Shown one piece after another: positions 1 to 64,000 of a stretch of DNA of 64,000 bases. The notes beneath the pieces are model-generated. The model was not told where the DNA came from and did not search any database. It was given only the letters and a program-made list of their open reading frames with translations. Within the stretch, counting starts at the first letter, position 1, and each line of letters opens with the position of its first letter. A program made the position numbers and the translations under genes. Source of the DNA: Streptomyces fagopyri (lineage in GTDB: Bacteria > Actinomycetota > Actinomycetes > Streptomycetales > Streptomycetaceae); contig NZ_CP045643.1 of the NCBI RefSeq assembly GCF_009498275.1, positions 1,240,001 to 1,304,000 on the forward strand, written 5' to 3'.

Positions 1-354
1 GGTCATCAGCCCCTGGCCGTCGAACTCCCAGAGTTCGTTGCCGTACGAGCGCCACCACCGGCCGTCCGCGTCGCGGGACTCGTACTGGAAGCGGACGGCG
101 ATGCGGTTGCCGTCGAAGGACCAGAGGTCCTTGCGCAGGGCGTACTCCCGCTCGCGCTCCCACTTCGCGGTGAGCAGTTCGACGATCGCGGCGCGGCCGG
201 TGACGAACGTGTCGCGGTTGCGCCAGACCGAGTCCTCGGAGTACGCGAGCGAGACCTTGTGGGGATCGCGGGTGTTCCAGGCGTCCTCGGCGGCCCGGAC
301 CTTCTGGAGGGCGGTCTCACGGGTGAAGGGCGGCAGGGGCGGGCGTGCGGACAT
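1..354 (-). CDS. DUF1348 (NTF2-like) protein, 3' end outside window
   Basis: The 118 visible codons run from an ATG at 354 to the window edge, so the C-terminus is missing. The sequence matches my memory of the DUF1348 family: SnoaL/NTF2-fold proteins of about 150 residues with a Trp/Arg/Tyr-rich core (SVWRNRD near residue 38, [19 protein letters not shown] near 91). No catalytic role is established for the family. It is divergent from a TetR gene, and the gap between them holds two identical-architecture palindromes, so it is the probable target of that repressor. An alternative is a generic SnoaL-like protein. Confidence 0.88.
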
Positions 355-391
355 GGGCGGCTTCCTTTGCGGACGCGCGGTACGACGAGAG

Positions 392-443
392 GGAGAACGT
401 GCGTTCTCCAGACTGGCTGCTAACCTAGAGAACGTTGGTTCTC
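392..443. promoter_or_regulatory. Two TetR-type operators in divergent promoter
   Basis: GAGAAC-N4-GTTCTC occurs twice, at 393-408 and 428-443, with centres 35 bp apart. The first copy extends to an 18-bp palindrome (392-409). Both lie between the DUF1348 start (354) and the TetR start (465), the usual place for an autoregulated TetR operator. Confidence 0.8.
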
Positions 444-464
444 GCGTCAAGGAGCCCCCTGCCC

Positions 465-1079
465 ATGGACATCACGAGCGCGCACGGACAAGCCCTCGCA
501 CAGGCCCGGGAACAGGCGCTGGACGCCGCGGAGGAGCTGTTCTACGCGCGCGGCATCCAGACCGTCGGGATGGACGACGTCCGGGGCGCCTCAGGTGTCT
601 CCCTCAAGCGGCTCTACCAGCTCTTCCCCGCGAAGGAGCTGCTGGTCGAGGCCTACCTGGAGCGGCGCGACCTCCGCTGGCGGGGCCGGCTGGCCGAGCA
701 CGTCGACCGGCACGAGGAGCCCGAGCGACGGATCCTGGCCGTGTTCGACTGGCTCCGGCTGTGGTTCGAGGAACCGGACTTCCACGGGTGCGCCTGGATC
801 AACTCCTACGGCGAACTCGGCGCCACCTCACCGCGCGTGAGCGTCCAGGTCCGCGCCCACAAACAGGCGTTCAGGGACTATCTGGACGGCCTGGTGACAG
901 CCGCGGGGCTGCCGGGCTCCCTCACCGACCAGGTGTATCTGCTCGCCGAGGGAGCCATGGTCACCGCGGGCATCACCCGTGAGGCGCGGGCCGCCGGGCA
1001 CGCGGCAGCGGCGGTCTCGACGCTCATCTCGGCCGGCCGCCGCGCCGGTTGCGCGGAGACGGACCCGACGGCGTCCTGA
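465..1079 (+). CDS. TetR/AcrR family transcriptional regulator
   Basis: This 204-residue protein has an N-terminal helix-turn-helix of TetR type ([18 protein letters not shown], then [18 protein letters not shown], about residues 17-62) and a C-terminal ligand domain with a [10 protein letters not shown] segment. The ATG at 465 is preferred over an upstream in-frame TTG at 435 because AAGGAG at 449-454 is well spaced and the TTG falls inside an operator. It probably represses itself and the divergent DUF1348 gene through the operators at 392-443. The ligand is unknown. Confidence 0.92.
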
Positions 1080-1115
1080 CCGGCGGGAAGCCGAGGCGAC
1101 CGGTTCGGGGCAGGC

Positions 1116-1176
1116 CCCGAAGCCGGGAAGTCGCGAAGCCCGGAAGTCCCGAAGCCCCGAAGCCCCGAAGCCCCGA
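1116..1176. repeat. Short tandem repeat, 9-10 bp unit
   Basis: Imperfect copies of a CGAAGCCCC-like unit run head to tail just after the TetR gene. The last three units are identical. No coding function is evident. Confidence 0.6.
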
Positions 1177-1181
1177 CGGAC

Positions 1182-1208
1182 GGACCCGAGGACGGTGTCC
1201 TCGGGTCC
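1182..1208. terminator. Bidirectional hairpin terminator
   Basis: GGACCCGAGGAC at 1182-1193 and its exact complement at 1197-1208 form a 12-bp stem with a 3-base loop. It lies between the convergent TetR and ferredoxin genes. There is no U-tract, as is common in Streptomyces. Confidence 0.7.
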
Positions 1209-1287
1209 ACGGGAGGGTGTTCCGGGTGTTCCGGAGCCCAGGTTCCGGGGCCCACGGCAGGTTTTCTCGGGTCCGCGGCCGGTGTCC

Positions 1288-1509
1288 TCAGGTCCGCGAG
1301 AGGTGTCCTCCGCTCTCGGTGACGGTGATGGCGCCCACCGGGCAGGCCCGCGCGGCCTCCCGGACCAGTGGGTCACCGTCGCCGTCCGCGCGGCCGGGGA
1401 GCACCTCGCTGAATCCGTCGTCGTCCTGCGTGAAGACGCTCGGTGCGGTCAGCGCGCACTGTCCCGCGCCGATGCAGACGTCCTTGTCGATGGCGATGTC
1501 GATGGTCAT
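1288..1509 (-). CDS. Small [3Fe-4S]-type ferredoxin, P450 partner
   Basis: This 73-residue ferredoxin has the pattern typical of actinobacterial P450 partners: CIGAGQC near residues 12-18 and a distal ACPVGAI Cys-Pro. The first cluster has Cys-x5-Cys spacing with no usual fourth cysteine, which suggests [3Fe-4S] rather than [4Fe-4S]. It starts 13 bases after the P450 stop, so the two are almost certainly co-transcribed. Its expected role is one-electron transfer from a ferredoxin reductase to the P450; no reductase gene is nearby. Confidence 0.93.
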   Translation of the reverse strand: MTIDIAIDKDVCIGAGQCALTAPSVFTQDDDGFSEVLPGRADGDGDPLVREAARACPVGAITVTESGGHLSRT

Positions 1510-1522
1510 GCCTGTCAGCCTC

Positions 1523-2710
1523 TTACCAGGTCACGGGGAGTTCCAGCATCCCCTGGATCGTGTCGCCGGGTTTGAAGGGAATGTCATCCGCGGGGGCGTC
1601 CAGCCGTAGTCCGGGCAGCCGGTCGAACAGCGACAGCAGGGCGATCTCCATCTCGGCACGCGCGAGGTTCTGGCCGAGGCACTGGTGGATGCCGAAGCCG
1701 AACGCGACGTGGTGACGGGCCGAACGGTGCCAGTCCAGGGCGTCCGGCTCCGGGAAGGTGTGCTCGTCACGGTTGATGACGGAGGTCGAGAAGACGACTC
1801 CGTCGTCGGCGCGGATCGTCGCCCCGGCCACCTCGATGTCCTCGGTGGCGACCCGCAGCAGCCCGTCGGCGATGGAGAGGAAGCGCAGCAGCTCCTCGAC
1901 GGCGGCGGGGACGAGCGTCGGCTCCGTGCGCAGCTCCGCCAGTTGCTCCGGGTGCCTGAGCAGGGTGAACGTGCCGAGCGAGATCATGTTCGCGGTGGTC
2001 TCGTGGCCGGCGACCAGCAGGATCGTCGCCAGGCTGATCAGCTCCTCGCGGTCCACCGCGCCCTCGCGCAGCCGGTCCTGGATGAGCTCGTCGAGGAGCC
2101 CGTCGCCCGGTTGCTTCTGCTTGTGGTCGATGAGCGACCCGAAGTAGGCGTCCAGTTGATCACGGGCGTCCTGGGTGTCCGCGGCGGCGGGGCCGCGCAG
2201 CAGCCTGCGGGACTGCTCCTCGAAGAACTCGTGATCGGCGTAGGGGACGCCGAGCAGTGCGCAGATCACCATCGACGGCACGGGCAGCGCGAAGTCGCCG
2301 ACCAGCTCGGCGGGCGGGCCCTTCTCCTCCATCGCGTCGAGCAGCCGGTCCACGGTCTCCTGGATGCGCGGGCGCAGGGACCCGATCCGCTTGAGGGTGA
2401 AGCTGGGGACCAGCATGCGGCGCTGGGTGTGGTGCGCGGGGTCGTCGAGCCCCAGGAGTGCCACCCGGCGGTCGCGGGCGGAGGCGAACCGCTCCGTCGG
2501 CATCGGGAACGCCGGACGGGTGCGGTCGGACGACAGCCGTGGGTCGGTGAGGAGATCACGGGCGGTGCGGTGGCCGGTGACCACCCACACGCTGCGGCCG
2601 TCGTACAGGGAGACCCGCGACAGGGGGCGCGCCTCGCGCAAGGGGTCGTAGGCGGTGGGCGGGTGGTAAGGACACGTGCGGTCCTGGGGGAAGGCAACGG
2701 ATTCTGTCAT
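1523..2710 (-). CDS. Cytochrome P450, CYP105-like
   Basis: This 395-residue monooxygenase has all the usual landmarks: an I-helix AGHETTANM oxygen-activation segment, an EELLR (ExxR) K-helix motif, and a heme loop FGFGIHQCLGQNLARAE with the Cys thiolate. The N-terminus (CPYHPPTAYDPLREARPLSRVSL) resembles CYP105 enzymes, which oxidise xenobiotics and antibiotics. The ATG at 2710 follows a GAGGT-like ribosome site. An in-frame start 22 codons further upstream would lie in the palindrome region and is less likely. It forms an operon with the ferredoxin downstream. The substrate cannot be deduced. Confidence 0.94.
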   Translation of the reverse strand: MTESVAFPQDRTCPYHPPTAYDPLREARPLSRVSLYDGRSVWVVTGHRTARDLLTDPRLSSDRTRPAFPMPTERFASARDRRVALLGLDDPAHHTQRRMLVPSFTLKRIGSLRPRIQETVDRLLDAMEEKGPPAELVGDFALPVPSMVICALLGVPYADHEFFEEQSRRLLRGPAAADTQDARDQLDAYFGSLIDHKQKQPGDGLLDELIQDRLREGAVDREELISLATILLVAGHETTANMISLGTFTLLRHPEQLAELRTEPTLVPAAVEELLRFLSIADGLLRVATEDIEVAGATIRADDGVVFSTSVINRDEHTFPEPDALDWHRSARHHVAFGFGIHQCLGQNLARAEMEIALLSLFDRLPGLRLDAPADDIPFKPGDTIQGMLELPVTW

Positions 2711-3131
2711 GAGTGACCTCGCATGCGATGGTTCCCTCTTACCGATCTTGCCGCTCTCATTAGATGCCCCAGGCATCTACAGAGCCACTCGAAGTTCGGC
2801 CAGATGCGCCGGTCGGGCGGTCTGGCCGAACGCCGTCGCCCGGCGGGGCGCCGGCCGGGCTCCGGTGGGCCGGCGGGGCGGCGCACCGCGGTGCCCATGG
2901 CTCGAACCGCCCGCACCGGCCATGCTGGACGCCCGTCGCACGTGGCTCGGCGATGTCCCTGGCGACCCCGGAAACGACCCTCGTAATTCGGTTGCACGGG
3001 CCGCCGCCGAGGCCCGAGGATCTGCGCATGTCCATGTTCGAAGCCTTCCTGCCGCCGACCTCCGCCGCCACTCGTCCGGTGCGGGTCCAGCAGCAGCCCG
3101 GCCGACCGCGGAGGCCTACGCTTCCCCGATC
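2711..3131. other. Non-coding stretch upstream of P450 and LysE genes
   Basis: About 420 bases without a convincing gene. Reading frames here are the featureless Arg/Pro/Gly-rich translations expected of GC-rich spacer. The one clear element is the palindrome at 2761-2779. Confidence 0.6.
2761..2779. promoter_or_regulatory. Palindromic operator upstream of P450
   Basis: TAGATGCC-CCA-GGCATCTA is a perfect 8-bp inverted repeat about 50 bp upstream of the P450 start. It is less GC-rich than its surroundings. A repressor or activator site for the P450-ferredoxin operon is likely; no regulator gene adjoins it. Confidence 0.6.
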
Positions 3132-3764
3132 GTGACCGCCGCGCTCGTCGCGGGGCTGCTCGCGGGCTATGGCATCGCCATCCCCGTCGGAGCGGTCGCG
3201 ACCTATCTAGTGTCCCTCACCGCTCGTACGTCACTGCGGATCGGCGGGTCCGCCGCCCTGGGCATCGCGACCGCCGACGGGGTGTACGCCCTGGTCGCCG
3301 CGCTCGGGGGTGCCGCCCTCGCCGCCGCGCTCCAGCCGGTGCTGGTGCCGTTGCGCGTGGCGTCCGGGCTGGTCCTGGCCGCCCTGGCGGTACGCGGCGC
3401 CGTCACCGCGCTGCGCCAGTACCGCGAGCGGCGGCTCACCGCCCGCTCCACCAAGGATCCGGCGCACCCGGCGCGGGCGTATCTGACCCTGCTGGGCATC
3501 ACCCTCCTGAACCCCACCACCATCGTCTACTTCGCCGCGCTGGTCCTCGGCAGCCGTACGTCCGAGGCGGTACGGCCGCTGGAGCAGGGGGTGTTCGTGC
3601 TCGCCGCGTTCGTCGCGTCCGCGAGCTGGCAACTGCTGATCGCCGGGGGCGGCGCGCTGCTGGGGCGGGTCCTGACGGGTCACCGGGGTCGGCTGGTGAC
3701 GGCGCTCGCGTCCAGCACCGTGATCATGGTGCTCGCGGTGCGGATGCTCGCGGCGTCGCCGTGA
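3132..3764 (+). CDS. LysE/RhtB family amino-acid exporter
   Basis: This 210-residue, strongly hydrophobic protein starts with [25 protein letters not shown], the LysE-family first helix. It has about six predicted membrane segments and the family-typical [22 protein letters not shown] near the middle. Such proteins export amino acids or similar small solutes from the cytoplasm. The GTG at 3132 is chosen because it places the first helix at the N-terminus; a GGAGG lies 17 bases upstream, a rather long spacing. It is transcribed away from the P450 operon. The substrate is unknown. Confidence 0.88.
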
Positions 3765-3916
3765 CCACGCGGACTCGCAGCGGCCGGCCTTGCTGCCTCG
3801 GCTGCCTGCCTCGCTGCCTCGCCTGGTCGCCTGCCCGCCTGGGTCGACGGTGACCCTTCGTCCTGCTCCGCTCCACCGCGACGCGCCGCGCGTATCCGCC
3901 GCGTCGGCGGCCGACG

Positions 3917-4432
3917 TCACCGGTCGCGACGAGGTGCCGCCGGACCGCCCGGCGCGCCCGGACCGCCCGGCGCGCCCGGCCGGGCGTCGGCGCGGGGTGC
4001 GAAGGCGCGGGCCACCGCGAGGCTGTCCTCGTACACGTGATGCCGTACGACGAGACCGTCCTCGACCGTCAGGTGCAGGGCGAACCGGGCCCGGTAGGGG
4101 CGCCCTGTCACCCGCGCCGTCTGCCGGATCTCTCCGAGGACCACGGCCTCCGCACCGTCGACGAGGATCCGTTCGACCGTGGTGTCCGCTGCTCCGGGCA
4201 GGTGGTGCGCTCCCAGCTCACGGAAGTGGTCGGCCGCGTCGGCACGGGTGGACCGCGGACGGATCCACGGGGTCGCGGCGCGCCCGTGCTCGTCCCGCGG
4301 CCAGTCGAGCTGCCAGTCGATCCGTTCGGCGTAGAGCTCGGCGATCCGTTCGGGGAGGCCGGAGCCGATCCGGCGCAGCAGCTCCTCGGTCACGGCACGG
4401 GTCGTCGGAACGTGTGTGGTCACTGCCGGCAT
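3917..4432 (-). CDS. SnoaL-like / nuclear transport factor 2 fold protein
   Basis: This 171-residue protein has the alpha+beta SnoaL pattern: an N-terminal helical part ([20 protein letters not shown]), a middle [43 protein letters not shown] stretch of strands, and [12 protein letters not shown] near the end. Family members are polyketide cyclases, isomerases or ligand-binding proteins, and no specific activity can be assigned. ATG 4432 follows GGAGG with 8-base spacing. The C-terminal tail is a low-complexity Gly/Ala/Pro repeat encoded by a short DNA repeat at 3940-3985. It is convergent with the LysE gene. Confidence 0.85.
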
Positions 4433-4596
4433 GGGGGCCGCCTCCGCGTGGTCTTCGTCCGGGAACGTCCCCACCGTCCCGCACGTGTCCCGCGTCCGCG
4501 ATTACCCGCGGGGTCATGATGCGGATGAATCACGTCCGCACTGGTGTTGAATCATGCCGAGACAGGACCAGTACGACGCGAGATGGGACGGAAGTC

Positions 4597-5040
4597 ATGC
4601 CTCTTGAGGGTGAGTACGAACCCAGCCCGACGCAGTGGGTGCGCGAACAGGTGGAGCTGTACGAGAGCTCCGGTGGCACCGAGGGGACCACGCTTCAGGA
4701 CACGGGACTGCCGGTCATCATTCTCACGACCCGCGGTGCCAAGAGCGGCAAGATCCGCAAGACCCCGCTGATGCGCGTCGAGCACGACGGCCGTTACGCG
4801 GCGGTCGCCTCGCTCGGCGGAGCCCCCAAGCATCCGGTCTGGTACTACAACGTGAAGTCCGATCCGCACGTCGAGCTCCAGGACGGCGCCCGGCGCCGGG
4901 ACCTGCGGGCGCGTGAGGTCACCGGCGCGGAGAAGGACCAGTGGTGGGAGCGCGCGGTCGCGGCGTACCCCTCGTACGCCGACTACCAGAAGAAGACGGA
5001 CCGCGAGATCCCCCTCTTCGTGCTGGAGCCGACGGACTGA
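4597..5040 (+). CDS. Deazaflavin (F420)-dependent nitroreductase, DUF385 family
   Basis: This 147-residue protein has the Ddn/DUF385 split-barrel pattern: [22 protein letters not shown], the [15 protein letters not shown] motif (about residues 46-60) that contacts the F420 phosphate, and [17 protein letters not shown]. Characterised members use F420H2 to reduce quinones or nitro compounds. Its length is normal for the family. The 3' end is odd: the last 26 bases, including the stop codon, are repeated exactly and immediately downstream (5041-5066), so the true C-terminus is still closed at 5040. Confidence 0.93.
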
Positions 5041-5066
5041 TCTTCGTGCTGGAGCCGACGGACTGA
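5015..5066. repeat. Exact 26-bp tandem duplication across a stop codon
   Basis: Bases 5015-5040 (seven sense codons' worth of sequence plus TGA of the F420 enzyme) are duplicated without mismatch at 5041-5066. The absence of any divergence suggests a recent slippage or unequal-exchange event. Confidence 0.95.
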
Positions 5067-5238
5067 GCGGCCCGGACGCGCGGGCGGCGACGCACGGCGC
5101 GTGACCGGGGTCCCGGCCGCGCCCGACCGGGGGATCCCGGCGCTGTGCGCGCCGAGGTCCTCGAAGGGGGCCCGGGGCAGCCGCCGAGATCCCGCGGACA
5201 TGCCGCGCAGGAGCCGTCGCCCTCCGGGCAGCCCAGAG

Positions 5239-6306
5239 TCAGGCCCCGCCGCGTTCCCCTCTCGCGTCGGGGCCTTCGGCGTACCCGTCCCCGCGCGACG
5301 CGGACCGTGCCGCCGCCGCGTCGGTCACGTCGAGGAAGATCTGGTCGGCCTCGGGCACGGTGTGCGCGACGGAGCGTTTGATGCGGACGGCGACCTCCTC
5401 GACCTCCTCGCTGTCCAGACCCGGTACGAGGTCGATCCGCGCGGCGACCAGGGTCGAGTCGAGGCCGATCTCCATGGTGAGCAGCGCCTCCACACTGTCG
5501 ATCTCGGGCTGCGCCTCCAGCAGGGCGCGTATCCGGCCGCTCGATTCGGGGTCGGCGGCGCGGCCGATGAGCTGCTCGCGCGCGTCGCGGCCCAGCCAGA
5601 AGGCGACGCCCACCAGAAGCGCTCCGATGGCGAAGGACGCGGAGGCCTCCCAGACGATCTGCCCGGTGATCATGTGCAGTGCCATGCCGGTGATCGCGAA
5701 TGTCACGCCCAGCACGGCGGTGCCGTCCTCGGCGACCACCGTGCGCAGAGCGGGGTCGCGCAGCCTTCCGGCGCCGCCCTGCCCACGCACCTGGTGGAGC
5801 GCGCGGAACAGGGACGCGCCCTCGGCGAGCAGGGCGACGACCAGGACCGCCAGCCCCGCCACATAGCCGCTCGACGACTCCTCGCCGCCGTTCTTCAGCG
5901 CCTCGAAGCCCTGGAAGAACGAGAAACAGCCGCCCATCACGAAAATGCCGACGGCGGCGAGCAGCGACCAGAAGAACCTCTCCTTGCCGTAGCCGAACGG
6001 GTGCCGGCTGTCCGCGGGCCGGCGGCTGCGGCGCAGGGCGGCGAGGAGGAAGACCTCGTTCAGGCTGTCGGCCACGGAGTGCGCCGCCTCGGAGAGCAGC
6101 GCGGGAGAGCCCGTGAACAGTCCGCCGACCGCCTTGGCCACGGCGATCAGGAGGTTCGCTCCGAGGGCCACGAGCACGGTCAGACGCGTCCCGTGGTCCT
6201 GACCCTTCGGCTTCGGTGACGGCTCCGACCGCGCCGGCTCCCTCGGTTCCGTGGATTGCGCCGACGGCTTCGGCCGGTCCGACCGGTCCTGCGATGTCCG
6301 ATTCAC
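5239..6306 (-). CDS. Cation diffusion facilitator (CDF) transporter
   Basis: This protein of about 355 residues has a hydrophilic charged N-terminus, then the CDF membrane core: RLTVLVALGANLLIAVAKAVGG, SPALLSEAAHSVADSLNEVFLL with the HSxxD-type metal site, and SRHPFGYGKERFFW between helices. A cytoplasmic C-terminal domain (DSVEALLTMEIGLDS) follows. CDF proteins exchange Zn2+, Co2+, Fe2+ or similar ions for protons. The GTG at 6306 is chosen because longer versions overlap the divergent DUF4235 gene; its ribosome site is weak, so the start is uncertain by some tens of codons. Confidence 0.9.
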   Translation of the reverse strand: MNRTSQDRSDRPKPSAQSTEPREPARSEPSPKPKGQDHGTRLTVLVALGANLLIAVAKAVGGLFTGSPALLSEAAHSVADSLNEVFLLAALRRSRRPADSRHPFGYGKERFFWSLLAAVGIFVMGGCFSFFQGFEALKNGGEESSSGYVAGLAVLVVALLAEGASLFRALHQVRGQGGAGRLRDPALRTVVAEDGTAVLGVTFAITGMALHMITGQIVWEASASFAIGALLVGVAFWLGRDAREQLIGRAADPESSGRIRALLEAQPEIDSVEALLTMEIGLDSTLVAARIDLVPGLDSEEVEEVAVRIKRSVAHTVPEADQIFLDVTDAAAARSASRGDGYAEGPDARGERGGA

Positions 6307-6418
6307 CCCGTCCGGTTGCCCAGGCCCGCGCGGCTCACACTTCGGCGGACCGTGCCGCCCTCTTCCAGACGTCCGGATTCGGTGGCACCGTCGTCTCGGA
6401 CCACAGGAGGAGACCCAC

Positions 6419-6745
6419 ATGCCCAAGAAGCGGAAGAAACTCAAACTCCCTCTCGCCTACAAGCCGCTGGGATTCGCGCTGGGCTGGGCGAGCGGAGCCC
6501 TGGCCGGGCTGGCCTTCGAGGCGGCGTGGAAGGCGGTGCGTCACGAGGAGGACGCGCCCGACGCGCTGGACAAGGACCGCGGCTGGGGTGAGGTGCTGCT
6601 CGCCGCGGCCCTCCAGGGCGCGCTGTTCGCCGTCGCCCGCAGCGCGGCGGACCGCACGGGCGCGAAGGCCGTCGAACGTTCGACAGGGGTCTGGCCGTCC
6701 CCCGGCAAGGGCAAGAGCAAGGGAATCCGGGGTGGCGGGAGCTGA
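6419..6745 (+). CDS. DUF4235 small membrane protein
   Basis: This 108-residue protein begins with a basic stretch (MPKKRKKLKL) and contains two hydrophobic segments: LGFALGWASGALAGLAFEAAW, and LLAAALQGALFAVARSAADR following a conserved WGEVL. This is the DUF4235 pattern, an uncharacterised actinobacterial membrane family. ATG 6419 is preceded by a perfect AGGAGG at 6405-6410. The Lys/Gly-rich tail (GKGKSKGIRGGGS) is probably cytoplasmic. It is divergent from the CDF transporter. Confidence 0.85.
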   Translation: MPKKRKKLKLPLAYKPLGFALGWASGALAGLAFEAAWKAVRHEEDAPDALDKDRGWGEVLLAAALQGALFAVARSAADRTGAKAVERSTGVWPSPGKGKSKGIRGGGS

Positions 6746-6780
6746 CGACCGTGTCCGCGGGGCCGGGGGCGACGGCGGGT

Positions 6781-7173
6781 TCAGCCCAGCTTCGGCGCCA
6801 TGGTGGGCGTACGGCACAGGGTGAACGAGTGCCCCGCCGGGTCGGCGTAGCCCCGCTCCTCGAAGGGTCCCGCGGCGTCCTTGGTCTCGATGGGGCGGCC
6901 GCCGAGACCGATGATCCGGCGTTCCGCCTCGTCCAGGTCCGTCACCTGGAAGTCCAGGTGGGCCTGGAGGGAGTTCTCGGGGCGCGGCCAGCTCGGCGGC
7001 GTCGCCGTGAGGTCCCTGCGGAACCCCATCCGGGTCCCGTCCGCGCCCCTGATGTCGATGCGGTTCGCGCTCGTGTCCGTCTCCTCGCCGTCGAGGAGTT
7101 CCCGGTAGAACGCGGCGAGCTTCTCGGGCTCGGCGCAGTCCAGCACCACCACGCCTGCCATGACCAGTGCCAT
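6781..7173 (-). CDS. Glyoxalase/bleomycin-resistance (VOC) family protein
   Basis: This 130-residue protein has two beta-alpha-beta-beta-beta modules: LVMAGVVVLDCAEPEKLAAFYRELL at the N-terminus, and QAHLDFQVTDLDEAERRIIGLGG with the C-terminal YADPAGHSFTLCR. These are typical of VOC-superfamily members that bind a metal or a drug, and the His in QAHLDF and the Glu/His near the end are candidate ligands. ATG 7173 has a good GGAGGAAG ribosome site; the longer frame upstream is untranslated leader. Its substrate is unknown. Confidence 0.9.
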   Translation of the reverse strand: MALVMAGVVVLDCAEPEKLAAFYRELLDGEETDTSANRIDIRGADGTRMGFRRDLTATPPSWPRPENSLQAHLDFQVTDLDEAERRIIGLGGRPIETKDAAGPFEERGYADPAGHSFTLCRTPTMAPKLG

Positions 7174-7253
7174 GCTTCCTCCGTAGGGGATCGGGGGCGC
7201 GGCCGCCTGGGTCGTCGCTGCCCCGCGCCTCCCGGATACCCCGTCCCACGGAA

Positions 7254-7715
7254 TCAGTCGTCCACGAGCCACTCGCCGTCCCGCATGAGGTCACGGCCGG
7301 CGATCTCGTCGGCCTCGCGCCAGGCCTGCACCCGTCGCGGGGTGACCCGGAAGTAGAGGTAGGCGGTCGTGAGACGGCGCGGGTCGAACCCGGTCCGCTC
7401 GGCGAAGGCGTCGCCGACACCGGCCGGCAGACCGGCTGGTTCCAGCGTCTCGGCGACGCCGTCGACGACGACCACGTCGCGGGTGGGCCCGAAGGCCAGC
7501 CGTACCGTGCCGGTCGCGCGCAGGTTGCGGCCCGTCGGACTGGCGCCGGGCGTGGCCAGTAGCACCGTCGTGCCGTCCCAGAGGTAGGACAGCGGGATCA
7601 GGTAGGGCGCCGCCCCCTCGAGATCCGCCGTGGACACCCAGACGTCGACGTCGTGTTCCAGCCGGTGGAGCGTGTCCTGCGTGCGCTGCTTCAAGGTGCG
7701 GGCGGGCGGGGTCAT
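7254..7715 (-). CDS. PPOX-fold pyridoxamine 5'-phosphate oxidase-like protein
   Basis: This 153-residue split-barrel flavoprotein starts RTLKQRTQDTLHRLEHDVDVWVSTADLEGAAPYLIPLSYLWDG, characteristic of actinobacterial PPOX-class, F420- or FMN-binding proteins. The middle segment (TGRNLRATGTVRLAFGPTRDVVVVDG) forms the barrel strands, and the end (YFRVTPRRVQAWREADEIAGRDLMRDGEWL) is the family's C-terminal signature. It probably acts as an F420/FMN-dependent reductase or cofactor-binding protein. It is on the same strand as the glyoxalase, 80 bp upstream. Confidence 0.88.
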   Translation of the reverse strand: MTPPARTLKQRTQDTLHRLEHDVDVWVSTADLEGAAPYLIPLSYLWDGTTVLLATPGASPTGRNLRATGTVRLAFGPTRDVVVVDGVAETLEPAGLPAGVGDAFAERTGFDPRRLTTAYLYFRVTPRRVQAWREADEIAGRDLMRDGEWLVDD

Positions 7716-7838
7716 GTGCGGTCGGCCTCCTGAGGGCGGTGGGGAAGGGCAGGCCCGTGGGATGACGAGGGAGCATCCGGCGGTGGGACGGGGCCGGGGT
7801 CCCTCCGGCCCCGTCCACGTCGACGTCCGTCGGGTCCG

Positions 7839-8558
7839 CTACGTCCGCGGGGGCCGCCGGATCTCGTCCAGCCGGGCCGCCGCCGCGGTCAGCAGCAGGT
7901 CGAGCGCCTCGGGGTAGGCGCTGCGCCGCATGTCCGCCACCAGGTGACGCGCCGTCGCCGCGATGTGCGGGTGCGTGTCGGGGGACAGTCGCGCGTACGT
8001 CGCCCGCCACACCCCCGCCTCCGCCTCGCGAGCGGCCCGGGGAAGGGCCACGCTCGCCGCGTCGAGGGCAGCGAAGGCCAGCGACTGGTCGACGAAGGCG
8101 TGGTAGATCCGTACGGCCTCGGCGTCGGGAAAACCGGCGCCGCGCAGCACACCGAGGATCGTCTCCACCGCGGCGATCTCGTGGACCCGGCCCGTGACGC
8201 GGTACGTGCTGAGCACCGCGGCCTGCGGATGGGCGAGCGATCCGGAGTGCATCCGCAGGCCGAGGTCGCGCAGGTCGGCCCGCCAGTCCCCGGTGGGACG
8301 CCAGGTGCGCAGCGTACGGCCGATGAGTTCGTCGGCGATGGCGAGCAGCAGGTCGTCGGTGTCGCGGAAGTACCGGTACAGCGCGGTGGGGTCGGCGCCC
8401 AGGGCGAGGCCGAGGCGGCGGACGGTGAGGGCGTCGGCGCCGTGCTCCTTGAGCAGCCGCAGCGCCGTCTCGACGATGAGCTCCTCCGAGAGGACGACAC
8501 CCGTCTTGGTGGGGCGTCTGCGCCGCCGGGCGGCGGGTGGGACGACTCGTTCGGCCAT
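7839..8558 (-). CDS. TetR family regulator of the permease-amidohydrolase operon
   Basis: This 239-residue protein has a TetR helix-turn-helix (LSEELIVETALRLLKEHGADALTVRRLGLALGADPTALYRYFRDTDDLLLAI, about residues 22-75) and a C-terminal TetR_C-like domain. ATG 8558 follows a GGAGGGAG ribosome site, better than the start 8 codons upstream. It is divergent from the APC permease. The 15-bp palindrome at 8588-8602 lies between the two genes, so autoregulation plus control of the permease and amidohydrolase is the simplest reading. Confidence 0.92.
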   Translation of the reverse strand: MAERVVPPAARRRRRPTKTGVVLSEELIVETALRLLKEHGADALTVRRLGLALGADPTALYRYFRDTDDLLLAIADELIGRTLRTWRPTGDWRADLRDLGLRMHSGSLAHPQAAVLSTYRVTGRVHEIAAVETILGVLRGAGFPDAEAVRIYHAFVDQSLAFAALDAASVALPRAAREAEAGVWRATYARLSPDTHPHIAATARHLVADMRRSAYPEALDLLLTAAAARLDEIRRPPRT

Positions 8559-8587
8559 GGGCTCTCCCTCCGGTGCGGGCACCTTAT

Positions 8588-8602
8588 GTCAACGGCGTTG
8601 AC
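8588..8602. promoter_or_regulatory. TetR operator palindrome
   Basis: GTCAACG-G-CGTTGAC is a perfect 15-bp palindrome 30 bp upstream of the TetR start and about 75 bp upstream of the divergent permease start. Confidence 0.78.
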
Positions 8603-8675
8603 CTGTTAAGGCTCCGAGCAGTTTCATTTCCGGTCATCGGGCCGGAATCAGGCCCCGGGTGCGATCGGAGCAGCC

Positions 8676-10169
8676 ATGACGCAGAAGCCGTACGGTGCGG
8701 ATCCCCCGTCCCTGCGCAAGTCCCTCGGTGTGGTGGACGGCGTCGCGATCGCGGCGTCCAGTACGGCGGCGACCACCAGCATCGGCATCGGGCTGGGGGT
8801 GACGGCGGGCGTGGTCGGTCTGCATCTGCCCGCCATCATGCTGCTGGCCTTCCTCCCGGTCCTGGGGATCGCGGGCGCCTACACCCGCCTGAACCGGGTG
8901 GAGCCGAACGCGGGCAACGGCTATGTGTGGGTGGGCCGTTCACTCACTCCTTGGTTGGGTTTCCTGGTCGGCTGGGTGAACATCGTTGCCACCGTGGCCT
9001 TTCTGGCCTACACCACCGCCGTGACCGGCTCGGCCGTGATCCAGCTCGCGGGCGAGGCGGGCGTGCACGAGGTGGCCGGGTTCGCGCTGGACCCGGGCTC
9101 CACCGCCCAGACGACCGCGGTGGGCGTCGTGGTCCTGGTCGCCGTCACCCTCACGGCGGTCACCGGGGTCAGAACCGCCGCCCGGTTGCAGAGCGGGCTG
9201 CTGGTCTTCGAGTACGTCGTCCTGCTGGGCTTCTGCGGATACGGCATCGTCACCGGTCCGCACGCCTTCCGGCTGAGCTGGTTCGACCCGTTCCAGATCC
9301 CCTCGGCCACGGCCGTGGCGCAGGGCATGCTGCTGTCGGTGTTCTGCTACTGGGGGTTCGAGGCGGCGTTCACCGTGAACGAGGAGGTACGTGACCCCAA
9401 GGACGCCTCACGGGCCGGGACCATCACCCTCCTCACGATGCTCGGACTGTTCCTCCTGGGCTCGGTCGCCTTCCAACGCGTCCTGTCCGAGGACGAGTTG
9501 GTCGGGCATGGCGCCCAGGGGCTGGCGTTCTTCGGTGACCGTCTCGCCTCCATGCCGCTCGCGGCGCTGCCACTGGTGGCGCTGATGTTCTCGGCCGTCG
9601 CCTCGCTTCAGGCGGGCGTGATCCCGACGGCCCGCGGGATGTTCGCGATGAGCCGGGACCGCACGCTGGGTCCGGTGTGGTCCAAGGTCAGCTCCCGGTA
9701 CGGGACTCCGGCGGCCGGGACCCTGCTGATCGGCGCGCTGGCGGCGGCGGTGGCGGCCCTCGCCCTGGTCATCCCCCGGCTCGCCGACATGATCATGGCG
9801 ACGGTGAACGCGGTCGGGATCGTCGTCGCCCTGTCCTACGCGCTCACCGCCCTGGCGGCCGCGGCGCGCTTCCGCGGCCTGCTGCGCGAGGACTGGCGGA
9901 CGGGGACACGGGCCGTGGTGCTCCCCTCCCTGAGCGCCGCGGCCCTGCTCGGCCTCGGTGGATATCTCGCCTGGTCCTTCTACACCTCCACCGACCATCT
10001 CGAAGTCAGCGCGGACAACGGGTGGTTCCTGCTCCTCGTGCCCACCCTGATGATCGTCTCGGGATTCGTGGCGGCCGCCTGGGCCAAGTGGGTGCGCAGA
10101 TCCCCGTACTTCCGCACCGGCCGCGTTACCGACGCGGACTCCGCCCCCGTGCCGGCCGCACTCCGCTGA
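8676..10169 (+). CDS. APC family amino-acid/polyamine permease
   Basis: This 497-residue protein has about 12 predicted membrane helices and APC-superfamily landmarks: LGVVDGVAIAASSTAATTSIGIGLG in the first helix region, AYTRLNRVEPNAGNGYVWVGRSLTPWLGFLVGW, and ARGMFAMSRDRTLGPVWSKVSSRYGTPAAGTLL. The last of these is the conserved cytoplasmic loop. It probably imports an amino acid or amine. It sits 42 bp upstream of an amidohydrolase in the same direction, suggesting uptake and hydrolysis of one substrate under the divergent TetR regulator. ATG 8676 has GGAG upstream. Confidence 0.93.
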   Translation: MTQKPYGADPPSLRKSLGVVDGVAIAASSTAATTSIGIGLGVTAGVVGLHLPAIMLLAFLPVLGIAGAYTRLNRVEPNAGNGYVWVGRSLTPWLGFLVGWVNIVATVAFLAYTTAVTGSAVIQLAGEAGVHEVAGFALDPGSTAQTTAVGVVVLVAVTLTAVTGVRTAARLQSGLLVFEYVVLLGFCGYGIVTGPHAFRLSWFDPFQIPSATAVAQGMLLSVFCYWGFEAAFTVNEEVRDPKDASRAGTITLLTMLGLFLLGSVAFQRVLSEDELVGHGAQGLAFFGDRLASMPLAALPLVALMFSAVASLQAGVIPTARGMFAMSRDRTLGPVWSKVSSRYGTPAAGTLLIGALAAAVAALALVIPRLADMIMATVNAVGIVVALSYALTALAAAARFRGLLREDWRTGTRAVVLPSLSAAALLGLGGYLAWSFYTSTDHLEVSADNGWFLLLVPTLMIVSGFVAAAWAKWVRRSPYFRTGRVTDADSAPVPAALR

Positions 10170-10211
10170 CCCCTCCCCCGCACTGCCGACACCCGACCAA
10201 GGAACGGACAC

Positions 10212-11840
10212 ATGCACGCTGACCTCCTGTTCACCGGTGGACCGGTCCTCACCCCCGAGGGCCCCACCGTCACCCCGGTCGCCGTCACCGGCGACCGGAT
10301 CACCGCCGTCGGGGCCGCGGCACGGGATCTGACCGGCCCCCGCACCGAGGCCGTCGACCTCGCGGGACGGCTGCTCCTGCCCGGCTTCCAGGACGCGCAC
10401 CTCCACCCGGTCCCGGCGGGGCTGGAACTCGCCCGGTGCGACCTGACGGGCGCGCGCACCGCAGAGGAGACCGTGCGCGCCGTCCGGGCCTACGCCGACG
10501 CGCACCCCGACCGGGAGTGGATCACCGGCGGCGGCTGGTCCATGGAGGCGTTCGAGGGCGGTACGCCGACGAAGGAGGTGCTGGACGCGGTCGTGCCCGA
10601 CCGGCCGGTGTACCTGCCGAACCGGGACCACCACGGCGCCTGGGCCAACAGCCGCGCCCTGGAACTGGCGGGTGTCACACGCGACACTCCCGACCCGGCC
10701 GACGGACGCTTCGAACGGGACGTCTCGGGCGAACCCACCGGGATGCTCCAGGAGGGGGCCATGCGGTACGTCGGCCGGCTCGCTCCCCCGGCCACCCCGG
10801 CCGACCGGCTCGCCGCGCTGCTGCGCGCCCAGCGGCACCTGCACGCGCTCGGCGTCACCGCGTGGCAGGACGCGCTCGTCGGCTCCTTCGTGGGAATGGA
10901 GGACCCCTCGGACGCGTATCTGGCAGCGGCCCGCGAGGGCTCGCTCACCGCGCGGGTCGTCGGCGCGCTGTGGTGGGACCGGGAGCGCGGGGCCGAGCAG
11001 ATTCCCGAACTCGTTGCGCGGCGGGCCGCGTTGAGCCACGGTCGGTTCCGCGCCACCAGCGTCAAACTGATGCTGGACGGCGTCGCCGAGAACGGCAGCG
11101 CCGCCTTGCTGGACCCCTATCTCGACACGTGCGGCTGCGTCACCGCCAATCGTGGCACCCGTTTCATCGATCCGGCCCGACTCCCTGCGTACGTGGCCGA
11201 GTTGGACGCTCTCGGCTTCCAGTGCCACTTCCACGCGCTGGGCGACCGGGCCGTACGGGACGCCCTGGACGCGGTCGAGGCGGCACGGAAGGCGAACGGT
11301 CCGAGCGACACGCGTCCGCACCTGGCCCACCTCCAGGTCGTGCACCCCGACGACGTACCCCGCTTCGCGCGCGTCGGCGCCACGGCCAACATCCAGCCCC
11401 TGTGGGCCGCGCACGAACCGCAGATGGACGAGCTGACGATTCCCTTCCTCGGGGCCGAACGAGCCGCCCGGCAGTACCCGTTCGGCTCGCTGCTGCGGTC
11501 CGGGGCCCGGCTCGCGGCGGGCAGCGACTGGCCGGTCAGCAGTCCCGACCCGCTCCAGGGCATCCATGTCGCGGTCAACCGGGTGGCCCCGGACGGCACG
11601 GGGCCGGTGTTCCTGCCGGCCGAACGCCTCGGACTGACGGCCGCGTTCACCGCGTACACCGCGGGCTCCGCGTACGCCAACCATCTCGACGACACCGGGA
11701 GCGTACGGGTGGGGGCGCTGGCGGATCTCGTGGTGCTGGACCGCGACCCGTACGCCGGGGCGCCCGAGGAGATCGGCGCGACCGGGGTCGCGCTGACCTA
11801 CGTGGGGGGTGAGCGCGTCCACGAGGCACCGGGCGCCTGA
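10212..11840 (+). CDS. YtcJ-like amidohydrolase
   Basis: This 542-residue metal-dependent hydrolase has the YtcJ/N-substituted formamide deformylase-like layout. An N-terminal sandwich domain is followed by PGFQDAHLHP (metal-binding H63 and H65), then LPNRDHHGAWANSRALELAGVT and SVKLMLDGVAENGSAALL with a lysine in the bridging position. Further on come CHFHALGDRAV, HLAHLQVVHPDD and AAGSDWPVSSPDPL with the catalytic Asp. The family hydrolyses C-N bonds in formamides and related amides. It follows the permease with 42 bp between, and AAGGA lies before ATG 10212. Confidence 0.92.
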   Translation: MHADLLFTGGPVLTPEGPTVTPVAVTGDRITAVGAAARDLTGPRTEAVDLAGRLLLPGFQDAHLHPVPAGLELARCDLTGARTAEETVRAVRAYADAHPDREWITGGGWSMEAFEGGTPTKEVLDAVVPDRPVYLPNRDHHGAWANSRALELAGVTRDTPDPADGRFERDVSGEPTGMLQEGAMRYVGRLAPPATPADRLAALLRAQRHLHALGVTAWQDALVGSFVGMEDPSDAYLAAAREGSLTARVVGALWWDRERGAEQIPELVARRAALSHGRFRATSVKLMLDGVAENGSAALLDPYLDTCGCVTANRGTRFIDPARLPAYVAELDALGFQCHFHALGDRAVRDALDAVEAARKANGPSDTRPHLAHLQVVHPDDVPRFARVGATANIQPLWAAHEPQMDELTIPFLGAERAARQYPFGSLLRSGARLAAGSDWPVSSPDPLQGIHVAVNRVAPDGTGPVFLPAERLGLTAAFTAYTAGSAYANHLDDTGSVRVGALADLVVLDRDPYAGAPEEIGATGVALTYVGGERVHEAPGA

Positions 11841-12152
11841 CGGCGGCGGGCCGCGGCGGTGAGGGCTCGCACGAGGCCGCGGTGACGAGATCGCGGCGCC
11901 GGGATCACGGTGAGGGGGCACGGTGGCGGGGCACGGCGGCCGGGAGGCGGTGGCGGGACGCGGTGGCGGGGCACGGTGGCGGGGCACGGTGACTAGGTCA
12001 CACCAAAGATCGTTTAGGCTCTGGGCAGTTCCGAGACATGCACAGGTCGTCAACTCTGTTGGTGGCGCGCGTAGTTCGGGCTGCCGGGCATCGACTCCGA
12101 TCGCCCGTTCGCAGGGGCGGGGGCCTGTGAATCGTCTCGAGAAAGGGCGCCG
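11841..12152. other. Intergenic region upstream of terpene synthase
   Basis: The first half is a degenerate repeat of a GGCGGGGCACGGT-like 13-bp unit (about 11915-11990). A small inverted repeat GTGAC-TAG-GTCAC (11989-12001) and a less GC-rich stretch (12002-12030) follow, where the terpene synthase promoter probably lies. No gene is seen. Confidence 0.5.
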
Positions 12153-13184
12153 ATGCCACAGGACGTCAGGTTCGACCTCCCCTTCAGGACCCCGGTCAGC
12201 GCACACCTGGAGTCAGCCCGGGAACACCATCTGCGCTGGGTGTGGGAGCGCGGTCTCGTGCGCTCCCGGGCCGGGTTCGAGGAGTACCGCTCCTGGGACC
12301 TTCCCGAGGCGGCGGCCCGGACCTACCCGCACGCCTCCGCCGACGACCTGGTCGTCCTGATGAACTGGTTCTCGCTGGCCTTCCTCTTCGACGACCAGTT
12401 CGACACCGCGAGTCCGGACCGCGCGGACCGCATAGCGGAGGTCGCCCGGGAGCTGATCGCCACCCCGCTGCGTCCGGCGGGCACCGCGCCCCGCGTGGTC
12501 TGCCCGATCACCGTCGCCTGGGCCGAGGTCTGGACCCATCTCTCGCACGGCATGTCCCTGGCGTGGCGGACCCGCTTCGCCGCTTCGTGGGGACGGTTCC
12601 TGGTCGCGCACACGGAGGAGGTGGACCTGGCGGCCCGGGGCCTCGCGGGGACGCTGGGCCTCGCGGAGTACGCGGAGTTCCGCCGCCGCACGGTGGGCAT
12701 CCACCACAGCATCGACGCGGGTGAACGCAGTCGCGGCTTCGAGGTGCCGCCGCAGGTCCAGGCGCACGAACTGATGGTCCGGATGCGGGACCTGGCCGCG
12801 GACACCATCGGGTTCATGAACGACATCCACTCCTTCGAACGCGAGAGGCGCCGGGGCGACGGCCACAACCTGATCGCCGTGCTGCACCGGCAGCGCGGCA
12901 GCACCTGGGAAGAGGCCACGGCGGAGGCCTACCGGATGACCAGGGACCGTCTCGACGAGTACCTGGCACTGGAGGCGCGCGTCCCGCGGATGTGCGAAGA
13001 GCTCGGCCTCGACGCCGAGCAGCGGGTCCGGGTGCGGATGGGCGTGGAGGCCATCCAGCACTGGATCAGCGGGAACTACGAATGGGCGCTGACCTCGGGA
13101 CGGTACGCCGCCGCGAAGGACGGCCCGGCCGTGACGGCCGAACTGGCCGGCAAGGGATCGCTGGACGACCTCCTGGTGGTGTGA
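12153..13184 (+). CDS. Class I terpene synthase (sesquiterpene-type)
   Basis: This 343-residue enzyme has the full bacterial class I signature. The acidic DDQFD (residues 80-84) and the NSE triad NDIHSFERE (N223, S227, E231) bind Mg2+-diphosphate. An RRRT segment near 177-180 fits the pyrophosphate sensor, and an Arg-Tyr pair sits in SGRYAA near the C-terminus. It would ionise farnesyl or geranyl diphosphate and cyclise the cation; the product cannot be predicted. It converges with the conservon operon, whose last gene is a P450, so tailoring of the terpene is possible but unproven. GAAAGG precedes ATG 12153. Confidence 0.94.
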   Translation: MPQDVRFDLPFRTPVSAHLESAREHHLRWVWERGLVRSRAGFEEYRSWDLPEAAARTYPHASADDLVVLMNWFSLAFLFDDQFDTASPDRADRIAEVARELIATPLRPAGTAPRVVCPITVAWAEVWTHLSHGMSLAWRTRFAASWGRFLVAHTEEVDLAARGLAGTLGLAEYAEFRRRTVGIHHSIDAGERSRGFEVPPQVQAHELMVRMRDLAADTIGFMNDIHSFERERRRGDGHNLIAVLHRQRGSTWEEATAEAYRMTRDRLDEYLALEARVPRMCEELGLDAEQRVRVRMGVEAIQHWISGNYEWALTSGRYAAAKDGPAVTAELAGKGSLDDLLVV

Positions 13185-13218
13185 CACCCCGGCGAACCCC
13201 TGCCGTCCGCGCCGAAGA

Positions 13219-13317
13219 CCCGGCCGGGTCACCAACCCGCCGGGTCGACTGCCCGGCCGGGTCACCAGTCCGCCGGAGCAATTGCCCGGCCGGGCCCGCG
13301 AGCCTGGCCGGTCCCTA
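13219..13317. repeat. 33-bp tandem repeat between convergent genes
   Basis: Three units of 33 bp begin at 13219, 13252 and 13285. The first two share CCCGGCCGGGTCACCA and the third is degenerate. Each unit carries the self-complementary CCCGGCCGGG, so the array may double as a terminator between the terpene synthase and the P450. A 17-bp repeat containing CCCGTCCCAGCGG follows at about 13352-13395. Confidence 0.7.
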
Positions 13318-13412
13318 CGTCCAGCCGGTCCCGACGACCGGCCGGGCGGGACTCCCGTCCCAGCGGGACACCCGTCCCAGCGGTACACCCGTGCCGGCCG
13401 GGGACCCGGCCG

Positions 13413-14858
13413 TCATTCCTCCTCGGTCCGCGCCGCGAACTCGACCGGCAGCCGGTCCAGTCGGGCCTCCCACGTGGACGCCGTCGAGGTCAGCTCCCCG
13501 GCCGGAACGGCCAGCCGCAGGCCCGGCAACCGGTGCAGCAGGACGTCGACGGCCGTCCCGATGATGGCCTGGCCGATGCCCTGTCCGGGGCACTCGTGCG
13601 CGCCGCCGCTGAACGCCAGGTGCGACTGGTTGCCCCGCACCGAGACACCTGCGTCGGGCCGGATCTCCGGGTCCAGGTTGGCCGCGCCGAGGGCGAGCAC
13701 CAGCAGGTCGCCCTCCTTGATGCGCCGGCCGGCGAGTTCGAGGTCCACGGCGGCGAAGCGCCCCGGCAGGACGGCGAGCGGCGGGGTGTTCCACAGCACC
13801 TCCTCGACGACGGCGGAGACGTCGAGTTCCCCGCCGACCAGCCCGGCGAGCCGCGAGGTGTCGGTCAGGACCAGTTGGAGCACGCGGGCCAGCAGATTGC
13901 TGGTGGTGGTGTGCGCGGTGATCAGTACCAGACGCAGATGGCTGAGGATCTCGTCCGCGTCGAGACCCGCCTCGTGCGCGATCAGCCCGGTCGTGAAGTC
14001 GGCGCCGGGCTCGGCGCGTTTGCGCTCGGCGAGATCCGCGAGGATACGCATGATCAGGTCGTTGTGGGCGAGGGCGTCCTCGCCGCCCTTGATCACCTGG
14101 GCGCAGGAGACGGCGAGGTTGCGCCCCTCGGCCGCCGGAAGTCCGAACATCCGGGTCAGGACGAGCATCGGCAGATACTCGGCGAACTCGCTCACCAGGT
14201 CGGCGCTGCCCCTGCCGGCGAACGCGTCGATCTGCCGGTGGGCGAAGTGCGCGACGTGACGCCGGATGCCACGTCCCGCGAGGGCCCGCAGGTTGTCGGT
14301 GACCGCGCCGCGCAGCCTGCGGTGCGGCGCGCCGTCCTGGGACACGCAGTCGGGCCGCCAGCCCAGCATCGGGATCAGCGGTGACGTGTCGTCGACACGG
14401 CCTTCCTTCCGGTCCCGCCAGACACGGGCGTCCCGGCTGAACTGATGCGCGTTGTCGAGCACCCGCCGGTTCTCCCGGTAGCCGAGGACGAGCCAGGCGG
14501 GAACGTCGCCCTCCAGGACAACCGGGGCCACCGCCCCGTACTCCGCGCGCAGCCGGGCGTAGATCCCGTACGGATCGGTCGCCGACCCCGGTCCGTACAA
14601 CCGGGTCGGACCGCCGCCGTCCGCCGCCCCGCCGTCCGCGCGGCCGGGGTCGCCGCCGTCCGGGCGGACCGGTGCGTCATCGTCCGGGCGGACCGGTGTG
14701 TCATGGCCCACGAGGTCGGGGACGCCGGCGATCGCGCCACCGATCGTGCCGTCGTTCGCATCGCCGCGTCCCTCGCCATGCGCTTCGCCATGCGCTTCGC
14801 CGTGTGCGACCGGGCAGCCGCGGGGAGCACCGGGACCGTGCGCGAGCCGGTCGTTCAT
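13413..14858 (-). CDS. Cytochrome P450, CYP157-like, without ExxR
   Basis: This 481-residue P450 is the last gene of a conservon operon. Its heme loop FSGGAHECPGQGIGQAI retains the Cys ligand. However, the K-helix reads EEVLWNTPP, with Trp where the ExxR arginine belongs, and the I-helix reads ITAHTTTSNLL instead of AGx(D/E)TT, so the acidic residue is missing. CYP157C1 of S. coelicolor is known to tolerate loss of ExxR, and this architecture is typical of CYP157. The N-terminal 80 residues are low complexity (HGEAHGE repeats, Asp/Gly/Pro-rich). ATG 14858 overlaps the GTPase stop by 4 bp, implying coupled translation. Substrate unknown. Confidence 0.92.
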   Translation of the reverse strand: MNDRLAHGPGAPRGCPVAHGEAHGEAHGEGRGDANDGTIGGAIAGVPDLVGHDTPVRPDDDAPVRPDGGDPGRADGGAADGGGPTRLYGPGSATDPYGIYARLRAEYGAVAPVVLEGDVPAWLVLGYRENRRVLDNAHQFSRDARVWRDRKEGRVDDTSPLIPMLGWRPDCVSQDGAPHRRLRGAVTDNLRALAGRGIRRHVAHFAHRQIDAFAGRGSADLVSEFAEYLPMLVLTRMFGLPAAEGRNLAVSCAQVIKGGEDALAHNDLIMRILADLAERKRAEPGADFTTGLIAHEAGLDADEILSHLRLVLITAHTTTSNLLARVLQLVLTDTSRLAGLVGGELDVSAVVEEVLWNTPPLAVLPGRFAAVDLELAGRRIKEGDLLVLALGAANLDPEIRPDAGVSVRGNQSHLAFSGGAHECPGQGIGQAIIGTAVDVLLHRLPGLRLAVPAGELTSTASTWEARLDRLPVEFAARTEEE

Positions 14859-15460
14859 CGCGTCTCCCGAGCGGCGGCGGAGCGTTCCTGCAAGTGGCGT
14901 ACGAGCGCGATGAGGACGTCACGGCTGGAGATCCGGTCTCGGGCGTCGCAGGCGACGATCGGGGTGTGCGCCGGAAGGTCGAGGGCGTCGCGGATCTCCT
15001 CGACCGGATGCCGCGGCGAGTCCGGGAAGACGTTCAGCGCGATCACGAAGGGCACGTCCTGCCGTTCCATCTCCTCGATGGCCCGGAAGCTGGAGGCCAG
15101 CCGCCGGGTGTCCACCAGGACGACCGCCCCGAGGGCGCCCTTGAACAGGCCGTTCCACAGGAACCAGAACCGCTCCTGGCCCGGTGTCCCGAACAGGTAC
15201 AGCACCAGTTCGTCGTTGAGGGAGATCTTGCCGAAGTCCATGCTGACGGTGGTCCGCGTCTTGCCGGTCACACCGATCAGGTCGTCGAGGCCGGCGCCGG
15301 CCTCGGTCAGCGACTCCTCGGTGGTCAGCGGTTTGATGTCGCTGACCGAAGCCACCAGGGTGGTCTTGCCGGTACCGAAGCCGCCGGCGATCATCACCTT
15401 CACCGAGCGGGGGCCGCGGTCCGGCCCCCGGCCGGGACGGTCAAAGCCTTTGGAGTCCAC
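14855..15460 (-). CDS. cvnD: Conservon GTPase, CvnD-like
   Basis: This 201-residue Ras-like small GTPase has a P-loop GGFGTGKTT (about residues 23-31), switch segment TTVSMDFGKI, the LFGTPGQERFWFLW G3 region and an ALNVF element in place of a canonical NKxD. Conservon GTPases work with a sensor-kinase-like protein, a roadblock protein and a DUF742 protein in a membrane-associated complex. The GTG at 15460 is chosen because GAGGAGGT lies just upstream. It starts 20 bp inside cvnC and overlaps the P450 by 4 bp. Confidence 0.93.
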   Translation of the reverse strand: MDSKGFDRPGRGPDRGPRSVKVMIAGGFGTGKTTLVASVSDIKPLTTEESLTEAGAGLDDLIGVTGKTRTTVSMDFGKISLNDELVLYLFGTPGQERFWFLWNGLFKGALGAVVLVDTRRLASSFRAIEEMERQDVPFVIALNVFPDSPRHPVEEIRDALDLPAHTPIVACDARDRISSRDVLIALVRHLQERSAAARETR

Positions 15461-15815
15461 GGAGTACCTCCTCGAGGAGCGCGCGGCCGGGCCCGCGACC
15501 GGTGTCCGGCGCCGGTAGGGGATGGCGGGCCTCGACGCGGTCCGCGTCCAGCAGATCGGCCAGGAGCACCGCGAGAATGTTGAAGGGAAGTCGGAGGTGG
15601 GCGCCGAGTTCGGCCACCGAAAGCGGCTCACGGCAACGCCGGAGGATCTCCTCGTGCTCGTGCTGCATGCCCGGGTCGGGTACGCCGCGGGAGACGATGA
15701 GGGTCGCGACGTCGAGGCCCGCCGCCGGACCGCCGCCCGGCCCACTGCGTCCGCCGGTGAGGACGTAGTAACGCTCAAGGCCGGACGGGTCCGTGGGCCG
15801 GCGGGGCGCACTCAT
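15441..15815 (-). CDS. cvnC: DUF742 protein, CvnC-like
   Basis: This 124-residue DUF742 protein carries the winged-helix-like core HEEILRRCREPLSVAELGAHLRLPFNILAVLLADLLDADRVEARHP and the ERYYVLTGGRS motif at the N-terminus. In conservons it is encoded between the roadblock and GTPase genes and is thought to be part of the signalling complex. The ATG overlaps the roadblock stop codon (ATGA), and its own end overlaps the GTPase start by 20 bp. The tight packing indicates one operon. Confidence 0.93.
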   Translation of the reverse strand: MSAPRRPTDPSGLERYYVLTGGRSGPGGGPAAGLDVATLIVSRGVPDPGMQHEHEEILRRCREPLSVAELGAHLRLPFNILAVLLADLLDADRVEARHPLPAPDTGRGPGRALLEEVLRGLQRL

Positions 15816-16222
15816 CCAGAGTGCTCCTCCAACCGTGGCTCGGTGCCCAGGAGTTCGCCCATCCTGCGGGCCAGATCCCTCATCTGGTGACCGAGAAGGC
15901 CCTGGTCGAGGCCTTCCCTGGCCAGCACCCCGAGGTAGGTCTCCACCCCGGCGCGCACCACGAACAGATGACCGCCGTCGACCTCGATCATCGCCAGCCG
16001 CAGCCCCCCGGCGTAGCGGGGGAACTGCTCCGCCACCGGCTGGGCCAGCGCCTGCAGACCCGCGACCACGGCGGCGAACCGGTCCACGTCGTCGGGGTCG
16101 TCGGCACCGTAGGAGGTGATCGCCTTGCCGTCGCTCGAAGCCACGAGGGCGAAGCGGATCTCCTTGATGCTCTCCGTGAGGTCGCGAAGCGCCCAGCTCA
16201 CGTCGGTTCCCTGTTGCGTCAT
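15812..16222 (-). CDS. cvnB: Roadblock/LC7 domain protein, CvnB-like
   Basis: This 136-residue protein has the roadblock/LC7 alpha-beta fold: WALRDLTESIKEIRFALVASSDGKAITSYG, then DRFAAVVAGLQALAQPVAEQFP and GGHLFVVRAGVETYLGVLAREGLDQG. It is the usual CvnB partner that associates with the small GTPase and the kinase-like protein. It begins 5 bases after the CvnA stop and overlaps cvnC by 4 bp. Length matches the family. Confidence 0.94.
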   Translation of the reverse strand: MTQQGTDVSWALRDLTESIKEIRFALVASSDGKAITSYGADDPDDVDRFAAVVAGLQALAQPVAEQFPRYAGGLRLAMIEVDGGHLFVVRAGVETYLGVLAREGLDQGLLGHQMRDLARRMGELLGTEPRLEEHSG

Positions 16223-16227
16223 GTGAA

Positions 16228-17940
16228 CTAGTCGCTCTCTTCGGTGCGGTGTTCGTCGGACTCACGTCCCGCGGCCGTCCCGTGCGCCGGTGCGCTCTCC
16301 CGTCCGGCCGCGGCGAAGGCGGCGAGACCGGCGAAGGACGCGTCGGGGGGTACGACGGCCACGGACTCCTCGGTTCGGGGCGCGGCATCGGGGCGAGGTG
16401 CCGCGTCGGTGCGGGGCGCGCCATCGGGGCCGGGCGCGCCATCGGGGCGGGGCTCCGACGCTCCGGTCCGCCTGCCGCGGCGCCGGGGAAGTCCGCCGGG
16501 AGTGGTGTCCGGCCCCGCCGCGCCCGGGATCGCGGCGGGCGGGGCGGGATCGGTGACGGTCGCGGGCAGCGGACTGAAGTACTTGTGCGGTACGACGACC
16601 ACCACCGAGGTGCCGAGCCAGGGCGAGTCGGCGAAGGTGACCCGGATGCCGTAGCGGCGTGCCAGCGTGCCCACCACGCGCAGGCCGAGGTTCGCGTCCT
16701 CCGAGATGCCGCCGAGACCCGCGCCGGCCTCGGTGCCCGCGAGGGTGCGCGCGGCCTCCCGCTTCTTCTCCTCGCTCAGCCCCTTGCCCGCGTCCTGGAT
16801 CTCGACGCCGACCCCGTTGGGTACCTCCCGGCCGGAGACGACCACCGCTTCGGTGGGCGGCGAGTAGCGTGCCGCGTTGTCCAGGAGATGGGCGAAGATC
16901 AGCGTGAGGTGGTCGACCAGAGCACCGTCGACCCCGAGTTCGGGCAGATGACGGACCTGGACGCGGTCGAAGTCCTTGATGCGGCCGATGCCGCCCCGTA
17001 CGACGCTGAGCAGCCGCTGCGGCTCCTGCCACTGACGTCCGGGCCGGTCCGAGCCGCCGAGCACACCGATACTGGCGGCGAGACGGTCGGCGGGGCCGAT
17101 CTCCTGGTCCAGCTCCATCAGGCTCCGGGCCACCGCGGGCAGCCGGCCGTGCTCGCCCTGCATCTCGTGCAGCCGGCCGCGCAACTTGCCGGTCAGCACA
17201 TGCATACGGCTGCCGATGCTGATCACGGCCTGCTCGGCCGAGGTGGAGCGGTCGAACTCCGTCTCGACGCCGATCAGCGCGGTACGCAGGATCTTCCGCA
17301 GTTCGGCGCGGAGTTCGGGGCTCGCGTCCGTCTCCCGCGCCACCTCCGGCAGGATGTCGTCGATGGCCTCCCCGGCCCGCAGGCGTTCGAGGGCGCCGGG
17401 GAGATACGTGTCACCGAGCCTGCCGACGACCGCCAGCTGCACCGCGAGCCGCTCCTGCCAGACCTGGGTCCGTGCCGCGATCCCGGTCTCGTGGGCCTCG
17501 GCCTGCTCGGCGACCCGCGCGTCGTGGGTCAGCGCCTGTTCAGCGAGCCGGGCCTCGAACGTGCCCTTCTGTTCGGCGAGTCGAGCCTCGAACGTGTCCG
17601 CCTGCCCGGCGAGTTGGGCGTCCAGGACGGCGCGTTCGGCTGCGAACTTCCGTTCCAGGCCCGCCACGTGCTGCTGCCACTGCTGGGCCTGCTCGTCCCG
17701 CGCGCCGCCGATGTCGTGTGCGGTCCGCAGCAGTTGGGAGCGGGTGCGCAGGAGCAGCCGTACGCAGATCGCACCGGCCGCGGTGGCCGCCGTACCGGCG
17801 AAGGCCGCGGGGATCTGGACCTGGTCGGGTCCGGCGACCGCGGTGGCGACGGTTCCGGCTCCCAGCGCGACCGGCATCAGCCACCAGCTGTACCAGGCGA
17901 CGGGTGCCCGCGCCGCCGGGGGCGAAGTGGCGAGTTCCAT
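16228..17940 (-). CDS. cvnA: Conservon sensor kinase-like ATPase, CvnA-like
   Basis: This 570-residue membrane protein opens with two hydrophobic segments (WYSWWLMPVALGAGTVATAVAG and FAGTAATAAGAICVRLLL). A long coiled coil of near-repeated AEQxxTFEARL units (about residues 85-150) follows. The middle has no canonical phospho-acceptor H-box, and it is followed by a HATPase_c fold (LIFAHLLDNAARYSP, IQDAGKGLSEE). The last 110 residues are Ala/Pro/Gly-rich and disordered. It heads the cvnABCD-P450 operon. ATG 17940 is preferred to 17946 because AAGG is properly spaced. Confidence 0.92.
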   Translation of the reverse strand: MELATSPPAARAPVAWYSWWLMPVALGAGTVATAVAGPDQVQIPAAFAGTAATAAGAICVRLLLRTRSQLLRTAHDIGGARDEQAQQWQQHVAGLERKFAAERAVLDAQLAGQADTFEARLAEQKGTFEARLAEQALTHDARVAEQAEAHETGIAARTQVWQERLAVQLAVVGRLGDTYLPGALERLRAGEAIDDILPEVARETDASPELRAELRKILRTALIGVETEFDRSTSAEQAVISIGSRMHVLTGKLRGRLHEMQGEHGRLPAVARSLMELDQEIGPADRLAASIGVLGGSDRPGRQWQEPQRLLSVVRGGIGRIKDFDRVQVRHLPELGVDGALVDHLTLIFAHLLDNAARYSPPTEAVVVSGREVPNGVGVEIQDAGKGLSEEKKREAARTLAGTEAGAGLGGISEDANLGLRVVGTLARRYGIRVTFADSPWLGTSVVVVVPHKYFSPLPATVTDPAPPAAIPGAAGPDTTPGGLPRRRGRRTGASEPRPDGAPGPDGAPRTDAAPRPDAAPRTEESVAVVPPDASFAGLAAFAAAGRESAPAHGTAAGRESDEHRTEESD

Positions 17941-18146
17941 CTGCATCCTTCAAAACCAGCACGCGCGAACACAGGGGGTGTGCGGGCGCCGTACGCGTCG
18001 CACGCGCGGCACGGGACGATCGAGTGTGTCCGTCTCAACTCGCCTTGTTCCAGGGGAGCTTATCGGGTTCTAGATCAAAAGGATCAACCGAGAGCCGCAT
18101 ACCGGCGCGTATTCGATCACTCTCCGGCAGGAGACACCGGCGCGTG

Positions 18147-19739
18147 TCAGGTCCTGCGGAGCACACGGTTGGCGCCCGCGGCGGCCGTCGTCGCGAGCAG
18201 CCAGCCCAGGCAGACGAGGACCACGGCCGCCCACTGCAGCCCGCCCCGTGGACTGAACGCCTGCTCCTGCCCGAAGTCGACGAGCGGCAGCACCAGGTCG
18301 AAGGTGTAGATGGCCGCCTGGAAGTGGGGTGGCTTGCCCGGGTCGACCGCCTGCGGAGGCCAGCGCGTGAAGAGCGCGATCCCGCTGAGCATGATCGCGC
18401 ACAGCCACCACACGGCGCGCATCGGCCGGTACCCGTAGCCTACGGTGAGGTCCTGGAAGCCGCTCCACACCTGTCCCGGCCACGGCAGCGTGCCACGCAG
18501 CCTGCGCTGCTGAGTGAGCAGCACCGTACGGGCGTCGCGGTCGTGGCCGTGCTGCCGGTAGGTGGCCGCCAGTTGTTCGTAGGGCTGCGGGGTGAACCCC
18601 TCGGGGTCGCGGGCGAGCAGCGGGAGCCGCTGCCGGGCCGGGAGTTCGGGCAGCAGGCTGTCGTAGACCATGCCGTCCATGCGCAGCGCCCCGGGCCAGG
18701 CTTCCGGGGTGGCGTTCAGCACGGTGACGCGGGTGTGGCTGAGGGACACCACTCCTTTGACGGGTTCCCTGAAGCGCAGGTCGAGTTCGGAGGCGGTGGA
18801 GCGCCGGCTGATGAGCGCGGGCTGTCCGGCGGGGGTGTCGATGAGACCGTCCTTGAAGCAGAACCGGCTGCGCACCGTGATGCTGCTCATGGAGAGCCTG
18901 CCGAGCGCGGTGAACCCGTCGCAGAGGTTGAACTCGGCCCCTACGTCTATGCCGTGGGCGCGCAGCGCCGGCCCGTGCTCGGCTGAGAGCGAGGCGTCCT
19001 CGAAGAGGGCACCACCGCCCACCCGGGCGTCGCACAGGTCGACGGTGCCCTCGGCGACGAGCCCGCCCCGGCAGCTCAGGTTCCCACCTATGTGCAGCCT
19101 GTTGGCCTTGAGCGCCGTGCCCGTAGGGTTGCGCAGCCGGGCGCCCGTGAGGACGACGCTGCCGCGTACGGAGGTGTCCCGCAGGTCGGTGCAGCCGTTG
19201 ACGTGGAAGCCCGCACCGGCCTGGATGTCGCCGCCGATCGTGGCGCACAGGAGTTGCAGGGCGCGTTCGCCGCGGCGCTCACCGTGCCCGGTCAGACGGC
19301 TGTGCTCCAGGTGCAGGGTGCCGCCGATCGAGGCGCCGTACAGATCCGTGGGACCCTCCACCCGGCACCCGGTGATCTCGCACTTCCCGCCGATCGTGAC
19401 GCCGACCCCGGAGAGTCCGGGCAGCCGGCAGTCCCGCAGTTCGAGGGCGCCCAGTGCCGCACCGTCGAGGCAGGGAACCTGCTCGAAGCGGCAGTTGCGC
19501 AGCCGCAGGGTCCCGGCGACGACGGCTTCCGCGAGGTCGAGCCGCCCGCTGATCCGTACGTCCCTGAGCCGCAGCCGGGGGAGGTGGCCCGGTTCGGCGG
19601 GTGGTGGCGCGAGGAGCAGCCTGCGGACGACCGTCGCCCGTACCTCGCCCCCGTCCGCGTACCACTCACCCCTCCGGAAGGCGGCCCACATTCCCCGCTC
19701 ACTGCCGCTCCATCCGCCTGGCGCGAGGCTGCCCGACAC
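18147..19739 (-). CDS. Large membrane-anchored protein with beta-helix-like repeats
   Basis: This 530-residue protein starts with GMWAAFRRGEWYADGG. About 250 residues of repeating short strands follow (RLRLRDVRISGRLDLAEAVV, LELRDCRLPGL, VRGSVVLTGARL, IGGNLSCRGG), which read like a right-handed beta-helix or pentapeptide-type solenoid. Two C-terminal hydrophobic segments (VWWLCAIMLSGIALFT and LQWAAVVLVCLGWLLATTAAAGA) anchor it. Streptomyces homologues are often labelled membrane-associated oxidoreductase, but I see no cofactor motif to support that. Function unknown. It is divergent from the DUF1304-TetR operon. Confidence 0.8.
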   Translation of the reverse strand: MSGSLAPGGWSGSERGMWAAFRRGEWYADGGEVRATVVRRLLLAPPPAEPGHLPRLRLRDVRISGRLDLAEAVVAGTLRLRNCRFEQVPCLDGAALGALELRDCRLPGLSGVGVTIGGKCEITGCRVEGPTDLYGASIGGTLHLEHSRLTGHGERRGERALQLLCATIGGDIQAGAGFHVNGCTDLRDTSVRGSVVLTGARLRNPTGTALKANRLHIGGNLSCRGGLVAEGTVDLCDARVGGGALFEDASLSAEHGPALRAHGIDVGAEFNLCDGFTALGRLSMSSITVRSRFCFKDGLIDTPAGQPALISRRSTASELDLRFREPVKGVVSLSHTRVTVLNATPEAWPGALRMDGMVYDSLLPELPARQRLPLLARDPEGFTPQPYEQLAATYRQHGHDRDARTVLLTQQRRLRGTLPWPGQVWSGFQDLTVGYGYRPMRAVWWLCAIMLSGIALFTRWPPQAVDPGKPPHFQAAIYTFDLVLPLVDFGQEQAFSPRGGLQWAAVVLVCLGWLLATTAAAGANRVLRRT

Positions 19740-19823
19740 CTGAACTCCCCCTCCGGCAAAGGAAACCGCTGCATCGCCCTACCCAGGGGGCGCACGGGGC
19801 AACCAGAAGTCCACCTAGACTTC

Positions 19824-19859
19824 CTGGACAGATGTCCAGCTATAGTGGACGCCTGTCCA
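19824..19859. promoter_or_regulatory. Pair of TetR operators, 21 bp apart
   Basis: TGGAC-N4-GTCCA occurs at 19825-19838 and 19846-19859. The first is part of a 16-bp palindrome, CTGGACA-GA-TGTCCAG. Their centres are 21 bp apart, two helical turns, so two dimers would bind the same DNA face, just upstream of the DUF1304-TetR operon. Confidence 0.85.
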
Positions 19860-19892
19860 GGAGTTGTGATCACACGAGGGAGCTTGCCGACG

Positions 19893-20255
19893 ATGCAGAC
19901 GGTCGCGAACGTGCTGGTGGGTCTGGTGGCCGCGCTGCACGTGTACATCCTGGTGATGGAGATGTTCCTGTGGGAGAAGAAGCCGGGGCGGGGGCTGCAC
20001 GGTTTCGATACGGAGATGGCGCGGGCGACCGCGCCGATGGCCGCCAACCAGGGGCTCTACAACGGCTTCCTCGCCGCGGGTCTGGTGTGGGGACTGTTCG
20101 CCGACGATCCGACCGGCTTCCGCGTGCGGGTCTTCTTCCTGGTGTGCGTCGTCGTCGCCGGGGTGTACGGAGCGGTCACCGCGAACCGGCGCATCCTCTT
20201 CGCGCAGGCACTGCCCGGCGCCCTCGCCCTGGCCGCCGTCCTCGCCGCCCGGTGA
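19893..20255 (+). CDS. DUF1304 membrane protein
   Basis: This 120-residue protein has four hydrophobic segments and the DUF1304 signature: VANVLVGLVAALHVYILVMEMFLWEKKPGRGLHGF, then MAANQGLYNGFLAAGLVWGL and a C-terminal ANRRILFAQALPGALALAAVLA. Function is unknown for the family. It overlaps a TetR gene by GTGA and lies directly downstream of two TGGAC-N4-GTCCA operators, so it is probably an efflux-like or stress protein under that regulator. Confidence 0.9.
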   Translation: MQTVANVLVGLVAALHVYILVMEMFLWEKKPGRGLHGFDTEMARATAPMAANQGLYNGFLAAGLVWGLFADDPTGFRVRVFFLVCVVVAGVYGAVTANRRILFAQALPGALALAAVLAAR

Positions 20256-20806
20256 CACGGGAGGACCCCCGGGCGGCCCGCACCCGGGAGCGGCTGCGCC
20301 GGGCGCTTCTCGCGGAGTGCGCGGAGCGCCCGCTGGAGGAGGTCGGCGTCGCCGCGCTGGTGCGCCGCGCCGGGGTGGGCCGGGCCACGTTCTACGTCCA
20401 CTACGCCGACCTGGAGGCGCTCGCGGTCGACGCCTGCGCCGATGTCGTACGCGAGGCCGTGGACGCGCTGCACGCGTGGCGCGGGCGGCCCGACCCGGTG
20501 TCGGCGCCGCCGGCGCTCCTTTCGTTCTTCACCGGCCTCGCGCCGCACACCGGCCTCTACCGCGCGCTCCTGAGCCCCGGCGGAGGCGGCCCGCTCGGTC
20601 ATGTGCTGCACCGGGACCTGCGCGCCCGCAGTCTGACCGAACGGACCCTCGCGGGCGCCCCGGACGCCGCCCTCGTCGCCTCCGCGGTCGCCGCCACCTT
20701 CGCCGGGGTGCTCGCGGACTGGCTGCACGGCCTGCTGGAGGGCACCCCGGAGGAAGTCGCCCACCAGGTGTGGCAGTTGCTGGTGACCCTGCACATGAGC
20801 CGGTGA
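20252..20806 (+). CDS. TetR family regulator, autoregulated with DUF1304
   Basis: This 184-residue protein has a TetR DNA-binding domain (RTRERLRRALLAECAERPLEEVGVAALVRRAGVGRATFYVHYADLEALAVDA, residues 7-58) and a TetR_C-type domain with LLSFFTGLAPHTGLYRALLSPG. The GTG start overlaps the DUF1304 stop (GTGA), so the pair is co-transcribed and probably translationally coupled. The two palindromes upstream of DUF1304 are the likely binding sites. Confidence 0.92.
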   Translation: MTREDPRAARTRERLRRALLAECAERPLEEVGVAALVRRAGVGRATFYVHYADLEALAVDACADVVREAVDALHAWRGRPDPVSAPPALLSFFTGLAPHTGLYRALLSPGGGGPLGHVLHRDLRARSLTERTLAGAPDAALVASAVAATFAGVLADWLHGLLEGTPEEVAHQVWQLLVTLHMSR

Positions 20807-21378
20807 CAGCCCGCCCACAGGCCACCGCGCCCCTCACCCCTCACCCCTCTCCCCTGACCACGTCTCCACCGCGTGGGGGTTCGGCCACCACCGACGCCGT
20901 TCACGGGCCGGCGATCTCGGAGGCCACTCCCCGCGGTGACGCGGGAGCCGGCCAGGCGGGGAGCGGTCACCACGGTCCGTAGTACGTGGTCGCGACCCGT
21001 AGCCGTCCCCGGAGTCGCGGCCCGCGGTCGTGGTCCGCGGTCGTAGTCCCGCGTCATGGCCCGACGCCATAGCCCGACGCCATGGCCCGACGCCATGGCC
21101 CGACGTCATGGCCCGACGTCATGGCCCGACGTCGTGGCCCGACGTCGTGGCCCGACGTCGTGGGGCCCGAAGCCGTGGGGCCCGAAGCCGTAGAGCCGGG
21201 ACCCGAAGCCGCAGGGCGAGATCCGGCCTGTCGATACCGATGTCACAAATTAAAGACATAAGCGGTCATATCTGGAAAGACGCAGGCTGTGACTTCGCCC
21301 GGAGCGCACCAGCCCGTTCGGTCGCCCTCCGCGCCCGACAAGCCGGGCAGTGGTCCCCGACTCCGTAAGGAACAGTGC
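20807..21378. other. Non-coding stretch with 13-bp tandem array
   Basis: No gene is supported here. It holds GC-rich spacer, the 13/15-bp tandem array at 21053-21186 and then a distinctly AT-richer patch (21240-21280), the probable promoter region of the phosphatase-GlxA gene. Confidence 0.6.
21053..21186. repeat. Tandem array: eight 13-bp plus two 15-bp units
   Basis: Eight consecutive copies of G(T/C)C(A/G)TGGCCCGAC-type units occupy 21053-21156. Two 15-bp derivatives containing GTGGGGCCCGAA follow at 21157-21186. Unit length is not a multiple of 3 or of the helical repeat. Confidence 0.92.
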
Positions 21379-23730
21379 GTGATCACCTCTCCGACCCTCC
21401 CCGACCCCGCTATGACCTCCCGGTCGAACGCCGGCCCCGGCGCCGGTCGGACCGGTGTCCGCCACACCTCCCCCCGGTCACGGCTGCGGCCGGCCGCCGT
21501 ACTCCTGGTACTGGTGGGCGCCATCGTCCTCGAAGGGGATTTCGTCCCGCCCATGGGGTGGGCGACCCTGCTCGCCGGTGTCTCGGCGGCGGCGGCGACA
21601 TCGGCCGGCCCCGCGCTCACCGCCGGAGTCGTCCTCGTGTCGGGCGCGGCCAGAATCGGCCTCGGCCTCGGCTGCCCCCGGCTGCCGTTCGCCACCGCCT
21701 CGCATTCCGTCGCCATGCTCGTCATCTGTGCGGTCGTCATCGTCTTCTGCACCCTGCGACAGCGTCACCGCGTGGAGATGGACACCCTGCGCGCCGTCTC
21801 GGAAATCGCTCAAGGGGTCGTTCTGCGTCCCCTTCCCGGCCGCCTCGGTCCGCTGCGTGTCGCGGTCACGTATCAAGCCTCCGACGCGCATGCCACGGTC
21901 GGCAGCGACCTGTACGGGGCCGCCCGTGTCCCTGGTGCCACGCGGATCCTGATCGGTGACGTCCGCGGCAAGGGACTGCAGGGCATACACGAGGTGGCGG
22001 CGGCGCTCGGCGCCTTCAGGGAGGCCGCACGCTGCTACCCCACCCTCCCCGAAGTGGCCGCCCACCTGGAGGCCAGCATGCGCAGCCACCTGGAGGAGGT
22101 CCACGAATCCGACCACGAGGCCGGTGAACGCTTCGTCACCGCTCTGCTGCTGGAGATCCCCGACGACCAACGGGTCGTCCACGCGGTCAGCTGCGGTCAT
22201 CCCGCGCCGCTGCTCTCGCGCGAAGGCCGCGTGACCCTCCTGAAGCCCCGGCGCTGCAGCCCGCCCCTGGGTCTGGGGAGCCTCTCCGCCCGCGACCACC
22301 ACCAGGACACCTTCCCCTTCACCGCCGAGGACGTCCTGATGCTCTACACCGACGGCATCACCGAAGCCCGCGACGGGGCGGGCATCTTCTACCCCCTGAA
22401 GGAACGAGTCGCCTCCTGGACGGGCACCGACCCCGAACAGCTCCTCCGGTACGTCCAGGGCGACCTCTCCCAGCACATCAGCGGCCCCCTGGGCGACGAC
22501 GCCGCCATGATCGCCCTTCGGCGGACCCCCGGCCCCACGCCGTCCCGGGTACGTGAACCGGGAACGCCCCGAACACCGGCCTCGGCGCGTGCGGGCCGCC
22601 GCGCCGACCCCACCCCCCGCTCGCCGCAGGCCGTACGCCCACCCGCGGGAACGGGAGCACAGACGCACGGGGGAACAGGACAGACGGTTCCCCCCGGACC
22701 GTCCCGTGATCGATCCACGGGGACAGGGACCGCCGGGAGCGCGGCGCGCCACCGCATCCTCGTGCTGATGTTCGACGGTGTGCAGTCGCTCGACGTCACC
22801 GGGCCCCTGGACGTGTACGCCGCGGCCAACGAGTACGGCGGCGACTACCGGCTGACCACCGCCTCCCTCGACGGGCAGCCGGTGCGCACCACCGCCGGGC
22901 TCCGGCTCGTACCGGACATGGCGCTCGACGACGTCGACGCCGGCGTCGACACGCTGGTCGTCCCCGGAGGTCCCCGCTGGTGGGAGGCGGTCGCCGACCC
23001 ACCGCTCGTCGAGGGCATCACGCGGCTCGCCGGGACGTCCGGCGCCACCACCGTCGCGGCCGTCTGCGCCGGCACGTTCCCCTTGGCCGAAACCGGGCTC
23101 CTGGACGGCCGCCGGGCCGCCACCCACTGGAAACTCGCCGCGGACCTCGCCGCCCGCTATCCCCGCGTCCGGGTGGACTCAGAGGCGATCTTCGTCAGGG
23201 ACGGCAGATTCATCACCTCCGCCGGGATCACCGCCGGCATCGATCTGACCCTGTCGCTCGTCGAGTCCGACCTGGGTCCGGATGTCGCCCGGGCGGCCGC
23301 CAAGCAACTCGTGGTCTTCATGGCCCGGCCCGGCGGACAGTCGCAGTTCAGCGTGCGTCAGCAGTCCCGTCGCCCCCAGAACGCGCCGTTGCGTGACGTC
23401 CTGGACCGGGTGGCCGCCGACCCCCGGGGCGACCACAGTCTGCAGGCACTCGCGGACAGAGCGGCATTGAGCTCGCGGCACCTGACCCGGCTGTTCCGTT
23501 CGGAGGTCGGCACCACGGCGGGTGAGTACGTCAAGCGCATCCGTCTGGAGGCGGCGCAAGCGCTCCTCGAAGGCGGGGACGAGCCGCTCGACACGGTCGC
23601 GCGGCGCAGTGGGTTCCGGACGGAGGAGACCATGCGGCGGGCCTTCCGCGGCCAGTTCGGCGTGAGCCCCGGAACCTACCGGGACCGCTTCCGCAGCACG
23701 AGCCCGGCCGCCGCGCCCAGCACCCGGTGA
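21379..23730 (+). CDS. Fusion: SpoIIE-type PP2C phosphatase + GlxA/AraC regulator
   Basis: This 783-residue protein contains two complete modules. Residues 1-135 hold three hydrophobic segments. Residues about 160-383 are a PP2C/SpoIIE phosphatase with GSDLYGA, IGDVRGKG, SCGHPAPLL, LYTDGITEARD and GDDAAMI metal-site motifs. A Pro/Ala/Arg-rich linker (384-456) leads to a DJ-1/PfpI domain (HRILVLMFDGVQSLDVTGPLDVY, AAVCAGTFPLAE with the elbow Cys) and a C-terminal AraC domain (LSSRHLTRLFRSEVG, SGFRTEETMRRAF). In the 255 bases between ATG 22507 and GTG 22762 there is no in-frame ATG, GTG, TTG or CTG, so the second half cannot start as a normal separate gene. GTG 21379 has AAGGA upstream. Confidence 0.88.
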   Translation: MITSPTLPDPAMTSRSNAGPGAGRTGVRHTSPRSRLRPAAVLLVLVGAIVLEGDFVPPMGWATLLAGVSAAAATSAGPALTAGVVLVSGAARIGLGLGCPRLPFATASHSVAMLVICAVVIVFCTLRQRHRVEMDTLRAVSEIAQGVVLRPLPGRLGPLRVAVTYQASDAHATVGSDLYGAARVPGATRILIGDVRGKGLQGIHEVAAALGAFREAARCYPTLPEVAAHLEASMRSHLEEVHESDHEAGERFVTALLLEIPDDQRVVHAVSCGHPAPLLSREGRVTLLKPRRCSPPLGLGSLSARDHHQDTFPFTAEDVLMLYTDGITEARDGAGIFYPLKERVASWTGTDPEQLLRYVQGDLSQHISGPLGDDAAMIALRRTPGPTPSRVREPGTPRTPASARAGRRADPTPRSPQAVRPPAGTGAQTHGGTGQTVPPGPSRDRSTGTGTAGSAARHRILVLMFDGVQSLDVTGPLDVYAAANEYGGDYRLTTASLDGQPVRTTAGLRLVPDMALDDVDAGVDTLVVPGGPRWWEAVADPPLVEGITRLAGTSGATTVAAVCAGTFPLAETGLLDGRRAATHWKLAADLAARYPRVRVDSEAIFVRDGRFITSAGITAGIDLTLSLVESDLGPDVARAAAKQLVVFMARPGGQSQFSVRQQSRRPQNAPLRDVLDRVAADPRGDHSLQALADRAALSSRHLTRLFRSEVGTTAGEYVKRIRLEAAQALLEGGDEPLDTVARRSGFRTEETMRRAFRGQFGVSPGTYRDRFRSTSPAAAPSTR

Positions 23731-24250
23731 CGAGTGGTGTCCCCCGGCCCCGACCTCCCGTCTCCGCGCCCGGAGCCCTTCGCCGCGGCGGACTCCTCGT
23801 GGTCCGCGGGCCGTTCGGCACACGGGAGGTGCCGGGGACCGGCGGACTGTTCCAGGTCCGGCCGTGAACCTGGACCGTTCCAGGTCCGGCCGTGAAGCCA
23901 CCGCCGTCCTGCGCCAGGGAAGTCCCGCGGGACGGGAACTCGCGCCTGTCGGGCATCGACCTCGCGGATTGACTCCCGCGATCGTGCCGCCCGTGCCGAC
24001 CCTTCTCGTGGGACAGCCGATCCGGAAACCCCCGCTCCCCCGCGACGGCCCGGTTCGACCCGCTTCCCATGATGCGCGCCGGCGTCGGCGCCGTCCCGGC
24101 GCGTGAAGGACATCGGTGCCACGGATCGGGCCATCGGCAGGCACAGGGTCGAGCGCCACCGAATATCAGGACTCCGCCAGGACTCCGCGTGGATTCCTGG
24201 TTCCCTCCGCCGACAGCACGTCCTCGCCGGAAAAGCCGATCCGGACGTGG
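23731..24250. other. Non-coding stretch
   Basis: I see no supported gene in these 520 bases. Open frames lack recognisable protein character. The only structured element is the 20-bp direct repeat at 23849-23896. Confidence 0.5.
23849..23896. repeat. 20-bp direct repeat, 28-bp period
   Basis: Identical 20-base copies lie at 23849-23868 and 23877-23896, each containing TTCCAGGTCCGGCC. TCCAGGT (23851) and ACCTGGA (23868) also allow a small hairpin between them. Confidence 0.85.
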
Positions 24251-24649
24251 TCAGGAGCGACGTGCGAGCGTGACGTTCCCCAGTACGTCCTGGAGTATCC
24301 GCCGGACTTCGACGCGCCCGATCCGACCGACGCCGCCGGGCCGTCCCCAAGTGGCCTTCTCCGCGGCACTGTCGGCGCGCTGAAGTGCCGTGTGAGACGC
24401 CTGACCGGGATCGAGGGCGTGGTCCACGACGTAGTACCGCCAGACAGGCGGACCCTCCGTGGTGCGCGTCTCTAGACCAACCAGCCACATTTCGAGCGGA
24501 GGCGGCGGGGTCCACACCTCGGCGCCCAGGTCGTTGACGGAATTCCCCGCGTCGGAGCGGGACCCGTCGGAATCCGGTGGATTCTCCGGTGAAGAAGAAA
24601 CAGTCACGTACGCACCTCGACAGATGCGGGTGTCGGTCTCGAGCAACAT
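24251..24649 (-). CDS. Hypothetical protein
   Basis: This 132-residue protein is not recognised. The first 50 residues are polar and low complexity. A compact core then follows: WTPPPPLEMWLVGLETRTTEGPPVWRYYVVDHALDP, and an Ala/Arg-rich helix AALQRADSAAEKATWG-like segment. This protein-like composition distinguishes it from shadow frames. ATG 24649 is preceded by GGGAGG with about 9-base spacing. A CRP-like palindrome sits about 130 bp upstream of its start. No domain can be named. Confidence 0.6.
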   Translation of the reverse strand: MLLETDTRICRGAYVTVSSSPENPPDSDGSRSDAGNSVNDLGAEVWTPPPPLEMWLVGLETRTTEGPPVWRYYVVDHALDPGQASHTALQRADSAAEKATWGRPGGVGRIGRVEVRRILQDVLGNVTLARRS

Positions 24650-24778
24650 GGTGTCTCGCCTCCCGTCCTGGGGTTCTCGCGGCACCAGGGGTGGCGCGGC
24701 GGTCGGTCCAAATTGCGGTTGTACATCGGGCTGACTGATTTTCTCCGTCTACCTGAATGACTGGACGGCAAGCGGATT

Positions 24779-24794
24779 TGTGACAGCCGTCACA
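24779..24794. promoter_or_regulatory. CRP-like site
   Basis: TGTGA-N6-TCACA is an exact match to the CRP palindrome, and also fits the actinobacterial Crp form GTG-N6-GNCAC. It lies midway between the divergent hypothetical gene (24649) and the membrane protein gene (24932). Confidence 0.6.
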
Positions 24795-24896
24795 TTGCTC
24801 AGCGTGGAGTCTCGCCCGGCGACGTCCCGAGGACGCCGTTGGCGGCACCCCCGGCGCGGCGATCCCGGATCTCACGTTCGCGCACGCGACTTAGTT

Positions 24897-24910
24897 TTGA
24901 ACATGTTCAA
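24897..24910. promoter_or_regulatory. 14-bp palindrome in promoter/leader
   Basis: TTGAACATGTTCAA is a perfect palindrome 21 bp upstream of the ATG at 24932, in an AT-rich patch. This form is typical of TetR or MarR operators and would block transcription or initiation. No cognate regulator gene is adjacent. Confidence 0.65.
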
Positions 24911-24931
24911 GTCGGGGCGTACGCTGCTGCC

Positions 24932-25480
24932 ATGAGCGACAGAGCCGCCCTGGTGAAGGGCATTCGCGCATGGCTGGTCTTCTTCATCATCTGTCTGGTG
25001 CTCAGCGGCGCCACGGCCTTCCCCCTGGTGCACGAACTGCGCTGGACAGAGGACCTGTTGCGGTCTCTCTCCGTGCCCGAGCACCTGCCCGCCCTGATGG
25101 AATGGATCGAGCGCGTACGCCGCGGCCTCGACACCGCGGACGCCGAGTACCCGTTCCTCCTGTACGGCACGGACTGGCTGGCCTTCGCCCACCTCATGAT
25201 CGCGGTGGCCTTCTACGGGCCGTACCGGGACCCCGTCCGCAACGTCTGGGTCGTCGAGTTCGGCATGATCGCCTGCGCCGGCATCGTCCCGCTCGCGCTG
25301 ATCTGCGGGCCGCTCCGCGGAATTCCCTTCTGGTGGACGGTCATCGACATGTCCTTCGGATTCCTCGGGGTCATCCCCCTGTACGTCGTCCGAAAGAGGA
25401 TCAAGCGGCTGGAAGCGCTCACCGCACGTCCCGTGCCCACTCCCGGCACCGACCGACTGACCGTTCCGCCGGCCACCTGA
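24932..25480 (+). CDS. Four-helix integral membrane protein of unknown function
   Basis: This 182-residue protein has four clear membrane segments: WLVFFIICLVLSGATAFPLV (about residues 14-33), LLYGTDWLAFAHLMIAVAFYGPY, VVEFGMIACAGIVPLALICG, and PFWWTVIDMSFGFLGVIPLYVV. It ends in a basic cytoplasmic tail. I cannot name the family. ATG 24932 is chosen because the palindrome at 24897-24910 and a low-quality leader lie upstream. Both a CRP-like site and an operator precede it, so it is likely conditionally expressed. Confidence 0.82.
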   Translation: MSDRAALVKGIRAWLVFFIICLVLSGATAFPLVHELRWTEDLLRSLSVPEHLPALMEWIERVRRGLDTADAEYPFLLYGTDWLAFAHLMIAVAFYGPYRDPVRNVWVVEFGMIACAGIVPLALICGPLRGIPFWWTVIDMSFGFLGVIPLYVVRKRIKRLEALTARPVPTPGTDRLTVPPAT

Positions 25481-25542
25481 GGGTTCCGCCGCCAACCGGC
25501 CGCGCCGGCCCGGGCGTCGGTCGATTCAGAGGGGGATCCGAT

Positions 25543-25582
25543 GGGTCGAGGCGGGTCGAGGCGGGTCGAGGCGGGTCGAGGC
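25543..25582. repeat. 10-bp tandem repeat, four units
   Basis: Four identical copies of GGGTCGAGGC run from 25543 to 25582. Confidence 0.9.
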
Positions 25583-25991
25583 GGGCCGGTCCGCCCCGGA
25601 CGCCGACCGATCACCCGGTGAGGGGCCGGCCGGCCACCTGGTCGAGCCGAAGGTCGCGCAGGACGGCATGACCCGACTTGATGCCCGTGACGACGGTCGG
25701 GGCCCCGGCCTTCGCTCCCGGCGGACGGAGGGACGGACGGAGGGACAGGCGGAGGGACGAGTGGACCGAGAGACGGACGGGCGCACCCCGCTCCCCCTGC
25801 TCAGAGAATCGCGTCGGCCCCCGACGGCGGAGCGGCCGGGAAGGCGTCACCCATGACCAGGTGACCTCCAGCGCGGTCGGCCTGCGCTGTCACATCCGGC
25901 CCGGCGGGCCGGTCATACAGTCGCCGGCGCTTCGAGCCGGTGGCATCCGTCGCCCCGCTCGAACGCCTGGCCGTGACCTACTTGACGACCA

Positions 25992-26006
25992 TTCATATCG
26001 TTTTCC
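25992..26006. promoter_or_regulatory. Possible Zur-like box
   Basis: The reverse complement of TTCATATCGTTTTCC matches 11 of 15 positions of the Zur-type sequence TGAAAACGATTTTCA as I remember it. It is directly upstream of the amidase gene. The match is imperfect and the call is tentative. Confidence 0.25.
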
Positions 26007-26021
26007 GTGAGGATCGACATC

Positions 26022-27950
26022 TTGCACAAGAGGAAGAACCGACTGCGGCTCTCGGCCGTGATCGCGGCCGGCACGCTGGCCGCGGGCGGCCTGGCCACCC
26101 TGCCGTTCACCGCACTGGCCGGCACCCCGGGTGACACGGCCGACGCCTCCCGCCAACGGGACTTCACCTCCGCCGCCGCCGAGTACCACATACCCGTCAG
26201 CGTCCTGCTCGGCCTCGCCTACCAGGAATCAGGGTGGCAGTCGCACGGCCAACTGCCCAGCACCGACGGCGGCTTCGGCCCCATGCACCTCACCGACGTC
26301 ACCCCCGCCATGATGGCCGGCGGCGACGCCGGCGCCACCGGACGCGCCGACCTCGACACCCTCACCGCGAAACCCGCCCTGCACACCCTCAAAACCGCCG
26401 CGCAACTCACCGGCCTGCCCACACACATCCTGCGCGACGACCCCACCGCCAACATCCGCGGCGGCGCCGCACTCCTCGCCTCCTACCAACGCGAACTGAC
26501 CGGCAGCACACCCACCGACGCCGCCCAGTGGTACGGCGCCGTGGCCCGCTACAGCCAGTCCCCCCAGAAACAGGCAGCCGCCCGCTTCGCCAACCGCGTC
26601 TTCGCCACCATCCACGACGGTGCCACCGGCGTGACGGAGACCGGCCGGCGGGTCCGCCTGAACGCCGCGCCCTCACTGCGTCCGGCCACCACACAGATCG
26701 ACCGACTGCACCTCAAGACGTCAGCCACCACCGCGACCGAGTGCCCCGCGTCCCTGGACTGCACGTTCGTACCCGGCTCCGCGGCCGGCGGCCAGGTCTC
26801 CGACCGGCCCACCAACGGCATCCGCATCGACACCATCGTCATCCACGACCTCGAGACCACCTACGACGCCGGCGTCAACACCCTCGCCGACCCCAAGAAC
26901 TCCGTCTCCACCCACTACGTGATGCGCTCCTCGGACGGCGCGATAACCCAGATGGTCCCCACCAAGAACATCGCCTTCCACGCGGGCAACTACTCCACCA
27001 ACCTCCACTCCATCGGCATCGAACACGAGGGATACGCCGCACACGGCGCCACCTGGTACACCGAAGCCCAGTACGAAGCCACCGCCGACCTCGTGAAATA
27101 CCTCGCCGCCCGCTACGCCATACCCCTGGACCGCCAGCACGTCCTGGGCCACGACAACGTTGCCGGACCCAACTCCTCCCTCGTCTCCGGCATGCACTGG
27201 GACCCCGGCAACGGCTGGGACTGGGACCACTTCATGCGCCTGCTCGGCCACCCCGCCACCGGACCGCACACCACCCCCACCACCGGCTCGGTCGTCACCA
27301 TCGACCCATCCTTCGCCGACAACCTCCAGACCGTCACCATCTGCCCCGCCGACGACCCCACCGGCGCCACCCCCACCTGCACCGACACCCAACAGGCGTC
27401 GAACTTCCTCCCCCTGCACACGGCACCCGCCCCCGACGCGCCCCTCTTCGCCGACCAGGCCATCCACCCCACCGGCCCCGGCACCGACCGCATCAACGAC
27501 TGGGGCGGCACCGCCCAGACCGGACAGCAGTTCGTCGTCGCCGACGTCCGGGGAGACTGGACCGCCATCTGGTACAGCGGAGCCGAAGCCTGGTTCCACA
27601 ACCCCGGCGGCAAGAACACCAGGTGCGCCTACGGCGTGAAGATCATCAAGACCGCGACCACCACACCCGTGGCCCTCTACGGATCCAGCTACCCCGACGC
27701 CTCCGAATACCCCGCCGGACTCGGCGCCTCCACCCAGGCCCCGTTGAGCATGTACACCATCCCCGCCGGCCAGGCCTACGTCGCCACCCGGCCCCCCACC
27801 GCCACCGACGACTACTTCACCTCCGGAACCGTCGTCACCGGCGCCAGGAAGATGTACACCATCCAGTACAACCACCGCGTCACCCTCGTCTACGCCGACG
27901 CCGTCACCGCCACCACCGCCACCCACCACTGGGAAGACACCACCGACTGA
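26022..27950 (+). CDS. Secreted N-acetylmuramoyl-L-alanine amidase, multidomain
   Basis: This 642-residue protein has a signal peptide (MHKRKNRLRL, then a hydrophobic Ala/Gly stretch ending near ALAG). A lysozyme/transglycosylase-like domain follows (YHIPVSVLLGLAYQESGWQSHGQLP, GGFGPMHLTD), then an amidase_2 domain (IDTIVIHDLETTYDAG, STHYVMRSSDGAITQMV, IAFHAGN, LDRQHVLGHDNVAGP with likely Zn-binding His). The C-terminal region is about 200 residues and SH3-like. It probably cleaves peptidoglycan outside the cell. I prefer TTG 26022 over GTG 26007 because GAGGA is 8 bases before it and the signal peptide then starts correctly. The coding strand is conspicuously C-rich compared with neighbours. 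Confidence 0.9.
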   Translation: MHKRKNRLRLSAVIAAGTLAAGGLATLPFTALAGTPGDTADASRQRDFTSAAAEYHIPVSVLLGLAYQESGWQSHGQLPSTDGGFGPMHLTDVTPAMMAGGDAGATGRADLDTLTAKPALHTLKTAAQLTGLPTHILRDDPTANIRGGAALLASYQRELTGSTPTDAAQWYGAVARYSQSPQKQAAARFANRVFATIHDGATGVTETGRRVRLNAAPSLRPATTQIDRLHLKTSATTATECPASLDCTFVPGSAAGGQVSDRPTNGIRIDTIVIHDLETTYDAGVNTLADPKNSVSTHYVMRSSDGAITQMVPTKNIAFHAGNYSTNLHSIGIEHEGYAAHGATWYTEAQYEATADLVKYLAARYAIPLDRQHVLGHDNVAGPNSSLVSGMHWDPGNGWDWDHFMRLLGHPATGPHTTPTTGSVVTIDPSFADNLQTVTICPADDPTGATPTCTDTQQASNFLPLHTAPAPDAPLFADQAIHPTGPGTDRINDWGGTAQTGQQFVVADVRGDWTAIWYSGAEAWFHNPGGKNTRCAYGVKIIKTATTTPVALYGSSYPDASEYPAGLGASTQAPLSMYTIPAGQAYVATRPPTATDDYFTSGTVVTGARKMYTIQYNHRVTLVYADAVTATTATHHWEDTTD

Positions 27951-28065
27951 CCACCCCCGTCACACCGAGGGATACGGGAGAGATCTCGCCGGCGGGGACC
28001 GCGTGCGCGGCGGCGGGCGACATGCGGGGCGACGCCGCCCGGGCGACCTGGGCGGCGTCGCGGGC

Positions 28066-28200
28066 GTGACGATCACGTTGAACGATGCCGCCCGCGGACT
28101 CCTTGACGACGTGAATCCCGCGGTGCCGTCCGCCGTGAGCCCCGACGGCAGCCCGCAGAGCTCCGTGCTCCGGGTCGCTCGGGACGGTGACGACCTGCCG
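28066..28200 (+). pseudogene. Relic of PPOX-class F420-dependent oxidoreductase
   Basis: From a GTG at 28066 the frame reads VTITLNDAARGLLDDV, then PSAVSPDGSPQSSVL and RVARDGDDL. This is closely the N-terminus of PPOX-class F420-dependent reductases (TITLxEAAxxxLDxxNxAxLATxxPDGSPQxSVVWVxRDGDD). It then turns into Pro/Arg-rich non-protein sequence where the barrel strands should continue. Only about 45 of the usual 130-140 residues survive. A truncation or frameshifted remnant is the best reading. Confidence 0.65.
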
Positions 28201-28453
28201 CCGGCCCCGGGACCGGACCCGGGCCGGCGTCCGGCCCGCCCGCCGTCCAGCCGGCCGAGCCGTGGCGGACGGCACCCTTTCGGCCGGTGTGACCGTGAGC
28301 CCTGGATCCCCCGTCCCGGATCACGGACGTCCCACCCGCGCCCTCCCTGCACAGGGCGTGGCGCGGCCGACGAGACGGGGACGGCACGGGGCCGCCGAGG
28401 TGGGTGACCTCCGGGTCGCGCCGTCGGGGCCGGTCAACTCCACCCCCCTTACT

Positions 28454-28470
28454 CGGACAATTTTTGTCCG
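28454..28470. promoter_or_regulatory. Inverted repeat upstream of ECF41 sigma factor
   Basis: CGGACAA-TTT-TTGTCCG is a perfect 7-bp inverted repeat, 44 bp upstream of the sigma factor ATG. It is likely an operator overlapping the promoter; TGACAATATT follows. Confidence 0.65.
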
Positions 28471-28513
28471 TGACAATATTTGCGATGTAGCGCTCGTGAA
28501 CTTGGAGGACGCC

Positions 28514-29410
28514 ATGTACACCGGGGATGACGCAGGCTCCCTCGATCAGGCGACGAGGGATTTCGTCGCGGCCCGTCCCCAGCTGTTCGGTATCGCCTAC
28601 CGGGTCCTCGGCAGCGCCACCGAAGCCGAGGACATCGTGCAGGAGGCCTGGCTGCGCTGGCAGAAGACGGACCGCACCGACATCCACGAACCCGCCGCGT
28701 TCCTCGCCACCGTCACCGCCCGCCTGGCCATCAACCTCGCCCAGTCCGCCCGAGTACGACGGGAGACCTACATCGGACCCTGGCTGCCCGAACCCGTCGA
28801 CACCAGCCTCGACCCACAACTCGGCGCCGAACGGGCCGAGGCACTCGACATGGCCGTCCTCTTCCTCCTGGAGAAACTCAACCCGGTGGAACGCGCCGCC
28901 TACGTCCTGCGCGAAGCCTTCGCCTACCCCTACGGACAGATCGCGGACATCCTGGAGACCAGCGAGACCAACACCCGCCAACTGGTCAGCCGCGCCCGCA
29001 AACACCTCGCCGCGGAACGCAGGGAACCCGTCACCCCCACCGCCCACCGCAGACTGCTGGAAGTCTTCCTCGCCGCCGCACAGACAGGCAGCCTGACCGC
29101 ACTCGAAGACGTACTCAGCGCCGACGTGGTCAGCTACGCCGACGGCGGCGGCATCCGCGGGGCATCCCGGATTCCCGTCGTCGGCCGCCCCCACGTCTCC
29201 AAATACCTCGCCGCCTTCGCCCCACGCTTCTGGCCCGGAACCGACATCCGCCGGGTCGAGAGCAACGGCACCCCCGCCGCCCTCATCTCCTCCCAGGGAC
29301 ACCCGATGGCCCTGCTCTCCGTCGACGCCTCGCAACGCGGCATCGAACGCCTCATGTGGGTCATGAATCCCGCCAAACTCGAACCCTACGTGGCATCACT
29401 GAGTGAATAA
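28514..29410 (+). CDS. ECF41-family RNA polymerase sigma factor (SigJ-like)
   Basis: This 298-residue protein has sigma region 2 (RPQLFGIAYRVLGSATEAEDIVQEAWLRW) and region 4 (NPVERAAYVLREAFAYPYGQIADILETSETNTRQLVSRARKHL), joined by the ECF41 linker motif WLPEP. A C-terminal SnoaL-like domain carries a DGGGK-like YADGGGI and ends in an NPxKL motif. In ECF41 this C-terminal domain replaces an anti-sigma factor and modulates activity. GGAGG precedes ATG 28514. The SDR at 30484 is a typical ECF41 target type and has a promoter-like match (30348-30374). Codon use is C-rich like the amidase upstream. Confidence 0.94.
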   Translation: MYTGDDAGSLDQATRDFVAARPQLFGIAYRVLGSATEAEDIVQEAWLRWQKTDRTDIHEPAAFLATVTARLAINLAQSARVRRETYIGPWLPEPVDTSLDPQLGAERAEALDMAVLFLLEKLNPVERAAYVLREAFAYPYGQIADILETSETNTRQLVSRARKHLAAERREPVTPTAHRRLLEVFLAAAQTGSLTALEDVLSADVVSYADGGGIRGASRIPVVGRPHVSKYLAAFAPRFWPGTDIRRVESNGTPAALISSQGHPMALLSVDASQRGIERLMWVMNPAKLEPYVASLSE

Positions 29411-29629
29411 GACTCCACATGGCGGAAGTTGCCCCTACGGGCGACTGAAGGACCGCTCCCCGTGCCGTTCGCACCTTCACGGGAACAACCGGTGAAAAGC
29501 AGGGGTCCCGACGCCGGAGGAGCCGGACCATCGCGGACCGGTCCCCTCGCGATCGAGGACGACGGCCCCTCCGTCGCGCCGCCTCGGTGCCGGCGACCCG
29601 CGTCCGGCCCCTACGAGCGGGGCTCGATG

Positions 29630-30100
29630 TCAGGCAGTGGGCCGCGGGGCGCGCAGGTGGGCGCGCTGGGCGAGTTCCTTCTCGTCCACCAGTTCGAGCA
29701 TGGGCCTGCCCGGCGCGCACAGCATGGTCACCACGAAGCGCGTGCGCGCGTCGGCCAGCGCGTTGCCGTCCTGGTAGTGGACGGCGTCGCCGCCCGGCTC
29801 CCAGAACGTACCGCCGGCCTCGATCACGCGCTCGGGCTCGCCTTCGAGCTCGAAGCGGACCGCCCCCTCGACGACGTAACCGAACGCCGGGCCCGAGTGA
29901 CGGTGCGGAGGCGTTCCCGGGTCGCCGGGCTCCCATTCGACGTGGATCGTCATCGCCGAGGCACCCTCGGGGACGGTGATCGGCGACGCGTCCTGCAGCA
30001 TCTTCGCCGCCCGCGTCCACCCCGGCCCGTCCTCGCCCGCCCCGTGGCCGTGCCCGCCGTGCCCGTGGTCGTGACCGTGCACCGAGTCCTTGTCCGACAC
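29630..30100 (-). CDS. Cupin-domain protein with His-rich N-terminus
   Basis: This 156-residue protein begins MSDKDSVHGHDHGHGGHGHG, a metal-chelating stretch. A single cupin barrel follows: motif 1 PGTPPHRHSGPAFGYVVEG and motif 2 near GGDAVHYQDGN supply the usual His ligands. The function is probably a small-molecule dioxygenase, isomerase or metal-dependent sensor. GTG 30100 has GGAGG 10 bases upstream; longer frames continue into non-coding DNA. It is divergent from the SDR at 30484. Confidence 0.88.
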   Translation of the reverse strand: MSDKDSVHGHDHGHGGHGHGAGEDGPGWTRAAKMLQDASPITVPEGASAMTIHVEWEPGDPGTPPHRHSGPAFGYVVEGAVRFELEGEPERVIEAGGTFWEPGGDAVHYQDGNALADARTRFVVTMLCAPGRPMLELVDEKELAQRAHLRAPRPTA

Positions 30101-30347
30101 TGTGACGCACCTCCGTAGATCATCCACGAAGCCATGGGCGGCACATCGTCCGCCGGACACGAGAGACCACGTCTCCGGTTCCCATGACTGTTTGCCCGTG
30201 ATGACCGGGTGGGCCGCGGATCTGTGACATGCGGCAGGGTCCTGCCGTGTCCGGGTCCGTGCGGCCGTACGTCCGTGCGGCCGCGGCACGTCGTGCGCTG
30301 CCACACCGTGCCGGGTTCGCTCCTCGGAGGAAGCACTACGGGCGCGG

Positions 30348-30374
30348 TGTCACACGGACCGCCTCTGCCCTGTC
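30348..30374 (+). promoter_or_regulatory. ECF41-like promoter
   Basis: TGTCACA (30348-30354), exactly 16 bases, then TGTC (30371-30374). The published ECF41 consensus is TGTCACA-N16-CGTC, so only one base differs. It points toward the SDR, about 110 bases before its start codon. Confidence 0.65.
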
Positions 30375-30390
30375 TTTGTCGGTAAAGACA
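30371..30390. promoter_or_regulatory. Inverted repeat at the -10/+1 region
   Basis: TGTCTTT-N6-AAAGACA is a perfect 7-bp inverted repeat that begins at the presumed -10 element of the SDR promoter. It is suited to a repressor site. Confidence 0.55.
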
Positions 30391-30483
30391 CTGCCGGTCC
30401 GTGCGGACGGGCCCGTGCCCGGGCGGATCACGCCGGTGGCCACGGCGCGCCACACGGTGGCACCTGTCCGAGAGGACCCCATC

Positions 30484-31230
30484 ATGAAGGTTGTAGTCAT
30501 CGGCGGAACCGGGCTCATCGGATCGAAGGTGGTGCGCAAGCTCGCCGAACACGGCCACGAGGCGGTCCCGGCCTCCCCCAACACCGGTGTGAACACGCTG
30601 ACGGGTGAGGGCGTGGCCGAGGTCCTGCGGGGAGCCCAGGTGGTCGTGGACGTCTCCAACTCCCCCTCGTTCGCGGACGACGACGTCATGGAGTTCTTCC
30701 GTACCTCGACGAGGAACCTCCTGAGGGCCGGGAAGGAGGCCGGAGTGGCCCACCATGTCGCGCTGTCCGTGGTCGGCACGGACCGTCTTCAGGAGAGCGG
30801 CTACTTCCGCGCCAAGCAGGTGCAGGAGGAGCTGATCAAGGCGTCCGGGATCCCCTACTCCATCGTTCACGCCACGCAGTTCTTCGAGTTCATGAAGGGC
30901 ATCGCGGACTCGGCCACCCGGGGCGACACCGTGCGCCTCGCCCCGGTCGGGATCCAGCCCGTCCACTCCGACGACGTCGCCGCCACCGTGGGCGCCGGCG
31001 CCGTCGGCACACCGGTCAACGGCGTGGTAGAGGTGGCCGGTCCCGACACGTTCCAGCTGGACGAGCTGATCAGCGAGCGCCTCACCGCCGGGAACGACCC
31101 CCGGACGGTCGTGGCGGACCCCACGTCTCCCTACTTCGGCGCCCGGTTGCGGGAGACCACCCTGCTCCCCGGCCCCGACGCGCGCATCGGCACGACACGT
31201 TTCGCCGACTGGGCGGCGCGGCAGCAGTAA
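30484..31230 (+). CDS. NAD(P)-binding SDR / NmrA-like protein
   Basis: This 248-residue atypical SDR has an N-terminal Rossmann motif VIGGTGLIGSKVV (GxxGxxG, residues 5-15), a VDVSNSPSFADD segment, HHVALSVVGTDRL and YFRAKQVQEELI. This pattern is found in sugar epimerase or NmrA-type proteins often regulated by ECF41/SigJ sigma factors (the 'COE' group: carboxymuconolactone decarboxylases, oxidoreductases, epimerases). The ECF41-like promoter upstream supports that link. It probably binds NADPH; substrate unknown. GAGGA precedes ATG 30484. Confidence 0.9.
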   Translation: MKVVVIGGTGLIGSKVVRKLAEHGHEAVPASPNTGVNTLTGEGVAEVLRGAQVVVDVSNSPSFADDDVMEFFRTSTRNLLRAGKEAGVAHHVALSVVGTDRLQESGYFRAKQVQEELIKASGIPYSIVHATQFFEFMKGIADSATRGDTVRLAPVGIQPVHSDDVAATVGAGAVGTPVNGVVEVAGPDTFQLDELISERLTAGNDPRTVVADPTSPYFGARLRETTLLPGPDARIGTTRFADWAARQQ

Positions 31231-31308
31231 TGATCCTGCCCCCTGGCGGCCGTGATGCCAGGGCCCTGCCCGGGCGGGGGTTTCGGTGAGGTCGCCGGCC
31301 GCTTCGGA

Positions 31309-32328
31309 TCAATCCTTCGTACGGGCCCGATGGCGGACTCGGACGACGAGCTTGCCGGTGGCGCGGTCGTGTTCCATGTCGTCGTGGGCCTGTCGCACCG
31401 ACTCCAGGCCGTCGTAGACGCGGTCCACGGGGAAGGTCAGGCGGCCGGCCGCGACCGCGTCGAGGATCTCCTGGAAGGCGTCCCGAGGCAGGTCGGCGGC
31501 GTCGCCGAAGTAGCCCGCCAGACGCACTCCCCTCGGCAGGTACTCGTTCGGGGAGAAGTCCCGCACCGTCCACTGGTTGGAGAGGCTGCCGCCGAAGCAG
31601 GCGGTGCCGTGCACGCGCACCGCGCGCAGGGTGTCGGGCAGGGTCGGGGTGCCGACGAGGTCGAGGGCGGCGTCGACACCGTCCGGATACAACGCGCGTA
31701 CCGCGGGCGCTGTCTCACCGGTGTCCAGGAGCGGATGGTCGACACCGTGCTGCTTCAGCAGGGCCAGGCGGTCGGCCCGCCGGGTGGTGGACAGCACCGT
31801 GGCGCCACGCCAGGTCGCCAGCGCCGCGGCTGCCAGGCCCACCGAGGAGGTGCCGCCGCGGATCAGCACGGACTGGCCGGGCTTCAGGTCCAGACCGACG
31901 GTGAGAGAGCCGTACGCGGTCTGCACCATCTCCGGCAGGGCGCCCAGCAACTCCCAGGGCAGGTCGGTGTCGACGGGGATGACCTGCGACAGCGGCACGG
32001 ATGTGTACTCGGCATAGCCGCCGTCGTAGGTGCGCCCCATGTCTCCCATCATCGCGACGGCCTTCTGCCCCACGGCCAGACCACTTCCGTCCCCAGCCGC
32101 GTCGACGGTGCCGACGGCCTCGATACCCGGCACCCGGGGAAAACTGACGCCCGCCCCCAGGCCCAGCCGAAGCTTCAGTTCCGAGCGGTTGAGGCCGAAA
32201 GCCTCGACGCGGATGCGTACCCAGCCGTCCCTCCGGGGCGGGAGCGGGAGCGTGGTCAGCCGCAGGTTGTCCACGGGGCCGGGGGCGGAGAGCTGGACAG
32301 CGCGCATGGTGGTCGGCGAGGACGTCAC
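31309..32328 (-). CDS. Zinc-independent medium-chain dehydrogenase (quinone oxidoreductase type)
   Basis: This 339-residue MDR protein has an N-terminal GroES-like domain (EAFGLNRSELKLRLGLGAGVSFPRVPGIEAVG) and a Rossmann domain with VLIRGGTSSVGLAAAALATWRGA. It lacks the Cys/His set of zinc alcohol dehydrogenases. The likely role is NADPH-dependent reduction of quinones or enones. GTG 32328 is chosen on an AAGG-rich ribosome site; ATG 32307 (MRAVQ) is the alternative. It is followed upstream on the same strand by an MFS exporter gene, perhaps in one detoxification unit. Confidence 0.9.
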   Translation of the reverse strand: MTSSPTTMRAVQLSAPGPVDNLRLTTLPLPPRRDGWVRIRVEAFGLNRSELKLRLGLGAGVSFPRVPGIEAVGTVDAAGDGSGLAVGQKAVAMMGDMGRTYDGGYAEYTSVPLSQVIPVDTDLPWELLGALPEMVQTAYGSLTVGLDLKPGQSVLIRGGTSSVGLAAAALATWRGATVLSTTRRADRLALLKQHGVDHPLLDTGETAPAVRALYPDGVDAALDLVGTPTLPDTLRAVRVHGTACFGGSLSNQWTVRDFSPNEYLPRGVRLAGYFGDAADLPRDAFQEILDAVAAGRLTFPVDRVYDGLESVRQAHDDMEHDRATGKLVVRVRHRARTKD

Positions 32329-32569
32329 GGGCCTGCCTTCTTCCCTGGGTAGGAGAGCCGGTCGGCGGTGGTCAACATGCGACCGCCCCGTATTCATTCC
32401 CAACTCGGCTGCCATGTCCGCTGGTTGATGACGTCCGAGCGCGTCGGCGTTCCGTCGGCACGGCGAGGACACTCGGTGTCGGGGCATCCCGTCACGCACG
32501 GCGGGCTCCGCCTCGTCGGCGGGTCCTGGTTCCGATTCGGCGGACGTCGCACATGCCGCACTCCGTCTG

Positions 32570-33805
32570 CTACCGGACGGCACCAGCGGTCACGGCCGTG
32601 GTGTCGGCGCCGTCGCGGACGTGCGGGGCCTGCCGGACGAGGACGATTCCCGCGAGCAGCACGAAGCCCAGTCCGCTGCCCACGACACCGGTCCACCCGA
32701 ACGCGGAGAACATCACCCCGGCGACAGCGGATCCGACGGCGCCGCCGGCGAACACCGCGAAGATGTAGACGGTGTTGAGTCGGGCCCTGATCGCGGGCCG
32801 CGCGGCGAAGATACGTGCCTGGTTGGCGATCTGACCGCTGGTGGTCCCGTAGCCGAGCAGGTTGCAGCCGACGGCGAGGGCGATCAGCGACTGCCCGGCG
32901 ACCCCGAACAGGGCGAAGGCGAGCAGTGTCGAGGTGAGAGCCAGCGCATTGACCCTGCGCGCGCCCCAACGGTCGGTGAGCCGCCCCGAATAGCGGGCGG
33001 CCAGTGCTCCGGGGACGCTGAACAGGCCGAAGAGGCCGATCAGCGCGGGCCCCAGCGCGATCGGGGCCTCGGTGAGGTGGAAGGCGAGTGACGACCAGAA
33101 GGCGGAGAAGGCCGCGAAGACCGTCGCTCCCAGCGCGGCCGAAAGGCGCAGGGGCGCGTGCTCGGTGATCAGCCCGGGGAGCGAGGCCAGCAGGCGGAGA
33201 TAGCTCTGCCGCTCGGCGGCCGGGGCCGGCGGGTCGGCGGGCATGTAGCGCGGGAGGACCAGGAGCAGGGCGCCGGTGGCCACGGCGGCGACGGCGAAGC
33301 CGGCCCGCCACGTTCCGGTGGCCTCGGCGATGAGGCCGGCGGCTGTGCGCGAGAGCAGGGCTCCCATCGTCAGGCCGGTTCCCACGGCCCCGAGGACCCG
33401 GCCGGCGTTGCCCGGGGTCGCCATGGAGACGATGGTCGGCATGATGACCTGCGGGAGCACGGTGCTGGCGGAGAGCACGAGGGTGGCCATGCTCAGCAGG
33501 GCGATCGAGGGCGCGGCGGCGCCGGCGAGGAGAGCCGCGGTGGTGACGACCAGCAGAAGGGCCGACAGGCGGCGAAGCCGTACGCCGTCGGCGAGCGGCA
33601 CGATGGCGATGATGCCCAGCGCGTAGCCGATCTGCCCTGTCGTGGCCACCAGTGCGGCAGTCGAGGGCGACGCGTGGAAGCCCCGGGCGATCTCGTCGAG
33701 GAGCGGCTGGGTGAAGTAGATGTTGGAGACGGTGACGGCGGTCGCCGTGGCGAAGACGGGGATGGTCCCCCGCTTCACATCCGGGCGGGTGGCTGCACTG
33801 GTCAT
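32570..33805 (-). CDS. MFS transporter
   Basis: This 411-residue protein has about 12 membrane helices. Its N-terminus (PVFATATAVTVSNIYFTQPLLDEIARGF) and the loop SGRLTDRWGARRVNAL are characteristic of the YnfM/AraJ-like MFS drug or solute exporters. ATG 33805 is preferred to 33820 because GAGGA lies 8 bases upstream. A perfect 9-bp inverted repeat lies about 160 bp upstream of its start. It is co-directional with the medium-chain reductase 240 bp downstream. Confidence 0.92.
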   Translation of the reverse strand: MTSAATRPDVKRGTIPVFATATAVTVSNIYFTQPLLDEIARGFHASPSTAALVATTGQIGYALGIIAIVPLADGVRLRRLSALLLVVTTAALLAGAAAPSIALLSMATLVLSASTVLPQVIMPTIVSMATPGNAGRVLGAVGTGLTMGALLSRTAAGLIAEATGTWRAGFAVAAVATGALLLVLPRYMPADPPAPAAERQSYLRLLASLPGLITEHAPLRLSAALGATVFAAFSAFWSSLAFHLTEAPIALGPALIGLFGLFSVPGALAARYSGRLTDRWGARRVNALALTSTLLAFALFGVAGQSLIALAVGCNLLGYGTTSGQIANQARIFAARPAIRARLNTVYIFAVFAGGAVGSAVAGVMFSAFGWTGVVGSGLGFVLLAGIVLVRQAPHVRDGADTTAVTAGAVR

Positions 33806-34463
33806 GGGGTCGGTCCTCATGTGCGGGATTCACTGCGGTGACGGGCGAAGTCGCGATCACCGACGGGCGGACCTCGGCCGGGGCCGAGGAAGCGCTCCGT
33901 CGCGGCACGCGGTCCGGAACACCCCGGCGGGCGGTACGCGCGGCGGGCGACGCGGGCTCCATTCCATTCTGGATGATGCGAAACATCCAGAAATCAACAT
34001 GACGCCAGTCGTCCCGAAAGTCAACCGGAGACCGCGGGAAGCTCCCGCGGGAGACACGGATGTATGATGTACGTCATCCAGATTTGCGTTGGACGTGCCG
34101 CGCGAGCCCCGAGGAACGGGACCGGTTCGGGGCTCTCGCGGGGGGAGAGGGCGGCGGCTCGCACGCCCGATCGAACGCGGGCGTGCGGGAGTTCACGAAC
34201 GGGACCGGGCGGACACGCGGCGGCCTCCACGAACGCCTCGCCTCAGGTGACGACCCGCATCGCCCGGACCGCTGCCACGGCGGACGGCCGGACGGCACCG
34301 CGCACCGCCGGACGGCACCCCGCACGGCGCACCGCGCACCGCCGGAGGCACGACGGAGAGGGACACCCGGCGGGAAAGAGCGCCGGGATGCATGAACCGG
34401 CCCTCCGAGGCCCGGACCGCGCGGCGCCCGTGCGGTTCGTGCGGCCGAGGGCCGGCGGTCAGG
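33806..34463. other. Non-coding stretch upstream of MFS gene
   Basis: About 650 bases without a convincing gene. The palindrome at 33967-33992 is clear, and a copy of its half-site (CATCCAGA) recurs at 34076-34083. The rest translates to Arg/Gly/Pro-rich noise. Confidence 0.5.
33967..33992. promoter_or_regulatory. Operator for MFS gene
   Basis: TTCTGGATG-N8-CATCCAGAA is a perfect 9-bp inverted repeat in an AT-richer island. A second CATCCAGA half-site lies about 90 bp away. The cognate regulator is not adjacent. Confidence 0.65.
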
Positions 34464-35411
34464 TCAGCGGGTCGCGTGGAACGTACGCCGGTAGGCCTGC
34501 GGCGAGACACCGATCGCCGCGTGCAGGTGCTGGCGCAGGGAGGTGCCGGTCGCGAAGCCGACCTCGCCGGCGATCTGGTCGACCGAGAGCTCGCTGGACT
34601 CCAGCAGGTGGCGGGCCCGGGTGACACGCTGCTGGATGAGCCAGCGGCCCGGACTGAGCCCCACCTCGCCCTGGAAGCGCCGGGCGAAGGTCCGCAGGCT
34701 CATCCGGGCGTGACCGGCGAGGTCGGCCAGGGTCAGCGGGTCACCCAGCCGGGCCAGTGCCCACACACGGGTCGCGGCCGTACTGGTCGCCACCGGGTCG
34801 GGAACGGGCTGCTCGATGTACTGGGCCTGACCGCCGTCGCGCCACGGCGGCACCACACAGCGCCGGGCCACACTGTTGGCCAGCTCGCTGCCGTGGTCCT
34901 TGCGCAGGATGTGCAGGCAGATGTCGACGCCGGAGGCGGCACCCGCGGACGTGAGGATCGTGCCGTCGTCCACGAAGAGGACGTCCGGATCCAGGTCCAC
35001 CTCGGGGTACGTACGGCGGAACTGGTCGGCGAGCTGCCAGTGCGTGGTGGCCCGCCGCCCCTCCAGGAGTCCGGCCGCCGCCAGCACGAAGGCACCGGTG
35101 CAGATGGAGACGAGACGGGCGCCCGGCCGGATGAGCGCGAGCGCGGCGGCGACCTCGGCGGGCAGCTCCTCGGTGACGCTCGACGGTGTGATGGCCGGGA
35201 TCACCACCGTGTCCGCCGTACGCAGCACCTCGGGACCGTGCTCGACGGTGATCGAGAAGTCCGCGTTGCTGCGCACCGGACCGCCGTCGACGGTGCAGGT
35301 CAGCACCTCGTACCGGCCGTCCGCCGCACCGAGGATCCGGCTGGGGATACCGAGCTCGAAGGGGTAGACGCCGTCGAGCGCCAGGACGACCACTCTCTCC
35401 ACATGCCGCAT
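34464..35411 (-). CDS. GlxA family (DJ-1/PfpI + AraC) transcriptional regulator
   Basis: This 315-residue protein has an N-terminal DJ-1/PfpI-like domain (VVVLALDGVYPFELGIPSRILG; SICTGAFVLAAAGLLEGRRATTHW with the nucleophile-elbow Cys) and a C-terminal AraC domain (MSLRTFARRFQGEVGLSPGRWL; VGFATGTSLRQHLHAAIGVSPQAYRR). This is the same architecture as AdpA. It is divergent from a quinone reductase, and a 10-bp inverted repeat overlaps its own start codon, fitting autoregulation and control of the reductase. Confidence 0.93.
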   Translation of the reverse strand: MRHVERVVVLALDGVYPFELGIPSRILGAADGRYEVLTCTVDGGPVRSNADFSITVEHGPEVLRTADTVVIPAITPSSVTEELPAEVAAALALIRPGARLVSICTGAFVLAAAGLLEGRRATTHWQLADQFRRTYPEVDLDPDVLFVDDGTILTSAGAASGVDICLHILRKDHGSELANSVARRCVVPPWRDGGQAQYIEQPVPDPVATSTAATRVWALARLGDPLTLADLAGHARMSLRTFARRFQGEVGLSPGRWLIQQRVTRARHLLESSELSVDQIAGEVGFATGTSLRQHLHAAIGVSPQAYRRTFHATR

Positions 35412-35446
35412 GGCACGATCCTATCGGAGATTGGCAATCGTGCCAT
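35410..35446. promoter_or_regulatory. AdpA-like inverted sites at GlxA start
   Basis: ATGGCACGAT (35410-35419) and its complement ATCGTGCCAT (35437-35446) are separated by 17 bp. Each arm followed by one base (TGGCACGATC, TGGCACGATT) matches 9 of 10 positions of the AdpA consensus TGGCSNGWWY. The left arm includes the regulator's ATG. Confidence 0.72.
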
Positions 35447-35481
35447 TTCATGGAGCGTCCGGCCCCGGCAGGCTGTGAGGC

Positions 35482-36432
35482 ATGAGCACTAAGAACACGA
35501 TGCGCGCGATCAGTCAGGACGTTCTCGGCGGACCCGAGGTCCTCAAGGAAGTGGAGGTGGAGCGCCCGGCCCCCGGGCCCAGCGAGGTGCTGGTGCGGGT
35601 ACGGGCGGCCGGGGTCAACCCGACCGACTGGAAGCACCGGGCGACCGGCCTGTTCCTCGGGCGACCGCCCTTCGTCCTGGGCTGGGACGTGTCCGGTGTG
35701 GTGGAGGCCGTCGGTATCGGCGTGACCGTCCACGCGCCGGGCGACGAGGTCTTCGGCATGCTGCCCTACCCGTTCGGACACGGCTCGCACGCCGAGTACG
35801 TGACCGCTCCCGCGCGTTCCTTCGCGCGCAAGCCCGCCGGTATCGACCACACGGAGGCCGGCGCACTGCCGCTGGTCTCGCTCACCGCCTGGCAGGCGCT
35901 CGTCGACACGGCCGACGTACGGCCCGGTCAGCGCGTGCTGATCCACGCGGCCGCCGGCGGGGTCGGACATGTGGCCGTGCAGATCGCCAAGGCGCGGGGC
36001 GCGTATGTGATCGGTACCGCGAGCGCGGGCAAGCACGAATTCCTGCGCAAACTGGGCGCGGACGAGCTGATCGACTACCGGGAGACCGACTTCACCGAGG
36101 CCGTCCGGGACGTCGACGTGGTCCTCGACACGATCGGCGACGACAACACCTTCAAGTCACTGCGTGTGCTGCGCGAGGGCGGGATCGTGGTGTCGATCCT
36201 GCCGGTCGGCCCGGAGGAGTTGTACGAGGAGGCCGCGCGGCTGGGTGTGCGGGCGGCGCGGATGCTGGTGGAGGCCGACCACGCGGGCATGCGGGCGGTC
36301 GCGGATCTCGTCGACAAGGGCCTGCTGCGCCCGACGATCGCCGGCGCGTTCCCGCTGGCCGACGCCGCCGAGGCGCACACGCTCGGGGAGACCGGCCGGA
36401 CCGTGGGCAAGCTGGTGCTGCTGGCCGACTGA
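35482..36432 (+). CDS. NADPH:quinone oxidoreductase-like MDR protein
   Basis: This 316-residue protein has the GroES-like half (VRAAGVNPTDWKHRATG; PFVLGWDVSGVVEAVG) and the Rossmann half with VLIHAAAGGVGHVAVQIAKARGA, the AxxGxxG NADPH motif. It has no catalytic zinc ligands, as in zeta-crystallin-type quinone reductases. It starts 71 bp from the divergent GlxA regulator, probably its controller. A very strong terminator follows. Confidence 0.93.
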   Translation: MSTKNTMRAISQDVLGGPEVLKEVEVERPAPGPSEVLVRVRAAGVNPTDWKHRATGLFLGRPPFVLGWDVSGVVEAVGIGVTVHAPGDEVFGMLPYPFGHGSHAEYVTAPARSFARKPAGIDHTEAGALPLVSLTAWQALVDTADVRPGQRVLIHAAAGGVGHVAVQIAKARGAYVIGTASAGKHEFLRKLGADELIDYRETDFTEAVRDVDVVLDTIGDDNTFKSLRVLREGGIVVSILPVGPEELYEEAARLGVRAARMLVEADHAGMRAVADLVDKGLLRPTIAGAFPLADAAEAHTLGETGRTVGKLVLLAD

Positions 36433-36444
36433 CGTCCCGGCTGA

Positions 36445-36493
36445 CGCGGGACAGGGCACGGGCGCGATCACCTCGCCCGTGCCCTGTCCCGCG
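36445..36493. terminator. 20-bp perfect stem terminator
   Basis: A 20-bp stem without mismatch (36445-36464 with 36474-36493) and a 9-base loop lie 12 bases after the reductase stop. There is no U-tract. It is among the strongest hairpins in the window. Confidence 0.9.
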
Positions 36494-36713
36494 CTCCCTC
36501 CGGGCCGGCGCGGTCACCCGCACTCCGGGGCGCACGCCGGGCGGACGACCGGGCGGACAACCCGGAGAACTCGTCGCTCAAATCGAAGACATATGTCAAT
36601 CGAACATGCTGAAATTCACTCCAACGAGGGTAACTTGCAGAGCGGGGGCCGGAGTTGTGGACCGTCCCCCGTCATCAGGAGCGGTTCAGCGGCCGGTTGG
36701 AGGCGATGTCGTC

Positions 36714-37091
36714 GTGACCCACGCCCCCGCGCCGCCGCACCGGCATCTGCGCGTCCACCGGGACCGGGGCCACACCGTGCTGGAGCTTCACGGGGAGATC
36801 GACATCCTCACCGCCCTGGCCATCACCCCGTACCTGGATTCGGCCACCGGTCGGCCTGAGCCGCGGGTCGTCATCGACCTGCGGCCCGTGGAGTTCTTCG
36901 ACTGCTCGGGGCTGCGCCTGCTGTACAGGGCCAGGAGCCGGGTCCTCGCCCGGGGCGGACGGCTGCACCTGGTCTGCGACCGTCCGCTCACCCTGCGCAT
37001 GCTGAGCGTGACCGGCCTGGACCGTCTCCTGCCGCCCTGGGCCTCGCTCGACGAGGCGCTGGAGCGGCCGGAGACGGCGTCGGGCACCTGA
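36714..37091 (+). CDS. STAS-domain anti-sigma factor antagonist
   Basis: This 125-residue STAS protein of the RsbV/BldG type has HTVLELHGEIDILTALAITPYLD, then RVVIDLRPVEFFDCSGLRLLYRARSRVLARGGRLHLVC. The DCSGLRLL motif contains the phosphorylatable Ser. Such proteins bind an anti-sigma kinase and release a stress sigma factor. GTG 36714 has GGAGG ten bases upstream; the frame before it is unsupported. No kinase or sigma gene adjoins, so it is a stand-alone antagonist. Confidence 0.9.
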   Translation: MTHAPAPPHRHLRVHRDRGHTVLELHGEIDILTALAITPYLDSATGRPEPRVVIDLRPVEFFDCSGLRLLYRARSRVLARGGRLHLVCDRPLTLRMLSVTGLDRLLPPWASLDEALERPETASGT

Positions 37092-37678
37092 TGACGACTG
37101 CCCCGCCGGCCCCGCGCCGCAAGCGGTCTTGACCGGGGTCCCGTTCCGGAAAGTGCCACGGCCCGGATCTGCCGGGTCCGGCGCTGCGTGAGCGGGAGCG
37201 CGCGTGAGCGGGAGCGCGCGTGAGCGGGAGCGCGCGTGAGCGGGAGCGCGCGTGAGCGGGAGCGCGCGTGAGCGGGAGCGCGCGTGAGCGGGAGCGCGCG
37301 TGAGCGGGAGCGCGCGTGAGCGGGGGCACGCGTGAGCGGGGGCGGCCGGCCAGAAGCCGGTGGCGGGGGGCGCCGTGGACCCTGCGTGTGTTCGCCACCG
37401 CGCCGGCCACGCTCGCACGCCCCTTGCCGGCCTGCCGTCCTGCCGTCCTCACGGTAGGGAATTCTCCGGAAATGTACGGTGTTCTGGTCATCACCGATTG
37501 AACACCCGCGGGCGACGCGTCGTCGCACCCCGACATCGCACGGTGCGGATGCGGTCGAGTGCCGTCCGCGCACACGCGCGGTGGCATCGGCGGACCGTCG
37601 CGGAAGGTTCCTGGAACAGCAGTGAGGCAGAGCGCTGTCCGGTGATGACAGCGCGCGACGCAGAAGCGGTGCGATCGA
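37092..37678. other. Non-coding stretch with 16-bp tandem array
   Basis: No gene is supported. The main content is the 160-bp array at 37186-37345. A less GC-rich patch near 37455-37500 may hold the promoter of the DMT gene. Confidence 0.6.
37186..37345. repeat. Ten-unit, 16-bp tandem repeat
   Basis: Eight exact copies of GCGTGAGCGGGAGCGC (37186-37313) are followed by two divergent ones (37314-37345). Because 16 is not a multiple of 3, each strand reads as shifting Arg/Ser/Ala repeats, not a gene. Confidence 0.97.
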
Positions 37679-38593
37679 ATGGCTCTGGCGATCTTCTTTG
37701 CCGTACTGGCCGCCGCCGGCAACGCACTGGGGACGGTGCTGCAACGCCGAGCGGTGCTGAACGTACCCGACACCCGGGCACAGGGGCTCCTCCTCGTCCG
37801 GGACCTGCTGCACAATCCGGCCTGGCTGGTGGGGATCCTCGGAGTGGTCTTCGCCGCGCTCTTCCAGGCCCTGGCTCTGAGGTCCGGATCGATGGCCGCG
37901 GTGCAACCGGTCTTCGTCCTCGAACTTCCACTGGCACTCATGATCGGCGGCATCGTCTTCAGGGTCCGCGTGTCCCGCAAGACGTGGGCGGCTGTGGCCT
38001 GCATCTTCGTGGGACTGGCGGTCGGCCTCTTCGCGGCCGCGCCGTCCGGCGGGCGGTCCCAGGTACCGGGGATGTGGTGGATGCCCGCCCTCGCCGTCGT
38101 CGTCACCGTGGGGGCCGTGCTCGTACTGACCGGTCTGCGGCGCCCCCACGGCCCCGCACGCGCGGCCTGCCTGGCCGCCGCGGCCGCCATCGGCAACGCG
38201 CTCACGGCCGCGCTGGTGAAGTCCGCCATGGAAGTCCTGTCGCGAGAGGGGGCGGCCGGATTCCTCCTCGCCTGGCAGACCTACGGCTTCGCCGTCGCCG
38301 GCTCGTCGTCCATCTTCCTGCTGGGGTACGCCATGCAGGGAGGACCGCTCATCGCGTCACAGCCCGCGCTCACACTGGGTGACGCCGCCGTCGGCTTCTG
38401 TCTCGGGGGAACGCTCTACGCGGAGTCACCGCGGCTGGGACTGTGGCTCGTGCCGGCGCTCCTGGGGGCCGCCCTCGTGTTCTACGGGGTCTTCGCGCTC
38501 TCTCGCTCCCGATGCCTCGCCGAGTGCGCCGCACCGGGCGGAGAGGAGGACGCGACGCGACAGGGGGAACGACCCGCCGCGGCAGCCATGTGA
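37679..38593 (+). CDS. DMT (EamA/NIPA-like) family transporter
   Basis: This 304-residue protein has about nine hydrophobic segments. It opens with MALAIFFAVLAAAGNALGTVLQRRAV, and SMAAVQPVFVLELPLALMIGG and the second-half repeat AAAIGNALTAALVKSAMEVL suggest the internal duplication of DMT-superfamily carriers. The substrate is unknown. The ribosome site before ATG 37679 is weak. It ends 97 bp from the convergent prs gene with a hairpin between. Confidence 0.85.
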   Translation: MALAIFFAVLAAAGNALGTVLQRRAVLNVPDTRAQGLLLVRDLLHNPAWLVGILGVVFAALFQALALRSGSMAAVQPVFVLELPLALMIGGIVFRVRVSRKTWAAVACIFVGLAVGLFAAAPSGGRSQVPGMWWMPALAVVVTVGAVLVLTGLRRPHGPARAACLAAAAAIGNALTAALVKSAMEVLSREGAAGFLLAWQTYGFAVAGSSSIFLLGYAMQGGPLIASQPALTLGDAAVGFCLGGTLYAESPRLGLWLVPALLGAALVFYGVFALSRSRCLAECAAPGGEEDATRQGERPAAAAM

Positions 38594-38623
38594 CACCTCC
38601 CCCGTCCGCGGACACCGGCGACC

Positions 38624-38639
38624 CCCGCGGCACCGCGGG
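38624..38639. terminator. Short hairpin between convergent genes
   Basis: CCCGCGG-CA-CCGCGGG folds into a short GC stem (effectively 6 bp with a 4-base loop) between the DMT transporter and prs. It could terminate either direction. Confidence 0.45.
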
Positions 38640-38690
38640 CGACACTCTCGCCGCCCGCGCGCAAGCGGGGAAGCCCCGGTCCCTTCCTGC

Positions 38691-39644
38691 CTATTCGCTC
38701 TGGGGCGCGTCGAACAGGGCGCTGACGGACTCGCCGTTGTGAATGCGCCGCACGGCCTCCGCGAGGGCCGGCGCGATGGACAGGATGCGCAGCTTCTCGG
38801 TGTGCTCCTCACGCGGCACGGGCACGGTGTTGGTGCACACGATCTCCAGGACGTCCTCCTGCTCGCTGAGCCGCTTGAGCGCACCCGCCGCGAACAGGCC
38901 GTGCGTACAGGCGACCCGGATCGACCGCGGCCCCAACTCCCTGAGCCGTTCGAGCAGTTCGAGTACGGTGCTGCCCTTGGCGATCTCGTCGTCGAGCACG
39001 ATGACATCGCGTCCGGTGATCTCACCGATGACGGAGCTGATGCTCACCCGGTCGTCGGCGAACCGCTGCTTGGCGCCCGCCGCCACCTGGGCGCCGATCA
39101 GCCGCGCGAAGGCCGCCGCCTCCTTGGCGTTGCCCAGATCGGGCGACACCACCGTCGTACGGGACAGGTCGTGCCCGCGGAAGTGCGCGGCCAGTTCGCG
39201 CAGCGCGTGCAGATGGTCGACCGGCACCGAGAAGAACCCGTGGACCTGCGGGGAGTGCAGCGTCATCGCCAGCACCCGGCTCGCCCCGGCCGCCACCAGC
39301 AGGTCGGCCACCAGCCGGCCGCCCATGGAGATACGCGGCATGTCCTTCTTGTCCGAACGCGCGTACGAGTAATGCGGCATGACCACCGTGATCCGCCCGG
39401 CGGACGCTCCCCTGGCCGCGTCGCACATCATCAGCAGCTCCACCAGGTGCTCCTGCACCGGGGTGACGAGCGGCTGCACGAGGAACACGTCACGCTCACG
39501 GCAGTTGGCCTGGAGCTGCACCTCCAGGCAGTCGTTGGCGAACCGGCTGACCCGGGTCGGGCTGAGGGGCACGCCCAGATGCGCGCAGACCTCTGCCGCC
39601 AGCTCGGGATGGGCACTACCGCTGAACACGGCGATGTCACGCAC
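38691..39644 (-). CDS. prs: Ribose-phosphate pyrophosphokinase
   Basis: This 317-residue PRPP synthetase has IAVFSGSAHPELAAEVCAHLGV at the N-terminus, the catalytic flexible loop YARSDKKDMPR (about residues 86-96), and the metal/PRPP-binding DVIVLDDEIAKGSTVLELL that replaces the more usual DDMIDTGGT. The last difference, and a non-standard neighbourhood, suggest a second or divergent Prs rather than the housekeeping copy. The GTG at 39644 is chosen on a GAGGAG ribosome site. It is divergent from the TetM-like gene. Confidence 0.9.
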   Translation of the reverse strand: MRDIAVFSGSAHPELAAEVCAHLGVPLSPTRVSRFANDCLEVQLQANCRERDVFLVQPLVTPVQEHLVELLMMCDAARGASAGRITVVMPHYSYARSDKKDMPRISMGGRLVADLLVAAGASRVLAMTLHSPQVHGFFSVPVDHLHALRELAAHFRGHDLSRTTVVSPDLGNAKEAAAFARLIGAQVAAGAKQRFADDRVSISSVIGEITGRDVIVLDDEIAKGSTVLELLERLRELGPRSIRVACTHGLFAAGALKRLSEQEDVLEIVCTNTVPVPREEHTEKLRILSIAPALAEAVRRIHNGESVSALFDAPQSE

Positions 39645-39823
39645 GACCGCTCCTCGCAAGATCGAACCGGATGCGCCGCCGGCCGGCATGATCGACCCGG
39701 GATGCGTGCTTCATCGTACTGGGCCCCGGGCAGGTGCCCCACCGGGAGAAATTCGGTTGCGTACGGTCACCGGCCGCACGCCATGATGGCACCGCCCACG
39801 CCTCTCACCCTCGGGAGAACGAC

Positions 39824-39937
39824 ATGCGCCGAGTCCTCGGAACGTCTCAGCCCCTCTGTCTGACGACCCCTCCCGAGGACTCGACCACGCATGCACACCC
39901 TGAACATCGGCATCCTGGCCCACGTCGACGCGGGTAA
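39824..39937 (+). CDS. Leader peptide ORF upstream of TetM-like gene
   Basis: A 37-codon frame begins ATG 39824 (MRRVLGTSQPLCLTTPP...) with GGGAG six bases upstream, a good ribosome site. It overlaps the start of the resistance gene in another frame and stops at 39935-39937. Codons 3-6 lie in the 5' arm of a hairpin whose 3' arm contains the GAGG of the downstream gene. This arrangement is that of translational attenuation, as known for erm and cat genes. I infer function from position only. Confidence 0.6.
   Translation: MRRVLGTSQPLCLTTPPEDSTTHAHPEHRHPGPRRRG
39830..39883 (+). promoter_or_regulatory. RBS-sequestering hairpin (attenuator)
   Basis: CGAGTCCTCGG at 39830-39840 pairs perfectly with CCGAGGACTCG at 39873-39883 (11 bp, 32-base loop). 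The 3' arm contains the GAGG (39875-39878) that serves ATG 39891. A ribosome paused in the leader ORF would open it. Confidence 0.68.
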
Positions 39938-41747
39938 GACCAGCCTCACCGAGCGACTGCTGTTCGACGGCGGCGCCCTCGACCGGCTCGGCAGCGTCGA
40001 CGCGGGCGACACCCGCACCGACGACGGCGAGATCGAGCGCCGGCGCGGGATCACCATCCGCTCGGCCGTCGCCGCCTTCACCGCGGGCGACGTCCAGATC
40101 AACCTGATCGACACCCCTGGGCACTCCGACTTCATCGCCGAGGTCGAGCGGGCCCTGGAGGTCCTGGACGGCGCCGTGCTGCTGCTCTCCGCCGTGGAGG
40201 GCGTCCAGGCACAAACCCGCGTGCTCATGAGGACCCTGCGGCGGCTCCGGCTGCCCACGCTCGTGTTCGTCAACAAGATCGACCGGCCGGGGGCGCGGGA
40301 GGAGGAGCTCCTCGACGACGTCCGGCGCCGTCTCACCCCGTACGTCGTCCCGCTCACCCGCGTGCGGGACATCGGCGGCCCCCACGCCCGTGTCCTACCG
40401 CGTCCGCTGGACGAAACGGCGATCGGCACACTCGCGGAGGTGGACACCGGCGTGCTCGCCCGGGTCGTGGACGGTCCCGCGCCGACCCCGGACGTGCTGG
40501 ACGCCGCCCTCACCGCGCGCACCGCGGACGGCTCCCTCCATCCGGTCCTCTTCGGGTCCGCCCTGGGCGGTCAGGGTGTGCCCGAACTCGTCGAGGCACT
40601 GGTCCGGACGGTGCCGCGGCCGGCGGTTCCCGGCTCCGGGCGGCCACGCGGCACGGTCTTCGCCGTGCGGCCCGGTCCCGGCGGCGAACGCACCGCGTAT
40701 CTGCGCCTGTACGAGGGCCGGGTGACGGCTCGTCAGAACCTGACGTTCATGCGGCGCGATGCCGACGGCCGCACCTGCCCGGTGCCCGGCCGCGCACGTG
40801 AACTGGAGGTCGTCGGGCGGCCCGGCGCGGTTGCCCTCACCGCGGGCGACATTGCCGCGCTCCGAGGCGTGAGCGGTGTCCGCGTCGGCGACCGGCTCGG
40901 TGAAGTCCCGGACCGCGCGGCGCAGTTCGCCGCACCGACGCTGGAGACGGTGGTGCGGGCGAAGGACCCGCACCAGGCGGCCCCGCTGCGCTCGGCGCTG
41001 CTCGCCCTGGCCGACCAGGACCCGTTGCTGCGGGCCCGCCCGGCCCCGTCGGGCGCCACCTCTCTGCTCCTCTACGGCGAGGTCCAGCTGGAGGTCCTCG
41101 CGGCCACACTCGCCCAGGACTTCGGCATCGAGGCGGCGTTCGAGCCGAGCAGGGTGCGGCTCCTGGAGCGGCCGGCCGGCACCGGGGAGGCGTACGAGGA
41201 GATCCGGCGGCACGGCCACCTCGGGTTCTGGGCGACCGTGGGCCTGCGCGTGGGACCGGGACCGCTCGGTTCGGGCGGAGTCTTCACCTACGAGACCGAA
41301 CTCGGCGCCCTCCCCCGCGCGTTCCACCAGGCGATCGAGGACACCGTCCACACCACCCTGCTCACCGGAACGCACGACCGGCCGGTCACGGACTACCGGG
41401 TCACACTAACCCGCTCCGGATTCGTCGCGCCGCTCAGCACGGCCGCCGACTTCCGGGGCCTCACCCCCATCGTGCTGCGGCGCGCCCTGGAGCGGGCAGG
41501 GACGCACGTGTACGAGCCCTGCCACACCTTCGAGGTGGAGGTCCCGCTCGACGCGCTGGCACCGGTGACCGCGCAACTCGCTTCCCTGGCAGCCGAGTTC
41601 CGGGAGACCACCGGGGGACACACCTCCTGGCTGGTCACGGGTGAGCTGCCGGCCCGGCGGGTGCGGGACATCGAACTGCGGCTGCCGGGGCTCACCCGCG
41701 GGGAAGGCGTCTGGTGGTCGCGCCCGTCGGGCGACCGGCGCGTGTAG
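39891..41747 (+). CDS. TetM/OtrA-like ribosomal protection GTPase
   Basis: This 618-residue translational GTPase of the TetM/OtrA type, slightly shorter than TetM, has G1 AHVDAGKTS (residues 10-18), G2 RRRGITIR, G3 DTPGHSDF (74-81), G4 NKID (128-131) and G5 FGSALGGQGV. The domain IV tip reads FVAPLSTAADFRGLTPIVL, equivalent to the SPVSTPADFR loop of TetM that displaces tetracycline. The product should release tetracycline or similar ligands from the ribosome, though a non-tetracycline role is possible. Its RBS (GAGG) lies in a hairpin and a leader ORF precedes it. Confidence 0.92.
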   Translation: MHTLNIGILAHVDAGKTSLTERLLFDGGALDRLGSVDAGDTRTDDGEIERRRGITIRSAVAAFTAGDVQINLIDTPGHSDFIAEVERALEVLDGAVLLLSAVEGVQAQTRVLMRTLRRLRLPTLVFVNKIDRPGAREEELLDDVRRRLTPYVVPLTRVRDIGGPHARVLPRPLDETAIGTLAEVDTGVLARVVDGPAPTPDVLDAALTARTADGSLHPVLFGSALGGQGVPELVEALVRTVPRPAVPGSGRPRGTVFAVRPGPGGERTAYLRLYEGRVTARQNLTFMRRDADGRTCPVPGRARELEVVGRPGAVALTAGDIAALRGVSGVRVGDRLGEVPDRAAQFAAPTLETVVRAKDPHQAAPLRSALLALADQDPLLRARPAPSGATSLLLYGEVQLEVLAATLAQDFGIEAAFEPSRVRLLERPAGTGEAYEEIRRHGHLGFWATVGLRVGPGPLGSGGVFTYETELGALPRAFHQAIEDTVHTTLLTGTHDRPVTDYRVTLTRSGFVAPLSTAADFRGLTPIVLRRALERAGTHVYEPCHTFEVEVPLDALAPVTAQLASLAAEFRETTGGHTSWLVTGELPARRVRDIELRLPGLTRGEGVWWSRPSGDRRV

Positions 41748-42028
41748 GGCCGCTGCGGCACGCGCGCGGTCCGGCGCCGGTCGCGCGCGTCCGGGGCCCA
41801 CCGTGTGCAGCCGGACGGGCGGGGTGCGCCTGGTGGACACGGCGTACCCCGCCCACGGCCGTGCCGCGCGTCGCGCACCGCACGTCCCGGGGCCGGCGAC
41901 ACGCCCCCGCCCCACCCCCCGCGCCGTCGCGGACACCCCTGCCCTCCGAACTGACACCCGTTCACCAACGAACGTGTCTACCAACGGGATTGGCGGGCAT
42001 CCGGGGAGCAGGAAGGAGGGCCGTCGAC

Positions 42029-42679
42029 ATGACGACGTCCATCAAGCGCATGCCCGTGTGGGCCAAGGTGATCACCGCCGTGGTACTGGTCCTCGTGGTG
42101 CTGTTCGCCGGGCTGCGGCTGGCCGTTCTCCCCGGGCTGCGCGATCTGTTCGGCACGGAGACGCACGACCGCTCCGGGCCCGCGCTCCTGCAGTCGATCC
42201 AGGACATGAGCCGCTACGACGCCGCCTCCGGCAACTTCCAGGTGGTGGTGGACCTGGAGAAGGACGCGAAGTACCTGCCCGACGCGATCCGGGGGACACG
42301 CACCCTGTACGTGGGCGCCGGTACGGTCGACGCGTATGTCGACCTCGGCACGCTCGCCAAGAGCGACGTGACGGTCAACTCCGACCGCACCTCGGCGACC
42401 CTGCGGCTGCCCCACGCGGTCCTCGGCAAGCCCGCGCTCGACCCCGACCGTTCGTACGCCGTGTCCAAGCAGCGCGGTCTACTGGACCGGCTCGGCGACA
42501 TCTTCTCCGACAACCCGAACAGCGAGCGGTCGGTGCAGAAACTCGCGGCGAAGCACATCGGCGACGCCGCGAAGGACAGCCACCTGACCGCACGAGCCGA
42601 GAAGAACACCACGAGCATGCTCGACGGCCTGCTGCGTTCGCTCGGCTTCACCGACGTGACCGTCACCTACGGCACCTGA
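42029..42679 (+). CDS. DUF4230 membrane-anchored protein
   Basis: This 216-residue protein has one N-terminal membrane segment (VWAKVITAVVLVLVVLFAGLRLAV, about residues 10-33). The extracytoplasmic DUF4230 domain includes ALLQSIQDMSRYDAASGNFQVVVDLEKDAKYLPDAIRGTRTLYVGAGTVDAYVDLG. Function is unknown. A strong GGAAGGAGG (42011-42019) fixes ATG 42029. It is followed after 70 bp by a VanZ-like gene in the same direction. Confidence 0.9.
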   Translation: MTTSIKRMPVWAKVITAVVLVLVVLFAGLRLAVLPGLRDLFGTETHDRSGPALLQSIQDMSRYDAASGNFQVVVDLEKDAKYLPDAIRGTRTLYVGAGTVDAYVDLGTLAKSDVTVNSDRTSATLRLPHAVLGKPALDPDRSYAVSKQRGLLDRLGDIFSDNPNSERSVQKLAAKHIGDAAKDSHLTARAEKNTTSMLDGLLRSLGFTDVTVTYGT

Positions 42680-42749
42680 CACGTGAGTGGTGCACGGCAA
42701 TGCGGGTATCCGCCTTCAGCCAGAGAGATGTTGAAACCAGGAGGATCGA

Positions 42750-43427
42750 GTGATCCGCACGGCGTTGGGCACACGTGCCGCGAAATCCGGTCGCCGGACG
42801 GCGGCCCAGCCTAAGGACGAGCGAAAGACACCGGCACGGAGCAGGCTCAGGAAGGCGTCCGTGGACAAGGCGAAGTCCTCCGCCCGGGACAGGACGAAGT
42901 CACCGGCGAAGGCCAAGCGCGAGGTGGCGGCGAAGGAGCGGCGCAGGTCGCTCCCGCTGCTGGTCCGGCTGCTGGTCATGCTGCTCGCCTTCGTGGCCAT
43001 GGTGGGGTTCGCCGTCGTGCTGGCCCGGCTGACGCTGGAACCGTCCCCGGCCTCCAAGGCGTTGATCCACACCAATCTGCATCCCGGCCGCTCGCTGCGC
43101 GCCTATCTCGACCAGCCGGCGCTGCGCGACGCCGTGAAGCAGATCGGCGGGAACATCCTGCTCGGTGTGCCGTTCGGTGTACTGCTGCCGGTCCTGGTCC
43201 CGAGGACCCGCGGCATTCTGCGGGTGGTGGTGCTCACCGCCGCGGTGATGCTGCTGGTGGAGCTCGCCCAGGGAGCGTTCATCACCGGACGTGCCTTCGA
43301 CATCGACGACGTCATCCTCAACACCAGTGGCGCGCTGCTGGGATATCTGCTGCTGGGACGCCGGATGGGCCGGGCGGTGCATCCGCGCCGCCGCTTCCGC
43401 GACCGGCGCGGCACCGAGGAGGCCTGA
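42750..43427 (+). CDS. VanZ-like membrane protein
   Basis: This 225-residue protein has a 65-residue Lys/Arg-rich cytoplasmic N-terminus, then helices of the VanZ fold: LLVRLLVMLLAFVAMVGFAVVLARLTL; KQIGGNILLGVPFGVLLPVLV with the conserved N-x-x-L-x-x-P-F-G; and VVLTAAVMLLVELAQGAFITGRAFDIDDVILNTSGALLGYLLL. VanZ proteins can confer teicoplanin-type resistance, but most homologues are of unknown role. GTG 42750 has GGAGG six bases upstream. The basic N-terminal extension is longer than usual. Confidence 0.92.
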   Translation: MIRTALGTRAAKSGRRTAAQPKDERKTPARSRLRKASVDKAKSSARDRTKSPAKAKREVAAKERRRSLPLLVRLLVMLLAFVAMVGFAVVLARLTLEPSPASKALIHTNLHPGRSLRAYLDQPALRDAVKQIGGNILLGVPFGVLLPVLVPRTRGILRVVVLTAAVMLLVELAQGAFITGRAFDIDDVILNTSGALLGYLLLGRRMGRAVHPRRRFRDRRGTEEA

Positions 43428-43442
43428 GCACCCCCTACGTTC

Positions 43443-43454
43443 TGGTCCGGACCA
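43443..43454. promoter_or_regulatory. DasR-like (dre) palindrome
   Basis: TGGTC-CG-GACCA keeps the TGGTC/GACCA half-sites of DasR dre elements (TGGTCTAGACCA in the known consensus) and abuts the -35 box at 43460. It is a candidate GntR-family site controlling the glucanase. Confidence 0.5.
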
Positions 43455-43459
43455 AAGTA

Positions 43460-43488
43460 TTGACACCCCCTTACCTCACTCCTTAAAT
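43460..43488 (+). promoter_or_regulatory. HrdB-type promoter of GH16 gene
   Basis: TTGACA (43460-43465) and TTAAAT (43483-43488) are separated by 17 bp, upstream of TTG 43563. This is unusually close to a vegetative consensus for this GC-rich genome. Confidence 0.7.
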
Positions 43489-43492
43489 CAAG
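43470..43492. promoter_or_regulatory. 23-bp motif, copy A (shared with ROK locus)
   Basis: CTTACCTCAC, three variable bases, then a TTAAATCAAG end. It matches the motif at 49377-49399 at 18 of 23 positions. It covers the promoter spacer and -10 box. Confidence 0.65.
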
Positions 43493-43562
43493 AGGCGAAG
43501 CACGCACCCCCCACCTCAGTCGGCACCCTCCTCCCCAGGAGTGCCGTACGGAAGGGAGAGTC

Positions 43563-44798
43563 TTGAACTCCCCACGCCTGCTCCGCAGATGCCTCTTGGC
43601 AGTGCTGTCCGCAGCACTCGTCACCGCGGCCGCCGTCGTTCCCGCCCAGGCGGATCCACCGACGGCGGTCGCGGCCGTCACCACCTTCTCCGACACGTTC
43701 GACGGCCCCGCCGGTGCCGCCGTCGACTCCTCGAAGTGGCAGGTCGAGACCGGGGACAACGTCAACAACCACGAGCGGCAGTACTACACGTCCGGCAACA
43801 ACAACGCGAAGCTGGACGGCCAGGGCAACCTGGTGATCACGGCCCGCCGCGAGAACCCGGGCAACTACCAGTGCTGGTACGGGCGTTGCGAGTACACCTC
43901 GGCCCGGATGAACACCTCCGGCAAGTTCACCGGCACCTACGGCCATGTCGAGGCGCGGATGAAGATCCCGCGCGGGCAGGGCATGTGGCCCGCCTTCTGG
44001 ATGCTCGGCACACCGGTCAACTGGCCCGACTCGGGCGAGATCGACATCATGGAGAACGTCGGCTTCGAACCCTCGACCGTGCACGGCACCATCCACGGGC
44101 CCGGGTACTCGGGATCCGGGGGCATCGGCGCCGGCTACACCCTGCCGGGCGGCCAGGCCTTCGCCGACGCCTTCCACACCTTCGCCATCGACTGGGCCCC
44201 CGACTCGATCAGCTGGTCGGTGGACGGCACGGTCTACCAGCGGCGCACGCCCGCCGATCTGGGCGGCCGGACCTGGGTGTTCAACAAGCCGTTCTTCATG
44301 ATCCTCAACCTCGCGGTCGGCGGCTACTGGCCGGGCGACCCCGACGGCTCCACCTCCTTCCCGCAGCAGTTGGTGGTGGACGAGGTGAAGGTGACGACCA
44401 GCGACAGTTCCGGTTCCACCGGCGGCCCGATCACCGGTCTCGCCGGCAAGTGCGTGGACGTGGCCGGGGCGAGCGCGGCCAACGGCACACCCGTACAGCT
44501 CTACGACTGCAACGGCACCACGGCCCAGCGCTGGACGGTCTCCTCCGACGGCACGATCCGGGCGCTGGGCAAGTGCCTGGACGTCACCGGAAACGGCACG
44601 GCGGACGGCTCGACCCTCCAGTTGTGGGACTGCACCGGCGGGCCCAACCAGAAGTGGGCCGTCAGCGCGGCCCACGACATCGTGAACCCGCAGGCCAACA
44701 AGTGTCTGGACGTGACGGGCAACAACTCGGCCAACGGCACCCGGCTGCAGATCTGGACGTGCTCGGGCGGCGCCAACCAGAAGTGGTCCGTGAGCTGA
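43563..44798 (+). CDS. Secreted GH16 beta-glucanase with ricin-type lectin domain
   Basis: This 411-residue secreted enzyme has a signal peptide (LLRRCLLAVLSAALVTAAAVVPAQA). The GH16 catalytic domain shows MKIPRGQGMWPAFWMLG and the retaining-enzyme motif GEIDIMENVG, whose two Glu are nucleophile and acid/base, as in laminarinases. The C-terminal beta-trefoil carries three repeats ending in QRW/QKW (AQRWTVS, QKWAVS, QKWSVS), a CBM13/ricin lectin fold. It probably hydrolyses beta-1,3-glucans outside the cell. TTG 43563 is supported by AAGGGAG. It has its own promoter with a dre-like site and a motif shared with the ROK/ABC locus. Confidence 0.94.
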   Translation: MNSPRLLRRCLLAVLSAALVTAAAVVPAQADPPTAVAAVTTFSDTFDGPAGAAVDSSKWQVETGDNVNNHERQYYTSGNNNAKLDGQGNLVITARRENPGNYQCWYGRCEYTSARMNTSGKFTGTYGHVEARMKIPRGQGMWPAFWMLGTPVNWPDSGEIDIMENVGFEPSTVHGTIHGPGYSGSGGIGAGYTLPGGQAFADAFHTFAIDWAPDSISWSVDGTVYQRRTPADLGGRTWVFNKPFFMILNLAVGGYWPGDPDGSTSFPQQLVVDEVKVTTSDSSGSTGGPITGLAGKCVDVAGASAANGTPVQLYDCNGTTAQRWTVSSDGTIRALGKCLDVTGNGTADGSTLQLWDCTGGPNQKWAVSAAHDIVNPQANKCLDVTGNNSANGTRLQIWTCSGGANQKWSVS

Positions 44799-44822
44799 GA
44801 TTCCGCCTCGGGGGACGGGGGG

Positions 44823-44866
44823 ACGGGGGGTCCGGTCGGGGCTGACATCCCGACCGGACCCCCCGT
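44823..44866. terminator. 18-bp perfect stem terminator after GH16 gene
   Basis: Bases 44823-44840 pair without mismatch with 44849-44866 (8-base loop), 25 bases after the glucanase stop codon. Confidence 0.9.
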
Positions 44867-44975
44867 ACATGTCCCGCCTCCCCGGGTGTCCGTCACACCG
44901 CTCCCTCACACCCTCACCCGGCGTCGGCACACCGGTGCCGCCGCCCGTGCCCCTGGCCGCGCGGCGCCGCCACCG

Positions 44976-45215
44976 TCAGTGACGCGGCAGCCACGTGAAC
45001 TTGTCGCCGCCCACCCAGCGCACCACGTCCGGATCGTCCAGATCGTGGACGGTGATCCCGTAGGCGGCGGCCGTCACGAGTACGTCGGTGATGGCCCTCG
45101 CCTCGCAGACCACCTCGCCGTCGATCTCCATGATCCGGAACGGCGGCGTGCCCGGCTGTACCCCGAGCACCAGGATCCGTGGTTGGGAGATGTGGGGGCT
45201 CGCGATTTCGGTCAT
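44976..45215 (-). CDS. Small conserved hypothetical protein
   Basis: This 79-residue protein is not recognised by name: PRILVLGVQPGTPPFRIMEIDGEVVCEARAITDVLVTAAAYGITVHDLDDPDVVRWVGGDKFTWLPRH. It has a compact alpha/beta look and ordinary codon use, so it is likely real. ATG 45215 is chosen as the first in-frame start near the end of the reading frame. It is divergent from the PHP-domain gene. Confidence 0.72.
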   Translation of the reverse strand: MTEIASPHISQPRILVLGVQPGTPPFRIMEIDGEVVCEARAITDVLVTAAAYGITVHDLDDPDVVRWVGGDKFTWLPRH

Positions 45216-45347
45216 GAATAGAGCGTAGATCGATTCGCGCACGTGGGCGGGGGCGCGCGTCCAGCCGGGTGAGCCGCCCCGCCGTGCGGGCGCACGGCGG
45301 CCGGGCCAGGCTGGAAGGGCCCGCGGAGCTGGTGAAAGGTGGCGCCG

Positions 45348-46385
45348 ATGGATCCCGTCGAGGCCCTGGACCGCATCGCGTTCCTGCTGGAACGGTCCCA
45401 GGCCCCCACCTATCGCGTACGGGCCTTCCGCACCGCCGGATCCCTGCTGGCCGGGCTCCCGGGTGACGAGGTCGGGCGACGCGCCGCCGACGGGACCCTG
45501 GAGTCACTGAAGGGCATCGGGCCGAAGACGGCACAGGTCGTACGGGAGGCGCTCGACGGCCGGGTGCCCGGCTATCTGGAAGGACTGGAACGGACGGCCG
45601 GGGAACCGCTCGCCGAGGGGGGCGAAGCGCTGCGGGCACTGCTGCGCGGCGACTGCCACCTGCATTCCGACTGGTCGGACGGCGGCAGTCCGATCGAGGC
45701 GATGGGCCGGACCGCGGCCCGGCTCGGGCACGAGTGGGCGGTGCTCACGGACCACTCGCCGCGGCTCACCGTGGCGCGGGGTCTGTCCCCCGGGCGCCTG
45801 CGCGAACAACTGGCGGTGGTCGCGGAACTCAACCGGCGGTGGGCTCCGTTCCGGCTGCTCACAGGCATCGAGTGCGACATCCTCGACGACGGGTCGCTGG
45901 ACCAGGAGCCCGAGCTGCTGGACCGGCTGGACGTGGTGGTGGTGTCGGTGCACTCCAAACTGCGCATGGACGCCCGGTCGATGACCCGTCGCATGATCGC
46001 CGCTGTGCGCGACCCGCTCGCGGACGTGCTGGGGCACTGCACGGGCCGTCTGCTCACCGGGCGCCGACGGCCCGAGTCGGAGTTCGACGCGGACGCCGTC
46101 TTCGCGGCCTGCGCCGAATCCGGAACGGCCGTGGAGATCAACAGCCGACCGGAGCGGCTCGACCCGCCGCGCCCACTGTTGCGCCGGGCGCTCGACGCGG
46201 GCGCGCTGTTCTCCGTGGACACCGACGCGCACGCCCCCGGTCAGCTCGACTGGCAGATCCTCGGCTGCGCGCGGGCCGAGGAGTGCGGGGTGCCCGCCGA
46301 ACGGGTGATCACCACCTGGACCGCGGACGAACTGCTGGCCTGGACGCGGGACCGGACGCCTCCGTCCGGCGCGAAGGGACTCTGA
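45348..46385 (+). CDS. PHP-domain protein with helix-hairpin-helix N-terminus
   Basis: This 345-residue protein has a DNA polymerase X-like N-terminal helix-hairpin-helix part (VEALDRIAFLLERSQAPTYRVRAFRTAG; LESLKGIGPKTAQVVREAL). A PHP domain follows (DCHLHSDWSDGGSPIEAM; HEWAVLTDHSPRL; GIECDILDDGSLD; VVVVSVHSK; VLGHCTGR; VDTDAHAP) with the metal-binding His/Asp set. This layout is found in stand-alone PolX C-terminal-like proteins; a nuclease or phosphoesterase role is plausible. ATG 45348 follows AAAGG. Confidence 0.88.
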   Translation: MDPVEALDRIAFLLERSQAPTYRVRAFRTAGSLLAGLPGDEVGRRAADGTLESLKGIGPKTAQVVREALDGRVPGYLEGLERTAGEPLAEGGEALRALLRGDCHLHSDWSDGGSPIEAMGRTAARLGHEWAVLTDHSPRLTVARGLSPGRLREQLAVVAELNRRWAPFRLLTGIECDILDDGSLDQEPELLDRLDVVVVSVHSKLRMDARSMTRRMIAAVRDPLADVLGHCTGRLLTGRRRPESEFDADAVFAACAESGTAVEINSRPERLDPPRPLLRRALDAGALFSVDTDAHAPGQLDWQILGCARAEECGVPAERVITTWTADELLAWTRDRTPPSGAKGL

Positions 46386-46589
46386 CGGCGGGGCCCCGCG
46401 GCCCTCGGACACGTCGCCGGGCGGCTCCCCCGGGCCCCCGTCGAACGGCCGCACCGGTCCCCGCAATCTCCCGTTCGGGGTGACCCACATCACCGCTGCC
46501 ACCCTGGTCCCGGGGGAACACCGGCCGGTAGTTCCCCGTTGAACCAACCGTGGGTATGGATGGGACAGTGTCCCCGGGCCTCACCTGTA

Positions 46590-46711
46590 GCCCACAGGGA
46601 CGATCGTTCGGCTGATGCCCTGTGGAGCCCCCCGCCGAGAGGCGACCGCCATCCGTGCCCACCACAGACGGCCCCGACCGCGATTCCCCCGTCCGGTCGG
46701 GGCCTTTCTCC
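46590..46711 (+). ncRNA. Candidate small RNA or attenuator with C-run loops (6C-like)
   Basis: An 8-bp hairpin (46592-46599 with 46618-46625), a run of six C (46628-46633), and a terminator hairpin with CGATTCCCCC in its loop (five C at 46686-46690) are followed by CCTTTCTC. CTGTGG 46620-46625 can instead pair with CCACAG 46662-46667. C-run single-stranded loops resemble the actinobacterial 6C RNA, but I could not test the match to that family. Confidence 0.4.
46670..46711 (+). terminator. Intrinsic terminator with T-rich tail
   Basis: GGCCCCGACCG (46670-46680) pairs perfectly with CGGTCGGGGCC (46694-46704), followed by TTTCTC. No protein gene ends just before it, so it implies a short non-coding transcript. 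Confidence 0.7.
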
Positions 46712-46734
46712 TGCCGCGGGGCGACAGCGCGCGC

Positions 46735-46765
46735 TTGACTTCGAGTGCTCTCCAATCCGTAACGT
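46735..46765 (+). promoter_or_regulatory. MerR-type promoter (19-bp spacer)
   Basis: TTGACT (46735-46740), 19 bases, TAACGT (46760-46765). The overlong spacer contains GAGTGCTCTCC, a dyad typical of MerR-regulated promoters in which the activator realigns the -35 and -10 boxes. It drives the SDR gene. Confidence 0.7.
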
Positions 46766-46771
46766 CGTCGC

Positions 46772-47731
46772 ATGAGCACTGCACAGCACAAGATCGGCTC
46801 GGGGTTCGGTGCCCGCAGCACCGCCGACGACGTCCTCCAGGGCATCGACCTCTCCGGGAAGCTCGCGATCGTCACCGGCGGGTACTCGGGGCTCGGCCTG
46901 GAGACGACACGCGCGCTCACCGGGGCCGGCGCCCACGTCGTCGTCCCCGCGCGGCGTCCCGACGTCGCCCGGGAAGCGGTGGCGGGCATCGACGGTGTCG
47001 AGGTGGACGAGCTCGACCTCGGCGACCTCGACAGCGTCCGCGCCTTCGCCGAGCGGTTCCTCGCCTCGGGCCGGACCATCGACTTCATGATCGACAACGC
47101 CGGGATCATGGCCTGCCCGGAGACCCGGGTCGGGCCCGGCTGGGAAGCCCAGTTCGCCACGAACCACCTCGGCCACTTCGCGCTCGTCAACCGGCTCTGG
47201 CCCGCGATCGCGCCCGGGGGTGCGCGGGTCGTCTCCGTGTCCTCGACCGGCCACCACAACTCGGGCATCCGCTGGGACGACGTGCACTGGCGCGACGGCT
47301 ACGACAAGTGGGGGGCGTACGGGCAGGCGAAGACCGCGAACGTCCTGTTCGCCGTCCAGCTCGACCGGCTCGGCCGGGACTCCGGTGTGCGCGCCTTCGC
47401 CCTGCACCCCGGCGGCATCCTCACACCGCTCCAGCGTCACCTCCCCAAGGAGGAGATGATGGAGCGCGGGTGGATCGACGAGAACGGCGTGCCGCTGAAC
47501 CCCGACGCCTTCAAGTCTCCCGCCCAGGGCGCCGCGACCCAGGTGTGGGCCGCGACCTCGCCGCAACTCGCCGGTCTCGGCGGGGTGTACTGCGAGGACT
47601 GCGACGTCGCCGAGGTCACCCCCGTGGACGGCGAGCGGACCGGCGTACGGGAGTACGCGATCGACCCCGAGCAGGCGGCCCGGCTGTGGGCACTGTCCGC
47701 GGAGCTGACCGGGGTGGACGCGTTCGCCTGA
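46772..47731 (+). CDS. Short-chain dehydrogenase/reductase
   Basis: This 319-residue protein of the classical/extended SDR type, similar to retinol-dehydrogenase-like oxidoreductases, has the cofactor motif TGGYSGLG (TGxxxGxG, about residues 35-42), DNAGIM, SVSSTGHHNSG with the catalytic Ser, and YGQAKTANV (YxxxK). It probably uses NADPH. It lies immediately behind a MerR-type promoter but no MerR gene adjoins, so the regulator acts from elsewhere. Confidence 0.92.
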   Translation: MSTAQHKIGSGFGARSTADDVLQGIDLSGKLAIVTGGYSGLGLETTRALTGAGAHVVVPARRPDVAREAVAGIDGVEVDELDLGDLDSVRAFAERFLASGRTIDFMIDNAGIMACPETRVGPGWEAQFATNHLGHFALVNRLWPAIAPGGARVVSVSSTGHHNSGIRWDDVHWRDGYDKWGAYGQAKTANVLFAVQLDRLGRDSGVRAFALHPGGILTPLQRHLPKEEMMERGWIDENGVPLNPDAFKSPAQGAATQVWAATSPQLAGLGGVYCEDCDVAEVTPVDGERTGVREYAIDPEQAARLWALSAELTGVDAFA

Positions 47732-47820
47732 CCTGACCTCGGGCCGGCCCGGGCCCTGATCCGCCGCGGCGCGGGTCGGCCCGGGTACCGGCCCGCCCGA
47801 ACGGGGGCCGCGCGGAATCA

Positions 47821-47854
47821 CCGGTCTGCTGAAGCGACCGGTCTGCTGAAGCGA
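47821..47854. repeat. 17-bp tandem duplication
   Basis: CCGGTCTGCTGAAGCGA occurs twice head to tail, at 47821-47837 and 47838-47854. Confidence 0.9.
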
Positions 47855-47956
47855 CCGGGCGGCCAGGGCAACCGGTCGGCCGAAACATCCGTGGACCGAG
47901 GACCTCCGCGCGACGCCCATGCCGGGTACATCGCGGCGCCGCGCCCACGCGGGTGC

Positions 47957-47995
47957 GTCAGTGCGGCGCCCACGCCCTGGGTCAGTGCGGCGCCC
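47957..47995. repeat. Duplicated 3' end of the ROK gene
   Basis: A 15-base sequence covering the last four sense codons and TGA of the ROK gene (47981-47995) is repeated downstream of the stop (47957-47971), a 24-bp period. It parallels the duplication at 5015-5066. Confidence 0.88.
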
Positions 47996-49304
47996 GCTCC
48001 TCCAGGGCCGTGCGCCAGGCCGGGGAGGGTCCTTCGTTCACCGGCTCGGCGCGCCGTCCGCCCCGGGCGAAGAAGTCGGCCAGCGGAAGGATCGCGGCAC
48101 CGACGGTCACCGCGTCCGGTCCGAGCCGGCCGAGGTCGATGGAGACGCGTTGGGCGGGGTAGCGCAGGGCGTACGAGGTGGCGTACCGGCGTACGGCGGG
48201 CAGGAAGCGGGTGCCGAGCTGGAGTCCGGCCCACCCGCCGATGAGGATGCGCTCGGGCTGGAACAGGTTGATCAGGTCGGACAGGCCCGCGCCCAGGTAC
48301 TCGGCGGTCTCCTCCAGGACGGCGAGCGCCACCGGGTCGTGCTCGGCGTCCCCGTCGGGGTAGGCGGCGGCGAGCATCGCCGTGAGCGCGGTCTCCTCGT
48401 CGGTGCCCTCCGGCGGCCGTCCGCCCTCCTCGCGCCAGCGGTCGAGCAGCGCCTCCGCGCCGGCGTAGGCCTCCAGACAGCCGAGCGAGCCGCAACGGCA
48501 GCGGCGCCCCCTGACCCGTACGGTCAGGTGTCCCCACTCGACGGACCGGCCGTTCTCCACGTCCTCCGTGACCAGACAGGCGCCGACGCCGGAGCCGAAG
48601 AGGACGACGACCGCGTTGCGCGCGCCGCGCCCGGCGCCGAACCACATCTCGGCCTGGCCCAGGGTACGGGCGCCGTTGTCAGCGAAGTACGGGACGGTGG
48701 CGGGGAGTTGGCAGGTCGAGCGGAGCAGCGACTCCAGCGGGACGGCGTCCCAGCCGATCGTCTGGCCGTGCACCACCGCGCCGCGCTCGGGTGTGCGGGC
48801 CACGATGCCGGGGACGCCGATGCCGACGCCGAGGAGCTGCTCCGGGTCGATCCGCGCCTCGGCGAGCACCTCGGCGATGCCGTCGCGGATGTGCCGGACG
48901 ATGACATCGACGTCGTACTCCCGTCGCTGTGACGGCCGGTCGACCTCGAACCCCTGGCGCTCCAACGGCTTCTCGGTACGGGCGAGTTCGGTGAGGGTGA
49001 GGTCGAAGAGCTCGACGCGGACCCGGGTCTCGCCGACGTCGACGCCGATCATGTGGCCGCTGCCGGGCGCGACACGCAGCAGGGTACGCGGCCGTCCGCC
49101 GTCGGATTCGACGCTGCCGGCCTCCTCCACCAGCCCGTCGGCGACGAGTTCGGCGACCACGTTGCTGATGGAACCGGAACTCAGTCCGGTGGCCGGGCCC
49201 AGTTCGTAGCGGCTCATCGGGCCGTCGAAATACAAACGTTGCAGTACGGCGGTGCGATTGCCCCGCCGCAGGTCACGCACTGTCCGACCGTTGCGCCCCG
49301 CCAT
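47982..49304 (-). CDS. ROK family transcriptional repressor
   Basis: This 440-residue protein has an N-terminal winged helix-turn-helix (RNRTAVLQRLYFDGPMSRYELGPATGLSSGSISNVVAELVADGLVEEAG, residues 15-63) and a sugar-kinase-like ROK domain. That domain has the GVDVGETRVRVELFD phosphate site, GVGIGVPGIV, FGSGVGACLV, and the zinc motif RCRCGSLGCLEAYA. ATG 49304 has GGAAGGG upstream. It is divergent from the sugar ABC-GH1 operon, and a 23-bp motif with CTTAA/TTAAG ends sits in the shared promoter. A sugar or sugar-phosphate inducer is expected. Confidence 0.93.
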   Translation of the reverse strand: MAGRNGRTVRDLRRGNRTAVLQRLYFDGPMSRYELGPATGLSSGSISNVVAELVADGLVEEAGSVESDGGRPRTLLRVAPGSGHMIGVDVGETRVRVELFDLTLTELARTEKPLERQGFEVDRPSQRREYDVDVIVRHIRDGIAEVLAEARIDPEQLLGVGIGVPGIVARTPERGAVVHGQTIGWDAVPLESLLRSTCQLPATVPYFADNGARTLGQAEMWFGAGRGARNAVVVLFGSGVGACLVTEDVENGRSVEWGHLTVRVRGRRCRCGSLGCLEAYAGAEALLDRWREEGGRPPEGTDEETALTAMLAAAYPDGDAEHDPVALAVLEETAEYLGAGLSDLINLFQPERILIGGWAGLQLGTRFLPAVRRYATSYALRYPAQRVSIDLGRLGPDAVTVGAAILPLADFFARGGRRAEPVNEGPSPAWRTALEERAPH

Positions 49305-49354
49305 GTGAATCCCTTCCGGCCTGCCCGACCTGCAAGATACAGCTGCGCGATCCC

Positions 49355-49383
49355 TTGACGCGACTTTCTTCCGGGTCTTAACT
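49355..49383 (+). promoter_or_regulatory. Promoter of sugar ABC-GH1 operon
   Basis: TTGACG (49355-49360), 17 bp, TTAACT (49378-49383). The -10 box overlaps the 23-bp motif. Confidence 0.65.
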
Positions 49384-49399
49384 CACGTCCTAAATTAAG
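49377..49399. promoter_or_regulatory. 23-bp motif, copy B (likely ROK operator)
   Basis: It begins CTTAACTCAC and ends CTAAATTAAG, with CTTAA and TTAAG as inverted ends. It matches copy A at 43470-43492 in 18 of 23 bases. It overlaps the -10 box and start region of the ABC operon. Confidence 0.7.
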
Positions 49400-49471
49400 C
49401 CATGAGGATCGTTCGGGAAGTGAACGGACTCACTCCTCGTGGCTCCCTCCGGGAAAGGGACATACGCAGCC

Positions 49472-50785
49472 ATGCGCAGAATCCGAGCCGCGGCCGCCGG
49501 TGCGGTCACCATCTCCCTGCTGACCGCCGCGACCGCCTGTGGCGGCGGCTCGTCGAACGGCGGGTCAAACGACTCGCCGAAAACGCTCACGTACTGGGCT
49601 TCCAACCAGGGCGCCAGCATCGAGATCGACAAGAAGGTCCTCCAGCCCGAGCTCGACAAGTTCGAGAAGCAGAGCGGGATCAAGGTCAAGGTGGAGGTCG
49701 TGCCCTGGTCCGACCTGCTGAACCGGATCCTCACCGCGACCACCTCCGGGCAGGGCCCGGACGTTCTCAACATCGGCAACACCTGGAGCGCCTCCCTGCA
49801 GGCCACCGGTGCGCTGCTGCCGTGGGACGCGAAGAACTTCGCCAAGATCGGCGGCCGGGACCGCTTCGTCGACTCGGCGCTCGGCTCGACGGGGGCCGAG
49901 GGCAAGGACCCGGCGGCGGTGCCGCTGTACTCGATGGCGTACGCGCTGTACTACAACAAGAAGTCGTTCGCCGACGCCGGCATCGCGAAGCCGCCGGCCA
50001 CCTGGGACGAACTGGTCGCCGACGGCAAGAAGCTGTCCAAGGGCGGCAAGTGGGGCCTGGGCGCCGAGGGCTCGAACGTGTCGGAGAACATCCACCACGT
50101 CTTCGTCTTCGCCAAGCAGCACGGGGCCGACTTCTTCACCGCCGACGGCAAGGCCGACTTCACCAACGACGGCGTGGTCGCGGCGGTCCAGCAGTACGTC
50201 GGCCTGATGGCCAAGGACAAGATCATCGCGCCGGGCAACGCCGAGTACGCGCAGAACCAGTCCGTCAGCGACTTCGCCAAGGGCAAGAACGCCATGCTGC
50301 TGTGGCAGTCCGCGTCCGCCAACCTCAAGTCGCAGGGCATGAGCGAGGACGCTTACGGCATCGCGCCGGTCCCCGTGCAGTCCGGTACCCCCGGCACGGG
50401 CGCGAACGTCAACTCGATGGTCGCGGGCATCAACCTCGCCGTCTTCAAGAACTCCAAGAACCTCGACGGCGCCGCCAAGTTCGTGAAGTTCATGACGAGC
50501 GACGCGGAGCAGAAGATCCTCAACACGGCGTACAGCTCGATCCCGCCGGTCAAGACCGCGCAGGGCGACGCCGCCTTCAACACCCCCTCGAACGCGGTCC
50601 TCAAGGACACCCTGGCCCAGAGCGCCGCCGCGCTTCCGCAGGTCGCCGACGAGTCCCAGTTCGAAACGGCGGTCGGAACCGCCGTGAAGGAGCTGTTCGC
50701 GGCCGCCGCCGCGGGACACCCGGTCACCACGGACTCGGTGAAGGCCGAGCTCGAGAAGGCCCAGCAGCAGATGCCGAAGAAGTGA
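49472..50785 (+). CDS. Sugar ABC transporter substrate-binding lipoprotein
   Basis: This 437-residue extracytoplasmic binding protein has a lipoprotein signal (VTISLLTAATAC, Cys at about residue 23), then SBP family 1 features: TLTYWASNQGASIEIDKKVLQPELDKFEKQSGIKVKVEVVPW, GQGPDVLNIGNTW, YSMAYALYYNKKSFADAG. It should deliver oligosaccharides to the two permeases downstream. Its GTGA end overlaps the first permease. As usual in Streptomyces, no ATPase is encoded here; MsiK may serve. Confidence 0.94.
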   Translation: MRRIRAAAAGAVTISLLTAATACGGGSSNGGSNDSPKTLTYWASNQGASIEIDKKVLQPELDKFEKQSGIKVKVEVVPWSDLLNRILTATTSGQGPDVLNIGNTWSASLQATGALLPWDAKNFAKIGGRDRFVDSALGSTGAEGKDPAAVPLYSMAYALYYNKKSFADAGIAKPPATWDELVADGKKLSKGGKWGLGAEGSNVSENIHHVFVFAKQHGADFFTADGKADFTNDGVVAAVQQYVGLMAKDKIIAPGNAEYAQNQSVSDFAKGKNAMLLWQSASANLKSQGMSEDAYGIAPVPVQSGTPGTGANVNSMVAGINLAVFKNSKNLDGAAKFVKFMTSDAEQKILNTAYSSIPPVKTAQGDAAFNTPSNAVLKDTLAQSAAALPQVADESQFETAVGTAVKELFAAAAAGHPVTTDSVKAELEKAQQQMPKK

Positions 50786-51801
50786 GTGCGGACACCTCCA
50801 TGACCACCACGACCGCCGCCTCCGCCGACTCCGGCGAGCGGACGGTGCGCAAGGACTCCCCCGGTGCGGCGCGCGGCCCGCGCCGCACCGGGCGGATCCG
50901 CCGCATCGGACTGCCGTACCTGCTGCTTCTGCCCGCCCTGCTCCTCGAACTCCTGGTCCACCTGGTGCCGATGGTGATCGGCATCGTGATGAGCTTCAAG
51001 GAGCTCACCCAGTTCTACATCCGCGACTGGGGCACCGCGCCCTGGTCCGGCTTCGACAACTACAAGGTCTCGGTGGACTTCAGCGCGCCCGTGGGCAAGG
51101 CGCTGCTCCACTCGTTCCTGGTCACGGTCGGCTTCACCCTGCTCTCGGTCGGCCTGTGCTGGCTGATCGGCACCGCGGCCGCGATCTACATGCAGGACAC
51201 CTTCCGCGGGCGCGGCCTGCTGCGCGCGCTGTTCCTCGTCCCGTACGCCCTTCCGGTGTACGCGGCGGTCATCACCTGGGTGTTCATGTTCCAGCACGAC
51301 AACGGCCTGGTGAACCACGTGCTGCACGACCAGCTTCACCTCACCGACAAGCCGTCCTTCTGGCTCATCGGCGACAACAGCTTCTACGCGCTGCTCGTCG
51401 TCTCCGTGTGGAAGGGCTGGCCGTTCGCCTTCCTGATCATCATGGCGGGCCTGCAGAACATCCCCGGCGAGCTGTACGAGGCGGCCGCCCTCGACGGCGC
51501 GGGCCTGTGGCAGCAGCTGCGCCGCATCACCCTGCCGTCGCTGCGGCCGGTCAACCAGGTCCTGATCCTGGTGCTGTTCCTATGGACGTTCAACGACTTC
51601 AACACACCGTTCGTCCTGTTCGGCCGGACCGCCCCGGAGGCCGCGGACCTCATCTCGGTCCACATCTACCAGGCGTCCTTCGTCACCTGGAACTTCGGCA
51701 CCGGGTCCGCCATGTCGGTCCTGCTGCTGCTCTTCCTGCTCGTGGTCACGGGCGCCTACCTGCTGCTGACCTCCCGGGGAAGGAAGACCGCCGATGTCTA
51801 G
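50782..51801 (+). CDS. Sugar ABC transporter permease (MalF type)
   Basis: This protein of up to 339 residues has six membrane helices: IGLPYLLLLPALLLELLVHLVPMVIGIVMSF at the N-terminus, and the EAA loop ELYEAAALDGAGLWQQLRRITLPSLRPV for ATPase contact. GTG 50782 overlaps the binding-protein stop codon; ATG 50800 is the alternative start. It partners with the next permease for oligosaccharide import. Confidence 0.93.
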   Translation: MSADTSMTTTTAASADSGERTVRKDSPGAARGPRRTGRIRRIGLPYLLLLPALLLELLVHLVPMVIGIVMSFKELTQFYIRDWGTAPWSGFDNYKVSVDFSAPVGKALLHSFLVTVGFTLLSVGLCWLIGTAAAIYMQDTFRGRGLLRALFLVPYALPVYAAVITWVFMFQHDNGLVNHVLHDQLHLTDKPSFWLIGDNSFYALLVVSVWKGWPFAFLIIMAGLQNIPGELYEAAALDGAGLWQQLRRITLPSLRPVNQVLILVLFLWTFNDFNTPFVLFGRTAPEAADLISVHIYQASFVTWNFGTGSAMSVLLLLFLLVVTGAYLLLTSRGRKTADV

Positions 51802-52666
51802 CACCTCGCAGGCACACCGCTCGCCGATGGCTCCGCCGAACTCCTTCCTCTGGTCCAGGCGGATCTTCCTGACGCTGCTCACCGGCTTCGTCCTGGTGCC
51901 GGTCTACGTGATGGTCTCCAGCTCCCTGAAGCCGCTCGCGGACGTCTCGGGCAAGTTCCGCTGGGTGCCGAGCGGTCTGACCATCCGCCCGTACATCGAC
52001 ATCTGGTCGACGGTCCCGCTGGCGCGGTACTTCGTCAACTCGCTGATCGTGGCCGGGGCGGCGACGGTCTGTTCGGTGGTGATCGCGGTCTTCGCGGCGT
52101 ACGCCGTCAGCCGTTACGAGTTCCGGGGCAAGCGGACCTTCACGGTCACCGTGCTGTCCACGCAGATGTTCCCCGGCATCCTCTTCCTGCTCCCGCTGTT
52201 CCTCATCTACGTCAACATCGGCAACGCGACGGGTATCGCCCTGTTCGGCTCCCGCGGGGGGCTGATCCTGACCTACCTCACCTTCTCGCTGCCGTTCTCG
52301 ATCTGGATGCTGATCGGGTACTTCGACTCGGTGCCGCGCGACCTCGACGAGGCCGCGCTGGTGGACGGCTGCGGCCCGCTGGGCGCGCTGTTCCGGGTCG
52401 TCGTGCCGGCCGCGATCCCCGGCATCGTCGCGGTCGCCGTCTACGCCTTCATGACCGCCTGGGGCGAGGTGCTGTTCGCGTCGGTGATGACCAACGACAC
52501 CACGCGCACACTCGCCGTCGGGCTCCAGGGCTACTCCACGCTCAACAACGTGTACTGGAACCAGATCATGGCCGCGTCGCTCGTGGTCAGCGTCCCGGTG
52601 GTCGCCGGGTTCCTGCTGCTCCAGCGCTACCTCGTCGCCGGGCTGACGGCCGGAGCCGTCAAGTGA
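51794..52666 (+). CDS. Sugar ABC transporter permease (MalG type)
   Basis: This 290-residue, six-helix permease has the EAA motif [32 protein letters not shown] and the MalG-like start [27 protein letters not shown]. It overlaps the upstream permease by 8 bp with GGAAGGAAG as ribosome site. The GH1 gene follows immediately. It transports the substrate captured by the upstream lipoprotein. Confidence 0.94.
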
Positions 52667-52695
52667 TCAACTCCACCACCCCTGAAGGGACTTCC

Positions 52696-54054
52696 GTGAC
52701 CATCGACCTTGCCGCACTTCCCGAGGGCTTCCTGTGGGGCACGGCCACGTCGGCCTACCAGATCGAGGGCGCCGTCACCGAGGACGGCCGCTCCCCCTCC
52801 ATCTGGGACACCTTCTCGCACACCCCCGGCAAGATCGACAACGGCGACGACGGGGACCTCGCCTGCGACCACTACCACCGCTGGCGCGAGGACATCGCGC
52901 TGATGCGCCGACTCGGCACCAACGCCTACCGGTTGTCCGTCGCCTGGCCGCGTGTCGTACCGGGCGGTGACGGCCCGGTCAACACGAAGGGCCTCGACTT
53001 CTACGACTCCCTGATCGACGGCCTGCTGGAGGCCGGCATCACCCCGTCGGTCACCCTCTACCACTGGGACCTCCCCCAGGTGCTCCAGGACCGTGGCGGC
53101 TGGCCGGCCCGTGAGACGGCCCTGCACTTCGCCTCGTACGCGGCGGTCGTCGCGGAGCGCCTCGGTGACCGCGTCAAGCACTGGACCACCCTCAACGAGC
53201 CGCTGTGCTCGGCCTGGATCGGTCACCTGGAAGGGCGGATGGCCCCCGGTCTGGCGGACATCGCGGCCGCGGTCCCCGCGTCGTACCACCTCCTGCTCGG
53301 GCACGGCCTGGCCACCCAGGCGATCCGCGCGGCGGTCCCGGACGCCCAGGTCGGCATCGTGAACAACCTCGCCAGCGTGGAAGCCGCCAGCGACCGCCCC
53401 GAGGACGTGGCGGCGGCCCACCGCCTCGACGGGCACACCAACCGCTGGTGGCTCGACCCGGTGCACGGCCGCGGCTTCCCCGCGGACATGCGCGAGTTGT
53501 ACGGAGTCGAACTCCCCGAACAGCCCGGCGACCTGGAGACGATGGCCGAACCGCTGGACTGGCTGGGCCTCAACTACTACTTCCCCTCCAGCGTCACCGA
53601 CGACCCCACCGGACCGATCCCCCACGTCCGCGCGCTGCGCCGTCCAGGAGTACCCCGTACCGCCATGGACTGGGAGGTCGAGGCCGCGGGGATCGAGCGC
53701 CTCCTGCACCGTCTGACGGACGACTACGGCGCCCGCAAGCTGTACGTCACGGAGAACGGTTCCGCCTACCCCGACGTCGTCCGCCCCGACGGGACGATCG
53801 ACGACCCGGAGCGCACGGACTACCTGGAGCGCCACCTAGCCGCCTGCGCGTCCGCGGCCGCCAAGGGCGTGCCCCTCGCGGGCTACTTCGCCTGGTCCCT
53901 CCTCGACAACTTCGAGTGGGCCTACGGCTACGACAAGCGCTTCGGACTGGTGCACGTCGACTACAAGACGCAGAAGCGCACCGTGAAGGGCAGCGGGCAC
54001 CGGTACGCGGACATCATCCGCCAGTACCGCGAACGGGGGCGCGACGCGGCGTAG
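52696..54054 (+). CDS. GH1 beta-glucosidase
   Basis: This 452-residue family 1 glycoside hydrolase has [19 protein letters not shown] at the N-terminus, acid/base Glu in [10 protein letters not shown], and nucleophile Glu in [11 protein letters not shown], with the late [13 protein letters not shown] signature. It lacks a signal peptide and so acts on imported oligosaccharides inside the cell. GTG 52696 has AAGGGA close by. GTG 52663 overlaps the permease stop and would add 11 residues. It is the last gene of the ROK-controlled operon; cellobiose or laminari-oligosaccharides are likely substrates. Confidence 0.94.
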
Positions 54055-54192
54055 CAGGGCGCCGGCGGCCCACGAGGGGGCGCCGCCCCCTCCGGCCGCC
54101 GGACACGGTCGCCCTCACCCGGCGGGCACCCGGCGACGGCCTCCTGGGGATCTGTCGCGAGGGTCCCCCACCCCGGTTCTCACCCCCGTCCT

Positions 54193-54221
54193 CACCCGTC
54201 CGGCCCCGCGCCGGACGGGTG
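54193..54221. terminator. 12-bp perfect stem terminator after GH1 operon
   Basis: CACCCGTCCGGC (54193-54204) and GCCGGACGGGTG (54210-54221) pair exactly with a 5-base loop. A weaker GAGGGGG/CCCCCTC hairpin lies nearer the stop codon at 54074-54092. Confidence 0.75.
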
Positions 54222-54350
54222 GGACCGGGTGCGATGCGTGATGTGCGGCGGTGCCCGCCCGGCCCGCTCCCTCACCCCGGTGCCCGGCATCGCGAGCGGT
54301 CGCACCCGAACGGTGGTCTGAGGACGGACGGGCCGCGGTAGGCATTTTGT

Positions 54351-54821
54351 GTGCAGACCTTCCTCCCGTACGCCGACTTCACGCGATCCGCCGAGGTCCT
54401 GGACCAGGCACGACTCGGCAAGCAGCGGGTCGAGGCCCTCCAGGTGCTGCGCGGTCTGACCGTCCCGGGCTACGGATGGCGGCACCATCCCGCGGTACGC
54501 ATGTGGATCGGCTACGAGGAGGCTCTGGTCCGGTACGGCCTGGACGTGTGCGCCGTCTGGGTGACGGAAGGGCGCGCCGACACCTGTGCCGCCAAGCTCG
54601 CGGGAGATTTCGGCCGGTACCGTCCCGGCGCCCCCGTACGTGCGCAGGAGCGGCTGGCCGAGGACGGCGAGCTGCCACCCTGGCTGGGAGACCCCGCCTT
54701 TCACCGCAGCCACCGGTCGGCGCTGGTGCGCAAGGCGCCGGAGATCTACACCCCGTTCTTCCCTGATGTTCCCGACGACCTGCCCTACGTCTGGCCGACG
54801 TCCGACCGGGTCGCTCCGTAG
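54351..54821 (+). CDS. MSMEG_6728 family protein
   Basis: This 156-residue protein begins MQTFLPYADFTRSAEVLDQARLGKQRVEALQVLRGLTVPGYGWRHHPAVRMWIGYEEALVRYGLDV, which matches the MSMEG_6728 family seen in many actinobacteria. The N-terminal sequence (first residues then R-LGKQRVEA) resembles the T4 endonuclease V/pyrimidine-dimer glycosylase-like group, but that link is from memory. Start is GTG 54351, 'gtgcag'. Function is uncertain. Confidence 0.85.
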   Translation: MQTFLPYADFTRSAEVLDQARLGKQRVEALQVLRGLTVPGYGWRHHPAVRMWIGYEEALVRYGLDVCAVWVTEGRADTCAAKLAGDFGRYRPGAPVRAQERLAEDGELPPWLGDPAFHRSHRSALVRKAPEIYTPFFPDVPDDLPYVWPTSDRVAP

Positions 54822-54837
54822 GGACGTGGGGGGGGCG

Positions 54838-55040
54838 TCACCGGTGCGGACGATCGAGCCGAGTCCCGCGCCGTGGCGAGGAGTTCATCGGCCGGGACGA
54901 CGGCGTTGACGACACCGGTCTGCTCGGCCCGCGCGGCGGAGAACAACCGAGTCGTCGGCGTCGGCGTCGGCGTCGGCACGGTCGAGGCTCGCGAGCAGCG
55001 CGTCGATCGTCGGGTGGTCGAGGGGCCCCGGTGAGCGGAC
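54838..55040 (-). pseudogene. Relic of enoyl-CoA hydratase/isomerase
   Basis: On the minus strand about 55025-54955 reads PLDHPTIDALLASLDRADAD, the N-terminal region of enoyl-CoA hydratases (RPTADALxxALxxADADD). In another frame about 54946-54870 reads FSAARAEQTGVVNAVVPADELLATARD, the later family segment (xAxExGLVNxVVPxxELL). Roughly 120-150 residues that should lie between are absent, and the two pieces are in different frames. No start with a ribosome site is seen. A deletion-plus-frameshift remnant is the best explanation. Confidence 0.6.
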
Positions 55041-55103
55041 CTGGCCGTCGGGACGACGGCCAGGTCGGGGCCGAGTCGCTCGTGCTGCCGTGAGGCTCCT
55101 CGA

Positions 55104-55203
55104 CCGACTCTCCGTGAGACCCCTCGGCCGCACTCTCCGTGAGACCCGTCGGCCGCACATTCCGAGAGGCGACTCGGCCGGACACTCCGGGAGATCTCTC
55201 GGC
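55104..55203. repeat. Four-unit 25-bp degenerate tandem repeat
   Basis: Units start at 55104, 55129, 55154 and 55179. Each holds a TTCC/CTCCG..GAG core and ends TCGGC; the third is most diverged. It sits between the enoyl-CoA hydratase relic and the SnoaL gene. Confidence 0.8.
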
Positions 55204-55224
55204 CGGTTCGCAGCCGTGCCGGCG

Positions 55225-55659
55225 TCAGCGGGTGCCCGCCTCTGCGCGTGCGTAGAACGCGGCGAGTTCGTCCGGGTTCTTGGTGTAGACGTCGATCCTG
55301 CGCACCTGGCCCTCCTCGACCTGGTGGATCTCGACCATGGTCAGCGGGAACTCCTCACCGGTGGTGTGGGCCGTGAGCCGTCCGGTCAGGGTTCCGACGA
55401 CGCCGGTCGGGCCCTCGAAGACCTCGGCGGCGGTGATGGCCACGTCGGCGTACCCCGTCATCGCGCCCAGGACCGACCGCACGAACACCTCCCGGCCCCG
55501 GTGCACGCCGCCGTAGGGGAGCCGGTCCGGCTCGTCGACGATCACCTCGGGGGCGAGCCTGGCCAGGACACCCGGTATGTCGCCCTTGCCCAGCGCGTCG
55601 TACAGGCCTCGCACGACGTCCGCGCGGCTTTCCGGGACCGTCTCGTTCTGGGTGCTCAT
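55225..55659 (-). CDS. SnoaL-like domain protein
   Basis: This 144-residue NTF2/SnoaL-fold protein has ADVVRGLYDALGKGDIPGVLARLAPEVIVDEPDRLPYGGVHRG, then FVRSVLGAMTGYADVAITAAEVFEG, VVGTLTGRLTAHTTGEEFPLTMVEIHQVEEGQVRRIDVYTKNPDELAAFY. It may be a limonene-1,2-epoxide hydrolase-like or ketosteroid isomerase-like enzyme. ATG 55659 follows GAGGAG. It is divergent from an XRE regulator whose gene starts 154 bp away and which may control it. Confidence 0.88.
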   Translation of the reverse strand: MSTQNETVPESRADVVRGLYDALGKGDIPGVLARLAPEVIVDEPDRLPYGGVHRGREVFVRSVLGAMTGYADVAITAAEVFEGPTGVVGTLTGRLTAHTTGEEFPLTMVEIHQVEEGQVRRIDVYTKNPDELAAFYARAEAGTR

Positions 55660-55813
55660 CTCGTGTTCTCCTCGGTCTTGTCCAGGTGCTCGAACCCCGA
55701 GCCGATCGGGGCAGGCACCATGCAACGGGAGACGGCCGCGCCGTGGGAGTCCTCGCTGTGAGGGGTACCGGCAGGGACCCCCATCGGGCGCGCGGCCTGC
55801 CTACCCTGTCCTC

Positions 55814-56719
55814 ATGGACAACCGGGACGCAGTCAGCGCATTCCTCCGCTCCCGACGCGACAGGATCACCCCCGAGCAGGCGGGTCTGCCGACGTACGGT
55901 CAGCGGCGGGTGCCCGGACTGCGCCGGGGCGAGATCGCCACGCTCGCCGGGGTGAGCGTCGAGTACTACACGCGTCTGGAGCGCGGCAACCTCCGCGGTG
56001 TCTCCGACGGCGTGCTGGACGCCCTCGCCCACGCCCTGCGGCTCGACGACACCGAGCGCATGTACCTGTACGACCTCGCCCGCGCCGCCGCACCGGCGCC
56101 CGGGGCCCGGACGCGGCAGCGGGCGGTCCGGCCGACGGTGCGGCCGGCCGTGGCGCGGATCGTCGAGGGCATGCCGGACCTGCCGGCGTACGTGATGAAC
56201 AACCGCCTCGACACGCTGACCGCCAACTCGCTCGGCAGGGCCCTGTATTCGGAGATGTACGCCGACCGGTCCTGCGGAGGCAACGTCGCCCGGTTCGCGT
56301 TCCTCAACCCCGCGGCCAGGCGGTTCTACACCGACTGGGAGCGCATGGCCCGCTTCGCCGTGGGCGCGCTGCGTGTCGAGGCGGGGAGGAAACCCCACGA
56401 CCGTGAGCTGACCCACCTGATCGGTGAACTGTCCACCCGCAGCGACACGTTCCGGGTGCTGTGGGGATCCCACGACGTGCATGTCTTCCGCGACAGCACC
56501 AAACGCCTCAGCCATCCGCTCGTCGGTGACCTGGAGTTGGATCAGGAGACCATGAGCCTGCCGGACGAGAGTGGCCTGAGCGTGGTCGTCTACAGCCCGG
56601 CGCCCGGGAGCGCCGCCGAGGACGCCCTGAGGCTGCTCGCCAGCTGGTCCGCCACGACCGGACGCGAGCAGGACGCACCGTCCACGATCTCCAGGTCGGG
56701 TGGGGAGGACCGGGGGTGA
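55814..56719 (+). CDS. XRE-family regulator with MmyB-like ligand domain
   Basis: This 301-residue regulator has an N-terminal helix-turn-helix (FLRSRRDRITPEQAGLPTYGQRRVPGLRRGEIATLAGVSVEYYTRLERGNLRGVSDGVLDALAHAL). A PAS-like MmyB domain (PAYVMNNRLDTLTANSLGRALYSEMYAD..NVARFAFLNPAARRFYTDWE) follows, similar to regulators of secondary metabolism and SDR/SnoaL genes. It is divergent from the SnoaL protein and ends 3 bases before the convergent DUF3152 gene. Confidence 0.93.
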   Translation: MDNRDAVSAFLRSRRDRITPEQAGLPTYGQRRVPGLRRGEIATLAGVSVEYYTRLERGNLRGVSDGVLDALAHALRLDDTERMYLYDLARAAAPAPGARTRQRAVRPTVRPAVARIVEGMPDLPAYVMNNRLDTLTANSLGRALYSEMYADRSCGGNVARFAFLNPAARRFYTDWERMARFAVGALRVEAGRKPHDRELTHLIGELSTRSDTFRVLWGSHDVHVFRDSTKRLSHPLVGDLELDQETMSLPDESGLSVVVYSPAPGSAAEDALRLLASWSATTGREQDAPSTISRSGGEDRG

Positions 56720-56722
56720 CGT

Positions 56723-57643
56723 TCACGGCACGTGCGGCCCGGAGACGAAGTGACCGTTCCCGTCGTACGGCCAGGCGTTGGCGACACATCCGTGCAGGCC
56801 CTTGATCTGTTGCATCATGACGGGGGCCGGCCGCCCGGGGCCCGCGCAGGTCATGTGCGTGTAGCCCAGGAAGTGGCCCATCTCGTGGTTGACGATCAGC
56901 GCCCGGTAGTCGTGGATCGGACCGTCGAACGTGGGCGACCCCCTGACCCAGCGCTTGAGGTTCACCACCACCCCGCCGGGGGTCTCGCAGTTGTACTCGC
57001 CGCCGGTGTCCTGGTGGATGCCCGCCCAGCAGAGGGCGTCCGCCGTCCCCGGCGTCGCGATCCTCACCGTGAGGTCGTGCGGTTGCGCCGCGCTCACCAG
57101 CTGAAACGCGTGGGCTTCGTCGTGGGTCCAGCCCCGGGGCGCGGCGAGGATGCCGGCGATCTCGTTCGCCGCCCGGGCCGGCGAGAGGTCGATGCCGCCC
57201 TCGACCTCCACCACATAGCGGAGCAGACGCTGACCATGGCCGACCTTCGCGCCGGTGGCGTGCGCGGCGACGAACGTGCCGGTGCCCGTCGAGGGGACCT
57301 CGATCTTCGTCGGGGTCGGACTCGGTGTCGGGCTCGGAGACGGACTCGGAGGCGGACTCGGAGGCGACGTCGGGGTGGGCGTGACGCCCGCCGTGTTCCG
57401 TGGCCGCGGTCCGCCGCTCGACGCGTCGTCCGACGCGTCGCTCCGTCCGCCGTCCAGGAGGAACGTCGCGGAGCCGAGCAGGCCGGCGGCCACCAGCGCG
57501 CCGACCAGACAGCGCCGGCCCCGGCGGCGCGGACGGCCCCGGTGGTGGGAGGAACCGTGTCGACGGCCGCCGCCGCTTGGATGGGGGACAACGGCGTCGG
57601 CGGCGGTGGGTGGTGCGGATTCCCGCTCTGGTGCCGAGTGCAT
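56723..57643 (-). CDS. DUF3152 protein, putative secreted zinc peptidase
   Basis: This 306-residue protein has a basic N-terminus, one membrane segment (CLVGALVAAGLLGSATFLL), a Pro/Ser/Thr-rich spacer (PTPTSPPSPPPSPSPSPTPSPTP) and the DUF3152 domain. That domain has RYVVEVEGGIDLSP near the start, GGVVVNLKRWVRGSP, and VNHEMGHFLGYTHMTC with a zincin-type HExxH-like HEMGH motif followed by a third His. A membrane-anchored metalloprotease is plausible, but no activity is established. It is convergent with the XRE gene and divergent from the AfsQ1-like operon. Confidence 0.88.
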   Translation of the reverse strand: MHSAPERESAPPTAADAVVPHPSGGGRRHGSSHHRGRPRRRGRRCLVGALVAAGLLGSATFLLDGGRSDASDDASSGGPRPRNTAGVTPTPTSPPSPPPSPSPSPTPSPTPTKIEVPSTGTGTFVAAHATGAKVGHGQRLLRYVVEVEGGIDLSPARAANEIAGILAAPRGWTHDEAHAFQLVSAAQPHDLTVRIATPGTADALCWAGIHQDTGGEYNCETPGGVVVNLKRWVRGSPTFDGPIHDYRALIVNHEMGHFLGYTHMTCAGPGRPAPVMMQQIKGLHGCVANAWPYDGNGHFVSGPHVP

Positions 57644-57845
57644 GGCAGCCGAGACTGGTCATCCCAGATGATCGCCATTGGTTCGGACAATAACGAAAGA
57701 ATAACGAGGCGTTTGCCGCCACCCTGGGGGGACTCCGACCCCCTCGGAACCGGACCGCCGGAGGCAGGCCCCCTCGGCCGCCGGATTCCACGGGCGCCCG
57801 CCCGACGGCGCGCGGACCCGGCCCACCCGCGTGTCCCGTTCCGTT

Positions 57846-57861
57846 GTGACCCTTCTGTAAC
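57846..57861. promoter_or_regulatory. AfsQ1-type binding site
   Basis: GTGAC-CCTTCT-GTAAC fits the AfsQ1 direct-repeat consensus GTnAC-N6-GTnAC exactly. It lies 61-76 bp upstream of the response regulator start, suiting autoregulation. Confidence 0.75.
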
Positions 57862-57922
57862 AGCTCCCGGGAGAGCCCTCCTCTCGAACAGTCACCGAAC
57901 ACGATCCGTGCATACTGTCGAA

Positions 57923-58612
57923 GTGCCGCGAGTCCTACTTGTCGAAGACGACCCAGATGTCCGTAAGGCCGTCCAGCTGGCGCTACGACATCAGGGGCAT
58001 GACGTCTTCGCCGCCGGAACGGGTGAAGAGGGCCTGGAACACCTCCGCCCCTTCCACCCGGACGTCGTCGTTCTCGACCTCATGCTGCCCGGCATGTCCG
58101 GCCTCGACGTGTGCCGCCGGATCAGGGACCGCGACCAGGTGCCGATCATCATGGTGACCGCCAAGGGGGACGACATCGACGTGGTCGTGGGGCTGGAGGC
58201 CGGCGCGGACGACTACGTGGTCAAGCCCGTGCGGGCCCGGGTGCTCGACGCCCGGATACGGGCCGTACTGCGCAGACAGGACGCGTCGGTCTCCGACGCC
58301 GTCCGGCCCAGGGCCGAGTCGCACGGCGAGCTGGTCATCGACCGCGCCGGACTCCTGGTGTCGCACCGGGGTGAACGCGTCGCGCTCGCCCCCTCCGAGC
58401 TCCGGCTGCTGCTGACCCTGTCGGCCTCGCCCGGCCAGGTGTTCAGCCGCCAGCAGTTGCTGGAAGCGGTCTGGGAGCACAGCTACCACGGCGACATACG
58501 GCTGGTGGACGCCTGCGTCAAGCGATTGCGCGGCAAGCTCGGTGAGCTGGGCGGCGATCCCCGCTACATCCAGACCGTACGTGGCTTCGGATACCGCTTC
58601 GGTGCCTCATGA
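57923..58612 (+). CDS. OmpR/PhoB response regulator, AfsQ1-like
   Basis: This 229-residue regulator has a receiver domain (LVEDDPDVRKAV; phosphoacceptor Asp in VVVLDLMLPGMSG; Lys in DYVVKPV) and a winged-helix effector (VALAPSELRLLLTLSASPGQVFSRQQLL...YHGDIRLVDACVKRLRGKL). The segment DDIDVVVGLEAGADDYVVKP and ARVLDARIRAVLRR is very close to AfsQ1 as I remember it. GTG 57923 is used; GTG 57908 would add five residues and neither has a clear ribosome site. It overlaps the kinase gene by ATGA. Confidence 0.9.
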   Translation: MPRVLLVEDDPDVRKAVQLALRHQGHDVFAAGTGEEGLEHLRPFHPDVVVLDLMLPGMSGLDVCRRIRDRDQVPIIMVTAKGDDIDVVVGLEAGADDYVVKPVRARVLDARIRAVLRRQDASVSDAVRPRAESHGELVIDRAGLLVSHRGERVALAPSELRLLLTLSASPGQVFSRQQLLEAVWEHSYHGDIRLVDACVKRLRGKLGELGGDPRYIQTVRGFGYRFGAS

Positions 58613-60261
58613 CCGGCGCGAGAACCGGGTGGGACCGGAAGACCGAACGGGAACGCGGGGCCGAACGGGAACGGAACACCGACGGGGAACGCGAGGCCGA
58701 ACGGGAACGCGGGGCCGGCGCGGCCGGGGAGGGCCGCGGGCCGGGGCGGTTCCTCCGGGCGGCCCTGGCCAAGACCCCGCTCCCCCTGCGCGGCCTGCGC
58801 CCGCGCCTGGTGGTGGCCTTCGCCCTGGTGGCCGTGGTCAGTGCCCTGAGCACCGGCACGCTCGCCTTCCGGGAGGCGCGCACGGGGGTGCTGCAGCAGA
58901 GCCAGGACTCCGTCATCCGGCAGTTCCGTACCAGCGTCGACGCCGTGGCCGTCTACACCCCGCTGCCGCCGGGCCAGTCGGACCTGGAGGGGGCCGTGAA
59001 GCAGGTGCTCCGCGCCAACCAGTCGCAGGGCTGGCAGGTCATGGCCACGTACGGCGGTCTGCGCGCCTTCACCAGCGGTGACATCTCCGACAGGCTGAGC
59101 CCGGAGCTGCGCCGGTCCGTGGGAACCCGCCGCGCCGCGGTGTTCCAGCGGGTGAACGCCGGCGGACATCCCTATCTCGTCGTCGGAATGCCGGTCACGT
59201 ACAACTCCGGCGAGCGCACGGACGACAGGCTCTCGGGGCTCGCGATGTACCTGGTGGTGCCGCAGAACACCGAAGAGGCCTACGTCCGGGCGATGGTCAG
59301 CGGCATCGAGCGCGCCACCCTGGTCGCGCTGTGCCTCGCCGTCGTCCTGGCGCTGCTGGCCGCGAGCGGCGTACTGCGTCCGGTGCGCGCGTTGCGCGGG
59401 GCGACGCGCCGGATGGCGGAGGGGCACCTCGACATCCGGCTGGCCGTCAACGGTTCCGACGAACTCGCCGACCTCTCACGGTCCTTCAACGACACGGCGG
59501 CCGCCCTGGAGCGGTCGGTGGCCGAGTTGCGCCGCCTGGAGGCTCGCGCGCGCCGCTTCGCCGCGGACGTCTCCCACGAACTGCGGACCCCGCTGGCGGC
59601 GATGTCGGCGGTCACCGACGTGCTGGACGAGAACGCCCCGCACCTGGACCGGGAGACCGGCGACGCGCTGCGGCTCGTCAGCGAGGGAACCAGTCGGCTC
59701 AGCGGGCTGGTGGAAGACCTGATGGAGATCTCCCGTTTCGACGCGGGCGCCGTCCGGCTCAACCTGGACGAGGTCGACCTGGCCGAGTCCGTCCGGCGCA
59801 CCCTCGCCTCCCGCGGGTGGCAGGGGCGGGTGGAGACCCACCTGCCGCGGCCCGGCGTGCTCAGGGCGCGCGTGGATCCGCGCCGACTCGACGTCGTGAT
59901 GGCCAACCTGGTCGGCAACGCGCTGCGGCACGGGGCGCCGCCGGTACGGCTGACCATGGGGGTGCGGGAGGAGCGGGCGGACGTGGCGTGGGCCGTCATC
60001 GAGGTGACGGACGCCGGACCGGGGATCGCCGAGGAAGCCATGCCGCACATCTTCGAACGCTTCTACAAGGCGAGCACCGCACGGACCCGGAGCGACAGCA
60101 GCGGACTGGGCCTGGCCATCACGGCGGAGAACGTGTCCCTGCACGGAGGGCGCGTCAGCGCGGCGAACCGGCCGGAGGGCGGATCGGTGTTCACGGTCGA
60201 ACTGCCCCTGCGCCGTGACTCCTCGGCATCCGCCGACGAGGCCACCGGGGACGCCCGGTGA
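58609..60261 (+). CDS. Sensor histidine kinase, AfsQ2-like
   Basis: This 550-residue membrane kinase has a repeated Glu/Arg-rich N-terminus (about residues 12-40, ERERGAERER pattern), two membrane segments (VVAFALVAVVSALSTGTLAF; TLVALCLAVVLALLAASGVL) flanking a periplasmic-type sensor domain, HAMP, the H-box SHELRTPLAA, an N-box NLVGNALRHG and G-boxes DAGPGI/GLGLAI. It is translationally coupled to the response regulator before it and the lipoprotein after it. It should phosphorylate the AfsQ1-like regulator. Confidence 0.93.
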   Translation: MTGARTGWDRKTERERGAERERNTDGEREAERERGAGAAGEGRGPGRFLRAALAKTPLPLRGLRPRLVVAFALVAVVSALSTGTLAFREARTGVLQQSQDSVIRQFRTSVDAVAVYTPLPPGQSDLEGAVKQVLRANQSQGWQVMATYGGLRAFTSGDISDRLSPELRRSVGTRRAAVFQRVNAGGHPYLVVGMPVTYNSGERTDDRLSGLAMYLVVPQNTEEAYVRAMVSGIERATLVALCLAVVLALLAASGVLRPVRALRGATRRMAEGHLDIRLAVNGSDELADLSRSFNDTAAALERSVAELRRLEARARRFAADVSHELRTPLAAMSAVTDVLDENAPHLDRETGDALRLVSEGTSRLSGLVEDLMEISRFDAGAVRLNLDEVDLAESVRRTLASRGWQGRVETHLPRPGVLRARVDPRRLDVVMANLVGNALRHGAPPVRLTMGVREERADVAWAVIEVTDAGPGIAEEAMPHIFERFYKASTARTRSDSSGLGLAITAENVSLHGGRVSAANRPEGGSVFTVELPLRRDSSASADEATGDAR

Positions 60262-60845
60262 AGGGCTCGCGCGTACCGGCGCTGCTGGTCGGGCTCACGG
60301 CCGCGCTCACGCTGGCGGCGTGCGGGGTCCCGCCGTCCGACGTCATCCAGGCCGGCGTACCGGCGAGCGGCATGTCCTCTTCCGACGCGACGCCGCCGGT
60401 GCCGGCCGCGATCCCCCTGTATTTCCTGCGCGACGGTGATCCGACGCCCTATGTGCGCGAGGTCCACGACCCGGGGGACCTCGGGGCCGTCGTACGTCTG
60501 CTGTTCGACGGACCGACGCCCAGCGAGGCCGTGACAGCCGCCACGAAACTGCCCCGCCTGACGGACGCGCCGGACGTGACGGTCGACGAGGGCAGGACGC
60601 TCACCATCCGGCTCCCCGACGATGTCCCTGCCCTCAGCCACCTCGCCATGCGGCAGTTGGCGTGCACGATGGCTCACGTGACTCTCCCGGGTGCCGTGCC
60701 GGCCACGGACGCGACGGGAGCCGCCACCCCTTCGGCCCCTCCCCCCACGGCACAACGCTCCGTCGAGGACAGGAGCGTCCAGGTGCTCGGGGGCGGATGG
60801 ACGATGACGCAGTCGGCCGCCGCGTGTCCCGACCCTCACGGCTGA
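60258..60845 (+). CDS. Lipoprotein, GerMN-like, coupled to kinase
   Basis: This 195-residue lipoprotein has a signal peptide and lipobox (LVGLTAALTLAACG, Cys near residue 22). A domain starting YFLRDGDPTPYVREVHDPGDLGAVVRLLFDGPTPSEAV has the pattern of GerMN-type sporulation/germination domains. The GTG overlaps the kinase stop (GTGA), so it belongs to the two-component operon. It may modulate the kinase at the membrane, like other lipoproteins next to Streptomyces sensor kinases. Confidence 0.82.
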   Translation: MKGSRVPALLVGLTAALTLAACGVPPSDVIQAGVPASGMSSSDATPPVPAAIPLYFLRDGDPTPYVREVHDPGDLGAVVRLLFDGPTPSEAVTAATKLPRLTDAPDVTVDEGRTLTIRLPDDVPALSHLAMRQLACTMAHVTLPGAVPATDATGAATPSAPPPTAQRSVEDRSVQVLGGGWTMTQSAAACPDPHG

Positions 60846-60855
60846 GGCCGATCGT

Positions 60856-62100
60856 TCACCGGGCCGTCCTCTTCCCCCGTACGGTCCGCAGCACCGCGAG
60901 GACGCACAGGGTGCCGATCACGCAGGACCAGCCGTTCACCAGATGGACGGGCACGAACTCCGCGGCGGCGCCGGCCGCCACCATCCCCGCGCCCTGGATC
61001 GTCATCAGACCCGCCGACTGCACGGTCATCGCCCGCCCCCGCATCTCCTCCGGCACGGCGTCGATGAACCACTGGTCCACGCCCAGGATGTAGGCGCAGG
61101 TGAGGCCGGCCACGAACATCGCGGCGAGGGACCAGGGCAGCGCGGGTCGCAGCAGGAAGACGGCGTAGGGCAGCAGGGTGCAGGCCGCCAGTGGAACGGC
61201 GATCCGGCCGCGGGCCGCCGGGCTCAGGTACCCGCCCGCCAGGAACTCCCCGAGGATCATGCCGACCGGCATCGCCGCCATGAAGAGACCGAGTCCCGTC
61301 GTCCCCGCGCCGGCCGAGTCCGCGTACGGCGCCGCCAGCGCCTCGGGGACGACGGCGAAGAACGACGGCACCCACGCGAGCAGCAGGAGCGAGCGCACCC
61401 GGCGGTCCGCCAGCAGCCGGCCCGTGCCACCACCGCTCGCACGGTCCCGGGCACCGCGTGCGGGGCGCCGCCGGGTGCCCAGGCGCAGCAGCAGCGCGGA
61501 ACCGAGGAAGGCGGCCGCGGTGAGCAGCAGCGCGCCGCGCGGCGGCACGACGATCAGCAGCAGCCCGCCGACCCCGAATCCGACGACCTGCGCCCCCTGC
61601 GCCACGATGCGGATCAAGGAGCGCCCGAGCACGAAGGCGTCGCCGGGGAGGATGTCGGCCAGGCTGGCCGCCCGCGTCCCCGTGAAGACCGGTCCGACCG
61701 CCGCCATCAGGCCGCGCAGGACGAGCAGGACGGCGATCGGTGTCCCGGGCAGCACCATCCCGGCGGCGCACGCCGCGCACAGCAGGTCACAGACCACCAG
61801 CACCCGGCGGGGCGGGAATCGGTCCGCGATCCCGGCCAGCAGTGTCCCGCTGAGGGCGTACGGCACGAAGCCGAGCGCGAAGGTGAGTGCCGACAGCAGC
61901 GGCGAGGAGGTGAGCCGGAACACCAGCACCGCCAGCGCGATCTGGGCCACGACCGTGCCCTGCAGCGACAGGACGTGCGCCGCGAAGACGGCCCGGAACT
62001 CCCGTACGGCGAAGACGGACCGGTAGCCCCCGGACGGGGATGCGGCAACAGGGGCGGGGTCGGCGCCGGGGGCAGCGCCGGTGTCGGCTTCGATCGTCAT
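60856..62100 (-). CDS. MFS transporter
   Basis: This 414-residue protein has about 12 helices and resembles the enterobactin-exporter-like MFS group (FRAVFAAHVLSLQGTVVAQIALAVLVFRLTSSPLLSALTFALGFVPYALSGTLLAGIADRFPPRRVLV). The ATG at 62100 is preferred to an upstream frame that runs into the divergent ArsR gene. It is convergent with, and 10 bp from, the lipoprotein gene. It is probably a drug or metabolite exporter controlled by the divergent ArsR-type regulator. Confidence 0.92.
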   Translation of the reverse strand: MTIEADTGAAPGADPAPVAASPSGGYRSVFAVREFRAVFAAHVLSLQGTVVAQIALAVLVFRLTSSPLLSALTFALGFVPYALSGTLLAGIADRFPPRRVLVVCDLLCAACAAGMVLPGTPIAVLLVLRGLMAAVGPVFTGTRAASLADILPGDAFVLGRSLIRIVAQGAQVVGFGVGGLLLIVVPPRGALLLTAAAFLGSALLLRLGTRRRPARGARDRASGGGTGRLLADRRVRSLLLLAWVPSFFAVVPEALAAPYADSAGAGTTGLGLFMAAMPVGMILGEFLAGGYLSPAARGRIAVPLAACTLLPYAVFLLRPALPWSLAAMFVAGLTCAYILGVDQWFIDAVPEEMRGRAMTVQSAGLMTIQGAGMVAAGAAAEFVPVHLVNGWSCVIGTLCVLAVLRTVRGKRTAR

Positions 62101-62139
62101 GGACCGCAGCCTGGCGACCCGGGGCCGCCGCCCGTAGTG

Positions 62140-62157
62140 TTTCGGCTCTGACCGAAA
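62140..62157. promoter_or_regulatory. Inverted-repeat operator between MFS and ArsR genes
   Basis: TTTCGG-N6-CCGAAA (18 bp) in the 82-bp divergent promoter, about 25 bp upstream of the ArsR-like start. It is the likely binding site of that regulator. Confidence 0.7.
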
Positions 62158-62182
62158 GTCCCTTGCGAGAGGAGGTGCGCCG

Positions 62183-63157
62183 GTGCCTGTCCACATGCGC
62201 TTCGGGCCGGACGACCTGCTGCGCTGCCGGTTCGGGATATCACCGCTGTGGGAGACCCAGGGCGCGGTCCGCACCCTCAAGCTGGCACGGCTGCAGGGCT
62301 ATCACCTGCCTTGGCTGCGGCAGACGGAGGCGGCGGCGCGTGAACTCGACCTCACGCCGCTGTGGCTGCTGATGCCGCACGCCGGTCACACCCCGGACTT
62401 CCTCTGCCCACCACCGGACGGCCCGCTGACCTCCATCGAGCAGGACCTGGCCCGCCTGCGTGCCACCGACGTCGGCCCCGCACGTGACGACCTGGCTCGC
62501 TCCCTCGCCGACACCCCGGGCGCGGCGGACAGCTCGCGGGGACGCGCCATGCTCGCCGATCCGGCTCGCGCCGTGCGGGAGTTGGCGGATCTCTGCGAGC
62601 GGGTCTGGCACACTCTGGTCGCCCCGTACTGGCCCCGGCTGCGTGCCGTGCTGGAGGCCGACATCGCCTTCCGGGCGCGCCGGCTCGCGGACGGCGGGCT
62701 GACCGGGCTCTTCGCCGACCTCCATCCCTCGCTGAGCTGGGCGAACGGCACCCTGACGCTGCACAGGCGGACGGAGCACGACCGGGACCTCGGCGGCGAC
62801 GGCCTGGTCCTCGCGCCCAGTGTCTTCGTGTGGCCGGACGTGGCGGCGGGCTTCGACCCGCCCTGGCAGGGCACCGTCGTCTATCCGGCACGCGGCATCG
62901 GCGGCCTGTGGCTGGCCCCGCGGTCCGGTTCCGACGCCCTCGTGCGGCTGCTGGGCGCCAACCGGGCCGCCATCCTCGGCGCTCTCGGCGAACCGGCGAC
63001 GACCAGCGCCCTCGCCCACCGGCACGGGCTCGCCCTGTCGTCCGTCTCGTCCCATCTGTCGGTGCTCCGTGACGCGGGTCTGCTCACCTCACGCCGCTAC
63101 GGTCACCAGGTGCTCTACGAGCGCACGCCGCTGGGAACCGCCCTCGCGGACGCCTGA
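62183..63157 (+). CDS. ArsR-type winged-helix regulator with large N-terminal domain
   Basis: This 324-residue protein belongs to the long ArsR-like family of Streptomyces (DUF5937-type N-terminus: MRFGPDDLLRCRFGISPLWETQGAVRTL). A C-terminal winged helix (NRAAILGALGEPATTSALAHRHGLALSSVSSHLSVLRDAGLLTSRRYGHQVLYERTPLGTAL) binds DNA. GTG 62183 has GAGGAGGT ahead. It is divergent from an MFS exporter, so it probably represses the exporter until a ligand binds. A hairpin terminator follows. Confidence 0.92.
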   Translation: MPVHMRFGPDDLLRCRFGISPLWETQGAVRTLKLARLQGYHLPWLRQTEAAARELDLTPLWLLMPHAGHTPDFLCPPPDGPLTSIEQDLARLRATDVGPARDDLARSLADTPGAADSSRGRAMLADPARAVRELADLCERVWHTLVAPYWPRLRAVLEADIAFRARRLADGGLTGLFADLHPSLSWANGTLTLHRRTEHDRDLGGDGLVLAPSVFVWPDVAAGFDPPWQGTVVYPARGIGGLWLAPRSGSDALVRLLGANRAAILGALGEPATTSALAHRHGLALSSVSSHLSVLRDAGLLTSRRYGHQVLYERTPLGTALADA

Positions 63158-63175
63158 CCCGGTCCTGTCCGTGGA

Positions 63176-63202
63176 ACCCGCCGGGAGGTACGTCCGGCGG
63201 GT
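63176..63202. terminator. 9-bp stem terminator after ArsR gene
   Basis: ACCCGCCGG (63176-63184) pairs with CCGGCGGGT (63194-63202) with a 9-base loop, about 20 bases after the stop. Confidence 0.7.
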
Positions 63203-63357
63203 GACCCCGTCCTCGCCGGGTCCCGCCGTGCGCGCGTGAAGGCGTACGCCGGGACCGGCCTCGTCCTCGGGTCGACGACGGCCCGGCCGACGCTCCGGCC
63301 GCCCGGCCGGCGCTCCGTGGCTCCGCGAACTCCGGGGCCGTCCCGGCCGCCCGGTAC

Positions 63358-63449
63358 CTCCGTGTTCCCCCGCCGTCCGGCACGGGTTCCGGGTGCCCCG
63401 CACCTCCGTGTTCCCCCGCCGTCCGGCGCGGGTTCCGGCCGCCCCGCAC
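63358..63449. repeat. 46-bp tandem duplication
   Basis: Two adjacent 46-bp copies (63358-63403, 63404-63449) differ at three positions. Each starts CTCCGTGTTCCCCCGCCG. Confidence 0.92.
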
Positions 63450-63621
63450 CTCATACGGTGTCCATCTGCCGTGCGGCTTGCGGCTGTTCCCCCGCCGCGG
63501 CCTCTGCGATAGGCTCACTGGCCGTCCCCCGCCTGTGGCAAGGCCATCGATCACCACCGATGCGGCGGTCCGGCCGGCTTCACCTGGCGTTGTCGAGCGC
63601 ACCCAGGAGAGAAAGACAGCC

Positions 63622-64000
63622 GTGAACGATGTGGATGCGCCCGTTCGGGACGCGCCCGGTCCGACCGGGCCGGACGCCCGCCGGTCCGGTGACCTTCAGA
63701 CACTGCTCGACGAGGGCACTCGTGCCGTCGTCGACGACGGCGATCTGCGCACCGGCCGGGACCGCTTCGAACGTGCCTTCCGGCTCGCCGAGTCGGCGGG
63801 CGAGGAACGGGCGATGGCGGTGGCCGCCCTCGGCTTCGGCGGTCTGTGGGTGCACGAGCACCGTACGGTCGCCGGCTCGGTGCTCCTGGAGTCGCGGATA
63901 CGCCGGGCCCTGGGGCTGCTGGACCCCCAGTCCTCGCTGGCGCTGCGGCTGCGGATCCGGCTCGCCGGTGAGGGCGGCTACCGCGCCGGCGACACCACGG
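63622..64000 (+). CDS. Unidentified protein, N-terminal part only
   Basis: At least 126 codons from GTG 63622 (AGGAGAG upstream) run off the window. The visible sequence is helical: DLQTLLDEGTRAVVDDGDLRTGRDRFERAFRLAESAGEERAMAVAALGFGGLWVHEHRTVAGSVLLESRIRRALGLLDPQSSLALRLRIRLAGEGGY. It resembles the TPR-type repeats that open large AfsR/LuxR-like or tetratricopeptide regulators, but I cannot name it. Confidence 0.6.
   Translation, partial: MNDVDAPVRDAPGPTGPDARRSGDLQTLLDEGTRAVVDDGDLRTGRDRFERAFRLAESAGEERAMAVAALGFGGLWVHEHRTVAGSVLLESRIRRALGLLDPQSSLALRLRIRLAGEGGYRAGDTT

Follow-up and report, generated by a model that had tools for sequence, protein, structure and literature searches.

The question raised by this locus is how a resistance gene whose ribosome-binding site appears to be locked in a hairpin comes to be translated, and what part is played by the short open reading frame that precedes the gene and runs into it. 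The gene lies in the window, by which we mean the whole stretch of 64,000 nucleotides analysed here, taken from the 8.88 Mb genome of Streptomyces fagopyri. The original prediction described the gene as TetM-like. It does encode a ribosomal protection protein, with EF-G domains recognised by Pfam, but it scores as Otr(A) and not as Tet(M): residues 2-610 of the product align with NF000120 at 1055.3 bits, against a cut-off of 900. Among the best 80 of 281 named relatives, the closest are from Streptomyces. A second ribosomal protection gene in the same genome (L002, G000:C1:1186289-1188145, minus strand) is 51% identical to otrA, lies about 92 kb before it, and shares the layout of overlapping leader and hairpin, with arm sequences that differ from those in the window. 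Divergently from otrA, a ribose-phosphate diphosphokinase gene occupies 38691-39689 on the minus strand, and 134 bases separate its start from the leader ATG. Elsewhere in the window, a 16-bp tandem repeat (37181-37344, 10.2 copies, 97% match, GCGCGCGTGAGCGGGA) falls inside long minus-strand open reading frames that are possibly not genes, and a 13-bp tandem repeat (9 copies, 94% match, CCCGACGTCATGG) is found at 21048-21163.

Table 1. Features of the otrA leader region, with positions in the window.
Feature	Position	Strand	Basis
WblC-type promoter motif: GAAATT, TTGCGT, CATGAT	39748..39787	+	match to PMC7157823 motif
Leader ribosome-binding site GGGAG	39813..39817	+	sequence; SD-like sites also precede homologues' leaders
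Outer helix, 5' strand, includes leader AUG	39823..39828	+	fold, pair counts
Leader ORF, 37 codons, 47-base overlap with otrA	39824..39937	+	sequence; phase and stop position conserved
Hairpin 5' arm, leader codons 3-6, CGAGTCCTCGG	39830..39840	+	sequence, fold
Hairpin 3' arm with otrA ribosome site GAGG (39875-39878), CCGAGGACTCG	39873..39883	+	sequence, fold, SD-pairing test
Outer helix, 3' strand, includes otrA AUG	39888..39893	+	fold, pair counts
otrA, tetracycline resistance ribosomal protection protein Otr(A), 618 aa	39891..41747	+	NCBIfam NF000120, Pfam EF-G domains
otrA P-loop Gly codon GGT; the leader stop TAA consists of its T and the two bases that follow	39933..39935	+	sequence

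The 37-codon open reading frame with its own ribosome site that had been proposed is indeed present (Table 1). Six bases separate GGGAG from the leader ATG (39824-39826), the stop TAA occupies 39935-39937, and the encoded peptide is MRRVLGTSQPLCLTTPPEDSTTHAHPEHRHPGPRRRG. The 5' region therefore holds one element of a translational attenuator, namely a leader with a ribosome site of its own. This leader is read in a different frame from otrA, and its stop sits within the codons of the otrA P-loop. The 11-bp hairpin proposed to hide GAGG in its 3' arm was likewise borne out: all 11 pairs of bases in the two arms are complementary, and the otrA ATG begins at 39891. The segment 39824-39893 is predicted to fold at -31.4 kcal/mol (z -6.14), with none of 200 dinucleotide shuffles equally stable; for 39794-39910 z is -3.77, again with 0 of 200 shuffles equally stable. 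The predicted fold contains one main hairpin, and through the outer helix the leader AUG pairs with the otrA AUG. Folding thus predicts the other element of an attenuator, in which the SD of the gene is sequestered by a helix whose second arm lies in the leader.

Close relatives were of limited help in judging this helix. The alignment comprised 47 of 77 references, all Streptomyces-type, and its consensus helix core is 7 bp; the fourth of the 11 pairs in the window forms in only 3 of the 47. Covariation is weak and does not stand out clearly from shuffled or slid controls: in 500 shuffles the covariation score was equalled or passed 13 times, the paired cells 11 times, the both-side changes 58 and 70 times, and the pair types 110 times, and in some slid versions of the helix both-side changes are equal or more numerous. 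Given that these 47 relatives are too conserved to decide, class-wide swap and shuffle tests were added. At gathering thresholds, Rfam contributed no family within the window. With a covariance model built on the element itself (R1), five matches with E up to 0.1 were obtained in 21 genomes, 150 candidates being scored in each; all five precede otrA-type genes, one of them being the window's own.

The layout was compared across 137 places, comprising 79 named relatives with upstream sequence from the best 80 of 281, 56 places from a class-wide search, the window, and its paralogue L002. The class-wide search (E up to 1e-100) located otrA-type genes in 55 of 394 genomes, at 59 places. Two of these belong to the genome of the window, and 56 of the remaining 57 were used, the match in G384, which begins at residue 75, being left out. 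Also omitted were L059, for which there is no upstream sequence, and L093, which is the gene of the window itself. Only 6 of the 394 genomes pass the Otr(A) cut-off, and most of the places are otrA-type relatives. The counts are not independent, since the named and class-wide genome sets overlap (131 records represent 129 distinct regions) and 78 of 127 records share one arm cluster.

The leader frame enters the gene and stops near the P-loop in 134 of the 137 places. The stop lies two bases into the P-loop Gly codon (+2) in 114 of them (110 by script, together with L088, L110, L137 and L126), three codons earlier (-7) in 13 (12 by script and L140) and at +17 in four, all in a single phase. 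An overlapping leader with a -7 stop is also a feature of the otrA of the Streptomyces rimosus type (L084, L087). Three places (L075, L122, L129) have leaders in another frame that stop at +13; there the P-loop Gly codon is GGA rather than GGT, and the stop falls 13 bases past the codon start. No leader reaches the conserved start of the gene in three further places (L079, L112, L144). The leader ATG lies 55, 58, 61, 64, 67 or 70 bases from the otrA start in 124 of the 127 records for which both starts could be assigned, which is a single phase, and 65 bases from it in three. The scripts for the Gly column and the stop class accepted only leaders with Arg (CG) as codon 2, and the stop-class script, which fed the swap, SD-pairing, footprint-fold and distance tests, favoured the common frame. 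When leaders were listed free of the Arg requirement, each one stopping near the P-loop still had a candidate start of M or V followed by R; L140, with an MP start, falls outside the Arg-requiring scripts.

The +2 stop arises from the use of GGT for the Gly of GKT. This codon is used at the P-loop Gly column in 69 of 78 homologues, compared with 528 of 4780 other Gly codons (11%), and the column ranks first for GGT among 52 conserved Gly columns (median 8.8%). Two readable EF-G-like paralogues in the same genome carry GGC at this Gly. The -7 stop is supplied by Val GTT in 11 of the 12 scripted places and by Ile ATT in the twelfth; GTT accounts for 44 of 4047 Val codons (1.1%). GTT and the P-loop GGT never occur together, GGT being found in 0 of 11 records with GTT versus 110 of 116 (Fisher 5.6e-12, uncorrected for descent), and a rough tree of ~95 N-terminal residues implies about 11 changes of stop class. 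If the GGT stop were removed, the leader frame would continue for a median of 69 nt (upper quartile 753), and in 20 of 110 records the frame beyond it meets no stop within the stretch read. Judged from this codon usage, the leader stop codon is under selection.

Such a stop might serve a simpler purpose. Under constitutive low-level coupling, leader ribosomes would end in otrA, back up and start otrA, and this step would sense no drug, induction coming only from WblC at the promoter described below. Ribosomes that terminate and then back up are known to start the lysis gene of phage MS2. The strong retention of a leader stop within otrA is what this explanation would lead one to expect, with the stop beginning 44 nt past the beginning of the otrA start codon in 78 of 124 records; the distance varies from 26 to 89 nt, however, and the explanation leaves unaccounted for the complementarity, seen in one clade after another, between the otrA SD and the codons near the leader start. 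We therefore regard it as unlikely.

This complementarity is widespread. In 123 of 127 records, folding predicts a pairing of the otrA SD with leader nt 4-30 at P>0.5, and with longer flanks the same is predicted for 121 of 125 distinct regions. The original prediction had staked itself on leader and hairpin being conserved in orthologues, and conservation is what these figures and the leader frame both indicate. The arms form 16 clusters over the 127 records, and their independence is limited because ten clusters are single records, one holds 78 of the 127 and a second holds 18. Among the 16 cluster representatives the mean pairing is 0.63, versus 0.25 when the intervening stretch is shuffled, with 0 of 100 shuffled sets as high. 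Their own arms pair at a mean of -13.35 kcal/mol, versus -10.48 (sd 0.76) for arms exchanged between representatives (p 0.00035). Pairing of SD and leader fails in four of the 16 (L081, L082, L086, L095) and, with longer flanks, in L081, L086, L095 and L099, and own-arm pairing ranks only 12, 12 and 16 of 16 in L082, L095 and L125. Four records, including the S. rimosus pair L084 and L087, yielded no start with an SD and were therefore excluded from the pairing tests. The arms vary by clade (for example UCCUCGG/CCGAGGA, UUCAUGUCC/GGACAUGA, UUCGGGUCC/GGACUCGAA), and across these sequences the hairpin, like the stop codon, looks to be selected.

It is accordingly hard to see the open frame and the hairpin as functionless products of chance in GC-rich DNA. 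Open frames are common here, 56 of at least 20 aa overlapping 38000-43500, but the stop codon, the phase and the pairing are conserved despite diverged sequence across families of the class, and the fold stands far below its shuffles (z as above). Chance is an extremely improbable explanation.

Conservation of the layout reaches much further than that of the leader peptide. Codon positions were compared in 62 of 78 loci, after seven divergent leaders and nine with a 3-base deletion had been dropped. At leader codons 7-16, changes at positions 1, 2 and 3 number 70, 65 and 55, compared with 89, 76 and 287 in 50 otrA codons; no third-position excess is thus seen at these codons of the 62 ungapped leaders. 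The peptide in the window departs from the common QRPxRTTV, and 3-base deletions in the hairpin loop are tolerated among relatives. The MR(R) start is steady, and its codons also fall within the predicted helices. A conserved arrest peptide of the erm and cat type was not found in this comparison, and the suggestion that the leader peptide MRRVLGTSQPLCLTT matters as it does in erm is not supported by it. Drug-specific arrest by the nascent peptide as in ermCL, where peptide and drug together stop the ribosome at a set codon, could draw on the starting MR and on a glutamine near codon 9, both of which recur in several clades, but the even spread of changes, the unlike peptide in the window and the tolerated loop deletions make it quite improbable. 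As the amino acids of the leader interior are not conserved, peptide-specific arrest is unlikely, and the position of the ribosome rather than the nascent peptide would be the sensor. Of translational attenuation as it was first proposed here, the architecture stands (leader, predicted hairpin and conserved layout), whereas the erm-like role of the peptide is not supported.

A promoter can be proposed for this region from the WblC motif, which is given in a passage of PMC7157823 as GAAAWY, 3 bp, TKGMNN, 16-19 bp and TANNNT. Our search pattern left the first T of the -10 TANNNT free, the window having CATGAT. A candidate motif of this type precedes the leader, composed of GAAATT (39748-39753), 3 bp (CGG), TTGCGT (39757-39762), 19 bp and CATGAT (39782-39787). 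The pattern is matched by 52 of 131 records (79 unmatched) and by none of the base shuffles, and in 46 of the 52 the predicted start lies 24-33 nt upstream of the leader. L002 and its like carry, by eye, a GTTAAT variant that is outside the strict pattern. Streptomyces coelicolor tetM (SCO0783) is named among the WblC-activated genes in the same passages (PMC7157823). The predicted transcription start of otrA, at about 39794-39795, is upstream of the leader, and not downstream of 39840, where the original prediction would have failed. A simple scan of 39640-40200 found no classical sigma-70-like site.

Transcription attenuation as in Tn916-type tetM has a precedent in Enterococcus tetM, which is listed as transcription-attenuated in a passage of PMC5418344. 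At otrA, by comparison, a simple consensus scan for intrinsic-type terminators returned nothing terminator-like on either strand of 39640-40200, and the hairpin ends on the SD, with no U run. This mode of control is very improbable for otrA.

We conclude that otrA is probably controlled by a translational attenuator with an overlapping leader, which is opened by a ribosome held near the leader start. Transcription would begin at about 39795 and be raised by WblC under translation stress. When the drug is absent, ribosomes would initiate on the leader and traverse all of it, and little OtrA would be made because the hairpin would re-form behind them and because they would sweep the otrA ribosome site and start codon. 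A drug that holds a ribosome at the leader start or in its first codons would expose the gene: the footprint of the ribosome, with a 3' edge at about +16 to +18, would cover the 5' arm, GAGG would be freed, and other ribosomes could initiate otrA. Leader translation would also need to terminate soon after the otrA start, and for this reason an uncommon codon in the P-loop region would be kept as the leader stop.

The 5' arm in the window spans leader +7 to +17, and the footprint edge of a ribosome stalled on toiL is given as +16 to +18 in a passage of PMC12121999, so that a ribosome at the start codon would cover the pairing site in this genome. Across the records, the leader bases that pair with the SD centre at a median of +13 (upper quartile +20, maximum +25), and in some other clades a ribosome a few codons past the leader start would be needed. 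Against the model, a static fold of 125 regions with the footprint of a start-codon ribosome blocked frees the SD only in part: its median openness rises from 0.01 to no more than 0.41 (0.00 to 0.46 in the window), exceeding 0.5 in 28 regions and rising by more than 0.1 in 102.

A sensor that reads ribosome position would fit tetracyclines and other drugs that stall ribosomes at start codons. By analogy, given the gene family and the precedents, tetracycline would be the likeliest inducer. A broader reading, on which we are evenly divided, is that the element is an ancestral actinomycete attenuator, in which the GTP-binding loop of otrA encodes the stop of the sensor open reading frame and sweeping leader ribosomes silence otrA until a start-codon-stalling drug appears. 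The need for a leader stop would then fix the uncommon codon GGT or GTT in a catalytic motif that is essential, and a single design would respond to tetracyclines as well as to other initiation-stage inhibitors, since ribosome position and not peptide would be read.

In cat attenuation, too, a leader open reading frame has its own SD and the resistance gene has its SD buried in RNA structure; the erm and cat leaders end upstream of the gene, and their arrest is drug-specific. In contrast, the otrA-type leader enters the gene in the 134 places given above, lacks interior peptide conservation and has one main predicted hairpin. A leader with its own SD and a hidden resistance-gene SD are likewise described for ermC in passages of PMC5418344 and PMC10219788. 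That a ribosomal protection gene can be under translational attenuation is already known, Bacteroides tetQ being listed as an example in PMC5418344. The tetQ of CTnDOT resembles otrA as a ribosomal protection gene with a leader attenuator, and it answers tetracycline; its uORF has only four codons, as cited in a passage of PMC12121999, whereas the otrA leader has at least 30 codons, overlaps the gene, and occurs in actinomycetes with a WblC-type promoter.

The passages used from PMC12121999 also describe toiL of Escherichia coli, where tetracycline stalls ribosomes at the start codon of the uORF and frees the next SD. In toiL-topAI, as in the otrA leader, sequence within the uORF base-pairs with the downstream gene's SD. 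However, toiL has eight codons, starts 139 nt upstream and ends before the gene, whereas the otrA leader overlaps its gene, and the target of toiL is a toxin-antitoxin system with Rho termination following, whereas otrA is a resistance gene. The uORFs of wblC/whiB7 and ABCF genes in Streptomyces are actinomycete uORFs like the otrA leader and answer ribosome-targeting drugs, as stated in parts of PMC11550727 and PMC12421871. Transcription attenuation via terminators is reported or predicted for them, which differs from otrA with its lack of terminator-like sites in the scan; the response of tiaA, according to the same passages, was seen only in translational reporters. No description of the otrA leader was found in the titles, abstract starts and selected passages covered, subscription papers lying mostly outside this scope, and within the same scope we found no earlier report of the overlapping layout, the P-loop-coded stop, the class-wide spread or the combination with a WblC-type promoter. 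In the relevant passages, PMC6100412 contains otrA, Streptomyces and 'leader peptide', but in unrelated places, and PMC6685928 mentions no leader for Tet proteins.

If the proposed control is true, translational attenuation of ribosomal protection genes would be widespread in actinomycetes, the group that includes the tetracycline makers, and it would be stacked beneath the WblC transcriptional response. The locus would also illustrate clearly how a regulatory stop codon can force uncommon codons into a catalytic motif, and the importance of the leader would therefore be legible from the sequence.
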